A stretch of 45,960 nt of DNA from Nitrososphaerota archaeon. GTDB taxonomy: Archaea; Thermoproteota; Nitrososphaeria; Nitrososphaerales; Gagatemarchaeaceae. The translations under genes and the position numbers were made by a program. The stretch spans positions 1 through 45,960 of the forward strand of contig JAPCJK010000005.1 of the NCBI GenBank assembly GCA_027886975.1, written 5' to 3'. The notes below the pieces were generated by a model that searched no databases, had not been told where the DNA came from, and saw only the letters and a list, made by a program, of their open reading frames with translations. Below, piece by piece: positions 1 to 45,960 of this stretch; the stretch's first letter is position 1, and each line of letters opens with the position of its first letter.

Positions 1-54
<54 letters not shown>

Positions 55-360
55 CGATTATCGAGGAGTACGACCACGCATTTCTGCGAGGTGTAAAGCA
101 CAACCCACGTCAGATCTAACCAAGGTCAGATCTCCATGTTGTACGCGCATCTGGAGGTCGTGCGTTTCATGGCGTTCGGGCTCGGCCCTTTGCTCAAGGC
201 AGACGCCGCCAATTAATGCGCAGAGCCGGCCACGGTCGGGTGTTTGTATATATGCATTCCCGTGTGAAATCGGCACCGTCCAGACAACGATTCTTCAGGC
301 GGTCATAACGGAATTCTCAGAGGTTCGATAATGGCATCAGTGACCGTGCGGGGGTCAAGA
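55..360 (-). promoter_or_regulatory. 16S rRNA leader and promoter region; otherwise no gene
   Basis: This 300-base stretch holds no convincing protein gene. On the minus strand a TATA-like element GCATATATAC lies at about 244-253, so transcription of the rRNA would start near position 220-225, leaving a leader of about 170 bases before the 16S 5' end. The leader contains a direct repeat CAGATCT at 111-117 and 127-133. Archaeal 16S leaders normally pair with the 3' spacer to form a processing stem, but the other half is outside the window. A 72-codon open frame crosses this leader and I treat it as chance. Confidence 0.6.
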
Positions 361-582
361 CTAGTCACGCTTGGGCTCGTCCGGCTTTTCGAGGGCCGCT
401 ACCCTCCGCTCTAGGTCTGAGGCTTTGTCGCGAGTGGACCAGACAAACCAACCGATTATGGGAACGAAGAAAAGCGCGAAGAAGTTTTGTGTAAACACCA
501 AACCGATGAATCCCATCAGTATCAGGAAGACCACCCTGACGGCCGTCTCAAGGGCCCCCCTGGAGGACTTCGGCTTACTCAT
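361..582 (-). CDS. Small two-helix membrane protein, unknown function
   Basis: About 73 residues from an ATG at 582; GTG codons at 594 and 591 are alternative starts. The N-terminus is short and basic (MSKPKSS). Two hydrophobic segments follow (about residues 15-35 and 38-50: VVFLILMGFIGLVFT, then FFALFFVPIIGWFVW), and the C-terminus is a charged heptad-like tail (DKASDLERRVAALEKPDE) that looks like a short coiled coil. A TATA-like CATTATG sits about 50-60 bases upstream. I do not recognise the family. The layout (helical hairpin plus cytoplasmic coiled coil) is common in small archaeal accessory membrane proteins, but that is no proof of function. Confidence 0.6.
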   Translation of the reverse strand: MSKPKSSRGALETAVRVVFLILMGFIGLVFTQNFFALFFVPIIGWFVWSTRDKASDLERRVAALEKPDEPKRD

Positions 583-699
583 GGCGTGCACCACGGCCGC
601 TTTCCTGATAGGCTTTGCCGGGACAGCCGTCGATTGATGACATAATGCTCGGCCTAGGTCAAGCGGCTACTTCCAACGGCTGACCTTCGCGAATCGTTT

Positions 700-1023
700 C
701 TATTGCGGAGATTTCCTGACCCAGATTGTGGTCCCCTCGACCTTCACGTCGAAAGGAACCATCGGGACCTTGGCAGGAGGCCCCACGACAGCCCCCGTAT
801 TCATGTCGAACTTCGACCCGTGCCACGGACATTGCATCACTGAACCTGCTAGCCTTCCCCTCCCTAGAGGGCCGCCAGCGTGAGTGCACTTATTGGGGAA
901 GGAGTGAAAAGTCCCTTCGATGTTCACGACGAATATCTCGGCCCCGAGCGCCTTGACAATCTTGCTCGTCCCAGGGGGGACTTCCGAGGTCTCTGCCGCC
1001 TTCTCGTATCCGTCCATGCTCAA
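700..1023 (-). CDS. Rieske [2Fe-2S] ferredoxin-like protein
   Basis: A 107-residue protein that is essentially one Rieske domain. The two cluster motifs are plain: C46-T-H48 and C65-P-W-H68, with the usual GSKFD after the second, so the ligands are two Cys and two His. There is no signal peptide or membrane anchor, so it should act in the cytoplasm as a soluble electron carrier. Its TTG start at 1023 overlaps the TGA stop of the upstream FAD oxidoreductase (TTGA), with an in-frame ATG at 1017 as alternative. In many organisms a Rieske domain is fused to the C-terminus of DAO-type oxidoreductases; here the two parts are separate but translationally coupled, so this protein is probably the electron partner of that enzyme (inference). 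Confidence 0.88.
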   Translation of the reverse strand: MSMDGYEKAAETSEVPPGTSKIVKALGAEIFVVNIEGTFHSFPNKCTHAGGPLGRGRLAGSVMQCPWHGSKFDMNTGAVVGPPAKVPMVPFDVKVEGTTIWVRKSPQ

Positions 1024-2171
1024 CTGATTTGACCCGCCCCTTGGTCAAATCGCGCAAAGCGCGACGGAGACGCCATCTCGGTGAACCAGTCCGAACCTCC
1101 ATTAATAATCATCGGAATCTTGGAACCGCTCAGCCAGCTCATGATTATCCCTTGGTCTCCCATCCCAATGGCTGACGTGACATGCTCAGAGACCTTACCC
1201 ACTATCGGAATCCAGTCCGGGGGTTTCGACCACGCCTCGCCCCACTGCTGTTCAGTCTTGAATTCGACACCAGGGAAATAGTAGGCGAGCTTGTTCTCCT
1301 CTTCCCCGAGGGCGTAGAGCTCTAGTATCAATCTGTCGCCTCTCGGATAGAAGAGGTCGTACTTCTCTTCCATAGTCCAGAAGATCTTTTCTTCCGGAAA
1401 GACATCGCGCACCCTCCTAGTTGGCTCGCTGGCGAGTATGACGGAAGACTCGAGTTCAAAGTGATTCTCCATGCCGAAGCAAGGCTCAGCGTTGGTTGCC
1501 AAGACGAGGTCGGAGGCCCTAACGAGGCCTCCGGGGGTTTTCACCTGGACCCCACCGTTCTCATCTTTCCATTCGATGAGCGGGGTCTGCTCATAGATTT
1601 CGAGGCCCTCGATTCTCGCCACCCCGGAGGCGAACCTCGCAGGATGAACCTGGCCGACGGCATCGTACGCTAGACCGCCCCTGAACCCCATCAGTGGGAA
1701 ATAGTCCTTGACATCACTGGAAGAGAGTAGCCTTCCAGGAAGCCCGAGCTTCTTGAGTGCCCCATATTCGGCCTCGATCTCTGTTACCTCCCCGTCGTTC
1801 TTCCCCACCATTATCGAGCCGCATGACCTGATTCCGCAGTCTATCGCCTCATCTCTCGCTGTCTTGACTATCTCATCGATCACGCCCGCAGTCTCCTTCC
1901 AAAGCTTGTTCGCCTTCTCCTCACCGAACAATCCGCAAGCCGGGACCAAGTTGGTACCGCTGCCGTAGTACAGGACCCCGGAACTCGCGCCAGTGGCGGG
2001 CCCGCCGACTTCGTCTCTTTCTATCAGAGCTACGTCGAAGCCAGCCATTTTCAGCCTCAGTGCCGAGGAGATCCCGGCCATCCCGCCGCCGACGACCAAG
2101 ACGTCCTTCCTGATGTCACTTTGAAGACTTGGGAATCTTTTCTCGACCGGCCAGAGAGGGTTGGCCTGCAT
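1020..2171 (-). CDS. FAD-dependent oxidoreductase, DAO / glycine oxidase family
   Basis: 383 residues. The N-terminus carries the FAD-binding Rossmann motif VVGGGMAG (residues 26-33) followed by ALIERDEVGG, with the acidic residue that binds the ribose. The sequence GASSGVLYYGSG and the C-terminal GMGDQGIIMSWLSG match the DAO superfamily (glycine oxidase, sarcosine and D-amino-acid dehydrogenases). The substrate cannot be told from sequence. The Rieske gene downstream overlaps by four bases, which suggests electrons pass to a Rieske centre rather than directly to oxygen. The ATG at 2171 lies 41 bases downstream of a two-copy promoter element and about 28 bases from a TATA-like CATATG, so the transcript should be nearly leaderless. 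The divergent neighbour at 2311 carries the same element. Confidence 0.85.
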   Translation of the reverse strand: MQANPLWPVEKRFPSLQSDIRKDVLVVGGGMAGISSALRLKMAGFDVALIERDEVGGPATGASSGVLYYGSGTNLVPACGLFGEEKANKLWKETAGVIDEIVKTARDEAIDCGIRSCGSIMVGKNDGEVTEIEAEYGALKKLGLPGRLLSSSDVKDYFPLMGFRGGLAYDAVGQVHPARFASGVARIEGLEIYEQTPLIEWKDENGGVQVKTPGGLVRASDLVLATNAEPCFGMENHFELESSVILASEPTRRVRDVFPEEKIFWTMEEKYDLFYPRGDRLILELYALGEEENKLAYYFPGVEFKTEQQWGEAWSKPPDWIPIVGKVSEHVTSAIGMGDQGIIMSWLSGSKIPMIINGGSDWFTEMASPSRFARFDQGAGQIS

Positions 2172-2196
2172 TTGTCGATGACAACAAATCGTGTTG

Positions 2197-2229
2197 CATA
2201 TGAAGGAATTACCAAATCAGACCCAAATT
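2197..2229 (-). promoter_or_regulatory. Promoter of FAD oxidoreductase-Rieske operon with two-copy element (copy 1 of 4)
   Basis: On the minus strand the element reads AATTTGGG-TCT-GATTTGG (2229-2212; repeat period 11 bases), followed by AATTCC and a TATA-like TCATATGC. The divergent promoter has the same order: repeat, AATTCC, TATA. From the end of the repeat to the start codon is 41 bases. Confidence 0.65.
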
Positions 2230-2253
2230 GATTACGGGTTCGAGGCGACGTCA

Positions 2254-2287
2254 GATTTGGGTGGGATTTGGGAATTCCGCTATATAC
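2254..2287 (+). promoter_or_regulatory. Promoter of secreted protein with two-copy element (copy 2 of 4)
   Basis: GATTTGGG at 2254-2261 and again at 2265-2272 (period 11), then AATTCC and the TATA box CTATATAC at 2280-2287. The GTG at 2311 lies about 27 bases past the TATA box, as expected for a leaderless mRNA. The repeat touches the BRE/TATA region, so a bound protein would affect preinitiation complex assembly directly. Confidence 0.7.
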
Positions 2288-2310
2288 ATAGAGCGAAGGA
2301 CTTTCCAAAC

Positions 2311-3306
2311 GTGGAAAACAAAACACGAAGAACCGCAATTTCAACCATCATTGCAGTAATTTCTGTCATTGTACTGATAGCTATAGCAGCAGGGGCGTAT
2401 TACTTCTTACTCGCACCAGGAACAAACCCATCGACCACCACGACTACCTCAACCAGAACGAGCTCGGCGACAACGGTCGCTCTTTCTATGATTCTTAACG
2501 GCTCAACCAGCGCAGGCTTCTACAAGAACACAGTCGTCACCTTCGCATACACAAAGGACTACGTGTGCACACCAGCGCTCTCAAAGTTCGCGACTAACCA
2601 GACAGAGGCTAACCTAGCAGCCGCGAAGACCTCCTGCGAAGTCGGTGGAGGGAATTCTACGGCGGTGGCAGGGGCAGCTCCAGTCTTCATCCTTGTCCCC
2701 GCTTTCGCAGGGCTCTCGATATTCGGTGTCCCAAGTCTTGGCGCGACAAGCCAAGGTTACCCGACCTTCAATCATCAACTGATATTCACCCAGTGCGGAG
2801 CCGGGGGAACGATCTCGGCCTGCTTCGACCATCCGACTCTCATCTATTCTCCATACTTCACTGCAGTCGAGCAACACATAGGAATCAAGACGGGAGTCTT
2901 TGGACTTCCCGAAGGAGTCCTGCCAACGCCAGCCCACGACCATGTAGTCAACTATGTGGGCGGAAGTAGCATCCCATGGGATGTCATAACCGTCCTAGTC
3001 TTCGACCCGAACGTGATGCCTGACGCGGCGACCGGCCAGTGTCATCAATGGGTGACTTCGGACCTCGCGAACCCGACGGGCAACTGCCTGACATCGTTCG
3101 ATGCCCTCGCCAAGGCGGTGACGACTCAGACGACTGCGACTGCGAACGCCAACATGACTCAGAGCGACCCGATCTACAGCACTCTTGGGGGAGTCAAGAC
3201 CCAGGTAGCTATCCCCGGCGTGCCCATAGTCTCAGACACCTCGCCGACCAACACCAACCTCTTCCTCTACTTCAGCGTCTCTTCGTCCAGTCCGTACAAG
3301 CCATGA
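2311..3306 (+). CDS. Membrane-anchored extracellular protein, unknown family
   Basis: I place the start at GTG 2311 because the TATA box at 2280-2287 sets the transcript start there; the open frame runs 40 codons further upstream but that part overlaps the promoter. This gives 331 residues: a short basic N-terminus (VENKTRR), one hydrophobic helix (about residues 7-31), a Thr/Ser-rich linker (NPSTTTTTSTRTSS), then an extracellular domain of about 270 residues with several Asn-x-Ser/Thr sites and six cysteines that could form disulfides. A conserved-looking PTPAHDHVV segment contains two histidines. I do not recognise the domain. It shares its promoter element with the FAD oxidoreductase, the DUF1059 protein and a 3-TM protein nearby. 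A hairpin terminator follows at 3314. Confidence 0.7.
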   Translation: MENKTRRTAISTIIAVISVIVLIAIAAGAYYFLLAPGTNPSTTTTTSTRTSSATTVALSMILNGSTSAGFYKNTVVTFAYTKDYVCTPALSKFATNQTEANLAAAKTSCEVGGGNSTAVAGAAPVFILVPAFAGLSIFGVPSLGATSQGYPTFNHQLIFTQCGAGGTISACFDHPTLIYSPYFTAVEQHIGIKTGVFGLPEGVLPTPAHDHVVNYVGGSSIPWDVITVLVFDPNVMPDAATGQCHQWVTSDLANPTGNCLTSFDALAKAVTTQTTATANANMTQSDPIYSTLGGVKTQVAIPGVPIVSDTSPTNTNLFLYFSVSSSSPYKP

Positions 3307-3313
3307 GCAAAGT

Positions 3314-3346
3314 GGCGAGGCTAGCCTCGCCTCCTTCTTGTTTTCA
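3314..3346 (+). terminator. Hairpin terminator after the secreted protein gene
   Basis: GGCGAGG-CTAG-CCTCGCC at 3314-3331 is a perfect 18-base palindrome, followed by a T-rich stretch (TCCTTCTTGTTTTC). It lies eight bases after the stop codon. Three further hairpins of this type occur in the window, each just after a small gene. Confidence 0.65.
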
Positions 3347-3385
3347 CACGAATGCTTTTGTTCCAGCTTTTGTGAGTGGTTGTTG

Positions 3386-3910
3386 ATGGTGACCATTCCG
3401 CTAGGCGCAGAGGTCAACCTAGGAATTCAGACCCTCTCCCTTCTCATCATACTAGTGGGTTTGAGATATGCCATCCTCACCCACAGGGCCTTCGCCAAGG
3501 GGAGTGACGATGGAGCGAAGTTAGAAGCCAAGCACAAGAACCTGATGACTTCCGCCGTGGTCGTCTCCGGTCTGGGGGCGATAGTTTGGATGATCCCCAA
3601 CTACTTCCTCGGCTGGTTCTACGACACGGCCGGCTTTGGATACGGCAGCGGAGGCTACCAGAGCTACTACCTCTTTGGGGGAGTGTACCTCACTCATTGG
3701 TACCTTGTTCTTCTCATGGTAGGGCTAGGATCGATTACGGCCGTGTTGGGCGTCTATCTTGTGCTGAGGATGCGCTGGAGCCGATTCCCCGAGGCTCTGA
3801 AGGTAAAGAACTACAGGGCGGTCATGATTGCGACTTGGAGCCTGTGGTTCGTGAACATCTTGGTCGGCTTTCTCGTCTTCTATTATTTCGCGTTCCTTCA
3901 GACTGGATAG
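3386..3910 (+). CDS. DUF420-like four-helix membrane protein
   Basis: About 175 residues from the ATG at 3386 (MVTIPLGAEVN); the open frame extends 16 codons upstream but that part is Cys-rich and unlike a membrane N-terminus. Four hydrophobic helices are visible (about residues 12-30, 52-73, 97-122 and 143-166) with conserved-looking histidines in the loops (LTHRAF, YLTHWYL). The pattern resembles DUF420 proteins, which in bacteria sit near haem-copper oxidase and haem A genes and help cytochrome oxidase assembly. The assignment is by pattern only. It follows the secreted protein gene on the same strand with a terminator between; no copy of the two-copy element is seen upstream. Confidence 0.55.
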   Translation: MVTIPLGAEVNLGIQTLSLLIILVGLRYAILTHRAFAKGSDDGAKLEAKHKNLMTSAVVVSGLGAIVWMIPNYFLGWFYDTAGFGYGSGGYQSYYLFGGVYLTHWYLVLLMVGLGSITAVLGVYLVLRMRWSRFPEALKVKNYRAVMIATWSLWFVNILVGFLVFYYFAFLQTG

Positions 3911-3943
3911 ACTCGGACAAAGACTCGGTCAGTTTCGATTCGC

Positions 3944-3971
3944 AAGAAAAAGAGAGGAGGCTTGCGCCTCC
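3944..3971 (-). terminator. Hairpin terminator of the DUF1059 gene
   Basis: On the minus strand GGAGGC-GCAA-GCCTCC (3971-3956) is followed by TCTCTTTTTCTTG, a bacterial-style hairpin plus U-run nine bases after the stop codon at 3980. Confidence 0.7.
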
Positions 3972-3979
3972 CATGTCTC

Positions 3980-4159
3980 TTACATCGCGGGACGAATAGC
4001 CGCCTGCAGCTTCTGGGCGATCTCTGCAGGAACCTCGTTCATCTGATGGGTCTGCTTGGCGTGGACCTTTGTTTTGGACACGACTTCGTCCGCCGAGCTG
4101 CCTGTCGCTGCCCACTTACAGCCACACACCTGTGCTAGGTCTGCCGAATATCCGTTCAT
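3980..4159 (-). CDS. DUF1059 family small protein
   Basis: 59 residues from ATG 4159 (MNGYSADLAQVCGC); a TTG at 4174 is a less likely start because a TATA-like CTAATTAG at about 4182-4189 places transcription at the ATG. The sequence has the DUF1059 pattern: CGCKW early, a middle SADEVV helix, then VHAKQTHQM and EIAQKLQAAIR. DUF1059 proteins are small, widespread in archaea and actinobacteria, and of unknown function. The gene has its own promoter with the two-copy element (4196-4214) and its own hairpin terminator, so it is a monocistronic regulated unit. A second, more divergent relative lies at 17087-17248. Confidence 0.78.
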   Translation of the reverse strand: MNGYSADLAQVCGCKWAATGSSADEVVSKTKVHAKQTHQMNEVPAEIAQKLQAAIRPAM

Positions 4160-4180
4160 GAACTTCAGAACCAATAATTC

Positions 4181-4214
4181 CTAATTAGCGATTTGCCCAA
4201 ATCAGGCCCAAATC
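4181..4214 (-). promoter_or_regulatory. Promoter of DUF1059 gene with two-copy element (copy 3 of 4)
   Basis: On the minus strand GATTTGGG-CCT-GATTTGGG (4214-4196), then CAAATCG and a TATA-like GCTAATTAG. The ATG at 4159 is 37 bases after the repeat. The copy is perfect in both halves. Confidence 0.7.
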
Positions 4215-4229
4215 GCGGGCCCGGTTTGC

Positions 4230-4541
4230 TCAGCGCCAGGTTACCCTGACGAGGTTGGCCAGGGCCAATGACTCCAACGCGTTGATGGCGACGAGATATG
4301 GCGCTGCAGCCACGACGATCGCTTGGGCAGAGGGGACGAGGCCATACAAGACGTACCAGAAGACTATGATTACCCCGTTCTGAATCAGGAAGAAGATAGC
4401 GAAGCTCATCAGTGATAGACTGAGTGATGAGCGGACTCTCCGCCAACTCTGGAAGTAGAAGGCTACAAGGAGAATCACGAAAGCCACGTTGAGAAAGGCG
4501 AATATGGCGGCCACGTTCATCCAGAATATATCGAACGCCAT
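4230..4541 (-). CDS. Three-helix membrane protein, unknown function
   Basis: 103 residues, nearly all hydrophobic: helices at about 8-29, 41-65 and 68-97, with a basic loop QSWRRVRSSLS between the first two and a short ending LVRVTWR. There is no recognisable motif. It resembles in size and layout small archaeal 3-TM proteins that accompany regulators, but I cannot name a family. A TATA box (AGATATAG, about 4563-4571) and the two-copy element (4579-4597) lie upstream, giving a leaderless transcript at ATG 4541. The promoter lies inside the 3' end of the preceding regulator gene, so this gene can be controlled apart from it. Confidence 0.7.
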   Translation of the reverse strand: MAFDIFWMNVAAIFAFLNVAFVILLVAFYFQSWRRVRSSLSLSLMSFAIFFLIQNGVIIVFWYVLYGLVPSAQAIVVAAAPYLVAINALESLALANLVRVTWR

Positions 4542-4562
4542 CTAGAATTTAGGCCCCTTCTC

Positions 4563-4597
4563 GCTATATCTAACTTTGCCCAAATCTTGCCCACATC
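4563..4597 (-). promoter_or_regulatory. Promoter of 3-TM protein with two-copy element (copy 4 of 4)
   Basis: On the minus strand GATGTGGG-CAA-GATTTGGG (4597-4579), then CAAAG and the TATA box TTAGATATAG; the ATG at 4541 is 38 bases from the repeat. The site overlaps the last codons of the winged-helix gene at 4570-4974. Confidence 0.68.
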
Positions 4598-4974
4598 GAT
4601 TTTACTGAATCGAAGAACTTTTCGAAATAAGGAGTGAGGAAATAGACCGCGCCATAGGTGCCCTTGGAGCTAGCTACTATCACACCGTTCTCCTCTAGAA
4701 GCTTGATGTGATGCTGGACCGTCTTGTAATCCAGACCCAGTTTCTCGGAAATCTTGTTGGGGTTCATTGGTTCCGTACGGAGGAGTTCCACAATCCTTGA
4801 TCTGTTTTGACCACCGCGGGTCCCCACGAAGACATAGACCATCATTCGCTTGAAAGAAGGGTCGAGGACGCTGGAAGTTGAGGCACCACTTGGTTCGGAG
4901 GCAATCTGCCGAAGGTAGGAAGATAGTCTTCCCGTCAACGTCCACCAGACAGGGAATTTGATGAGGCTGCTCAT
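4570..4974 (-). CDS. Winged-helix transcriptional regulator (ArsR-like)
   Basis: 134 residues from ATG 4974, which overlaps the stop of the BtpA gene as ATGA; the longer frame to 5031 would lie inside that gene. The N-terminal half is unassigned. The C-terminal half is a winged helix: GGQNRSRIVELLRTEPMNP, KISEKLGLDYKTVQHHIKLL (recognition helix) and ENGVIVASSKG (wing), as in archaeal ArsR-like regulators. The ending TPYFEKFFDSVKSMWARF may dimerise. It sits in the middle of four promoters that share one element, so it is the obvious candidate regulator of them, but that is inference from position only. Its own operon promoter upstream of BtpA lacks the element. Confidence 0.8.
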   Translation of the reverse strand: MSSLIKFPVWWTLTGRLSSYLRQIASEPSGASTSSVLDPSFKRMMVYVFVGTRGGQNRSRIVELLRTEPMNPNKISEKLGLDYKTVQHHIKLLEENGVIVASSKGTYGAVYFLTPYFEKFFDSVKSMWARFGQS

Positions 4975-5762
4975 GGTCGGCACGCTCTGACGGCCTTGGC
5001 ATACGCTCTCTCGTCGCTTGGTCCTCCCCACACGCCGTTGACCTTGAAGTCGGGCTCGCCGATGATCACGCCGTCGGACTTCTGGTAGAACTGTTTGACA
5101 TTGGCCAAGCCGATGCCGCTCCCGATCATGACCGGCTTGTCAATAGCGTCCCTCACTTTCTTCACCCTTTCGAACGAGGGAGGAACCGGGCTGCGTGGGC
5201 CTGAGACAATCACAGCGTCTGCTCCGCCTCGCTCGGCGAGGTCCTGAGCTGCATATTCTATCTCAACGTTGAAGATTGGGTAGGCGTGCTTGACGTGTAC
5301 GTCCCCGAAGACGAGGACGCTAGAGTTGAGCTCCTTCTTCAGCCGCGCCACCCTTGCTGCGCAGCCCTCGATGATCCCTTGGTCGGTGGCGTAGGCGCCG
5401 ATGAGCACATTGCACCTGATGAAGTGGGCGCCGGTGATATGGGCGACAGACAGGGCCTCCTCGCAGGCGTTGCGGAGCATGTTGACCCCGACCTTCATCC
5501 TAGTGCGTTTCACTACGTCTTTGGTGATGGTGGCCATGGCCGCGACCGTGTAGGGAGGGAGGTTCTCCTTGAAGAGCGGGGTATCACCGACATTCTCGAC
5601 TATACAAGCGTCGAGCCCGGCGCGTTCAAGCTTGTCAGCTTCGGAGAGCGCGAAGTCAGTCAGCTGCTTCATGGACAGCTTGTTGTTCGGGGCCCCAACG
5701 AGCGCGGGTAGGTGAATCATGCCGATGATGGGCTTCTCAGGGAAAAGCTGCCCGAACTTCAC
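4971..5762 (-). CDS. BtpA/SgcQ family TIM-barrel protein
   Basis: 263 residues. The start KPIIGMIHLPALVGAP, the middle DACIVENVGDTPL and VGVNMLRN, and the end VIVSGPRSPVPP and KPVMIGSGIGLANVKQFY are typical of the BtpA family, TIM-barrel proteins named for photosystem I biogenesis in cyanobacteria and related to SgcQ of sugar operons. The biochemical role in archaea is not known. A TATA-like CTTTAATCG lies at about 5788-5796, 27 bases before the ATG, so the transcript is probably leaderless. The regulator gene downstream overlaps by four bases and is presumably co-translated. Confidence 0.88.
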   Translation of the reverse strand: MKFGQLFPEKPIIGMIHLPALVGAPNNKLSMKQLTDFALSEADKLERAGLDACIVENVGDTPLFKENLPPYTVAAMATITKDVVKRTRMKVGVNMLRNACEEALSVAHITGAHFIRCNVLIGAYATDQGIIEGCAARVARLKKELNSSVLVFGDVHVKHAYPIFNVEIEYAAQDLAERGGADAVIVSGPRSPVPPSFERVKKVRDAIDKPVMIGSGIGLANVKQFYQKSDGVIIGEPDFKVNGVWGGPSDERAYAKAVRACRP

Positions 5763-5869
5763 GTTGAGTTCGCCGGTCGTCCGTGGCGATTAAAGGGTTG
5801 CCCGCAGTCAGCGTGGGGGGTGGCCCACGAGTTCAAAGAGGTGTTCTCCTCGAGCCTGTCGCGGCCTAG

Positions 5870-6562
5870 TTGCTTCCCCTTTACGACCTGACACGTCCGA
5901 GCCACAGGCCCTACGTCAACTACGGACTGATAATCATCAATGCGATCATATTCGTCTTCGAGGTCGCTTACACAAACAACTTCGCCCCCCAGCCTACGAG
6001 GGTACTCTTCGAATGGCTCGGACTCGTACCTTACTATCTCATCAATACGTTCAACGGAGCGGGACTCATCACCCTCGTGACTCCTGTCACATCTATGTTC
6101 CTCCATGCGGGGGTCATTCACCTGGCCGGGAACATGCTCTTCCTCTTCGTCTTTGGAGGGAATGTAGAGGGCGCGCTCGGACATAACAAGTATCTGGGAT
6201 TCTACCTCATAGCCGGAATCGCCGGCGGGCTCACCCAGACGTACCTTTCGCTGGCCGCTGGGCCGCTGGACATTTACGCCCCAAGCATTGGCGCGTCGGG
6301 GGCCATCTCGGGCGTCATGGCGGCGTACTTGGAATTCTTCCCCAGTGCAAGGATTGTCTCCTATCTGGGCTACTTCATCATCCCCATCCGTGCATTCTGG
6401 TTCGTCGGGCTCTGGTTCCTGCTGCAACTCTTCTTCTTTTTCGGTGGTGTAAACACAGGGGTGGCGTACGGGGCCCATATCGGAGGTTTCGTCGCTGGTC
6501 TCATCATAGCTGCGGCCACGAGGCCTTTCGTGAAGAAGAGAGAGGAATCAGAGCTCCTATGA
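5870..6562 (+). CDS. Rhomboid family intramembrane serine protease
   Basis: 230 residues with six or seven membrane helices. The catalytic Ser143 is in GASGAISG and the catalytic His203 in GAHIGGF; HAGVIHLAGNM (residues 79-89) holds the helix-2 His and Asn of the oxyanion site. The C-terminus is short and basic (KKREES). Rhomboids cleave single-pass membrane proteins inside the membrane; the substrate is unknown. The start is TTG 5870; no ATG is available before the first helix. The gene is divergent from BtpA and convergent with the NTP phosphatase. Confidence 0.92.
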   Translation: MLPLYDLTRPSHRPYVNYGLIIINAIIFVFEVAYTNNFAPQPTRVLFEWLGLVPYYLINTFNGAGLITLVTPVTSMFLHAGVIHLAGNMLFLFVFGGNVEGALGHNKYLGFYLIAGIAGGLTQTYLSLAAGPLDIYAPSIGASGAISGVMAAYLEFFPSARIVSYLGYFIIPIRAFWFVGLWFLLQLFFFFGGVNTGVAYGAHIGGFVAGLIIAAATRPFVKKREESELL

Positions 6563-6596
6563 AACGCACTGTAGTTTTGAGAGGAACCTGAAAGCC

Positions 6597-7124
6597 TCAA
6601 AATCCGTAGACGTCGCGGTGAAGCCAGGGAATCAGGGCAGTTACAACGCACTGCTCGGTGAGATCCGTCCTCGTCATCCTTCCCATGGTCAGGTAGTGGA
6701 TGAGGCCTCCCTTGTCCCCTACCTCGCTGATCCCGCTGACTGACTCGGCCCATCTTTCCAGCTCCTTCCCTTCACTGAAGAGTTTCTCCATAGCTTCCCG
6801 CGGGAGCGAGTAGCCGGCCGAGTGGCCGAGGGACACCTTGCCCGAGGGGTCGACGATAGCTGCGATTTGATTGTCGAAGAAGACTTCTCCGATGGCAAAG
6901 ATTCCCGCCTCGACCCCGACTCCGAAGTCACCTCCGGCCTTGGAGAGGGCGAACTTCGCACGGGCTGTGGCCCCCGCCGTCATTTCTTCGAGGCCCCGAG
7001 GCTGGGCCTTCGCTACATTCGTAGAGTCGACCGGATGGATTTCCACATCTGGGAAGTATTTCGAGAAAGCTTGTCTGATCCCTTCGAGCTTCGCAGGGTT
7101 CTTTGTTCCTACGGCAACTATCAC
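6597..7124 (-). CDS. Non-canonical purine NTP phosphatase (YjjX / ITPase-like)
   Basis: 175 residues with the YjjX family pattern: VAVGTKNPAKLEGIRQAF at the start, FGVGVEAGIF in the middle, and GLIHYLTMGRMTRTDLTEQ near the end. The enzymes hydrolyse inosine and xanthosine triphosphates and so keep deaminated purines out of nucleic acids. The start is GTG 7124, with TATA-like ATAATACC about 27 bases upstream. It is the same strand as, but separate from, the oxidoreductase operon upstream. Confidence 0.88.
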   Translation of the reverse strand: MIVAVGTKNPAKLEGIRQAFSKYFPDVEIHPVDSTNVAKAQPRGLEEMTAGATARAKFALSKAGGDFGVGVEAGIFAIGEVFFDNQIAAIVDPSGKVSLGHSAGYSLPREAMEKLFSEGKELERWAESVSGISEVGDKGGLIHYLTMGRMTRTDLTEQCVVTALIPWLHRDVYGF

Positions 7125-7165
7125 ACGATGAGCCGAGCTATTAGCGGTATTATGTTTCTCGGCGG

Positions 7166-8134
7166 CTAGGAAACTCTTAGTTCTTCGAGGAGCTTGCTGA
7201 TGTTCGTTGTTGGGGTCCCGTCTGGACGTGCGATCTCCTGTGCCGCCGGCGGGTTCGTCTTGTAGGAGGGGCTTCGGCCAGCCAGTCGCTCCTCGTATGT
7301 GGGGATGAACTCGTTCTGGTAGAAGACGCCGATGGGGGTGTGGTCCCCGAACTCGAATGATTTCAGGACGGCCTTCTGCACCTTGCTCTCCATCTCGGCT
7401 TCGTCCTGGGTGTGAACCACGCCGTCGTATCCTGTATCCTCCAGCTTGTAGGTCCTAGGCTGAGGCTTCCCCGACGCGTCGAGATTGCCTTCGCCTGCCC
7501 AGTACTCCTTGGATTGGATGTCGTTGTACGTGGGACAGGGCTGTAATACGTCGAGGAATGCGAAACCCTTGTGGCGAATCCCCTTGATTATGAGGTCCTT
7601 CAGGTGCCGGACGTCGTAGGCGTAACCCCTTGCCACCCATGTGTAGCCCGAGGCTATAGCGAGCATAATCGGGTTGATGCCCTGGTTGATGTTGGGGGCC
7701 GTGAGGGATTTTGTCTTCATACCGAGGCCCATGGTGGGTGCGGCCTGGCCCTTGGTGAGGCCGTAGACCTCGTTGTCATGTATGATGTAGAGCATGTCGA
7801 CGTTCCGCCTCCCCGAGTTCACGAAGTGGCCTGCGCCTATGCCCATTCCGTCTCCGTCCCCTCCCTCCACTACTACCTCGAGGTTCGGGTTTGCCAGCTT
7901 GATTCCTGTGGCGAAGGGGAGGGACCTGCCGTGGAGCGTGTGGACGCCGTAGGTCTTGGTGAAATGAGGCGCCTTCCCTGAACAGCCGACACCCGAGACC
8001 ACCACGGTGTTGGAAGGGTCGACGTTCATCTCTGCCAGGGCCATGTGGGCGGCGTTGAGGATCCCGAAATCCCCACAGCCGGGGCACCAGTCGTTGTGTG
8101 CCGTCGTCTTCAGGTCTGAGAACTTAAGCGCCAC
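7166..8134 (-). CDS. 2-oxoacid:ferredoxin oxidoreductase, beta subunit
   Basis: 322 residues. The CPGC motif (C17, C20) starts the TPP-binding subunit, with further cluster cysteine CSGKAPH and the TPP/Mg motif [13 protein letters not shown] near residue 92. This subunit holds thiamine diphosphate and one [4Fe-4S] cluster; with the alpha subunit it oxidises 2-oxoacids (2-oxoglutarate, pyruvate and others) to acyl-CoA and reduces ferredoxin. The order alpha then beta, and the fused alpha subunit, are typical of the archaeal broad-specificity enzyme. The GTG start at 8134 overlaps the end of the alpha gene by 11 bases. Confidence 0.93.
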
Positions 8135-10100
8135 GTTTCAACACCAGTTTCTTCGGAGCCTTTCCTTCATGAATCATTTTCAGAGCGTCGTAGATTTCCT
8201 CGGATGACATCGGTCTGCCGTTGTACTTGACCACAAGTTGTTCGACAGGAATGCATGTCCGTTCGCGGACGATGCCTATGAGCTGACCTGAGAAATTCAT
8301 CTCCACGCCAACTATCTTCTTCGCCTTCGAGAGCAGTTCGGTTACGTATTCGGTGGGGAACGGATTGACCAGCCTGACTTGCAGGAAGTTGACGCTGATT
8401 CCGTCCTTCTTGAGCCAGTCCATGGCGTCCAGTATGGCCCCCTTGGTCGAGCCCCAGCTTACGACTGTTATGTCGGCATTCTCCGGGCCGAAGAAGTTGA
8501 CCCTGTCCTCGAGTGGGATCTCTTTGTCGGCAAGGTCGATCTTACCCATCCTCTTCTCCATCATGTAGTCGCGATTGGTCGGGTCCTCGCTGATGTGGCC
8601 GAGCTCGTCGTGCTCGTCTCCGGTGTGCCAGTAAACTCCCCCCTTCGTTCCGACCGGTGGCCTGGGAGAAATCCCGTTCGGAGTGTGCTTGAAGCGCTCG
8701 AACTGGCCGTCGACCGCATCGGTGATTTCTCGGACGAACAGACCTCTGTCAATCTTGACCTTGTTGACGTCGAGCATCGGCAAGGTGGCGTCTGAGTTGG
8801 CGAGGGCCTTGTCGACGAGGTGGATTACTACGGTCTGATACTTCTCGGAGTAGTTGAAGGCCCTGACAGTGTCGTAGAAGGCCTCCTCGAGGTCCCCGCT
8901 GGCGAGGACGAGCCTTGGGAACTCCCCGTGGCCTGCGTGAAGGGCGAACCTCAGGTCCCCCTGCTCATGGCGGGTCGGGAGGCCTGTGCTCGGGCCGCCA
9001 CGGGAGTACAGTGTAACTACCACAGGGACTTCGTTCATGCCTGCGTATCCCATGCCTTCGGCCATCAGGGAAAATCCGGGACCGGAAGTCGAAGTGGCTG
9101 AACGAACCCCGGCGAGCCCACCGCCAATGGCCATGGTCACCGCGGCTATCTCATCTTCAGACTGGACTACCGTTATGCTGCCCCTGGTCTTCATGGCTGC
9201 GACCTCTGCGACCTGGGGGTTCTCCTGCGTCGGGGAACCGTCCATGTCCATCTCGGCGTGAGCCTCAAGGTACTCGCTTTCGTCGCTGGCGGGCGTGATC
9301 GGATAGTAGGTCTGGAACCTGCACCCTGCGAGCTCTTTGGCCATGGCCACCATCGAGTTGCCGCGGACGAATAGTCTGACGCCTTCGGCCTTAACCGGGG
9401 AGAGCTTGTGGGCGAAGCTCCCAGCGTATTTCTCGCCGATGAACTTGTAGGCCTGGCCGACCGCCTCGGCGTTCATCTCGGCCGCCTTGGGCTTTTTGCT
9501 GAACTGCTTCTTCACCGCCTCCTTCACGAGCTCCTCGTCGTAGGACACAAGCGCGAAGGACGCCGCGACCGCCATGACGTTCAGCATCCTCTGTAAGGCG
9601 CTGAGGGAGGTCTCGCCGAACTTGGAACCGGTGGTCTTCAGCAGATCGTCGTAGGGGATAGGGTAGATGTGGACGCCCCGCCTGCGAGCCAGTTCCAGGA
9701 TTCCTTTCACGTCGGGGGAGAGTCCGTTCTTGATGAACTCGGCATTCAGAGCGTCCCTGACTTGGGCTTCGATGGTTGGGACCTGGTCGAGCCGCTTGGT
9801 GTCCTGGTCGGGGTCGTAGATTATCGCGCCTTCGCTCCTGACTTCGAGGGCGTGCCTGAAAATCGTCTCCTCCTCGAAGGTTGCCAGCATGTCGACAGTG
9901 TCGACGTGGGACCTGATGAGGTCCTTGGACACCCGGACCCGGAAGTAGCTGTGCTCCCCCTTGATGTTAGAATAATATTCTCTATTCCCGAAGACGCAGA
10001 GGCCTCCGGTCGCCGCAGCCTTTGCGAAAATGATGGCCGAACTGTCGACTCCGCTCCCCTGGGCTCCGCCTATCATCCATGAAAAATCGTCCCTCTTCAT
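8124..10100 (-). CDS. 2-oxoacid:ferredoxin oxidoreductase, fused gamma/alpha subunit
   Basis: 658 residues: a gamma domain (about 1-195; [12 protein letters not shown] at 11-22 is its signature) fused to an alpha domain with the YPITPASDE motif (266-274), which in the Sulfolobus enzyme is important for substrate handling. This fusion is the archaeal type also found in aerobic TACK archaea. It works with the beta subunit in 2-oxoacid oxidation in the TCA cycle and amino-acid breakdown. The ATG at 10100 faces the AbrB-PhoU gene; a TTAAAC element at about 10139-10145 could be its TATA box. Confidence 0.94.
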
Positions 10101-10134
10101 CTGTCTCGTTGCCTAAGACCGATTGGTGTGAGAT

Positions 10135-10160
10135 GATGTTTAAGCGTATAGTATATAAGG
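10135..10160. promoter_or_regulatory. Divergent promoter region between oxidoreductase and AbrB-PhoU genes
   Basis: The plus strand has a strong TATA box (AGTATATAAGG, 10147-10157), about 30 bases before the ATG at 10183. The minus strand has a weaker TTAAAC at 10139-10144 (reverse complement of GTTTAA) about 43 bases before the ATG at 10100. The two core promoters are only a few bases apart. Confidence 0.6.
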
Positions 10161-10182
10161 TAATGACTAGTAATGAGTTTCA

Positions 10183-11211
10183 ATGGATGAGCTCAGAAGG
10201 GTGCAGAAGGTGGGGAAGTTCACGCTGACAGTTTCCATACCCAGGGAGTATGCGAAAAGGATGAACCTGTCGGCCAAAGACAGCCTCCTGTTCAGGGAGG
10301 ATGCGGACGGGACCCTGAGGCTGATACCGGCGACCAAGGCAAGGGAGGCGACAAAAGTGGCGATCAGAGCCGACCAAGCGGGAAGCGACGAGATGCTGAC
10401 TAGGCTGATCGTGGGGGCGTACGCCCTCGGCTACGACACCATCGAGGTCGTAGGGAAGGAACCCCTCGACCAGATGACGGTCGACAGGGTGGTGGCCACG
10501 GTCAAGAGGCTCAGGGGGATGGAGGTGGTCGAGTCGGACGTTAGGCGCATCGTGGCCCAGAGTTTCATCGACCCGACAAAGTTCCCTGTGGACTCTTTGA
10601 TCAAGCGTCTTCAGATCTTGGTTTCGAAAAGCCTGGAGTATGTGACGGACTCTCTGGACCTCAAGCAGACAGGGAGCCTGAACGAGGTGGCCCGAGTCCA
10701 AGAGGAGATAGATGAACTGTACTGGCTGATACTCAGGCAGCTACTGGTGGCTCTCAACAGAAGGGAGCTGGCATCGGAGATCGGGATCGAGTCGCCATTG
10801 CACGCGTCAGGGGACAGGGTGTCGGCCAAGACCCTTGACGAGATCGGGAGCATCATACAGGACGTCGCCGAGGAACTCGTGAGGCTCAGAGGGCTGGGGA
10901 CGAAGATGGACCCGAAAGTGGAGGCGAGCGTCAGGGGATTGGCGGCGAAGGCGGGGGAAGCATTCAGGACAACGATCGAAAGCCTGCTAACGCCGGACAT
11001 CAAACTCATCGGGAGGTCCCTCGCACTCGTGGAGGAGACGCTGCAGCTGGAGAGAGAGGTGACTCATGAAATGCTTGAGTCTGGGGAGTTCGGGTACGCC
11101 AGGGTTCTTGTTTCGTACTTTGGGCAGTTGGCAAGGTACTGCAACATCATCATCGAAATCGCGTCGCACCGCCTTCTTAGGAAGACCAGCAGAGTCGCGA
11201 CAGTCAACTAG
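10183..11211 (+). CDS. AbrB-like / PhoU domain regulator
   Basis: 342 residues. The first ~45 residues (VQKVGKFTLTVSIPREYAKRM) match the SpoVT/AbrB swapped-hairpin DNA-binding fold as found at the start of many archaeal PhoU proteins. The rest is two PhoU-type three-helix repeats (about 120-215 and 225-325), seen in LDLKQTGSLNEVARVQEEID and LALVEETLQLERE. In archaea such proteins are thought to control phosphate uptake. No phosphate transporter lies in the window, so its target here is unknown. Confidence 0.85.
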   Translation: MDELRRVQKVGKFTLTVSIPREYAKRMNLSAKDSLLFREDADGTLRLIPATKAREATKVAIRADQAGSDEMLTRLIVGAYALGYDTIEVVGKEPLDQMTVDRVVATVKRLRGMEVVESDVRRIVAQSFIDPTKFPVDSLIKRLQILVSKSLEYVTDSLDLKQTGSLNEVARVQEEIDELYWLILRQLLVALNRRELASEIGIESPLHASGDRVSAKTLDEIGSIIQDVAEELVRLRGLGTKMDPKVEASVRGLAAKAGEAFRTTIESLLTPDIKLIGRSLALVEETLQLEREVTHEMLESGEFGYARVLVSYFGQLARYCNIIIEIASHRLLRKTSRVATVN

Positions 11212-11242
11212 TGATAGATTCTACTGATGGTAGGGGTTGTAA

Positions 11243-11728
11243 TCAGGCCCCAGTATAACTGATCTGGTCCTGAGCCTTTACGCGGCCCTCTTTGAGGACC
11301 CTCGCATACCATCCTCGCCTACCTAGCATGGTCTTGAGGAACTCCGGTCCTTTCGACCGCCCTACGTATGGAAGGAGGAACAGATTGTCACAGGGGTCGC
11401 AGGCCCTCGAAATCTGGAAGGTCGCCTCGCCTGCCGTGAAGATCTTTCCGATTTCGAACGAGTCGTAAGGTATTCCGCTGGTGGTAAGATTCTCTCCTAG
11501 GTCTCCGGGCTTGATCGGCCAGTCCTCCGAATTCAACTCCCAGATCTTTTCGATTGGCATTATCAGGAGGGCCGAATCTGGGTCGTCCCTGCGTTTCTCG
11601 TGCCTGTAGACATTGAAATCCCCTTGAACGCCTGCAAATGAAATGAAGGCAGAGTCGACTGGTTTCTTGGGGAGGCCCCGTTCACCCTCGGTCAGAGATT
11701 TCACGTTGACCTGCCGAACAAAAGCCAT
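11243..11728 (-). CDS. MOSC domain protein
   Basis: About 161 residues from ATG 11728; a TATA-like AAATTAAT at 11750-11757 is 25 bases upstream, so the GTG at 11746 is less likely. The pattern VKSLTEGERGLPKKPVDSA, GVQGDFNVYRH, GDLGENLTTSGI and FQISRACDPC fits the MOSC domain, the sulfur-carrier domain of molybdenum cofactor sulfurase. The conserved Cys is in RACDPC. Stand-alone MOSC proteins are thought to move sulfur to metal or molybdopterin centres. Confidence 0.82.
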   Translation of the reverse strand: MAFVRQVNVKSLTEGERGLPKKPVDSAFISFAGVQGDFNVYRHEKRRDDPDSALLIMPIEKIWELNSEDWPIKPGDLGENLTTSGIPYDSFEIGKIFTAGEATFQISRACDPCDNLFLLPYVGRSKGPEFLKTMLGRRGWYARVLKEGRVKAQDQISYTGA

Positions 11729-11839
11729 GCAAACAGCGGACCCCACCCCATTAATTTGGCTTTAGTGCATGACGTTCGGATGGGTCTGTCCACCGCACGT
11801 CCAAGACTCTTTATCGGAACCCGGGGGAGCGTCGATGGC

Positions 11840-11962
11840 GCGGGGGTAACGAAGCCTGGTCAACCGTGCGGGACAGAAGTTCCCCGATTCAAGATCCGGC
11901 CTTGCTTCGGATGGGGCATCCCGTCCCTTAGGGGTTCGTGGGTTCGAATCCCACCCCCCGCA
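11840..11962 (+). tRNA. tRNA-Leu(CAA), probably with two introns
   Basis: The acceptor arms GCGGGGG (11840-11846) and CCCCCGC (11955-11961) pair; discriminator A is at 11962 and no CCA is encoded. The long variable arm and the T-arm (GTGGG-TTCGAAT-CCCAC) mark a class II tRNA-Leu. The anticodon stem is CGGGA (11869-11873) with TCCCG (11919-11923), and 45 bases lie between instead of seven. The best reading is loop C-TCAAG-A (anticodon CAA) with intron 1 at 11875-11888 (14 bases, position 32/33) and intron 2 at 11894-11917 (24 bases, 37/38). Intron 1 has a bulge-helix-bulge: CGGG/CCCG central helix with ACA and ATT bulges. Intron 2 has UUCA-type/UGGG central pairing and a TCCG/CGGA inner helix. 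A TATA box (CTTTATC) is about 28 bases upstream. Confidence 0.88.
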
Positions 11963-12629
11963 CTATGTGTTCGTTTCCCTCCGAATGTGCGACCTAGCTA
12001 CCGTAACTCCGGAATTCAACTCGTAAATTCCAAAGAGAATCGCGACCAGGCCGAGCAAGCCGACAAATGCCGCAATGAACGGGGACAAGACCAGGGCTAT
12101 TCCAGCCCTCTGGAGCCTTCGAATTGAATCTGTCCCCGAGTGTGGTAACTCCGTAGAGTACGCCGTAGTTCCCAAAAAGGGCCATTAGTGCTCCGGAGCC
12201 CAGGGACAGCAACGCAATTTCTGACGCATAGGACCCTTGATCGACACCGCTGGGAGGAGTGAGAGCCAGGTAAGAAAATCCAATGAAAAGCATCGCAGAC
12301 CCAATCAAGGCGATAGCGGATAGGGTAAATGCCAAACTGAAATCTTCGTCCAAATTTGCGATTCGAAGGCTGTGCATCATTCTGAACGCTCGCACGGCGA
12401 AGAAAATTGCCACCGTGGACGACAACTCACCAATCGCGAGCAACCCGAGGAATGAAATTGGTGATGCGAATAGGTTGAGCAAACCGCCGCCGACGATTTC
12501 GACCAGCACACCTATGAGAATCACAAACCCGAATCGTCGAAGGTCGGTGAGGGCCTTCCCCTCTAACGTTGGATTCTCTGTCGATGGCTTAACGGCCTCT
12601 CCCGGAGTAGAGTCACTTGTCGCATCCAA
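11963..12629 (-). pseudogene. Multi-helix membrane protein with a frameshift (DUF973-like)
   Basis: The first frame (from TTG 12629, with GAGGAG six bases upstream) encodes four hydrophobic helices, starting TDLRRFGFVILIGVLVEI, and runs through YGVTTLGDRFNS. After that it degenerates, while a second frame continues sensibly with RLQRAGIALVLSPFIA and a last helix (LLGLVAILFGIYEL), ending at 11963. The span is 667 bases, one more than a multiple of three, so a single extra base near 12115-12122 explains it. The repaired protein would be about 221 residues and resembles crenarchaeal DUF973 membrane proteins (weak call). It could be a real broken gene or a sequencing error. The neighbour upstream shows the same kind of shift. 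Confidence 0.6.
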
Positions 12630-12639
12630 GTCGAACTCC

Positions 12640-12889
12640 TCAACGGGGCGATGCTGCCATCGTTCGACCAAGTGCTGCAGTCACATCCTCCTTCTCTACT
12701 CCCAAATTTGCAGCGATCAAATCAAGGGACAGGCTGGGATTGGAACCCATCGCCTGTGATACCAGTTCTTTGAGGTAGTCATGGTAGCTCTTGGTGGAGC
12801 AGCACGAATTCGACTGCCAGCGGGAGGAGCTGGACTGTTGCGAGGTCGAGGCCTAAAACCACGGTGGCTTGCAGTGTGATATCGTTCAA
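12640..12889 (-). pseudogene. Small gene with frameshift, overlapping the cyclase-like gene
   Basis: A TTG at 12889 overlaps the TGA of the upstream gene (TTGA), the same coupling as between the FAD oxidoreductase and Rieske genes. From it one frame reads NDITLQATVVLGLDLATVQ and LLPLAVEFVLLHQE, then stops at 12779; the next frame continues with YHDYLKELVSQAMGSN, LSLDLIAANLGVEKEDV and TAALGRTM, ending at 12640. The span is 250 bases (3n+1), so one extra base around 12780-12840 would restore an 82-residue protein. The second half resembles a small helical, HTH-like domain. I do not recognise the family; the coding look of both halves is the evidence. Confidence 0.5.
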
Positions 12890-13899
12890 CTGGGAAGTTC
12901 CAGATCGCCTGTTTTTGCGAGGACCCTGTAGCAATTGAGCGTAATCCACTTGCTCGGCTCCATGAGTTGCTCCATCGGCACCAACGCCTTTCTGGTCTTG
13001 TCTTTTCGTTCTCTTGCCCAGTCGCCCTCCAAGAGCCACTTGCCATCCTGAGTCTTCTTAGAAAGCATCAGATGCACCGCGTCACTCATCCTCTCGTCGT
13101 CCTGGTATCCTAGCTTCGTCAGGACGCGTAGCGCGTGTAAAGCGTCGTAGTAGTAGTACATGGGGAAGTGGAACATTGTGACGACGTTCCCCTCGTAGAA
13201 TTTGCTCATGTCGCGCAGTTCCACAGGCCGCCAGTCGCGGTGCGATTTGTATAGCCGATGTGCCAGTAGGAATTCAGCGGCTCGCTCCATTGATGCCTTT
13301 AGCTTCCGGGTCCACTTCTGCCTCGGGATCTCGGCGTATGCCCAGAGCGGCTCGATGGTCGACATGAACGAACTGTGCGTCGTATTGACTCTCGGATAGT
13401 CACAGTTCCAACCTCCGTCTTCAAACTGAAGCTCTGGGAGCCAGTTCAGCGCCTTCTTCACTCGCCTATCGTCGTCGTAACCAAATACCAAGAAAGTTCT
13501 GAGCATATTCCCAGTCAGGCATGGCTCTTCCTCAATCCCGTCTTTTCCGCCCATGGTGCCGCAACAGAATGCCCCGTTATTCATCTGGTGCTGGGTCATG
13601 AACCGTTCTACTGCGCTCTCAATCCACGGCGTACGTGGGACCCCCATCTCTCCCAAGAGCATCAGCGGCCAAACGGTTGATGTGAACTTGGGATTGTAGC
13701 AACTGTCGTCGGGCGGCCAGTATCCCCTCTTGCCCTGGGCCTTCTTCAAAGCAGTAACTGGTCTGTAGGAGAGAATGTTGTTACGGGTGCTCATCACTTC
13801 TTTGTTGTCAAGGGGCTTGCCCATGATGTCTGTCAGGGTAAACATCCTTACGGCCGGATTGGACTCTTCAAGAAGCCATGTCAGAGCTTCGGCTTTCAC
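12886..13899 (-). CDS. Prenyltransferase / squalene-hopene cyclase-like alpha-toroid protein
   Basis: 337 residues built of QW-like repeats: GYWPPDDSCYNPKF, NNGAFCCGTMGG, FEDGGWNCDYP and QDGKWLLEGDW. These are the Gly-Trp turns of the alpha/alpha toroid shared by terpene cyclases and protein prenyltransferases. It is about half the length of a full squalene-hopene cyclase and lacks an obvious DxDD acid motif, so it is probably not a cyclase; many archaea and bacteria have such stand-alone toroid proteins of unknown function. It leads a probable operon with the two frameshifted genes downstream. Confidence 0.72.
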   Translation of the reverse strand: MKAEALTWLLEESNPAVRMFTLTDIMGKPLDNKEVMSTRNNILSYRPVTALKKAQGKRGYWPPDDSCYNPKFTSTVWPLMLLGEMGVPRTPWIESAVERFMTQHQMNNGAFCCGTMGGKDGIEEEPCLTGNMLRTFLVFGYDDDRRVKKALNWLPELQFEDGGWNCDYPRVNTTHSSFMSTIEPLWAYAEIPRQKWTRKLKASMERAAEFLLAHRLYKSHRDWRPVELRDMSKFYEGNVVTMFHFPMYYYYDALHALRVLTKLGYQDDERMSDAVHLMLSKKTQDGKWLLEGDWARERKDKTRKALVPMEQLMEPSKWITLNCYRVLAKTGDLELPS

Positions 13900-14019
13900 T
13901 ATTTCTAGGCGATGCCAGGGAGTCTATAATCTATTCTTTGTTCCCGAAGCCTTTCAGCACAAAAAATCGTACTACCTCCCCGTATGAAGAGTAGCCTGCT
14001 GCTTACTCTAAGACAAAAG

Positions 14020-14052
14020 GAGAGAAGGCCTCTCGCTCGTTTGAGAGGAGGC
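14020..14052 (-). terminator. Hairpin terminator of the DUF2795-like gene
   Basis: On the minus strand, directly after the stop at 14053, CCTCTC (14048-14043) pairs with GAGAGG across an eight-base loop, followed by CCTTCTCTCCTTTTGTC. It is the third hairpin plus pyrimidine-run terminator in the window. Confidence 0.6.
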
Positions 14053-14250
14053 CTAGACCTTGTTCAGGAGTGCCGTGAGCACTTCATTGGGGCCTCGGTA
14101 CGTTCCTTCCGGCAATGCCTTTGCCATCCATTCAGCGTCGTCCTTGTCAGCGTGCATATTGTTGTTGCACGCTTCCACGACCTGCGCTCGAGATGCCGGA
14201 TACGTCACGTGCGACTTGAGGTGGCCCAATTCTTCTGCAAATTTGCCCAT
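14053..14250 (-). CDS. DUF2795-like small protein
   Basis: 65 residues. The pattern FAEELGHLKSHVTYPASRAQ, VVEACNNN and LPEGTYRGPNEVLTALL resembles DUF2795, a small helical domain common in actinobacteria and found in some archaea, of unknown function. The ATG at 14250 is about 24 bases downstream of a TATA box (GTTTAATATCC, 14269-14279), so the mRNA is leaderless. The gene stands alone with its own terminator. Between it and the next gene (14280-14449) I see no further gene. Confidence 0.65.
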   Translation of the reverse strand: MGKFAEELGHLKSHVTYPASRAQVVEACNNNMHADKDDAEWMAKALPEGTYRGPNEVLTALLNKV

Positions 14251-14449
14251 GGTGATGGCTTCGCTGATTGGATATTAAACACTCCCAAGTTCTCGGATTC
14301 CCACATTTGCTTACTTGACTGTCAACGGGTGTCAGGTCCCTGAAGGAAACCCTTGGCCTGTGGACCCCTAAGTGGACGGCCAGGCACTGCGGTGGATGAA
14401 GCCCAGCGGAGTAAGAGTTTAGGACTCTGGCTGGTGCATCATTGCCGTC

Positions 14450-16147
14450 ATGATAGCATCAATCAAGCCCGGGGAGTCACTGTCACAGCTGGCCCGGGAG
14501 TATTGGGAAGAGCGGATGGCGAATGAACCGCTCTTCGCTACCGCGCTCGGCGACCGTAGGTTCGACGACAGACTTCCGGACATCTCCCCCGCTGGCCGGG
14601 CGAGGGTGAAGAAGCAGTACGAATCGGTCGTCTCGCGCTGCAAAGAAATCCCCGAAAACACTCTGTCCGATGCCGACAGATTGACACGGACAGCGCTCCT
14701 AGTGGACGCGGGCTCTTTGCTAGACTACTATTCCTGTGACCTTGAGGACTGGACGGTGGACCCCCTGCAGGGCCTCCAGGTCGAGCTGATGAACGTCGAA
14801 TCATACCAGCCAGTGCGAACTGTTTCGGAAGGACGTGCCATGGTGGCCCGATGGCGGAGTATTGGACCGTTCATCGACCACCACATCGCGAACCTCCGGA
14901 ACGGAGCACAAGGACAGAAAGTCGCCGTGCGGGCAGGGGTGGAGAAGGTGATTGACGAGCTTGACGACCTGCTGGCGAAGCCCGACGCTGAATGGGCCCT
15001 CCTTAGGCCGTTGAGAGGAGAGCACCAAGACTGGACAGATGAAGAACGGCGCGAATTCAGAGAAGGTCTGATAGGTTCTCTCAAGGAGTCCGCCCGGCCT
15101 GGGTTCGTCCGATACTTCGAGTTCCTGAAGTCCGAGATACTGCCGAAGGCTCGATCGCCAGACAGACCGGGGATAATGCACGTTCCCGGAGGAAGGGAGG
15201 CCTATGCAAAACTCATCCGCGTACACACTTCGCTGGACCTAACCCCCGAGGACATTCACAGGACAGGACTTGGAGAAGTCGACAGAATAAACAAAGAGAC
15301 AGAGGAGCTAGGCGAGAAAGTCTTCGGCACAAGGGACAGGGAGGAGATACTTCGTCGCCTCAGAAGCGATTCTTCGCTTTATTTCTCAAGCAGGGACGAA
15401 GTCGCCGCCAAGGCGGAGAAGGCTTTGGCCCGGGCCAACGTGGCGATCGCGAAGTGGTTCGGACGGCTTCCCAAGACGCCCTGTGAGGTGGTGCGAATGC
15501 AGGAGCACGAAGAAAAGCACTCTACCATAGCCTACTACCGGCCACCTCCTGCAGACGGGTCGAGGCCTGGTCGGTATTACATCAATACCTCAGCCCCCGA
15601 AACAAGGCCGAGGTACGAAGCCGAGGCCCTCGCGTATCACGAGGCTGTGCCTGGCCACCATCTTCAAATCGCGATCGCGCAGGAGTTGGAGGGAATTCCG
15701 GAGTTCAGGAAGAACAGCGGAGTGACCGCCTTCATAGAAGGGTGGGGGTTGTACTCGGAGCGCCTAGCAGATGAGATGGGCCTCTACTCGTCGGACATGG
15801 ACAGGATTGGGATTCTTTCCTTCGACGCCTGGAGGGCCTGTCGGCTGGTGGTAGATACGGGGATGCACGCAATGGGATGGACGAGGGAGCATGCCATCGA
15901 TTTCATGCTGGAGAACACGGCGCTCGCCAAGAACAACATCGTCAATGAAGTGGACAGGTACATCACCTGGCCCGGCCAAGCCCTTGCTTACAAGACGGGG
16001 CAGCTCGAGATCATTGGGCTGCGAAAGGGTGCCGAATCGCGCCTCGGCTCCAAGTTCGACGTGCGCACATTCCACGATGCCTTGCTGGACAACGGGGCGG
16101 TTCCTCTCCAGGTTCTACGGCAGGTCATCCGAAGCTATTCCAGTTAG
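14450..16147 (+). CDS. DUF885 family putative metallopeptidase
   Basis: 565 residues. The family hallmark HEAVPGHHLQ (about 401-410) is an HExxGHH-like zinc site, followed by GWGLYSERLADEMG with the likely third ligand Glu. Upstream IMHVPGGREAYAKL and HTSLDLTPEDIHRTGL are conserved DUF885 blocks. Length matches the family (about 550-600). There is no signal peptide, so it is cytoplasmic. A few relatives have been reported as peptidases, but the substrate here is unknown. It lies 56 bases before the ICL/PEPM enzyme gene on the same strand. Confidence 0.88.
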   Translation: MIASIKPGESLSQLAREYWEERMANEPLFATALGDRRFDDRLPDISPAGRARVKKQYESVVSRCKEIPENTLSDADRLTRTALLVDAGSLLDYYSCDLEDWTVDPLQGLQVELMNVESYQPVRTVSEGRAMVARWRSIGPFIDHHIANLRNGAQGQKVAVRAGVEKVIDELDDLLAKPDAEWALLRPLRGEHQDWTDEERREFREGLIGSLKESARPGFVRYFEFLKSEILPKARSPDRPGIMHVPGGREAYAKLIRVHTSLDLTPEDIHRTGLGEVDRINKETEELGEKVFGTRDREEILRRLRSDSSLYFSSRDEVAAKAEKALARANVAIAKWFGRLPKTPCEVVRMQEHEEKHSTIAYYRPPPADGSRPGRYYINTSAPETRPRYEAEALAYHEAVPGHHLQIAIAQELEGIPEFRKNSGVTAFIEGWGLYSERLADEMGLYSSDMDRIGILSFDAWRACRLVVDTGMHAMGWTREHAIDFMLENTALAKNNIVNEVDRYITWPGQALAYKTGQLEIIGLRKGAESRLGSKFDVRTFHDALLDNGAVPLQVLRQVIRSYSS

Positions 16148-16203
16148 TGACTGAATCAACACACTGAAGGCTTATCAGTGCAGGAGCGGCCGTTGTCGAT
16201 GCT

Positions 16204-17055
16204 TTGAGTTCGCAAGCTGAGAAAGCAGAGAGGTTTCGGGGATTACATGACAGGAAGAAGGTGTTGATTCTCCCCAACGCCTGGGACGTCCCGAGCGCGA
16301 GGATCTTCGAAAATGCTGGCTTCCCCGCTGTAGCCACTTCGAGCGCGGGGATGATGGTGTCATTGGGATACCCCGACGGCGAAGAGATTCCAACAGAGGA
16401 GTTCATCTTAGCTATCAGGAGGATCGCGAGGGTACTATCGGTCCCGTTGACAGTGGACGTCGTGGGAGGGTTCGGACACGGGCCCGAGGACGTTGCGCAG
16501 ACAGTGAAGAGTGTAGTCGACGCAGGCGCTGTGGGGATAAACATCGAGGATTTTGTTCACAGCACGAAGGAGCTGCTTCCCGTCGATAAGCAACTAGAAA
16601 GACTTCGGGCGCTAGTGCGGCTTCAGAAATCGATTGACGTTCCTTTCGTTATCAACGCAAGGACTGATGCTTTCAGGTTCGGCCCCGGCGACGAGAGTGC
16701 CAAGCTCGACGAGGCCATTCGTAGAGGGATTGCGTACAAGGACGTTGGTGCAGACTGCGTCTACCCGATGGGTTTGACCGATGCGGCGTCGATTTCCAAG
16801 TTCGTCAAGGCAGTGGATTTTCCGATGAACGTCATGGTTAGGAAAGGACTCCCTTCCGTGCCCGAACTTGGTAGACTGGGTGTCGCCAGGGTAAGCTTCG
16901 GACCCAGTGCCTCCTATGCGGCCATGGGTCTGATGAAGCGAGCGTCAGAGGAAGTTCTGACGAAAGGGACCTACGCGACCCTCATCGATGGCGCGATAAC
17001 GTTCGACGAGCTCAACGCACTTGCAGTCCCCAAGAAGACAACGTCTCCACTGTGA
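16204..17055 (+). CDS. Isocitrate lyase / PEP mutase superfamily enzyme
   Basis: 283 residues forming one TIM barrel of the ICL/PEPM superfamily: VLILPNAWDVPSARIFENAG, TSSAGMMVSLGYPDGE, VDVVGGFG, GINIEDF (metal-binding acid) and VINARTDAF. The catalytic Cys loop of true isocitrate and methylisocitrate lyases (KKCGH) is absent, so it fits the oxaloacetate decarboxylase/carboxyvinyl-phosphonate mutase-like branch that cleaves or moves C-C bonds of 2-oxoacids. The start is TTG 16204. Probably co-transcribed with the DUF885 gene. Confidence 0.85.
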   Translation: MSSQAEKAERFRGLHDRKKVLILPNAWDVPSARIFENAGFPAVATSSAGMMVSLGYPDGEEIPTEEFILAIRRIARVLSVPLTVDVVGGFGHGPEDVAQTVKSVVDAGAVGINIEDFVHSTKELLPVDKQLERLRALVRLQKSIDVPFVINARTDAFRFGPGDESAKLDEAIRRGIAYKDVGADCVYPMGLTDAASISKFVKAVDFPMNVMVRKGLPSVPELGRLGVARVSFGPSASYAAMGLMKRASEEVLTKGTYATLIDGAITFDELNALAVPKKTTSPL

Positions 17056-17062
17056 AGGCTTC

Positions 17063-17086
17063 ACTAAAACAGAGGGCCTCTCGGCC
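17063..17086 (-). terminator. Hairpin terminator of the DUF1059-like gene
   Basis: On the minus strand, directly after the stop codon, AGGGCC-GAGA-GGCCCT is followed by CTGTTTTAG. Fourth hairpin plus T-run terminator of the window, again behind a tiny gene. Confidence 0.62.
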
Positions 17087-17248
17087 CTACATCTTCTTGA
17101 TGTTCTTCATCGCATTCTCGCGTGAGCTGTCCATGTCCGGATGGACCCTCGAGAGATGCAATTGCACGACAGCCACCGCGTCGTCCATGCCATGAGGAGT
17201 GGACATGGTGAAACCGCAGGGGCATTCGACACCGAGTTTCTCGGTCAT
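17087..17248 (-). CDS. DUF1059-like small protein, second copy
   Basis: 53 residues from ATG 17248; the open frame extends to 17299 but a TATA box (ATTAAATAATC, about 17271-17281) 27 bases upstream of the ATG marks it as the leaderless start. VECPCGFTMSTPHGMDDAV and LHLSRVHPDM keep the CxC/CG start and the His near the end of the DUF1059 pattern, but the middle differs from the copy at 3980-4159. It has its own terminator. Confidence 0.6.
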   Translation of the reverse strand: MTEKLGVECPCGFTMSTPHGMDDAVAVVQLHLSRVHPDMDSSRENAMKNIKKM

Positions 17249-17305
17249 GTGTTCCAAGGAACCTCGCAGATTATTTAATAGTTTAGAACTTTCTAACAAA
17301 GCTCC

Positions 17306-18280
17306 CTACACCTTCACTCCAAGAATCCTTTCAATTATGTCAGAGAGGGTGATCACCCCGACCATCTCCTCCCCTTCGAAGACGAAGGCGATGGTGGTGC
17401 CGGCATCCTGCATCTTCTCAATCACGGTCGCCAGGGCTTCCTCCGTCGAGACGCGCGCCGGTTGTATCATGTAGTCGTGGATGCCTGAGTCCAGTAGATC
17501 CCTCGAAATTGCTTTGGTGATTGACCTGAAAGTCACGGCGCCGACGTACATCTTTCTCTTGGCGTCATAAACTGGCATTCGAGGATGGTTCGTCTGCCCC
17601 ATTGCTTTGAGCGCGTCGAAAACCGTCGCGTCGCTGGGGATAGACACGATCTCTTCAGCCGGTGTAATGGCGTCGGCGGCGCTGCTCTTGGATGAGGAGA
17701 GCGCTGTCCTGAGGAGCCTACCCGCGTCTGGCTCGATGTGCCCCGCCTTCTCGAGCATTGTGACTACGTCCTCGAACTCGGCGGCGAGGTCCACCTCCTT
17801 GTAGCCTGGCTTGCCCACCATCCTCTCCGAGAGCCTCCGGGCGAAGTTGGTCATGGGGATGGCGACGGGCGCGAGGACTTCCGTGATAACCTTCGTTGAT
17901 GGGGCTAGAATGAGAGACATCCTGAGGGCGTTTTCGATTCCGATGGCCTTCGGCAGCAGGTAGAGAAATGTCATTATCACGAACGAGCCGCCAAGAGCGC
18001 TGTACACCCAGCCTATGGGGCCAAAGATGTCCGACAGAATGAGGCCAATCGATGTCGCCAAGATTACGTTGGATATCGTGTCGATGAGGGTCGTGACGGC
18101 GACGAGCCTCGTCTTTTCGCTGACTATCTCGTGGGCTTCGACGGCACGGGAAGACCCGCTTGCAATCGAGGGCCCCAGCGAGAACGGGCGGAGTGTCAGG
18201 TAGGTGGCTTCGACGAGCGACGACCAGAAAGCCACGAAGGTGGAACCCACTAGGGAGATGAGTACTATGTCGGAGACCAT
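17306..18280 (-). CDS. CNNM/CorC family protein: DUF21 membrane domain plus CBS pair
   Basis: 324 residues. The N-terminal half is the DUF21/CNNM membrane domain (helices at about 3-25, 60-83 and 88-111; LVEATYLTLRPFSL is the family signature region). The C-terminal half holds two CBS domains: ITPAEEIVSIPSDATVFDAL to AITKAI, and YMIQPARVSTEEAL to VITLSDIIERILGV. Such proteins bind adenosine nucleotides and act in magnesium or cobalt export and homeostasis. The gene follows the UMP kinase gene by 28 bases and is likely in the same operon. Confidence 0.88.
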   Translation of the reverse strand: MVSDIVLISLVGSTFVAFWSSLVEATYLTLRPFSLGPSIASGSSRAVEAHEIVSEKTRLVAVTTLIDTISNVILATSIGLILSDIFGPIGWVYSALGGSFVIMTFLYLLPKAIGIENALRMSLILAPSTKVITEVLAPVAIPMTNFARRLSERMVGKPGYKEVDLAAEFEDVVTMLEKAGHIEPDAGRLLRTALSSSKSSAADAITPAEEIVSIPSDATVFDALKAMGQTNHPRMPVYDAKRKMYVGAVTFRSITKAISRDLLDSGIHDYMIQPARVSTEEALATVIEKMQDAGTTIAFVFEGEEMVGVITLSDIIERILGVKV

Positions 18281-18308
18281 TTCCGGGCGATACTCTCCCC
18301 TTCCACCT

Positions 18309-18974
18309 TCAGGTTACGACTGTTCCTATCCTCTCGCCGTGGATGGCCTTCAAAACCCCCTTGGCGTCTGCTCCGTTCAACACTACAAGCCTGACCTTCG
18401 ACTCGGCCAGCTGATCGACGGCCACCGGGTCCACGATGCTGTGGATGCCTGGACGGTGGGTCCCCCCGAGAATCTGCTTCATCCTCTCGTAGGTGATCTT
18501 GTCCAGCTTCTTCGCCTTCTTGTTGGTCCTAGGGTCGTCGGTGTAGATCCCGTTCTGGTCCGAGGCTTTCACAAGGAGGTCCGCCCTCCACCTTTGTGCG
18601 ACTATGGCGGCAACGGTGTCCGTTGTTATTCCCGGCCTGAGGCCTCCCATGACCGCGACCCTGTTCCTCGCGAGCCGTTGCAGCATCCCGTCGATGGAGG
18701 TGGGGACACTGCTCACGCCGCCGAGTTTCATTGCTACGAGACGGGCGTTGAGTCTCGACGCATGAATCGCAACCGTGTCCTGCTGATACGAAGAGAGGCC
18801 CATCTGGGCTGCGGACTTGATGTACTCTCTTGAAATCGGTCCGCCCCCGACGACCACGGCAACGGAATGCCCCTCGTAATTGAGGTCTGAAATCACGTCA
18901 GCGTAGGCGTTCACGACCTTGGCCGACGGGGGGGAGCCGAGTACTGAACCCCCTATCCTGAGCACGGCCTTCAA
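18309..18974 (-). CDS. pyrH: Uridylate kinase, archaeal PyrH type
   Basis: 221 residues of the amino-acid kinase fold: RIGGSVLGSP, VVVGGGPISREYI, VMGGLRPGITTDTVAAIVA and LLVKASDQNGIYTDDPR are the UMP kinase blocks. It makes UDP from UMP in pyrimidine synthesis. The start is TTG 18974 with a good Shine-Dalgarno (GGGAGGA, about 10 bases upstream), one of the few clear ones here. Its TATA box is the palindrome TTTATAAA shared with the divergent aRF1 gene. Confidence 0.92.
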   Translation of the reverse strand: MKAVLRIGGSVLGSPPSAKVVNAYADVISDLNYEGHSVAVVVGGGPISREYIKSAAQMGLSSYQQDTVAIHASRLNARLVAMKLGGVSSVPTSIDGMLQRLARNRVAVMGGLRPGITTDTVAAIVAQRWRADLLVKASDQNGIYTDDPRTNKKAKKLDKITYERMKQILGGTHRPGIHSIVDPVAVDQLAESKVRLVVLNGADAKGVLKAIHGERIGTVVT

Positions 18975-19011
18975 TTTTGTAATTCCTCCCTAACCTGCTT
19001 CTACGTGTGAT

Positions 19012-19023
19012 AGGTTTTATAAA
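19012..19023. promoter_or_regulatory. Palindromic TATA box shared by UMP kinase and aRF1 genes
   Basis: TTTATAAA at 19016-19023 reads the same on both strands. To the left it lies about 42 bases from the UMP kinase start; to the right about 30 bases from a 13-codon upstream ORF and about 90 from the aRF1 ATG. No second TATA-like element is evident in the 136-base gap, so one element may serve both directions. Confidence 0.5.
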
Positions 19024-19050
19024 TGAGTAAGGAAGATTTCGAGTATTCTA

Positions 19051-19092
19051 ATGCCAGCTGCCTACGGCTCTCGCTCGGTTTCTTCGGCCTGA
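19051..19092 (+). other. 13-codon upstream ORF in the aRF1 leader
   Basis: ATG 19051 opens a short frame, MPAAYGSRSVSSA, ending in TGA at 19090-19092. The aRF1 Shine-Dalgarno (AGAGGT, 19096-19101) follows the stop directly. A leader peptide whose termination needs the product of the next gene could feed back on release factor synthesis; this is a guess from layout only. Confidence 0.35.
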
Positions 19093-19110
19093 CGTAGAGG
19101 TAGCTCTGCA

Positions 19111-20358
19111 ATGTCGACAAAGGCAGATTCCGTTAGACTATACAAGGTAAGGAAGCTCATCTCCGAGCTCAGCAACAAGGAAGGAAGGGGGACGGAGCTC
19201 GTCTCCCTGTACATACCGCCGAAGAAGCCCGTACACGAAGCCATTGCGAACCTTCGTGAGGAATGGGGGACTGCAGGCAACATCAAGTCGGACACCACCA
19301 GGAACCACGTGCAGGACGCCCTCACCAAGACGATGCAGCGGCTCAAGCTGTACAGAACTGCACCCGACACGGGTCTCGTGATCTTCGCCGGAGCACTCCC
19401 CACGAACGGGCCCGGGAGCGAAGTCGTCAACGTATACGAAATCATCCCGCCGAAGCCCGTCGCCCAGTATCTGTACCAGTGCGACGACCACTTCCACGTA
19501 GAGTGGCTGAAGGACATGCTCAAGGAGGACAAGGTCTTCGGGCTTCTCTCGATCGATGCGAGCGACGCCGGACTGGGGATACTGAGCGGAGACAGTTTGG
19601 AGGTCGCCGACGTCCTGACTTCGGGTATTTCGGGGAAGACGAGGAAGGGAGGGCAGTCGGCGAGAAGGTACGAGCGGGGGAGGGAGATGGAGTTGACCTA
19701 CTACTACCACAGGGTAGCAGAGCACGCCACCAGGGTCTTCATCGACAGCAACAAGGTAACCGGAATGATCGTCGGCGGGCCGGGGCCGACCAAGGATGAA
19801 TTCCTGAAGGGCGGCTTCCTCCACTACGAGCTTCAGAATAAGGTCGTGGCCGTGCTCGACCTCGGCTACTCAGGGAGGGAGGGGGTCAGGGAGCTCGTGG
19901 AGAAGGCTGGGGACATACTGAAGGACGTCAGGTTGGTGGAAGAGAAGAAACTGGTACAGAAGTTCTTGTTCGAAGTAAACAAGCAAGGGGGGCTCGCAGT
20001 CTATGGTCTCCCTAGGGTCATCGAGGCTCTGCAGAAGGCCAGCACCGAGGTGGTGCTCGTCTCCGACGACCTTGACATGGTGAAGCTTGAGGCAAGGTGC
20101 AAAAAATGCGGGACGGTGAAGTCTGAGACTGTGCAGGCGTCGAAGAGGATCCACCAACGTCAGGAGATGGCTTCGGTCCCCTGCACAAAGTGCGGGGCGA
20201 CAGACTTCGAGGTGACCGAGAAGGACATTGTGGACGTCCTTGAGGAGATGGCCTTCCAGGTGGGTTCGAAGGTCGAGGTGATCTCCACGGGGACGGAAGA
20301 AGGGAGCATGTTCAAGTCCTTCGGCGGGGTTGGCGCAATTCTGAGATACAGAAGCTAA
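19111..20358 (+). CDS. prf1: Peptide chain release factor aRF1
   Basis: 415 residues, the usual length. Domain 1 holds the stop-codon-reading NIKS motif (57-60), domain 2 the catalytic GGQ (180-182) in KTRKGGQSARR that triggers peptidyl-tRNA hydrolysis, and domain 3 a zinc-ribbon insert with CKKCG and CTKCGA. It recognises all three stop codons and pairs with ABCE1 in recycling. The ATG at 19111 has the Shine-Dalgarno AGAGGT ten bases before. The stop overlaps the convergent DUF4382 gene by four bases. Confidence 0.96.
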   Translation: MSTKADSVRLYKVRKLISELSNKEGRGTELVSLYIPPKKPVHEAIANLREEWGTAGNIKSDTTRNHVQDALTKTMQRLKLYRTAPDTGLVIFAGALPTNGPGSEVVNVYEIIPPKPVAQYLYQCDDHFHVEWLKDMLKEDKVFGLLSIDASDAGLGILSGDSLEVADVLTSGISGKTRKGGQSARRYERGREMELTYYYHRVAEHATRVFIDSNKVTGMIVGGPGPTKDEFLKGGFLHYELQNKVVAVLDLGYSGREGVRELVEKAGDILKDVRLVEEKKLVQKFLFEVNKQGGLAVYGLPRVIEALQKASTEVVLVSDDLDMVKLEARCKKCGTVKSETVQASKRIHQRQEMASVPCTKCGATDFEVTEKDIVDVLEEMAFQVGSKVEVISTGTEEGSMFKSFGGVGAILRYRS

Positions 20359-21395
20359 GAGGCCACAACCGTCTGGACGCTGAGGGTCTCGGGGCCGAAA
20401 ATGATCACGTTGTAGCTGGTTCCGCTGGAGATTCCATGGCCTCCGAGGAGGTTTGTAATCGCTCCCGAATAGGTGAACTGATGAGTCGCGCCTGCTGCCA
20501 GCGAGTAACCATTAGCCTCGAGGACCGATTCGACCTGGCCTGAAGCCCCGGCCTGGAGCCTCAAGGAACCGTCTGACCCGACTGCGAAGACGAAGGAGTT
20601 GGATAAGGAACCCAGAGCGGCACTCACTCTTTCACCCGCTGAAGCTGGGGTCACCACAACCAACCTTATCATGAGCGAATCAGACCCGGGGTTTGTAACT
20701 GAAAACGAGAATGACCTGGGTGCCAGGCTCAGCCCAGAGTTTGTCAGGGTGTCCGAGTGGCTCGCCCTGAAAGTTTGCAGCCAGCTGCGGCCTTCTAGCG
20801 AGGACCTGTTACCAACTTCCTTCATCGAAGGAGTTTCTTCGCTCTCGGGCACTTGGAGGGCCTTCGCACCAGTGGAGACGGCGAACCTGGGGTTAGACTG
20901 ATCGCCAAGGTTCAGGACGGTCGGCTGTATGTCGACCAAGGCCGCGGCCACGTGAGCCGAGTTGACTTTGACACCGCCTACAATAGGGACGACGAGCCTC
21001 CCGGAGTTGACGGTGGCGCTGTAGTTCTTCCCCATGAAATCTACCTTGACGCTGGAGATATCAAATGCTACAAGGTTGTAGGTTAGGCTGGGGATTGTCG
21101 CACTGGAAATCGTCTGGCTCAGGTTCACAAGCTTCAACGTATCAATCGTCCCAGCTCCTGCGATGGTGACCCACCCAGAATCGCCTGAGCTGTCTGCGTG
21201 GACCGCGAGATTGGAGTAGGTGATGTAGACCGCGGAGACTCCTTCCGGAACAGACGGGGGGTCGGTGAGCAACACGGAAAGGACCCCCGACGAGCCGAAG
21301 TTGAGGAGGCCCAGCGACGACCCTGAGAAGATGATCACACCTGCCAGAACCAGGCCGGCCATGCCATACGCAGCAACCTTTGTCGCGAGCTTCAA
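20355..21395 (-). CDS. Secreted/anchored DUF4382 protein
   Basis: 346 residues. An N-terminal hydrophobic helix (about 8-29: VAAYGMAGLVLAGVIIFSG) acts as signal or anchor. The DUF4382 domain follows: GVLSVLLTDPPSVPEGVSA, VYITYSNLAVHA, and LVNLSQTISSATIPSLTYN, ending near DIQPTVLNLGDQSNPRF. The last third is a beta-rich domain of unknown type (SFSVTNPGSDSLMIRLVVV). DUF4382 proteins are extracellular and their role is unknown. Start TTG 21395, with TATA-like CGATAAAC about 23 bases upstream. Confidence 0.82.
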   Translation of the reverse strand: MKLATKVAAYGMAGLVLAGVIIFSGSSLGLLNFGSSGVLSVLLTDPPSVPEGVSAVYITYSNLAVHADSSGDSGWVTIAGAGTIDTLKLVNLSQTISSATIPSLTYNLVAFDISSVKVDFMGKNYSATVNSGRLVVPIVGGVKVNSAHVAAALVDIQPTVLNLGDQSNPRFAVSTGAKALQVPESEETPSMKEVGNRSSLEGRSWLQTFRASHSDTLTNSGLSLAPRSFSFSVTNPGSDSLMIRLVVVTPASAGERVSAALGSLSNSFVFAVGSDGSLRLQAGASGQVESVLEANGYSLAAGATHQFTYSGAITNLLGGHGISSGTSYNVIIFGPETLSVQTVVAS

Positions 21396-21450
21396 ACGCG
21401 GGTCGCCATTCTGTTTATCGATGAAGCACCGAGGTATCGCATTATCAACT

Positions 21451-21477
21451 AACGTTTTTGAACGTGGGGCTGAACGT
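21451..21477. promoter_or_regulatory. Three AACGT repeats before the membrane HTH gene
   Basis: AACGT occurs at 21451-21455, 21461-21465 and 21473-21477; the last two sit in a longer copy TGAACGTG (21459-21466, shifted by one turn to 21471-21478). The spacing of 10 and 12 bases puts all copies on one face of the helix. The array occupies the core promoter region of the HTH gene at 21498 and lies in the gap to the divergent DUF4382 gene. Confidence 0.45.
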
Positions 21478-21497
21478 GATGACCGATTGGGGCATTC

Positions 21498-21986
21498 ATG
21501 AGCGAATCAAGTAAACAGGAGCCGACGAAATCTGAGTCGGCCGAAAAGAGGACTCCTGGGATGGTGGACGCCCAGCTCAAGGGGAACACCCTCCGCGTCT
21601 ACATCTATACTCTGAAGAAGAGGAAGGTGGGCGTGCGAGAAGTCCAAAGGGCACTTCTGATGTCGAACCCCTCCCTGGCACAGTACCACCTCAACAAGCT
21701 CAGGGAGCTTGGTCTGGTTTCCGAGAGCAACGGCGAGTATGAAGTGATTGGCGAAGTCAAGGTTGACGTTATGAGAGATTTTCTAAGGCTGGGGACGCTG
21801 ATTGTCCCCAGGTTCGTATTCTACGCCGTCGTATTCACTGTATTCGCGGTGTACCTGACCTTCGTGGGGTATCAGTACTTCAGCCTCGTGCCTGTCTTGG
21901 AGTGGCTCTCCTTTGCCCTGGCGGCCGCTGCGCTGGTCTTCTGGTACGAGGCGGCGAGGGCCTGGCGTTCTGCTCCTTCGCCCTGA
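21498..21986 (+). CDS. Membrane-anchored winged-helix protein
   Basis: 162 residues. A polar N-terminus is followed by a winged helix (about 28-78: NTLRVYIYTLKKRKVGVREV, RALLMSNPSLAQYHLNKLRE recognition region, LGLVSESNG wing) and two membrane helices (about 101-123 and 131-153). One-component regulators of this kind, with the DNA-binding domain on the inner face of the membrane, are frequent in archaea and probably sense something in or outside the membrane. The divergent secreted DUF4382 protein is a likely target and the AACGT array a likely binding site (inference). Confidence 0.75.
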   Translation: MSESSKQEPTKSESAEKRTPGMVDAQLKGNTLRVYIYTLKKRKVGVREVQRALLMSNPSLAQYHLNKLRELGLVSESNGEYEVIGEVKVDVMRDFLRLGTLIVPRFVFYAVVFTVFAVYLTFVGYQYFSLVPVLEWLSFALAAAALVFWYEAARAWRSAPSP

Positions 21987-22048
21987 TTCCCTTCGCCAGC
22001 GCAACTGTTTTTATGCGCTGACCTTCTGTGACATGACGGTGTTTTGCA

Positions 22049-23263
22049 GTGATTAGAATTGGGCTGATAGGAAAGACCAACGCGGGAAAGACCACGCTGT
22101 TCAATTCAATGACACTCCTTGCTGGAGAGGTCTCCAACTATCCATTCACCACGAAGTCGTCGGAGACGGGAGTGGCCAGTGTGGACACTCCGTGCGTGCA
22201 CAAGGAATTCGGGGTCAAGGACAATCCGATGAACTCCAAGTGCGAGGATGGCTGGAGGTTCATCCCGGTCGAGGTCACGGACCTCCCGGGCCTGATCAAG
22301 GGGGCGTGGATGGGGAAGGGACTTGGGAACCAGTTCCTGAGTGTAGCCGCACAGTCGGACGCGTTGCTGCACGTGGTCGACGCGTCGGGGAGCGTCGACA
22401 AAGATGGGAAGATTTCAGAGCCGGGGACCGGCGACCCATCGGCAGATTTCGCCGACGTGGAACTCGAACTCGTCCTTTGGTATACCAAGCTATTCACCCA
22501 GAACCTCCCGAAGATATCGAAGCTCTCGAAGACCCCAGGCTACGGCGTCCCGCCCGCAGTCGAAGAAGTGATGCGCGGAATCGGGGTCAGGAAGGAGCAC
22601 GTGATAACGGCGATGAAGGACGCAGGGCTGGATAACAAGGCCTTCGATTCCTGGAACGAGAAGGACATCCAGGCCTTCTGTTGGTCGCTTCGCGAATACT
22701 CCAAACCTACTCTATTGATTGCCAACAAGATGGACCTCCCCTTCGCCGCCGAGAACTTCCGAAAGCTTCGGGAGAAATACAAGGGTCTGATCGTCGTGCC
22801 CACCAGCGGAGAGGCTGAGCTAACCCTGCGGAGGGCAGAATCAAAGAAGCTCATCAGGTACGTTCCGGGGGAGGAGAGGTTCGAGATTCTCAAACCTCAG
22901 GAGCTGAACGAAGCGCAGAAGAGCGCTCTGGCCTACATCAGGCGGAAGGTATTCGGAGAGTACCTGAGGACGGGGGTGCAATTCGCCCTCAATTCGGCGG
23001 TCTTCAAACTTCTGCGAGAGAACGCCGTGTACCCGGTGCATGACCCTCAGAAGCTCTCCGACAAGAACGGGAGGATACTTCCCGACGTCCACCTCCTACC
23101 GACCGGTTCGACAGTCGAAGACCTCGCCAGAGACATACACACGGACTTAGTGAAAGGCCTCCTCTACGCCATTGATGTCAGGACCGGCCTGCATCTGCCG
23201 ACGAACTACGTACTTAGAGACCGAGACGTGATGTCGATCGTGTCGACGGCCAAGGAAAACTGA
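22049..23263 (+). CDS. YchF/Obg-like GTPase, archaeal type
   Basis: 404 residues. G1 motif GKTNAGKTT (8-16), G3 DLPGLIKGAWMGKGLGNQFL with the Obg-like switch 2, and G4 NKMDLPFA. The end (residues about 330-404) is a TGS-like domain (DVRTGLHLPTNYVLRDRDV). Relatives are ribosome-binding GTPases of translation; the archaeal group is of unclear role. GTG start at 22049, with TATA box GTTTTTATG about 30 bases upstream. Likely first gene of an operon with the primase-like gene. Confidence 0.9.
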   Translation: MIRIGLIGKTNAGKTTLFNSMTLLAGEVSNYPFTTKSSETGVASVDTPCVHKEFGVKDNPMNSKCEDGWRFIPVEVTDLPGLIKGAWMGKGLGNQFLSVAAQSDALLHVVDASGSVDKDGKISEPGTGDPSADFADVELELVLWYTKLFTQNLPKISKLSKTPGYGVPPAVEEVMRGIGVRKEHVITAMKDAGLDNKAFDSWNEKDIQAFCWSLREYSKPTLLIANKMDLPFAAENFRKLREKYKGLIVVPTSGEAELTLRRAESKKLIRYVPGEERFEILKPQELNEAQKSALAYIRRKVFGEYLRTGVQFALNSAVFKLLRENAVYPVHDPQKLSDKNGRILPDVHLLPTGSTVEDLARDIHTDLVKGLLYAIDVRTGLHLPTNYVLRDRDVMSIVSTAKEN

Positions 23264-23301
23264 GAGGAGCCGAATAGGGCCCTGGTGGTCGGTGGAGAAA
23301 G

Positions 23302-24288
23302 ATGCGGTACGGCGGGCCATTGCTGTCTGACCTTGAGCTGAGGTATCCATTCGCCCCGAGGTCGAGGAAGTTCTTCGAATCGGTCCCCGTGGAGGATGGG
23401 CTTGCGAGCAGGGAGGTCATCGGGCAGACGGAGAGCAGGCTCCTCAGCGCTCTCGGGAGAGGTAGGTACGAGCCTCACATGTCCGAGCTCGTCGAGTTCT
23501 CGAGCTTCTTTGCTGGGGCCCTAGTGGCGAGCCAGGACACGGTCCTCGCGTCGAGGTACTCCAAGAAGGAAGCGGAGAGGGCGAAGGAGTTTTTCGTCAG
23601 GGAGACGCCTGGGGCGAAGGTCACGAACATAGCCGAGTGCTTCGGCGTGACATTCCAACAAACAGAGGTCGATGGCGGGCGGGCCGGCTACTCCCTGCCG
23701 TTCGAGGGCTACCTTTCGTTGGTCTCGAAGCATGAGCTAGGGAAGAACCCGAAATGGAAGCTCGTAAGGCAGGACCTCGGTGCAGGGATAATTCGGATGA
23801 CGGACAACATGCTCAACGATCTCTTCGGGGACTGCGCCCTGGTCGCTGTGGCTGAAGGGGTGAGGAACCTGCGCAGGGCTCCGTTCCCCAAGCAGCTGCT
23901 GGAACTGAAAGCGAGAGTAGTGCAGTACGTGCCTGCGTCAAGGCCGAAGACCAACAAAGGTTACCTCTATGTGGAGGACCTCCTTCAACACCCAGTAACT
24001 GATGGGAGGCACCGGCTTGTTTGGCTAGTACTCGCCCCATACCTCGTCAACGTGAAGAAATTGGACGACGAACAGGCGATTGAGAAGATCAGGGCGTTCG
24101 TCGCCGTCGCGGGGGAAAGCAGCGAGTTGCGGCGCTTCGTGGAGTACAACGTGCGGAGGGCTCGCAGGAATGGGTTGCTCCCGCCGAGGTTCTCCACACT
24201 AAAGACGGAACATCCTGACATCTACTGGCTCCTCCCCAAGGAGGTTCTAGCTGCCGAGTCGGCACCAAGGACAAAAGGGACGCCGTAG
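23302..24288 (+). CDS. DNA primase large subunit (PriL)-like, without Fe-S cysteines
   Basis: 328 residues. The N-terminal half has the PriL pattern: LRYPFAPRSRKFFESV, then VLASRYSKKEAERAKEFFVRE (compare RYALAEAKRA in archaeal PriL) and NPKWKLVRQDLGAGI. The C-terminal part (HPVTDGRHRLVWLVLAPYLV, RRARRNGLLPPRFSTL, HPDIYWLL) is like PriX or PriL C-terminal domains. Only two cysteines occur in the whole protein (ECFG, GDCA), so the four-Cys [4Fe-4S] site of standard PriL is missing. PriX of Sulfolobus also lacks the cluster. The role in primer synthesis is inferred; no PriS is in the window. Confidence 0.65.
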   Translation: MRYGGPLLSDLELRYPFAPRSRKFFESVPVEDGLASREVIGQTESRLLSALGRGRYEPHMSELVEFSSFFAGALVASQDTVLASRYSKKEAERAKEFFVRETPGAKVTNIAECFGVTFQQTEVDGGRAGYSLPFEGYLSLVSKHELGKNPKWKLVRQDLGAGIIRMTDNMLNDLFGDCALVAVAEGVRNLRRAPFPKQLLELKARVVQYVPASRPKTNKGYLYVEDLLQHPVTDGRHRLVWLVLAPYLVNVKKLDDEQAIEKIRAFVAVAGESSELRRFVEYNVRRARRNGLLPPRFSTLKTEHPDIYWLLPKEVLAAESAPRTKGTP

Positions 24289-24356
24289 TACGAGAAAAAT
24301 GTCCAAGCCTGTTTTTCTCTAACTGTTAGATACGAGGAACCCAGGGCCCTTCGCAA

Positions 24357-25181
24357 ATGCGGCTGAAGGAATTCGCGAAGACCGGGCGAAAGGTCTCCGA
24401 GATTGGGATGGGCACGTACTACGACCCTCTATGGATAGCAGCTGCGTTCGTGGGATGGAGGAGAGGCGCGGCAGCCAAGGTCCTGGCCATCGAGGCGGGT
24501 CTGGACTCTGGCATGACCCTCATCGACACCGCGGAGATCTACCGCTCTGAACCTTTGGTGGCTCAAGCAATCAGAGGCAGGAAGAGGGACGAGGTCTTCC
24601 TCGCGACCAAGGTGTGGCCGAACCACCTCCACAGAGACGTTCTCGTCAGATCGTTCAAAAAGAGTCTAAGACGCCTTGGAACCACCTACGCCGACCTCTA
24701 CCAGGTGCATTGGCCCAACCCCGGCGTCCCGATTCAGGAGACGATGTCAGCCATGGAAGAGCTCATCGGCGAAGGGAAGCTGATGCATGTGGGGGTGAGC
24801 AACTTCAACCTCAATCAACTTCAGGAAGCCCACTCGGCCCTCCGCAGGTCTGAGCTGAGCTCTGTCCAGCTGGACTACAGTCTGATTCACAGGAACGTCG
24901 AACAGGACATACTTCCCTACTGCGACAGGGAGAAAATCGCCCTTCTCGCGTACTATCCCCTGGGCCACGGCAAGCTCCCGTCCGATCCGAGGCTGGATGA
25001 GCTGAGCGCGAAGCATGGAAGGACCAGGGCCCAGGTCGCTCTGCAGTGGCTGGCAGGGAAAGCCAATGTATTTCCGATTCCGAGGGCGTCGAAGTCAGAT
25101 CACGTAAAGGAGAACGCCGGGGCCAGCGATTGGGAACTCACCGAACAAGGAAGGGACGAGTTGGGCCAGAAGTTTCGATAA
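24357..25181 (+). CDS. Aldo/keto reductase (1 of 3)
   Basis: 274 residues, TIM barrel of the AKR superfamily with the catalytic tetrad Asp (LIDTAEIY), Tyr (TAEIYRSEP), Lys (FLATKVWP) and His (YQVHWPN). Cofactor end: VFPIPRASKSDHVKENAG, an NADPH-binding pattern. Substrate unknown. It closely resembles the enzyme at 29122-29934 (both have VHWPNP and YADLYQ/YVDLYQ blocks), which suggests duplication. Confidence 0.88.
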   Translation: MRLKEFAKTGRKVSEIGMGTYYDPLWIAAAFVGWRRGAAAKVLAIEAGLDSGMTLIDTAEIYRSEPLVAQAIRGRKRDEVFLATKVWPNHLHRDVLVRSFKKSLRRLGTTYADLYQVHWPNPGVPIQETMSAMEELIGEGKLMHVGVSNFNLNQLQEAHSALRRSELSSVQLDYSLIHRNVEQDILPYCDREKIALLAYYPLGHGKLPSDPRLDELSAKHGRTRAQVALQWLAGKANVFPIPRASKSDHVKENAGASDWELTEQGRDELGQKFR

Positions 25182-25226
25182 TCGCTTAAATGAATCTTTG
25201 AAGTGGGCGGCCACATAGGCGGGTGA

Positions 25227-25766
25227 GTGACCTCCACCCGATCCGCCATACAAATCACGGAGTCGGAGGAGAAACTAGTGAACAGGACCCAAGTGGTGGC
25301 GACTGCGGCCGTTTACGCAGCGATGTACGTCGTGTTAGTTCTCGCGTTCAGCCCAATCAGCTACGGTGTCATCAACCTGAGGGTCGCAAACATACTCATA
25401 GGGCTCATTCCGTTAATAGGGTGGCCCGCCATATTGGGACAAGCACTGGGGGTGTTCATAGCCAACCAGTCGGCTCTCGGCGACACGTTAGGGCCCATCG
25501 ACCTGATCAACGTCATCCCTTCCTTCGTATTCTCGTGGGTCCTCTGGAAACTCAGAAACAAGAGCGTGTTTCTGGGACTGACGTTGTATTCAGTCGCTCT
25601 GGGGATTTCGGTGAGTTATGCGTTGAATTACGCATTCAACCTTCCACTTGTCGTCGAAATCCCGCAGGTGACCGCGGGTATCTTCATTGCCACCGCCGTT
25701 CTCGGCTATCTCCTGTACAAGGCGGTGTACAGGTCGGGAATTCTGCAGCGGAGGTTCGGCACCTAG
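25227..25766 (+). CDS. queT: QueT-family transporter (queuosine/deazapurine precursor uptake)
   Basis: About 179 residues from GTG 25227; GTG 25278 (VNRTQVVATAAVYAAMY) is also possible and fits the family start better. Five or six hydrophobic helices, with the QueT signature AFSPISYGVINLRVANIL and LGPIDLINVIPS. QueT is thought to be the substrate-binding part of an ECF transporter for a deazapurine. Its stop is one base before the QueC start, which strongly links the two. TATA-like CTTAAATG lies about 40 bases upstream. Confidence 0.82.
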   Translation: MTSTRSAIQITESEEKLVNRTQVVATAAVYAAMYVVLVLAFSPISYGVINLRVANILIGLIPLIGWPAILGQALGVFIANQSALGDTLGPIDLINVIPSFVFSWVLWKLRNKSVFLGLTLYSVALGISVSYALNYAFNLPLVVEIPQVTAGIFIATAVLGYLLYKAVYRSGILQRRFGT

Positions 25767-25767
25767 A

Positions 25768-26514
25768 ATGAGTCAGTCAAGGAGTGCGATCAATATGATT
25801 TCAGGCGGGGTCGACTCGGTCACCACAGCCTACTACGTCAACAAAGAACTGAAGCCTAAGAATCAACTGCTGATATTCTGCAACTACAAGCAGCGGACCT
25901 ACGACTACGAGGAATTCTGCATAAAGAGGATCTCGGAGGAGCTCGGCCTTCCTCTGAAGATCATCGACCTGAAGTGGCTGGGTGAAATAAGCACGTCCGT
26001 CCTTACCCACCCTGAGAAGGAAATCGCAGAGACAAAGGAGGCAGACCTGTGGAACCCAGAGAAGGCGAGACAGAGGATTCTCAAGTGGTGGGACCCATGC
26101 CGCAACGCCGTCCTACTTCTTGTGGGCCTCTCTCATGCAGAGTCGTTTTACATCTCTAAGGGGGAGCGCTATGATGTCTACATCGGTATCAGAAGGGAGA
26201 CGCCCGTAGCAATGAAAGATAATACTCCCGAGTTCCTCGAGGAGATGAACAGACTTTCCGAGCAGGCGACCCACCACGGCGGGTACAGGCTCCTTGCACC
26301 TCTCATAACCTACGACAAGGACAAGGTGGTCGAGCTGGGCGAGAAACTCGGGGTCCCTTGGGAGTACACCTACAGCTGCTATTCTGGATATGGTTTCAAG
26401 AAAGTCAAGGGGATGAGGCTCCCGGTTCACTGCTCGCGTTGTTCCAATTGTAAGAGACGAAAGCTTGCTTTCAGAGACGCCGGGGTGAAGGACCCCTCGG
26501 TCTACGCCGAATGA
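25768..26514 (+). CDS. queC: QueC-like 7-cyano-7-deazaguanine synthase
   Basis: 248 residues from the ATG at 25768, one base after the queT stop. The ATP-pyrophosphatase P-loop SGGVDS is at 12-17, and the C-terminal zinc site CSRCSNC with RRKLAFRDAGVKDPSVY is the QueC signature. QueC turns carboxy-deazaguanine into preQ0, the base for archaeosine in tRNA position 15. The insertion KWWDPCRNAVLLLVGLSH shows the substrate loop. Next to QueT it suggests deazapurine uptake and conversion in one unit; no QueD, QueE or TGT is in this window. Confidence 0.87.
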   Translation: MSQSRSAINMISGGVDSVTTAYYVNKELKPKNQLLIFCNYKQRTYDYEEFCIKRISEELGLPLKIIDLKWLGEISTSVLTHPEKEIAETKEADLWNPEKARQRILKWWDPCRNAVLLLVGLSHAESFYISKGERYDVYIGIRRETPVAMKDNTPEFLEEMNRLSEQATHHGGYRLLAPLITYDKDKVVELGEKLGVPWEYTYSCYSGYGFKKVKGMRLPVHCSRCSNCKRRKLAFRDAGVKDPSVYAE

Positions 26515-26592
26515 GAGGGTGCAGAAGCACCGAAAATCATCGAAAACCTGTCGCAACTTCATATAGGCCTCAGCGCGCAAGCTTGCATTCGT

Positions 26593-28932
26593 TTGCAGCC
26601 ACAGTTCTCAGCGAAGCTTGAGGCCACTTCATGGGACCCCAGGCTCGAGGCTGAGATGAGACAGACATGGGATTACGAAAGAATATTCGAATTCAAGCCA
26701 TCAAACACCAAGAATCGCAACTTCGTGATGGACACGCCTCCACCCTACCCCTCCGGTAAGCCTTGGCACCCCGGAGCTCTCACACAGTATACCCAGATCG
26801 ACATGGTGGCCAGGTCTGCCAGGATGAGAGGGCTGAACGTCCTCTACCCGGTGGGGATAGACAGGAACGGCCTCCCGGTGGAGATCTTTGCGGAGCGGAA
26901 GTACAGGGTCCAGATGAGAAAGACTCCCCGGGAGGAGTTCATCAACCTCTGCAAGCACGCATTGGATGACCTCGAGGCGTACATGGTGGGTCTCCTGAAG
27001 ACCTTGGGGATTTCGGGGGATTTCTATAACAAGTACAGGACAGACTCTGAAGATTACAGGAAGCTGACGCAGTGGTCATTCATCGAACTCTGGAAGAAGG
27101 GGCTGGTGTACCTCGCGAACAGGCCCAACAACTACTGTGTCGACTGTAGCACCACGATTGCCGACGCTGAAATCGAGTACGAAGAACTGCCGACTTTCCT
27201 GGTTACGAACACCTTCAGGGTGAAGGACAGCAGGGCGGAGCTTTCGGTGGCCACCACCAGGCCCGAACTGTTAGCCGCCTGCCAGATGCTGGTGGTCAAC
27301 CCGACCGACAGCAGGTACAGGAAGCTCATCGGGAAGTCGGCCATCATCCCGATATACAACAGGGAAGTCCCGATCAAGACCCACAAGAGCGTCGACCCCA
27401 AGTTCGGAAGCGGGGTTGTGATGGTGTGCAGCTACGGGGACTACAACGACGTCATGTTGTTCAGGGAGCTCAAGCTCAAGGAAATAGTGGCCATAGATAT
27501 GGATGGAAAGATGACCTCCGTGGTCGGGAAGTACGCCGGGGTGGCGGTGAAGGACGCCCGGTCGCAGATAATCCAAGACCTTCAGGACGCGGGGATAGCC
27601 ACGAAGGTGGAGCAGATTCAGCACAGGACGCCACTCTGTGAGCGGAGCAAGACCCCAATAGAGATAATCCCGATGGAAGAGTACTATCTCAAGCAGCTTG
27701 AATTCAAACCTGCTCTCAAGAAGCTTGCCCACAAGATAGAATTCCATCCGGCGATGCACCGCCAGATCCTACTCGACTGGATCGATGTGCTCACCACAGA
27801 CTACCCAATCTCCAGGCGCAGATACTACTCAACTGAAATCCCTGTCTGGTATTGCAGCAAATGCAATACTCCGCATCTGCCGAAACCAGGAGTCTACTAC
27901 AGGCCCTGGAGAGACGAGGCGCCGTTCAAGAAGTGCAAGAAGTGCGGCAACGCCAGGTTCATCGGTGAAACCCGAACGTTCGACACATGGATGGACTCGA
28001 GCCTTTCCCCGCTCTACATCACGAAGTACTTGAAGAACAGCAGGTTCCACAGTCTCACGTTCCCTACCACTATCAGGATTCAAGGCAAAGACATCGTGAG
28101 GACATGGCTATACTACACTCTGTTGAAGAGCTACCAGCTAACAGGAAGAGAGCCATTCAAGCACGCGTGGATTGGCGGCTTGGGGCAGGACGCCCAGGGA
28201 AGGGCCATGAGGAAGAGCCTGGGGAACTTCGTCGACCCGGAGCCGATTCTGATAAGGTTCGGTGCTGATGCGTTCAGGTTCTGGGGTGCGTCCGAGGCCG
28301 GCCTGGGGTATGACGTCAGGTTCAGTGAAGAGAGGATCGCTGGGGCCGGGAAGTTCCTGACGAAGCTCTGGAATACGTGCAGATTCATCAGCTCGTTCCC
28401 AGTCCCGGAGAAGGCCGAGCTGACCTGGACCGACAAGTGGATGCTCAACGAGTCGGGGAAGCTGACACAGGAATGCGTGGAGGCCTACGAGCGCTTTGAC
28501 GTGTTCACTGTATCGACCAAGGTCAGAGAGTTCCTGTGGAACGTCTTCGCGTCTAACTACCTCGAGATGGCCAAAGGGAGAGCCTACGGGGATGGCGCAA
28601 CCACGAAAGAGCAGGAGGCCGCCTGGTACACCCTGCACAGGGTTGTGAAGACTCTGTTGCTTTTGCTTGCTCCCATCACACCGTATCTGACCGACTACGC
28701 GTGGAGGAGGCTGTATGGCTCCCAGAGCATCCACCTCGAAGAGTTCCCCAAGGCGGAGAGATTCGACGTAAGCGAGAAGGTCAGCCAGAGCATCATGGAG
28801 TTCAATGCGCAGGTCTGGAAGACTAAGAGGGACAAGGGACTCGCGCTCAAGGACTCGATCAACACGAGGATACCGGCCAACCTCAAACAGTTCGAGAAGG
28901 ACCTGGTGCGGATGCACCACATCAAGAAATAG
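26593..28932 (+). CDS. valS: Valyl-tRNA synthetase
   Basis: 779 residues, the archaeal ValRS type. The HIGH-like signature is in DTPPPYPSGKPWHPG, the KMSKS-like loop is GRAMRKSLGN (degenerate, as in crenarchaeal enzymes), and NGLPVEIFAERK confirms ValRS. The editing domain lies at about 195-345 (ATTRPELLAACQML). Zinc knuckles CSKCNTPHLP and CKKCGNARF lie in the middle. The C-terminus is short. Start TTG 26593, about 28 bases after TATA-like CATATAGG (26559-26566), so leaderless. Confidence 0.95.
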   Translation: MQPQFSAKLEATSWDPRLEAEMRQTWDYERIFEFKPSNTKNRNFVMDTPPPYPSGKPWHPGALTQYTQIDMVARSARMRGLNVLYPVGIDRNGLPVEIFAERKYRVQMRKTPREEFINLCKHALDDLEAYMVGLLKTLGISGDFYNKYRTDSEDYRKLTQWSFIELWKKGLVYLANRPNNYCVDCSTTIADAEIEYEELPTFLVTNTFRVKDSRAELSVATTRPELLAACQMLVVNPTDSRYRKLIGKSAIIPIYNREVPIKTHKSVDPKFGSGVVMVCSYGDYNDVMLFRELKLKEIVAIDMDGKMTSVVGKYAGVAVKDARSQIIQDLQDAGIATKVEQIQHRTPLCERSKTPIEIIPMEEYYLKQLEFKPALKKLAHKIEFHPAMHRQILLDWIDVLTTDYPISRRRYYSTEIPVWYCSKCNTPHLPKPGVYYRPWRDEAPFKKCKKCGNARFIGETRTFDTWMDSSLSPLYITKYLKNSRFHSLTFPTTIRIQGKDIVRTWLYYTLLKSYQLTGREPFKHAWIGGLGQDAQGRAMRKSLGNFVDPEPILIRFGADAFRFWGASEAGLGYDVRFSEERIAGAGKFLTKLWNTCRFISSFPVPEKAELTWTDKWMLNESGKLTQECVEAYERFDVFTVSTKVREFLWNVFASNYLEMAKGRAYGDGATTKEQEAAWYTLHRVVKTLLLLLAPITPYLTDYAWRRLYGSQSIHLEEFPKAERFDVSEKVSQSIMEFNAQVWKTKRDKGLALKDSINTRIPANLKQFEKDLVRMHHIKK

Positions 28933-29002
28933 TTAGACAAACGCAGAAGTCAAAATAGGTCTTTGCCATATCTTAAATAGTGAAACTCGTCATTTCATCG
29001 AG

Positions 29003-29125
29003 TTGCAAGTCGTCATTGCTCGCAACCGATGTATCTGGTGCGATGGAAAACTCGACCTTGATAACAGCCTGGAAATGTCCTACAACTGTTGCTCGGATTG
29101 TCTGTATCCTCTTCCAACTGACTAG
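29003..29125 (+). CDS. Small zinc-knuckle protein, 40 residues
   Basis: A TTG at 29003 opens a frame reading VVIARNRCIWCDGKLDLD and then MSYNCCSDCLYPLPTD. The pairs CxxC (CIWC) and CCSDC are spaced as in a zinc ribbon or knuckle. A TATA box (TCTTAAATAG, 28971-28980) lies 27 bases upstream, just right for a leaderless start, which makes a real gene likely despite its size. Its stop codon (TAG, 29123-29125) overlaps the convergent stop of the aldo/keto reductase. Function unknown. Confidence 0.55.
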   Translation: MQVVIARNRCIWCDGKLDLDNSLEMSYNCCSDCLYPLPTD

Positions 29126-29934
29126 CGAAGGCTAGCCCCAATCTGTTCGTATTCCGATCCGTCTAACCTGACGGAAACAGAAGATGCGTTCTCCTCGAGG
29201 TGGACCGGGTTTGTCGCTTTGGGGATTGCAACCACTTGCTCGTCACGCGTCACCCAATTGAGCATCGCTTGGGCGGGGGTCATCTTGTACTTCTGGAGAA
29301 TTGCTTTCGGGATTGCTGCGTCGGGAATGTTCCCCCGAGCGAGGGGGCTGTATGCAATCAGTGTCATCTTCTCCCTGACGCAGTACGGAAGAATCTCTGG
29401 TTCGACGTACCGGTTTGTGAGCGAGTACTCGACCTGATTGGAGACGATTTCACTTTTCGGCAAAGCGGCTCTGGCCTCGTCGGTTTCAGAGACGTTGAAG
29501 TTACTTATCCCGATGTATCTGACCAAGCCTTCGCGGACGAGCTGCTCCATCGCAGACATCGTCTCCCTGATCGGAATGCTAGGGTTGGGCCAGTGCACCT
29601 GGTAGAGGTCGACGTACGATGTGCCTAGCCTGCGTAGGCTCCCCTTGCATGCTTCGATCACATCGTCGCGTCGGAGATTGCCCGGCGAGACTTTTGTCGC
29701 TATGAACACGTCCTTGCGGATGTGTTTGACGGCCTCCCGGACTACTTCCTCCGAGCGCCCACTGGAGTACATCTCAGCCGTGTCGATGAGGTTGATGCCA
29801 AGCTCGATTCCTTTCTTGATGGCCGCCACCTGGCGGGCTCGCTCGTCAGGACTGCTGAAGGCGCCTAGTCTCCAGGTGCCCATCCCGATTGTGGAGACTT
29901 TCTCTCGTGTCTGGCCTAGCCGACGGTATTCCAC
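29122..29934 (-). CDS. Aldo/keto reductase (2 of 3)
   Basis: 270 residues with the AKR tetrad: Asp in LIDTAEMY, Tyr in the same block, Lys in FIATKVSPG and His in YQVHWPNPS. The C-terminal VVAIPKATNPVHLEENASS binds NADP(H). It shares long blocks with the enzyme at 24357-25181 and so is probably a paralogue. Substrate unknown. Convergent with the zinc-knuckle gene. Confidence 0.88.
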   Translation of the reverse strand: MEYRRLGQTREKVSTIGMGTWRLGAFSSPDERARQVAAIKKGIELGINLIDTAEMYSSGRSEEVVREAVKHIRKDVFIATKVSPGNLRRDDVIEACKGSLRRLGTSYVDLYQVHWPNPSIPIRETMSAMEQLVREGLVRYIGISNFNVSETDEARAALPKSEIVSNQVEYSLTNRYVEPEILPYCVREKMTLIAYSPLARGNIPDAAIPKAILQKYKMTPAQAMLNWVTRDEQVVAIPKATNPVHLEENASSVSVRLDGSEYEQIGASLR

Positions 29935-30017
29935 CTTGGCCCGCTTTTGGTTGGGGAGGCTATAGAGATATCACAAGAAGAAAAGTGATAAAGTGAGTGT
30001 GGGGCGAGGCAGGGCGT

Positions 30018-30124
30018 GCCACGGTAGCTCAGCCTGGTTAGAGCACCTGCCTTGTATCCTAAGGAAGGAAAGCAGGGGGTCGCGAGATCGAATTGCATCC
30101 GGCACGATGGTCTCGCCCGTGGCT
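30018..30124 (+). tRNA. tRNA-Thr(TGT) with introns in the anticodon loop and the T-loop
   Basis: Acceptor GCCACGG (30018-30024) pairs with CCGTGGC (30117-30123); discriminator T at 30124 as in tRNA-Thr; no CCA. Anticodon stem CCTGC/GCAGG encloses 21 bases: loop CTTGTA-A with a 14-base intron at 30057-30070 (position 37/38). The T-stem GCGAG/CTCGC encloses 25 bases: an 18-base intron at 30093-30110 (position 59/60) with a textbook bulge-helix-bulge: central helix ATCG/CGAT, bulges AAT and GGT, inner helix TGC/GCA. The spliced T-loop is ATCGAAT, with A instead of T at 54. TATA-like GTGATAAAG lies about 28 bases upstream. Confidence 0.9.
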
Positions 30125-30137
30125 CTTTCCAAACATG

Positions 30138-30521
30138 CTAGGTGCTGCTCTTCCTCAGCACTTCGAAGACATCGCGGATTGTAGCGACAAGATAAGGTCC
30201 GTACTCCTCATCGCTGAATTCTACGACGTCAATCTTGCCCGTCTTGGCCGCGATCTTGTGGCTTAGGAGGTGGTAGCATGTCCCCTCTCTTCCTCCGAGG
30301 ACTCGGAAGAAGAAATTGCTGCACGAGCAGTACGGCTTTTCCGGGTCGATGAATTCGTCTCCGAGCCTCCCCACCACGGAGGTCACCTTCCTGCCACTGG
30401 GGAGAAACCGGCTTTCCTTGACCCCGCCTGCGAGGACAGTGTCGATTGCTCTGTCAAGTTTGGGTCCATACTTCGCAAACTCGGCGAACTTCTCTTTCCA
30501 AGCCTCTTTGGTTTCACTCAT
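30138..30521 (-). CDS. SWIM zinc-finger protein
   Basis: 127 residues. The SWIM motif is CSCSNFFFRVLGGREGTCYH: two Cys as CxC, then Cys-x-His after a 14-residue spacer. SWIM domains bind zinc and occur in DNA-linked proteins, including partners of Rad51 paralogues in eukaryotes and archaea. The gene follows the DNA polymerase IV gene by four bases, so the two are co-transcribed and the protein probably works in DNA repair or lesion bypass (inference). Confidence 0.82.
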   Translation of the reverse strand: MSETKEAWKEKFAEFAKYGPKLDRAIDTVLAGGVKESRFLPSGRKVTSVVGRLGDEFIDPEKPYCSCSNFFFRVLGGREGTCYHLLSHKIAAKTGKIDVVEFSDEEYGPYLVATIRDVFEVLRKSST

Positions 30522-30525
30522 CGTC

Positions 30526-31626
30526 TTACCCGACCGGATGCAGAAACTCCGAAAGCGAAGTCTGGTCTTCTATGCCGGTGAATCCTGACACGCGTAGCCC
30601 TACCCTCCGGAAGTCTTTGTCGACCACCCCGCTAAGTTCGTCGAAGAGGCTGCGCGCGCTTTCTCTGAGTCTGGCCGCGTCGTTGATTGGGGTCTCGAAG
30701 GTCTTGCTCTTCGTCTTCGTCGAGAGGTCTGAGAGGATTCCGATTGCAGTGACCGTCCTGAACGATTTCCCAGATGACACCAGCTTGCCGTGGACGTATT
30801 CGATTCCCGCGACGAGTTGATCGAAAGCCTCCCCTGGGTCCCTGGTATCGCGCTTCAAGGTCACGATTCGGCTGAATTGGGTTGGCTCCAGACCCGCACG
30901 GACAGGGTCGTCGTCCTCCCCTTTGGCAGCGGCGAGCAGGTAGGCCCCGAACTTCCTCCCGAACCTTTGGTCGAGTTTTGAAAGGTCAATCCTCGCCAGG
31001 TCACCGACCGTTTTGACCCTCATCTCTTCAAGGGTCGAAGCAGTCTTCGGGCCCACGCCGTAGAGTTTGGTGACTAGAAGCGGGTTTAGGAAGGCCATCG
31101 TGGTTTCTGGTTTGACTACTTTCAACCCACCAGGCTTCGCGGTGTCGGACCCGAGCTTTGCGACGACCTTGCTCCTCCCGAGCCCCACCGAACATGTGAG
31201 GTGCTCGTTGTTGAGAATTGATTCTTTGATTGCCTCGGCGGTCTTCCCGGCCTTCGCGTAATCTCCACCGGTGGAGGTGGTCAGGTCGAAGAAGGCCTCG
31301 TCGATGCCAGTGGGTTCGAGGGTGTCAACCTTCTGCGCGATGTCTTCCATTATCCTGTTGGAAACGACCTCGTACTTCTCGTGGTCCATCTTGATCACGG
31401 CGGCGTTCTTGCCATCGAGTTTCTTCTTGGCCAGGGCGATTGGCATTCCTGAATGGGCGCCCAGCTCTCTCGCCCTGTAGTTTGCAGTGCTCACGACACC
31501 GCTGTCTTCGGTCCTGCCAGAGAAAACACAAACTATGACGGGCCGCTCTTTGAGCGAAGGATTCTCCACTTCCTCGACCTGAGCGTAGAAGTAGTCGAGG
31601 TCCAAGTGGCCGATGATTCGCTCCAA
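30526..31626 (-). CDS. dinB: Y-family DNA polymerase IV (Dpo4/Dbh type)
   Basis: 366 residues. Catalytic acids are D9 (LDLDYFYAQ) and D109-E110 (GIDEAFFDL); the steric-gate residue is Y12-F13. Thumb HhH region LYGVGPKTASTLEEM and little-finger domain follow. The C-terminus QTSLSEFLHPVG is a PIP box for binding PCNA. It copies past DNA lesions. It leads a two-gene operon with the SWIM protein. Confidence 0.93.
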   Translation of the reverse strand: MERIIGHLDLDYFYAQVEEVENPSLKERPVIVCVFSGRTEDSGVVSTANYRARELGAHSGMPIALAKKKLDGKNAAVIKMDHEKYEVVSNRIMEDIAQKVDTLEPTGIDEAFFDLTTSTGGDYAKAGKTAEAIKESILNNEHLTCSVGLGRSKVVAKLGSDTAKPGGLKVVKPETTMAFLNPLLVTKLYGVGPKTASTLEEMRVKTVGDLARIDLSKLDQRFGRKFGAYLLAAAKGEDDDPVRAGLEPTQFSRIVTLKRDTRDPGEAFDQLVAGIEYVHGKLVSSGKSFRTVTAIGILSDLSTKTKSKTFETPINDAARLRESARSLFDELSGVVDKDFRRVGLRVSGFTGIEDQTSLSEFLHPVG

Positions 31627-31692
31627 GAATGAAATTCTCTCATGCGTTGTTTAAGGGGTTTTTGATGCCGACGCGTCGACCCTACCGCATGG

Positions 31693-32538
31693 TCATCTCG
31701 GCGTACTGATCCGATTGCATGTGGGGCAGACAACCAGAAGTAGGCCGTTGGCACAATCGAAATTCGCCGCCATTGATGAGCACTTCCGGCACGGAGCCTT
31801 CCTCACTTTCCATTTATCATCCAAACCTCCATTTCTTATCCAGTCGACAAGTGTCAATACACCCCCGTCTTTCAACTCGTCTATCCTCAGGTCTTCCACG
31901 TATTCCACCGCGAGCTCGAATTTCTTAAAGACCGCCTCTGGAAGTTCGTCGTTCAGGGCCATCTGGGCAAGTACTCCCAGAAACGTCTTTTTCTCTTCCT
32001 CCTTCTTCATCTTGGCTTCGCTGCTTCCGATGAAGATGAAAGTGATTACCCCCACGGTCGCAACGAGGCCTTGGGGGGACTGGAAGAACATGATAATCAA
32101 CCCAGCCTTTGGTACGATGGTCGCCGGAGTGCCAAGTACCCTGTCGGCGGGGACCAACTCAGGGTCTACCTGTTGATTGTTATCTCCCTTCGTCTGGTAG
32201 TTGATCTTCCCGTCGCCCTGGACGACGACCCCGACTATCCTATGTATGAGCACTGGCTTCATGAGAGAATCCAGTGCAGATATGCCAGTACCTGTCTGGA
32301 TGAACACGATGATGGAACCGTTTGCTATCATCCCCTGTGGCGGCGCATGGAAGACCACCAAGTCCCCGTTCTGCAGCGTAGGGTACATGCTGGTTCCTTG
32401 AACGACCGTGACCGGATATGTCTGCGTCCCCATGAAGAATGGAAGGCCCGCAATGGCGCAAAGGACGATTACTGCCAGTAATGCCCAAACTCTCCGGGGT
32501 ATCCTGATTTTCATGTTTCTTATTTTCTTGACGCTCAT
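31693..32538 (-). CDS. Signal peptidase I (S26) with cytoplasmic C-terminal domain
   Basis: 281 residues. After a basic start and one membrane helix (about 17-36) come the catalytic blocks of archaeal/ER-type signal peptidase: GTSMYPTLQNGD (Ser50), VLIHRIVGVV (His99 in place of Lys) and TKGDNN (Asp119). A second helix (about 151-170) is followed by an unusual 110-residue cytoplasmic part with charged helices and a zinc-ribbon (CRKC and CPTC). It lies 15 bases downstream of a secreted protein gene and not far from a second one, so it may be dedicated to them, as SipW is to TasA in Bacillus (analogy). Confidence 0.85.
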   Translation of the reverse strand: MSVKKIRNMKIRIPRRVWALLAVIVLCAIAGLPFFMGTQTYPVTVVQGTSMYPTLQNGDLVVFHAPPQGMIANGSIIVFIQTGTGISALDSLMKPVLIHRIVGVVVQGDGKINYQTKGDNNQQVDPELVPADRVLGTPATIVPKAGLIIMFFQSPQGLVATVGVITFIFIGSSEAKMKKEEEKKTFLGVLAQMALNDELPEAVFKKFELAVEYVEDLRIDELKDGGVLTLVDWIRNGGLDDKWKVRKAPCRKCSSMAANFDCANGLLLVVCPTCNRISTPR

Positions 32539-32553
32539 GATTACTCAGTCCCC

Positions 32554-34137
32554 TCAGGTGAGAACCCGGAATGGCACTTGGAAGTTGGTTTGCTGTCCTA
32601 ATCCCCAATACACACTGTCGGTTGCGGATGCCGCAGCGAAAGAGACCTCGATGTACCCATTGGCAGGAACGCTCACAAGAATTCCGGCGAAGGTCATTGA
32701 GAGCTGAGTCTCAGCCGCGCCGAGGCTCGGAGAAGCGACTGCGCTGGCGACGGTGGACTGAACAGCCCCCAATGAGTCTGTGACGAAAATCGACACACTG
32801 AGGGTGTTGGCCGTGGAAGTAACGCCCCCAAAGCTAGCGGAAGGCAGGACGTTGCTCGGGGGGTAGGCCCTCATTCGCGCCCAGTTGACCACGTTGCTGC
32901 CTATCGCCACGTCGGAGACGCCGACATAGATTCCGTAGTTCGCGATGGCGCCCACGCTGTTATCAGCCGATGTGAGCGAGTTTCCGGCCCCGTCGGTCGA
33001 GCCCTCGGTGCCAGCGGCGGCCCAGCGGAGAGACCAGATTCCGGCGGGGAATGCGGCGACAGCTTGCCTCGTGCACGTCCCCGCTCCTGCCGCAGTCTCC
33101 GGACAGAATTCTTCCTGCTGCCCAGCTCCCGAGTACCAGTCGAGGCTGTAGCCGTTATACATGGCGTGGTACCCGTTCACGAGAGCTGAAGTTTCCTCTC
33201 CCAACATGGGGTTGTCTCCCGAGACCGAGACCATGTAGGATTCGGCGACTCTCGGTTGGGACTGTGTGGCTGAATAAATGAAGACCCAATCAGTGGTTGC
33301 CGCCACTGCAAAGGTTGCGCCGTTGTTCACAGTAACCGTCCCGCCTGCGCCGCTGGTCACCTTGGTCCACTTGGCACTCAGGGTTGTCCCCGCAAAGTTG
33401 TCATAGAAAGTGAAAACGTTCGCTCCGTTGTCGTTCGTCCCGTAGGAACCCGACAAATTAGGTGCTTCCCCCCAGAAATTGTTGTCGAAACTAGTGGAGA
33501 GCGAAAGGAACGCCATGTAGATCGTGAGGGTCCCGCCGCTTGCGGCAATCGAGGAGGTCAGCTTGACCCAAGCTGAGGCGGATGTAGCGCCAGTGGAACA
33601 CGAAGGCGTACAGGATTCAAGCCAAGCGTCAAGCTGAGTTACGCATGCGTTGTCCAAGCAGAACCGTATGTTTCCGAGGTTCGAGGCCTCGTTGCTCGCA
33701 TACGTGCTCGGGTTCCAGGTTATCTTCTCCTGAAATGGATTCGAAGTGGCAGCGCCCTGGTTGTTCGTCAAGGTGATTGCCACATAACTTATCGTCGACG
33801 CCCAGAAGTCGAACACCCATTTGCCTGCGCTTATGGTGGCGGCGGAGGCAAACTGGGGTGACCAAAGGTAGCCAGTCGAACCCTTCACAACACGATACGA
33901 GCCGCTGCTCCCCGAGGGGACCTGCGCGGTATTAGTTCCCGGAGTTGTGCTTGACGGACCAGATACCGTCTCGAAGTCGACATACGTCAGGGTTCCGTAC
34001 TTGGTCTGATAATTCGGCTTGGTCACAGTAACGGCGGTAGCTGCGGAGATCCCAATCACCACAGAGAGAAAGACGGCCGCCAAGAGGAGCAGCCTCAAAT
34101 TCGGAACGCCGGGCTTTGAATGGAGGTCGCCGAACAA
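32554..34137 (-). CDS. Large secreted beta-rich protein (DUF2341-like)
   Basis: 527 residues. A signal peptide (LRLLLLAAVFLSVVIGISAA) precedes AVTVTKPNYQTKYGTLTY. The middle NPFQEKITWNPSTY, NIRF and AWVKL, SGGTLTIYMAF is the DUF2341 pattern, and FTFYDNFAGTTLSAKWTKV begins a lectin-like/concanavalin-type part. It has no C-terminal anchor, only a beta-rich end. Six or more cysteines in the middle may form disulfides. The mature start AVTVT is shared with the smaller secreted protein next to it, which suggests a common assembly or fold. Between the two genes is a 46-base gap. Confidence 0.75.
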   Translation of the reverse strand: MFGDLHSKPGVPNLRLLLLAAVFLSVVIGISAATAVTVTKPNYQTKYGTLTYVDFETVSGPSSTTPGTNTAQVPSGSSGSYRVVKGSTGYLWSPQFASAATISAGKWVFDFWASTISYVAITLTNNQGAATSNPFQEKITWNPSTYASNEASNLGNIRFCLDNACVTQLDAWLESCTPSCSTGATSASAWVKLTSSIAASGGTLTIYMAFLSLSTSFDNNFWGEAPNLSGSYGTNDNGANVFTFYDNFAGTTLSAKWTKVTSGAGGTVTVNNGATFAVAATTDWVFIYSATQSQPRVAESYMVSVSGDNPMLGEETSALVNGYHAMYNGYSLDWYSGAGQQEEFCPETAAGAGTCTRQAVAAFPAGIWSLRWAAAGTEGSTDGAGNSLTSADNSVGAIANYGIYVGVSDVAIGSNVVNWARMRAYPPSNVLPSASFGGVTSTANTLSVSIFVTDSLGAVQSTVASAVASPSLGAAETQLSMTFAGILVSVPANGYIEVSFAAASATDSVYWGLGQQTNFQVPFRVLT

Positions 34138-34183
34138 AACGGGAGAATGGCACGCGAGCCATCGCTCGCCCGCGCCATTCCGC

Positions 34184-34699
34184 TTACGCCACCGTGATTG
34201 TTATTCCAGCTGGCGCTGTGAAGGTAGTGCCGGCAGTGTCGAGGAGGAACGTCATCGTCTGCCCAGCCGTGATTGATCCCAGGGTAGTCACTGTGCGGGA
34301 TCCAAGCGTCACATAACCGGCGCCAGTGTTCCATTGGACGGTAAGGGTATAGGTCGTGCTGACACTGGCTGCAGCATTAAGTGTCAGCGTGACCGAGTAG
34401 TACCAGTCTCCGGCGGTAAGAGCTGTCTGACAGGTTCCAGCAGGTGCCCAAGTGCATGGTTGGCCCGATGCGGCGGCGGTCGCCTGGACAACGAGGAAGC
34501 CGTTGCTCGCAGCAGTGAACCCGCCTATGACATTGAAGTAAACACCGGCCTGCGCCTGTTCCGTGGTCGTGGTGACAGTCACCGCCGCGGCGAACGAGGC
34601 GACCGCGAAGAAGGTGATGGCGAGAAGTGGCAGGAGGTACCTCGACCGGAATCGCTTCCTGATCGAAGCCGCCTTCGGCAGCCATTGCACTTTTTGCAT
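34184..34699 (-). CDS. Small secreted beta-protein, possible filament subunit
   Basis: 171 residues: a basic start, a signal helix (YLLPLLAITFFAVASFA) and a mature part beginning AAVTVTTTTEQAQAGVYF, then Thr/Ala/Gly-rich beta strands with two cysteines (QPCTW, GTCQT). The arrangement small secreted beta-protein, larger secreted protein and signal peptidase resembles the TasA/TapA/SipW locus and archaeal bundling pili (AbpA), whose subunits begin with a donor strand after the signal peptide. The match is by architecture, not sequence. A very AT-rich TATA region (TTTATTTATT) just 25 bases upstream of the ATG implies strong expression. Confidence 0.7.
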   Translation of the reverse strand: MQKVQWLPKAASIRKRFRSRYLLPLLAITFFAVASFAAAVTVTTTTEQAQAGVYFNVIGGFTAASNGFLVVQATAAASGQPCTWAPAGTCQTALTAGDWYYSVTLTLNAAASVSTTYTLTVQWNTGAGYVTLGSRTVTTLGSITAGQTMTFLLDTAGTTFTAPAGITITVA

Positions 34700-34717
34700 A
34701 TTTCGATTCTTATTTCT

Positions 34718-34750
34718 AATAAATAAAAAGTATTATGGACTAGTAATACT
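34718..34750 (-). promoter_or_regulatory. Strong promoter and inverted repeat before the filament-like gene
   Basis: On the minus strand AGTATTA and TAATACT (34750-34744 and 34735-34729) form a 7-bp inverted repeat with an 8-base centre, directly followed by the TATA box TTTATTTATT (34728-34719). The ATG at 34699 is leaderless. The repeat covers the BRE-side flank, a site where archaeal regulators act. Confidence 0.55.
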
Positions 34751-34879
34751 GAATTCTGCATACGGAGGGTCAATCCATGGTATTTCCACGATTCCCATTA
34801 GTTATCTTCCGGATTTGGATTGCCGTTCTAGGTTACGCAGGTTAGAGTCGTGGTTCGGCGGCGGGAGGAAGTGTTGAGG

Positions 34880-34979
34880 TGGGGTCGGCCGGATTTGAAC
34901 CAGCGATCTTCAGCGTTCCCGAAAACCCTTTCGGATTTTCCCGAGGCTGAAAGCCTAGACCAGACTAGCCGACGACCCC
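34880..34979 (-). tRNA. tRNA-Pro(CGG) with a 24-base intron
   Basis: Acceptor GGGGTCG (34979-34973) pairs with CGACCCC (34887-34881); discriminator A at 34880. The D-loop TAGTCTGGTCTA and acceptor are typical of tRNA-Pro. Anticodon stem TCAGC/GCTGA; loop CTCGGG-C with anticodon CGG and intron 34916-34939 at position 37/38. The bulge-helix-bulge is clear: CTCG/CGGG central helix and AAA(A)/TTTT inner helix. TATA-like GATATTAAC is about 28 bases upstream. Confidence 0.92.
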
Positions 34980-35044
34980 TAACTCGCAGCACGCCCCGCC
35001 TCCGTTAATATCCTATCGCGTGCTTAGGAGCTCGTCAAGGAGGA

Positions 35045-35800
35045 CTACGCAGTGACGATTACCGTGCCCTTCATGTTGGGGTGAATCACGCAATAGTAGG
35101 GGAAGGTTCCAGGCGTGTTGAACTTGTAGCTGTAGGTGTGACCGCTGGGGAAGGTTCCGGAGTCGAATACACCTGTGGTGCTCGTGACAGTGTGGGTGGC
35201 TGGATCCCCGTTAAACCAGGTTATCGTCGTCCCCGCCTTCACGGTAAAGTTCCCTGGATTGAACGCGCCCGTCGTCAGAGACCCTGCGCCTATTGCTATG
35301 GTGATATCCCCCTTTGAACCCGTCAGAAGCGCCGACTGTGTCTGCCCTGCAAACGTTCCCACCAACAGACCGCCGACCACTACGCCCAGGGCAATGAACG
35401 CCCCCACACTGGCACGTGAGGTGATTTCGCGCTTTCCAGCGTAGACGCCATAGGCTCCGTAAACGATGGCTACGGCCGCGGAAACGTAGAAGATGAACGC
35501 GATTGAGAATTCTTGGTTGGCAGGGTTCGCGAGTATCTCAGTCGGACTCCCAAAGAGGAGAAGCACCACCACGCTCGCGACGATTCCCAGGACGTACGCC
35601 CACCGCTTGCCGCGCCATGAGAAAAGGCCGCCCACGAAGAAGAGGGCCGCGAGGGCTACTACGATGAGGAAGAATCCACCCCCGCCTGAAGCTGAGGCAT
35701 TTAGAGCCGCGGCCGCCCCGAGGGCGGTCCCGCAAGCAACAAGAGAAACGGCTACGATTCGGCCTATTGTACTCCTCTTCGGCCCCCCTGGAGCCGTCAA
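35045..35800 (-). CDS. Membrane protein with C-terminal cupredoxin (blue copper) domain
   Basis: 251 residues from TTG 35800, chosen because a TATA-like GATTAAGTAAT sits 28 bases upstream; the frame is open further to 36013 but that part is low-quality. Four or five membrane helices fill the N-terminal 140 residues. The last ~100 residues are a plastocyanin-like domain facing outward, with type 1 copper ligands H203 (ATHTV), C237, H240 and M243 (CVIHPNM). It probably carries electrons at the outer membrane face. The divergent neighbour is a small HTH protein with an N-terminal CGEPDC motif. Confidence 0.85.
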   Translation of the reverse strand: MTAPGGPKRSTIGRIVAVSLVACGTALGAAAALNASASGGGGFFLIVVALAALFFVGGLFSWRGKRWAYVLGIVASVVVLLLFGSPTEILANPANQEFSIAFIFYVSAAVAIVYGAYGVYAGKREITSRASVGAFIALGVVVGGLLVGTFAGQTQSALLTGSKGDITIAIGAGSLTTGAFNPGNFTVKAGTTITWFNGDPATHTVTSTTGVFDSGTFPSGHTYSYKFNTPGTFPYYCVIHPNMKGTVIVTA

Positions 35801-35965
35801 GGGCCGCTCGGAATGCGCCTCATTACTTAATCCTTCATCCGGGCCCTGACCTTGCGACGCCTGTTCGCTGCTCGCCCATGCGGGTGCATTCGAAAGAGGG
35901 TCGGTCAATAAATAGTGCCGTAGATGTGTTGTTTGGATATGCTCGCGACCTGCTGCCCCGTGGCG

Positions 35966-36175
35966 ATGTGCGGCGAGCCTGATTGCCTCCAGCTCACCGA
36001 GCGTGAGGCCCAAGTGTGCATTGCTGTATGTACTAGCACCGAACCGGTCGCTTTCTCAACGTTGAAGCGAAGCCTCGGCTACCACCAGGAGGTAGTGTCA
36101 AGAATCCTGAGACGTCTGGTCAATCATGGGGCAATAGAGAAGGTCAGGGGCAGGTACCGCCGAGTTAGTCAATAA
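35966..36175 (+). CDS. Small winged-helix regulator with N-terminal cysteines
   Basis: 69 residues from ATG 35966 (MCGEPDCLQLTERE); TATA-like TTGGATATGC 28 bases upstream supports it. After CGEPDC comes a MarR/HxlR-like winged helix (AFSTLKRSLGYHQEVVSRIL, RRLVNHGAIEKV). The cysteine pair could bind a metal or sense redox state. It faces the cupredoxin gene divergently and is followed 38 bases later by an 8-cysteine peptide, so metal (copper?) response is a reasonable guess. Confidence 0.72.
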   Translation: MCGEPDCLQLTEREAQVCIAVCTSTEPVAFSTLKRSLGYHQEVVSRILRRLVNHGAIEKVRGRYRRVSQ

Positions 36176-36213
36176 CTACCCTCGGTGCCAATGCTCCATG
36201 AGGGGTGAATCAC

Positions 36214-36297
36214 ATGGTATGTTGTTGTTGTGGCTGCTGCTCTCAAGGCTGCTGCAGTAGTGAGAAACAGAGCGGGCCGCAAGGCGAGCGTTTATAG
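36214..36297 (+). CDS. Cysteine-rich 27-residue peptide
   Basis: ATG 36214 encodes MVCCCCGCCSQGCC followed by a polar tail (SSEKQSGPQGERL). Eight of the first 14 residues are Cys. A Shine-Dalgarno-like GAGGGGTG lies about six bases upstream. It sits between the HTH gene and Alba and is too short for usual gene calls. The composition suggests metal binding, like a minimal metallothionein, or iron-sulfur/thiol chemistry; this is inference. Expression needs proof. Confidence 0.5.
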   Translation: MVCCCCGCCSQGCCSSEKQSGPQGERL

Positions 36298-36323
36298 CCT
36301 GAAACCGGGGCCTGCCTCAGACC

Positions 36324-36608
36324 ATGTCTGAAGAGAGAAAGACAGTCATCGTTGGCCAGAGCAAGCCCCTCCTGAACTATGTAACAGCCTGCATCACCAT
36401 GTTCAATGGTGGCGCAAAGCAGGTGGTCCTCAGGGCCCGGGGGGAGGCAATCAACATGTCAGTTGAAGTGGCTCAGGTGCTGAAGAAGCGCTTCATGAGC
36501 AACGTCCAGATTTCCAACATCACCATCGACGGTGAGAACGTGACTTCAAGGGACGGACGGCAGCTCAACCTGCCCGTGCTCGAGATAGAGCTGTCCATAC
36601 CCGCCTGA
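36324..36608 (+). CDS. albA: Alba DNA/RNA-binding chromatin protein
   Basis: 94 residues of the Alba fold: IVGQSKPLLNYVTACITMF, VVLRARGEAINMSVEVAQVL and MSNVQISNITIDGENV. The acetylation-site Lys is in QSKPLL. It packs DNA and binds RNA. TATA box GTTTATAGCC overlaps the end of the cysteine-rich ORF, 26 bases upstream of the ATG. Confidence 0.95.
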   Translation: MSEERKTVIVGQSKPLLNYVTACITMFNGGAKQVVLRARGEAINMSVEVAQVLKKRFMSNVQISNITIDGENVTSRDGRQLNLPVLEIELSIPA

Positions 36609-36689
36609 GTTCAGTTTCAAGGCTGCAAACGATAGGTTTTCGTCACCCACTTCAGGCAAAGGATTTTAGCCCCACGCTGAGGGCGAGGT

Positions 36690-38051
36690 TTGATTTCTAT
36701 GAAACCCAGGAGATTTGCCAAAGTCGAGGGTAAGCTCCCAGGACCGAAGGCGCAGGCGGTTGTGAAGAAGACTGCCAAGTACGTGTCTCCCTCCATTTCG
36801 CGCTTCTATCCGCTGGCCATCGAATCAGCCCACGGGTCGCTGGTGAAGGACGTCGACGGGAACCAGTTCATCGACTTCGCGGCTGGGATTGCAGTGCTGA
36901 GCACCGGTTCGACCCACCCGAAGGTGGTTCAAGCCATCAAGAGCCAAGCAGAGAAGTTCGTTCACTTCTCTTACACCGACTTCTACTATGAGAATCTCGT
37001 CGAGCTCTCGGAGCGTCTGGTATCATTGGTCCCTGGGAGTTTTCAGAAGATGGTCTACTACGGGAACAGCGGAGCAGAGGCCATCGAGGCTGCCATGAAA
37101 CTGACGAGGAACTATACGAAACGTCCGCTATTCCTGTCTCATTCGGGGGCCTTCCACGGCCGGACCATGGGAGCACTCAGCCTGACGGCCAGCAAGCCGA
37201 TTCAGAGGAAGGGGGCAATCCCTCTGATTCCGGAAGTGGTTCACTTCCCATTCCCTTACTGCTACAGGTGTCCCTGGAAGCAGACCTTCCCCGAGTGCGA
37301 TTACTACTGCGTGGACTACTTCAAGGAGCAATACCTAGAGAAGTTCGTCCCGGTAGACGAAGTCGCCTCGTACTTCTTCGAACCCATTCAGGGGGAAGGG
37401 GGGTATGTTCCGGCCCCGCCCGAGTACTTCAAGAAGATGGAGTTCCTCAGGAAAGAAGGCGTCCTATTCGTTTCAGACGAGATACAGACCGGGGTCGGGA
37501 GGACGGGCAAGTTCCTTGGGGTTGAGCACTTTGGAATCGTGCCTGACGTGGTGGCCCTGGCCAAAGGGATCGCTTCTGGGCTTCCATTGAGTGCGATTGT
37601 CGCAAAGGCGGAGCTCATGGAGAGCTGGAAGCCAGGGCAGCACGCCTCGACCTTCGGGGCCAACCCAGTGGCAGTGGAGGCAGGTCTTGCCACATTGGAC
37701 GTTATCAAGTCGGAGCACCTTATGGAGAACGCGAAGAAGCTGGGAGTTAAAGCGAAGAAGAGATTCTTGGAGATGAAGGAGAAGTATGAAATTGTCGGAG
37801 ACGTCCGAGGCATGGGTTTGTTCGTCGGGGTTGAGATTGTGAAGAGCAAGGCCACCAAAGCCAGAGGGGATGCAGAAGCCAAGCAGATCATCGATTACTG
37901 CTTCAACCACGGGCTGCTGGTAATCATTGCAGGGAGGAATACACTCCGTTTCATACCTCCACTGAACATCACCGAGGATGTAATGGATGAAGGCCTCGAT
38001 ATCCTGGAGGAGGGCATAGCCGCGGTGAACTCCACGACCACGAAAGCTTAG
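36690..38051 (+). CDS. Class-III aminotransferase (GABA/ornithine/BCAA type)
   Basis: 453 residues (TTG 36690; ATG 36699 alternative). PLP-dependent fold I: GNSGAEAIEAAMKLTR, FHGRTMGALSLTASK, FFEPIQGEGGY, DEIQTGVGRTG and the Schiff-base Lys in ALAKGIASG. The insertion PYCYRCPWKQTFPECDYYC adds four or five cysteines, seen in archaeal members such as the broad-range amino-acid racemase of Thermococcus. The reaction may be 4-aminobutyrate transamination or amino-acid racemisation; sequence alone does not decide. RPA starts three bases after the stop. Confidence 0.88.
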   Translation: MISMKPRRFAKVEGKLPGPKAQAVVKKTAKYVSPSISRFYPLAIESAHGSLVKDVDGNQFIDFAAGIAVLSTGSTHPKVVQAIKSQAEKFVHFSYTDFYYENLVELSERLVSLVPGSFQKMVYYGNSGAEAIEAAMKLTRNYTKRPLFLSHSGAFHGRTMGALSLTASKPIQRKGAIPLIPEVVHFPFPYCYRCPWKQTFPECDYYCVDYFKEQYLEKFVPVDEVASYFFEPIQGEGGYVPAPPEYFKKMEFLRKEGVLFVSDEIQTGVGRTGKFLGVEHFGIVPDVVALAKGIASGLPLSAIVAKAELMESWKPGQHASTFGANPVAVEAGLATLDVIKSEHLMENAKKLGVKAKKRFLEMKEKYEIVGDVRGMGLFVGVEIVKSKATKARGDAEAKQIIDYCFNHGLLVIIAGRNTLRFIPPLNITEDVMDEGLDILEEGIAAVNSTTTKA

Positions 38052-38054
38052 ACC

Positions 38055-39455
38055 ATGTATGACTTCGAAGCCCTGATCGGCGAACTGCTTCAGAACCGGC
38101 CCGAGCTCAGCAGGGACGAGGTGATGCGCCGGATAGAAGACAAGAAGCGCACGGTGGGGGCCGGCTATCTTACGAACCAAGGCGCTTTGTTCCTCGTGGC
38201 TGGGGAGCTGGGAGTTTCGTTGCGAAAGGAAGACGCGTCCTCAGACATGTCGATCAAAGACCTGTACATAGGAGCCAACGACGTTACGGTGGTAGCCAGG
38301 GTCCTCGCCCTTTACCCGGTCGCCACTTACAACAAGAAGGATGGTGGGACGGGGAAGTACCGGAGAGTCGTGCTCTTCGACGGGAAGAACTCTGTGCGGC
38401 TCACGGTCTGGGAAGAGGGGATCGAGCAAACAGGCAAGCTCGGACTCGAGGCCGATGCGTTGGTGAGGGTGGCCAACGCCTACGTCAAGCAAGGGCTGGA
38501 CGGCAAGCCCAACCTGAACCTAGGCAAGAGAGGGCGAGTCGAGCTTGTGACAGACGAGAAAGTCGCGGCAAAGCTTCCGTCGCTTTCAACTGTCGCCCAG
38601 AAGCTCCCAATCCTCACGAAAGAAGAGCCGTTCGTGGCCCTAGAATGTATCGTCAGCTCTGAGCCGCGGTACAGCGAGTTCGTGAGGTCGGATGGCTCGC
38701 CTGGTTCGCTGTTCCAGTTCGGGGTGGCGCGAGACGGTGGGAAGGAAACTCGAGTCGTCGTCTGGAGTCCCGAGGCCCAGCCCGAGCTGAAGCCTGGTCA
38801 GAAGATTCGCATCACGAATGTGAGGGCCAGACGGTCTAACAATGGAGACTTCGAGATACATGGCGACGCCGGGAGTGTGATTTCAATGGGTCCGCTTCCC
38901 GAGAGGATTGAGCTAAGGGTGGCGGCGACAAGCTCCGGAACGTCGGCGAAGGTTGTCTTGGGCGTAGGAAAAGACAGGAGAGTCAGATTCATCGAGTTGG
39001 GGAAAGACGTGAAGGAACCGATGCAAGGGGATGTGGTTGGGGTGGTTCCCGACCAAACCACAGAGGGAAGGTTGTACTGCAGAAGTGCGAACTCGATTCA
39101 GGTGGTTGAGAACGGGTCCTTCCCGGGGCTCGACGGACTGGCGGTGAAGCTTCAGGAGGTCAAAGAAGAGGATGCGCAGATCATGATAGAGGTCATCGCC
39201 CTGTCTCACGGAAGCGTCGACGACGTCCGTCTGAAGGATGGCACGACTACGAAGAAGGGAGAGCTGGTAGTGGGCGACGACACAGGCGAGAACAAGCTCG
39301 TCGCGTGGCGAGACTTGGCTGGAAGGGTCTCGGGAATCCAGCCAGGGGAAAGGCTTCGCGTCGTAGGAGCCGCCTGCAAGTCCACAAAAATGGGCGGATG
39401 GGTACTCCAGCTTTCAAATTTCAGCGTAATAGAGAGACTGAGAGGCCGGAGCTAG
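38055..39455 (+). CDS. rpa: Replication factor A (single-strand DNA-binding, OB folds)
   Basis: 466 residues with at least three OB folds: DVTVVARVLALYPVATYNKK, VRLTVWEEG and ADALVRVANAYVKQ (first), FVALECIVSSEPRYSEF to IRITNVRARRS (second), and a third ending VSGIQPGERLRVVGAACKS. The N-terminal region MYDFEALIGELLQNRPELSR is the archaeal RPA start. No zinc finger. It protects ssDNA in replication and repair. Co-transcribed with the aminotransferase gene three bases upstream; the functional reason is unclear. Confidence 0.9.
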   Translation: MYDFEALIGELLQNRPELSRDEVMRRIEDKKRTVGAGYLTNQGALFLVAGELGVSLRKEDASSDMSIKDLYIGANDVTVVARVLALYPVATYNKKDGGTGKYRRVVLFDGKNSVRLTVWEEGIEQTGKLGLEADALVRVANAYVKQGLDGKPNLNLGKRGRVELVTDEKVAAKLPSLSTVAQKLPILTKEEPFVALECIVSSEPRYSEFVRSDGSPGSLFQFGVARDGGKETRVVVWSPEAQPELKPGQKIRITNVRARRSNNGDFEIHGDAGSVISMGPLPERIELRVAATSSGTSAKVVLGVGKDRRVRFIELGKDVKEPMQGDVVGVVPDQTTEGRLYCRSANSIQVVENGSFPGLDGLAVKLQEVKEEDAQIMIEVIALSHGSVDDVRLKDGTTTKKGELVVGDDTGENKLVAWRDLAGRVSGIQPGERLRVVGAACKSTKMGGWVLQLSNFSVIERLRGRS

Positions 39456-39583
39456 GTCTTAGAGCGTCTTAGAGCTTCGTACTCGTAGACGAAGACTATT
39501 ACAAGGCCTATGATGAACAGCACTATCATCGCGGTGCTCATGAAGCTGTAATAGCTCGCTACGGTAAGGAAAGGGAAGTGCAA
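39452..39583 (-). CDS. 43-residue single-helix membrane peptide
   Basis: From TTG 39583 the frame reads HFPFLTVASYYSFMSTAM then IVLFIIGLVIVFVYEYEALR and ends RSKT. A membrane helix is followed by a basic tail. A TATA-like CTTATTATG (about 39608-39616) 29 bases upstream makes TTG a leaderless start; ATG 39547 is an alternative. The stop TAG overlaps the stop of RPA. No family recognised; possibly a small subunit of a membrane complex. Confidence 0.5.
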   Translation of the reverse strand: MHFPFLTVASYYSFMSTAMIVLFIIGLVIVFVYEYEALRRSKT

Positions 39584-39703
39584 TCTCGAGCCGGCGAGAC
39601 CGGCGTCTCATAATAAGCGTTGCTGGGGGAGCTTGTGACAAACGAGATTCGTCATGCTTTCGTGATGAGTCTTTTAATCCCAAATTGAGACCGTGTGCGC
39701 AGT

Positions 39704-39818
39704 GCCGAGGTGGCCTAGCCTAGTTATGGCACCAGGCTACACCCGACAGGGTGAAACTCATAATCGCGGGCTGGGCTGAGAGATCTGGGGGTCGGGGGCG
39801 CGAATCCCCCCCTCGGCA
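39704..39818 (+). tRNA. tRNA-Met(CAT), elongator, with two introns
   Basis: Acceptor GCCGAGG (39704-39710) pairs with CCTCGGC (39811-39817); A at 39818, and the next bases happen to be CCA. T-arm GGGGG/CCCCC with an odd loop CGCGAAT. The anticodon loop region has 40 extra bases. The best solution is intron 1 at 39736-39755 (position 30/31; central helix CACC/GGTG, bulges AGG and AAA) and intron 2 at 39763-39782 (37/38; central helix CTCA/TGAG). Splicing then gives stem CCAGA/TCTGG and loop CTCATAA, all paired. TATA-like CTTTTAAT lies about 30 bases upstream. Confidence 0.88.
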
Positions 39819-39868
39819 CCACTGTGAAACCCAAGGAAGCTCCCCCCGAGTCGCAGGTTGTTAGAGAG

Positions 39869-39956
39869 AGCCACGGGTGGGAGTCGGACCCACGACATCC
39901 ACCTCTTTGTGAAACCACATACCAAGGTGGCGCTCTAGCCACTGAGCCACCGTGGC
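39869..39956 (-). tRNA. tRNA-Thr(GGT) with a 15-base intron
   Basis: Acceptor GCCACGG (39956-39950) pairs with CCGTGGC; discriminator T at 39869. Anticodon stem CCACC/GGTGG; loop TTGGTA-A with anticodon GGT and intron 39905-39919 (37/38), which forms TGTG/CACA. T-loop TCCGACT. The acceptor is the same as in the tRNA-Thr(TGT) at 30018. TATA-like GATTAAAAATC lies about 28 bases upstream. It converges with tRNA-Met. Confidence 0.9.
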
Positions 39957-40066
39957 GCTCGAGCCCGCACCGACCGAACTCGATTTTTAATCTTTGAAAG
40001 CCAGAAAATGAGCCGGAGACATATGCTTGCAACTTTAATTCGGATGGTCGGGGGGCCTTAACTAGC

Positions 40067-40891
40067 TTGGAATCGGCTGCCGACATGAAGGCTCCAGTCG
40101 TAGAAGCAAAGGACGTGCACAAGAACTTCGGGACGGTCCAGGCCCTCGCGGGCTTGAGTCTGAAAGTCATGCCCGGAGAAATCTACGGCCTTCTTGGGCC
40201 CAACGGGGCTGGCAAGAGCACCATGATCAAGATAATCACAGGCCTCTCAGAGCAGAGCTCAGGCGAAGTGCGGGTGCTGGGCCTCGACCCCAGGGAAAGT
40301 CCACTCGAAGTGAAGTCGAAAATCGGGTACGTACCCGAGACGACAATGCTGTACGAATCCCTGAGCCCGAGGGATTTTTTCGAGTTCGTCGTGTCGGTAA
40401 GGAAACTCGATAAGAAAACTGCCAACGACAGGGTTTCAAAACTCGCAACGGCGTTCGGCTTGGAGGAATACTACGACTCCCCGATAGCGACGCTCTCCAT
40501 GGGGACTAAACAGAAGGTTACCATTATCGCATCGCTGATTCACGAGCCCCCACTCTTGGTCCTTGATGAACCGATGAACGGCCTAGATGCCAAGAGCAGC
40601 CGAATATTCAAGGATGTGATTTCACTCCAATCACAGCGCCCCGGGCGCGCGGTCGTGTTTTCCACCCACATCATGGAGGTCGCCGAACATCTTTGCACGA
40701 GGATAGGCATCATCTACAAAGGGTCCATCGTCGCTGAGGGTTCCATGGACCAGCTCAGGGCTGGGGTGACGACCTCTGGAGGAGGCCAAGCGACTCTCGA
40801 AGAGGTATTTCTGCATCTCACCCACGAGGAAGAGGAGGTCGCTGAGACATCGCGGGCGCTTCGTGAAGCCTTCTCGACCCCCACGGTGTAG
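40067..40891 (+). CDS. ABC transporter ATP-binding protein
   Basis: 274 residues. Walker A GPNGAGKST (44-52), Q-loop region IGYVPET, a degenerate signature LSMGTKQK, Walker B LLVLDEPM and switch His in STHIMEV. The DrrA/NatA-like family drives export. Start TTG 40067, 30 bases after TATA-like CTTTAATTC. The permease starts 6 bases after the stop. Confidence 0.92.
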   Translation: MESAADMKAPVVEAKDVHKNFGTVQALAGLSLKVMPGEIYGLLGPNGAGKSTMIKIITGLSEQSSGEVRVLGLDPRESPLEVKSKIGYVPETTMLYESLSPRDFFEFVVSVRKLDKKTANDRVSKLATAFGLEEYYDSPIATLSMGTKQKVTIIASLIHEPPLLVLDEPMNGLDAKSSRIFKDVISLQSQRPGRAVVFSTHIMEVAEHLCTRIGIIYKGSIVAEGSMDQLRAGVTTSGGGQATLEEVFLHLTHEEEEVAETSRALREAFSTPTV

Positions 40892-40896
40892 AACGC

Positions 40897-42567
40897 TTGA
40901 ACCTCCGAGAGGCCTGGCGGCTCAGCAAGACTCCATACATCGAGCTCGTCTTCAGGTCGGCCGTCATGACAAGGGGGTCCATGGGAGGATTCGGGTTTGG
41001 AAGTCCTGCCCGGAGGGTCAAGTCAATCACCAGAGGGGCACTAATCGGCAAGGTCATCATCACAGCGTTCATTGCGCTCGGAGCCATTTTCGCCTTTTAC
41101 CAATTTGCGATTAGCAGAACTGCCGCTGCTCTAGTCACTGGGGTCACCCTGAGCCTCGCCATCAGCCTCGGGTACACTGTCCTATACTCGCTGCAGGTGC
41201 TCCCCTCCTTCTCGGGAGCTGGGCCCTACGCCCTCCTATCGACTATGCCTCTAGGTCGAAAGGACCTGTCATTATTGGCCCTGCTTTCGGTCATAAGAAC
41301 GTTCGATTCCATGATTGTGGCCGCGATCGTTGTTCAGGTGACCGTCATCGCTTACCTGACCTTCTCACCCTTGGCCACGGCCGCCATGGCGCTGGTGTCG
41401 GTCGCAAACGCCGTCTTCGGGGTCACAATATCCCTGGGGCTCGCCGGGCTCTTCCAGAGGAACATCACCAGTGGAGGCAGGGGGAAGAGGGCCACCCTCT
41501 CGAGGTTCCTTTTCCTCATTTCCTGGGGTCTGGCGGCGGCGAGTTTCGGGTTCGTCTTCAGTCTGATCCAGTACATCTTCCCCGCTCTCGAAAGTGCAAT
41601 CTCAGGGTCGTTGTCAACGACCTCTATTCCGATTCTCTTCGCTGTGGTGCACCCGTTCTCTGCTGGCCTGGCCCTTGCTTCGCTCGTGTTTCCTACGCTG
41701 GCCTCTGCCTCACCAACACTGGGACTGGCGACATCCTTGTCCTTCGTCGCCATGGCAGGGTATCTGATGCTCGCTTACTTTGCGGGGAGGAAGGCTCTGA
41801 GCATCACCGACAGAGTTTCGCAACAACAGGCAGCGACCATTGTCAGACAAAGAGCAACGGAATTCATCCTCAGACTAAGGAGGCCCATTCCGGCCTACGT
41901 GCTCAAGGATACGAGGATTGCATCGAAGAACCCGTCGACAGCCTTTGTCTTCGCCTTACCTGTTTTCGAGACCGTCATCATCGCGTTTAGCTTGAGCCAG
42001 GCCGAGGTTCTTGGGACGACGGCAATTCTTGGCGCCACCTCCCTAGGTTGCTTCTTCGCGCTGATCTCTGCGTCGGTCCTCTTGAACACCGAGGGCTCGG
42101 GCCTCGATTACACTTTTTCATTGCCGTTGAACGCCCGGCTGATAATCCTAGCCAAATCAGTCATTTCGACCGTGGCTTACCTCCCCGTCCCTGCGGCCAT
42201 AGGGGTGCTCCTTGTCTTTGCCCTTCCGTCGGCCTTATGGTTGGTCGTCATACCGGTGATCCAAATCTTGGCCGTGTCGGCGGCCTCAAGTGCCGAACTT
42301 GCTTTCTTCATAAGGAGCTACAAGAAGAAAGGAGGGAGTCAAACGTCTCGGGGGGTCCAAACCCGAGGGCTGAACTTGATGTCCGCGGGCGACCTCGCGA
42401 GGCTCTTGGGCGCCCTGGCCGTGGCTGGCGGGATTGCCCTTGGGCCCCTGGGGGTATACGCAGGCACATACTTCGTGACTCAGAGTAACACTCTCGCGGT
42501 CGCCTCGCAAGCCCTTGTGGCGCTGGCGGAGCTCATAGTCGTTCAGCTTTACCTTAGACGAATGTGA
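40897..42567 (+). CDS. ABC transporter permease, about 12 helices
   Basis: 556 residues with roughly 12 hydrophobic helices, from IGKVIITAFIALGAIFAF on, and a basic N-terminal segment. No soluble domain. With the ATPase it forms an export-type ABC transporter resembling ABC-2 family exporters of unknown substrate. Start TTG 40897. The beta-propeller gene follows after 84 bases and may belong to the same unit. Confidence 0.8.
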   Translation: MNLREAWRLSKTPYIELVFRSAVMTRGSMGGFGFGSPARRVKSITRGALIGKVIITAFIALGAIFAFYQFAISRTAAALVTGVTLSLAISLGYTVLYSLQVLPSFSGAGPYALLSTMPLGRKDLSLLALLSVIRTFDSMIVAAIVVQVTVIAYLTFSPLATAAMALVSVANAVFGVTISLGLAGLFQRNITSGGRGKRATLSRFLFLISWGLAAASFGFVFSLIQYIFPALESAISGSLSTTSIPILFAVVHPFSAGLALASLVFPTLASASPTLGLATSLSFVAMAGYLMLAYFAGRKALSITDRVSQQQAATIVRQRATEFILRLRRPIPAYVLKDTRIASKNPSTAFVFALPVFETVIIAFSLSQAEVLGTTAILGATSLGCFFALISASVLLNTEGSGLDYTFSLPLNARLIILAKSVISTVAYLPVPAAIGVLLVFALPSALWLVVIPVIQILAVSAASSAELAFFIRSYKKKGGSQTSRGVQTRGLNLMSAGDLARLLGALAVAGGIALGPLGVYAGTYFVTQSNTLAVASQALVALAELIVVQLYLRRM

Positions 42568-42651
42568 GCCCGCAAGCTGCCCCTGTTCGTAGTTCTAGAA
42601 CACTCGTTCTCCGCTCTAGGCTTTACTCCCCGTCGTTCGGATAGTCTGGAC

Positions 42652-44673
42652 ATGGGTGCGGCTCCACTGAAGGGAACTTGGCGACCAGAAGTGGCCGTCT
42701 TCATGGGAGCTATCATAGGGGTAGCGACTGTGGTTGCGATCTTCGCACTCGTAGCGCCTCCGATGGTCTCCCCCGGCGGCCCAACGAGCAACGCTCTCCC
42801 TCAGAACCTTAGCGCGTTCGAAAGCGATTCACTGCTCCAGCAGTACGTCACCGCGAACGCGAAGAGCGCGCAGCAGTACAGCAGGTGGGGGATTGGGTTT
42901 GGAGGCGGCCTGATGTTCAAGGGCGGGTTGCCGGTCGGGGGAGTGGCGAATGGTGCACCTGCAATATTGGCCGCAGTGAGTTCTGATAATTCGGCTGTTT
43001 CGTTCACCGGGACCAACGTCCAAGTCCAAGGCGTGGACGAACCTGACAGAGTGAAGACAGATGGTACTCATCTCTTTGTCTCGACGCAGAATTCCGTATC
43101 GATAATCAACGCCTACCCACCGAGCTCCGCAGCGGTCCTTTCCACGCTCAAATTCCCGAACGCCAACGTGATCGGGCTAGAGATGACCAAGGACCGCCTG
43201 ATGGTCATCGATCAGAAGAGTGGAAGTGGTATCACGTATCAGAAGAATGGTGGCGGTATCATGTACCAGAAGACTAGTGGCGCATCGGTTGTGGAGTTGC
43301 TTTTGTACGATGTTTCTAATCTCAATTCGCCCAAGCTGATGCAAAACGAGAGCATACCCGGGGCCTATGTCGCTGCGCGGCTCGCCGATGGATACGTGTA
43401 CGCTGTGGTCCAGCAGCCCTCGTACGTCTTCAGTGGCCAGGGCAACGCCACGGCGGTGATGCCGATGGCATCCAACAACGGGACCGCGGCACAGCTGCCT
43501 GCGTCTTCCGTCTACTACACCAACAATACGGCCCAAATCAGCTACTACACCATAATCCCGAGCATAAGCATGGCGACGGGCAAGGAGAACGCCGTTACTG
43601 TCCTGACAGGGCCCTCGGCCACGGTCTATGTTTCGACGTCGAACGTCTACGTGGTCTACACCAACTATCCAGACCTGTTCTCCACCCATGGGATCGTCGG
43701 TGATGTCTACACTGGCGGAGTGGTATCGGTGTCCGACGTCCAGCAGGCCCAGAACAGCACAGTCCTGAGGGCTGCCTACTCGAGCGGGTCCGTCGTCGTG
43801 AAGGCTGCCGGAGTGGTGCCTGGGTCGGTCCTCAACCAGTTCTCGCTCGACGAGTACAATGGAAACTTCAGAGTCGCCACCGGAAGGTTCGCGGTCGTCG
43901 GTGGCTCGGCCACGAGAAGCAATGACGTCTACGTGCTGGACTTGGGGATGAACCAGGTATCTGCCTTGAGGAACATCGCCCCCGGCGAGAACATCTACGC
44001 GGTCCGATTCGTCGGGAGCATGGGGTACGTGGTCACATTCCAGCAGATCGACCCCCTCTTCGTGATATCGTTCAAGGATGTGGCTAAACCAGTCATACTC
44101 AGCGAGCTGAAAGTGTCGGGATATTCGGATTATCTGCATCCTCTTCCAGGAGGATATCTGATTGGAGTCGGGAAGGACGCGGTCCCATCGTCAACGATAC
44201 AGAACGTGGCCTTCTACCTTGGGCTCAAGCTCTCCCTCTTCAGGGTCTTTGACAACGGCACCTCGATCCAAGTCTCCAAGCTGCTTATCGGGGACAGGGG
44301 AACCGACTCCCCGGTCCTGACCGACCACCTGGCCTTCACCTTCGATTCGACGAGGAACGTCACTATCATCCCGCTGACGCTCTACAAGGTAACCGGGACC
44401 CAGAGTAACTGCTCGGGTTGTATACCCCCGTATGGCGACCCCGTCTGGCAGGGAGTCTACGTCATCCAAGTGACTAGCAGTGGTTTCAACATTCTAGGAA
44501 GAGTGTCGCAGTACTCGGGGAGCCTGAACTTCGGCGACTCTGCGAACGACAATCTCCAGATCGACCGGAGCGTGATAATCGGGGACTACCTCTACACGAT
44601 ATCGCAGGGCGAAGTGATGGTCAGCACCCTCTCCTCGTTCTCCACTGTGGCGACGGTGCCACTCCCTCAGTAG
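42652..44673 (+). CDS. Secreted C-terminal beta-propeller protein
   Basis: 673 residues. An N-terminal membrane helix (about 13-37) is followed by the family start NVQVQGVDEPDRVKTDGTHL and SIINAYPP, the hallmark of the archaeal/bacterial secreted beta-propeller family distantly related to WD40. Repeats of blades continue to the end. There is an internal near-duplication, ITYQKNGGG and IMYQKTSG, in the first blade. Many Asn-x-Ser/Thr sites suggest glycosylation outside the cell. Position after an ABC exporter suggests a shared role. Confidence 0.85.
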   Translation: MGAAPLKGTWRPEVAVFMGAIIGVATVVAIFALVAPPMVSPGGPTSNALPQNLSAFESDSLLQQYVTANAKSAQQYSRWGIGFGGGLMFKGGLPVGGVANGAPAILAAVSSDNSAVSFTGTNVQVQGVDEPDRVKTDGTHLFVSTQNSVSIINAYPPSSAAVLSTLKFPNANVIGLEMTKDRLMVIDQKSGSGITYQKNGGGIMYQKTSGASVVELLLYDVSNLNSPKLMQNESIPGAYVAARLADGYVYAVVQQPSYVFSGQGNATAVMPMASNNGTAAQLPASSVYYTNNTAQISYYTIIPSISMATGKENAVTVLTGPSATVYVSTSNVYVVYTNYPDLFSTHGIVGDVYTGGVVSVSDVQQAQNSTVLRAAYSSGSVVVKAAGVVPGSVLNQFSLDEYNGNFRVATGRFAVVGGSATRSNDVYVLDLGMNQVSALRNIAPGENIYAVRFVGSMGYVVTFQQIDPLFVISFKDVAKPVILSELKVSGYSDYLHPLPGGYLIGVGKDAVPSSTIQNVAFYLGLKLSLFRVFDNGTSIQVSKLLIGDRGTDSPVLTDHLAFTFDSTRNVTIIPLTLYKVTGTQSNCSGCIPPYGDPVWQGVYVIQVTSSGFNILGRVSQYSGSLNFGDSANDNLQIDRSVIIGDYLYTISQGEVMVSTLSSFSTVATVPLPQ

Positions 44674-44676
44674 AAT

Positions 44677-45660
44677 TCATTCGTGGCCGAGGACCCGATG
44701 GGGCCGATACGGCTCCTCTAGCCTTTTCATGTCATCGGCCTTCAGTCGTATGTCAACTGCCTCGGCGAGCTCTTCCAGCTGCCCGACCTTCGTCGGACCG
44801 ATGATGGGCGAAGCGACGTCCTTTTTGTGCATCAGCCAGGCGAGCGCCAGCTGCGCAGGCTTGGCCCCCTTCTCCTTGGCAACCTCCTCCAACCGCTCGA
44901 CAACGTCGAAGTCCTCCGGCCTGAAGTACCTCTTTCCCAAGAGGTCGTCTGTCTTGTACCTGATGCTCGCTGGCTTCGACTTCCGCTTGTACTTGCCCGT
45001 CAGGAATCCTCTTCCCAGTGGGCTCCATGGAATAATCGGAATCCTCTCTTCTCTGCAGAGGGGTATCATCTCCCTCTCCTCCTCCCTATACGCCAGGTTA
45101 TAGTGGTCCTGCATCGTCTCGAACCTCTCAAGACCCAGCCTGTCGCTGGTGAACAGGGCCTTCGCGAACTGCCAAGCCCACATGCTCGACCCGCCGAGAT
45201 GGTCGACGGCGTTCTGCTTTCTCACGGCGTCGGTGAGAGTCTTGAGCACTTGGTCGATGGGCGTCTTGTAGTCCCAGCGGTGAATCTGGTAGAGGTCTAC
45301 CCTGTCTGTCTTCAGATTCGCGAGGGACCTCTTCAGATTCCTAGTGATATGCTTCCTGCCCAGCCCCGTGTCGTCGGGGGCTTCGCCAGTGGGGAGGCCG
45401 ACCTTGGTGGCGAGGACAACCTGGTTCCTCCTTCCATGCAGGGCCCTGCCGACTATCTGCTCTGATTTCCCGTTCGAGTAGACGTCGGCGGTATCGAAGA
45501 AATTGATTCCCAAGTCGATGGCCCTGTCGATAACCCGTTTCGAATCTTCGTAGCCGAGACTCCATTCGTAGCCTTCGGCGTCAGGCCCTCCGAAACTCAT
45601 ACAGCCGATGCACAGCCTCGAGACCTTCAGACCTGTGCTCCCCAGTGTGGTGTATCTCAC
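44677..45660 (-). CDS. Aldo/keto reductase (3 of 3)
   Basis: 327 residues of another AKR subfamily than the two shorter ones: tetrad Asp (FFDTADVY), Tyr, Lys (VLATKVGLP), His (YQIHRWD). The C-terminal VASPIIGPTKVGQLEELAEA binds NADP. The start CIGCMSFGGP is typical of AKR12-like/YajO proteins. Convergent with the beta-propeller gene (4-base gap). Substrate unknown. Confidence 0.88.
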   Translation of the reverse strand: MRYTTLGSTGLKVSRLCIGCMSFGGPDAEGYEWSLGYEDSKRVIDRAIDLGINFFDTADVYSNGKSEQIVGRALHGRRNQVVLATKVGLPTGEAPDDTGLGRKHITRNLKRSLANLKTDRVDLYQIHRWDYKTPIDQVLKTLTDAVRKQNAVDHLGGSSMWAWQFAKALFTSDRLGLERFETMQDHYNLAYREEEREMIPLCREERIPIIPWSPLGRGFLTGKYKRKSKPASIRYKTDDLLGKRYFRPEDFDVVERLEEVAKEKGAKPAQLALAWLMHKKDVASPIIGPTKVGQLEELAEAVDIRLKADDMKRLEEPYRPHRVLGHE

Positions 45661-45715
45661 GCGGGACCGGCTCCACCCCGACCTTCGTTAAAGGATTCTC
45701 GGCAATCTTTTTCCT

Positions 45716-45960
45716 ATGGCTGCGACAGGCCGACTTTGCATGGCGGTACTCAAGCCGAAGGAACTCAACTTCCTCAAGGCCCACGAATTGTGCAGGCTGG
45801 CCACTGCGTCCAAGGACGCAAGGCCCCACGTTGTCCCTGTGATCTACGCCCTCGACGGGGAGAACATCGTCATCGCCGTCGATTACAAGACGAAGAAACT
45901 CAAGAACCTAAGGGAGAACAAGAAGGTGGCGTTGTTGGTGGACGAGTACAGGCCCAACAG
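45716..45960 (+). CDS. FMN-binding split-barrel protein (PNPOx-like), cut by window end
   Basis: The first 81 codons are present. ATG 45716 follows TATA-like GTTAAAGG by about 25 bases; ATG 45740 is an alternative. LNFLKAHELCRLATASKDARPHVVPVIYALDGENIVIA is divided here only for reading: ELCRLATASKDARPHVVPV and YALDGENIVIAVDYKTKK match the pyridoxamine-phosphate oxidase-like flavin or F420 family. Confidence 0.82.
   Translation, partial: MAATGRLCMAVLKPKELNFLKAHELCRLATASKDARPHVVPVIYALDGENIVIAVDYKTKKLKNLRENKKVALLVDEYRPN

Follow-up and report, generated by a model that had tools for sequence, protein, structure and literature searches.

Genes and promoter elements of the locus

The window, by which we mean the whole stretch of 45,960 nucleotides that was analysed, contains a small group of genes around a shared promoter element. 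The genes and promoters are as follows (coordinates, strand, feature, basis).

700..1023, minus: Rieske [2Fe-2S] protein (PF00355), in an operon with the FAD-dependent oxidoreductase; Pfam
1020..2171, minus: FAD-dependent oxidoreductase (DAO, PF01266); Pfam
2197..2229, minus: FAD-Rieske promoter, element 2211-2229 with 2 mismatches (AATTTGGG TCT GATTTGGT), TATA-like CATATG 2197-2202; pattern search, promoter alignment
2254..2286, plus: SEC promoter, perfect element 2254-2272, TATATA 2281-2286; pattern search, promoter alignment
2311..3306, plus: SEC, an anchored extracytoplasmic protein, strongly conserved; sequence comparison
3386..3910, plus: multi-TM protein downstream of SEC, without its own element; kept beside SEC in G003, G025, G005, and G026
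3980..4159, minus: DUF1059 protein (PF06348), 59 aa; Pfam
4182..4214, minus: DUF1059 promoter, perfect element 4196-4214, TAATTA 4182-4187; pattern search, promoter alignment
4230..4541, minus: 3-TM protein of 103 aa (TM3), conserved partner of the winged-helix protein; profile search, pairing counts
4565..4597, minus: 3-TM gene promoter, element 4579-4597 with 1 mismatch, GATATA 4565-4570; pattern search, cross-species conservation
4570..4974, minus: winged-helix protein of ArsR fold (wHTH), 134 aa without cysteine, proposed as reader of the element; Pfam HTH_5, structure model, co-occurrence

Across 8 sequences, about 90 positions in the extracytoplasmic part of SEC are invariant, and the protein belongs to no known family. 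Its structure prediction gave a mean pLDDT of 31 and no usable fold.

The first-pass annotation had claimed a direct repeat, GATTTGGG-N3-GATTTGGG, at four promoters. All four copies are present, each is directed at its own gene, and the half-sites recur with the period of 11 bases that had been given. A TATA-like box lies downstream of every copy, as described, and starts exactly 8 bp past the element. The near-constant gap between element and start codon was also found, but it is 36-39 bases and not 37-41. In the TM3 promoter the element lies within the last wHTH codons, and GATATA adjoins and overlaps the wHTH stop codon. With up to 3 mismatches allowed, the window has no copy beyond these four, in agreement with the annotation, and 100 dinucleotide shuffles of the window gave a mean of 0.23 copies and a maximum of 2 at the same threshold.

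The genome is a metagenomic bin of 2.05 Mb in 151 contigs, and the element is not randomly scattered over it. Copies with at most 1 mismatch occur at this locus and on the short contigs C17 (L028) and C34 (L029), and nowhere else. Their identity to this locus is 86% for C17 and 85% for C34. The best explanation for both is a sister strain that was binned with the main genome, which would be a second related strain in the bin. Allowing 2 mismatches added one match, on C57, without a TATA box. Copies with 3 mismatches and TATA boxes are found on C114, C146, and C51, each at a paralogous wHTH locus.

Conservation of the element in relatives

The close relatives of this genome are groundwater and soil MAGs of Thaumarchaeota/Nitrososphaerota, together with 'Ca. 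Gagatemarchaeum'. Among 60 related genomes, nine besides this one encode a wHTH orthologue with at least 55% identity, and all nine have elements at the wHTH locus. Loss of the repeat in relatives that keep the genes had been named as evidence against a regulon; where genes and regulator are kept, the repeat is kept too. The alignment of 45 promoters, in which the TATA-proximal pair represented arrays of three or four half-sites, gave the consensus GATTTGGG-YNN-RATTTGGG-NAAW-N4-TATA, with flanking information near zero and an A at column 28 in 45 of 45 promoters. The combined element and TATA pattern had 33 matches (at most 1 mismatch) in 46 family genomes, each of them next to a wHTH-TM3 pair or at a target gene in a genome with such a pair. 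The reversed pattern had 0 matches in these 46 genomes at the same threshold, and those family genomes that lack this wHTH clade had none of the forward pattern. The spacer of 3 bp accounted for 27 matches, and every other spacer for at most 2.

Repeats that abut BRE and TATA could be a core-promoter feature of the lineage or a chance similarity of promoters. We rejected this explanation on the shuffles, the genome-wide search, the spacer specificity, and the element and TATA search, and give it next to no weight: the bin has no other TATA-linked copy of the element, and relatives without the regulator have none.

Gene order varies among the relatives. SEC is placed between TM3 and DUF1059 in G023, G034, and G004, while FAD-Rieske-wHTH-TM3 stand in one row on one strand in G026 and G005. 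In G025 the FAD/SEC pair is on C19 at 27.7 kb and wHTH-TM3-DUF1059 on C3 at 1 kb, and elements are present at both unlinked parts. The elements travel with their genes in each rearranged order. SEC paralogues unlinked to wHTH (G016, G028, G035, G004 C44, and G023 C66) have no element. The same element thus stands at all members of the group, across species and after rearrangement, as expected of a regulon. The unit that the first-pass annotation called a 'local regulon' is local in this genome only, as its parts in G025 are at least 27 kb apart.

Since the TM3-promoter element overlaps the wHTH coding sequence, its conservation is partly confounded. Protein coding alone was rejected as the full explanation for this copy, because a period of 11, not being divisible by 3, puts the half-sites in different codon frames. 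In G025 an in-frame TGA in the spacer ends the wHTH frame, and the second half-site and the TATA box are intact. The strongest case for conservation of the DNA itself at the TM3 promoter, and not of the protein alone, is made by this spacer stop.

The winged-helix protein as the candidate reader

The wHTH protein matched Pfam HTH_5 with 33 bits (cut-off 22), and its AF2 model (mean pLDDT 77) has an ArsR-like winged-helix fold, with CzrA/SmtB as the best PDB matches (TM-score by target about 0.7). Against NCBIfam HTH_metalloreg it scored 33.1 bits, below the cut-off of 55. A cysteine metal site is absent, as there is no cysteine in its 134 aa, and the protein is thus no classical sensor of metals or thiols.

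The winged-helix gene had been put forward as the regulator, and this candidacy is supported by co-occurrence with the element, by adjacency, and by variant repeats beside wHTH paralogues. Because the elements withstand rearrangement and SEC paralogues away from the regulator are element-free, wHTH is likely to be the reader. Its recognition helix, DYKT(V/I)(Q/R)HH, is strongly kept across archaea. Paralogues in the HtrA group have the helix DYTTVRHH and half-sites of the GATTTAGG/GATTTCGG types, and those with DYRTI(M/T)HH have GATTCTGA types. These few cases fit wHTH as the putative reader. In divergent wHTH-TM3 pairs (e.g., L107, L121, L124, L125, and L204), helix changes accompany altered half-sites upstream of TM3. 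A recognition code between wHTH helix and half-sites is possible.

Another, unlinked factor might read the element, with the wHTH-TM3 pair as a passenger of the locus. In favour of such a factor, the genome encodes several paralogous wHTH proteins. Nevertheless, the element and TATA pattern is absent from family genomes without this wHTH clade, the wHTH paralogues adjoin their own variant repeats, and the wHTH-TM3 pair is all that this locus and distant phyla have in common. We therefore regard an unlinked reader as improbable.

TM3 and wHTH-TM3 modules in other archaea

A TM3 profile gave 64 matches in 61 genomes, and 60 of the 64 are within 700 bp of a wHTH gene, 35 directly downstream and 25 divergent. 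TM3 matched no family in Pfam or NCBIfam, and its identity with a known family of these collections was ruled out. The annotation had treated the four promoter-linked genes alike as targets. TM3 is indeed preceded by the element, but it is not an arbitrary target: it is the conserved partner of wHTH in many archaea.

We searched 57 non-redundant wHTH-TM3 pairs from many phyla with the pattern derived from this clade. The element (at most 3 mismatches) was found no more than 170 bases upstream of TM3 in 17 pairs, against 0.22 on average and at most 4 with permuted half-sites, and the 3-bp spacer alone stood out. Twelve of these 17 are from Nitrososphaerota and five from Woesearchaeota, Thorarchaeota, Thermoplasmatota, Methanosarcinales, and Methanobacteriaceae. 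The positive pairs are mostly tandem, with the site overlapping the wHTH coding end; this overlap does not affect divergent pairs or sites that precede other genes. Outside the wHTH gene, the element was enriched in non-halophilic archaeal loci (6 vs 0.05, at most 2 mismatches). Many distant pairs, above all those of haloarchaea, had no clear copy, and in haloarchaeal loci outside the wHTH gene the exact element was not clearly enriched. Homologous modules with similar 11-bp-phased elements occur in other archaeal phyla. Since TM3 is constantly adjacent to wHTH and has its own element, we infer that it controls wHTH, as a membrane partner or sensor. TM3 may also be a plain target and not a sensor.

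The genes behind such elements elsewhere encode mostly exported or membrane proteins. One is a membrane-anchored HtrA-like protease with a PDZ domain, in an operon of the order element-HtrA-wHTH-TM protein (contig C51 of this bin, G004, G006, G008, and others). On C51 (G000, L109) the 11-bp repeat, the HtrA-like protease, wHTH, and the TM protein span 388-2525 on the minus strand, and the half-sites of this paralogous module are variants, for instance GATTTAGG/GATTTCGG. G004, G006, and G008 share the operon, and G002 and G014 likely do as well. Further target genes encode DUF4331, cupredoxin, Tat-signal, and virginiamycin-lyase-like proteins. The DUF4331-type genes at L134, L135, L118, and L227 have an element of the same kind and a TATA box upstream, with a wHTH-TM3 pair alongside. 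In an uncultured Methanomicrobiales archaeon (L151), three element arrays, at 4406, 6988, and 9282, stand before large secreted proteins.

Proposed mechanism

We consider it likely that the four promoters form one regulon in which wHTH reads the element, most likely as an activator, and TM3 probably signals to it. The ArsR-fold wHTH would bind one face of the DNA at the tandem RATTTGGG half-sites, which recur every 11 bp. Its place would be next to BRE, always 8 bp ahead of the TATA box, where it would most likely activate transcription by recruiting TFB and/or TBP. It would drive the FAD-Rieske oxidoreductase, the surface-anchored protein, the DUF1059 protein, and TM3, its own partner in the membrane; TM3 in turn probably returns a membrane or envelope signal to wHTH. 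We infer from sequence and gene arrangement that wHTH binds directly and activates, and that TM3 has this role.

The same regulon and reader would also accommodate repression, with wHTH blocking TFB beside BRE until a signal, perhaps via TM3, releases it. ArsR/SmtB proteins are mostly repressors, including the relatives CzrA and SmtB, the element runs up to the edge of BRE, and an element touching BRE could equally repress. In G026 and G005, moreover, wHTH is in a row behind element-led FAD-Rieske genes, as is often the case with autorepressors. Activation is favoured because the site is fixed just upstream of BRE/TATA and extra half-sites occur on the far side only; the TATA spacing is invariant over 45 promoters. 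According to PMC5512572, archaeal activators typically bind upstream of BRE, and repressors overlap BRE/TATA or lie downstream, so that the position of the element is typical of activators. Repression is thus a rather unlikely, though serious, alternative to activation by wHTH.

Comparison with known regulators

EarA, the archaellum activator of Methanococcus maripaludis and Pyrococcus, is a wHTH protein proposed to recruit TFB (PMC5512572). Several short sites lie immediately upstream of BRE/TATA (PMC5512572), and this layout is found here as well. The EarA half-site is TACATA and its target the archaellum, whereas the half-site here is RATTTGGG, and the passages of PMC5512572 consulted here mention no TM3-like partner for EarA. 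Ptr2 and TFB-RF1 (PF1088) are likewise described there as archaeal activators that bind upstream of TATA and recruit TBP or TFB (PMC5512572), but they are other regulators with other sites. ArnR/ArnR1 of Sulfolobus are membrane-tied HTH regulators that activate surface-structure genes (PMC6396743). They are single polypeptides with their own TM helices and act at inverted-repeat boxes, whereas in the present locus one gene encodes the regulator and another the membrane protein. The wHTH protein shares the fold and the HTH_5 domain with ArsR/SmtB proteins (CzrA, SmtB), but it lacks cysteine, falls below the metalloregulator cut-off (33 vs 55 bits), and is associated with direct repeats. Inverted repeats are usual for the sites of the ArsR/SmtB family. 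CsmR of Haloferax was set aside as a counterpart, being of the Lrp/AsnC type with a palindromic site.

Open-access PMC papers on GATTTGGG, DUF7521, and wHTH/membrane-protein pairs yielded no description of the module, and the wHTH-TM3 regulatory system appears not to have been described previously. To our knowledge, few archaeal activators are known, and very few archaeal routes from a signal to a promoter.

More tentatively, wHTH-TM3 might represent an archaea-wide, undescribed form of membrane-coupled signalling. A wHTH activator, distinct from the small membrane protein that controls it, would recognise 11-bp-phased repeats in promoters whose genes encode exported proteins, among them HtrA protease, cupredoxin, DUF4331, and SEC. 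Such a system would be an archaeal counterpart of envelope-stress regulation. Sequence is enough to predict the regulator, its sites, and a likely partner in the membrane for many archaea, among them Methanobacteriaceae, Methanosarcinales, and haloarchaea. These groups have cultured members, and thus the system is testable at once. It offers handles on exported proteins without a known role and on a family of small membrane proteins that has no name in Pfam or NCBIfam.
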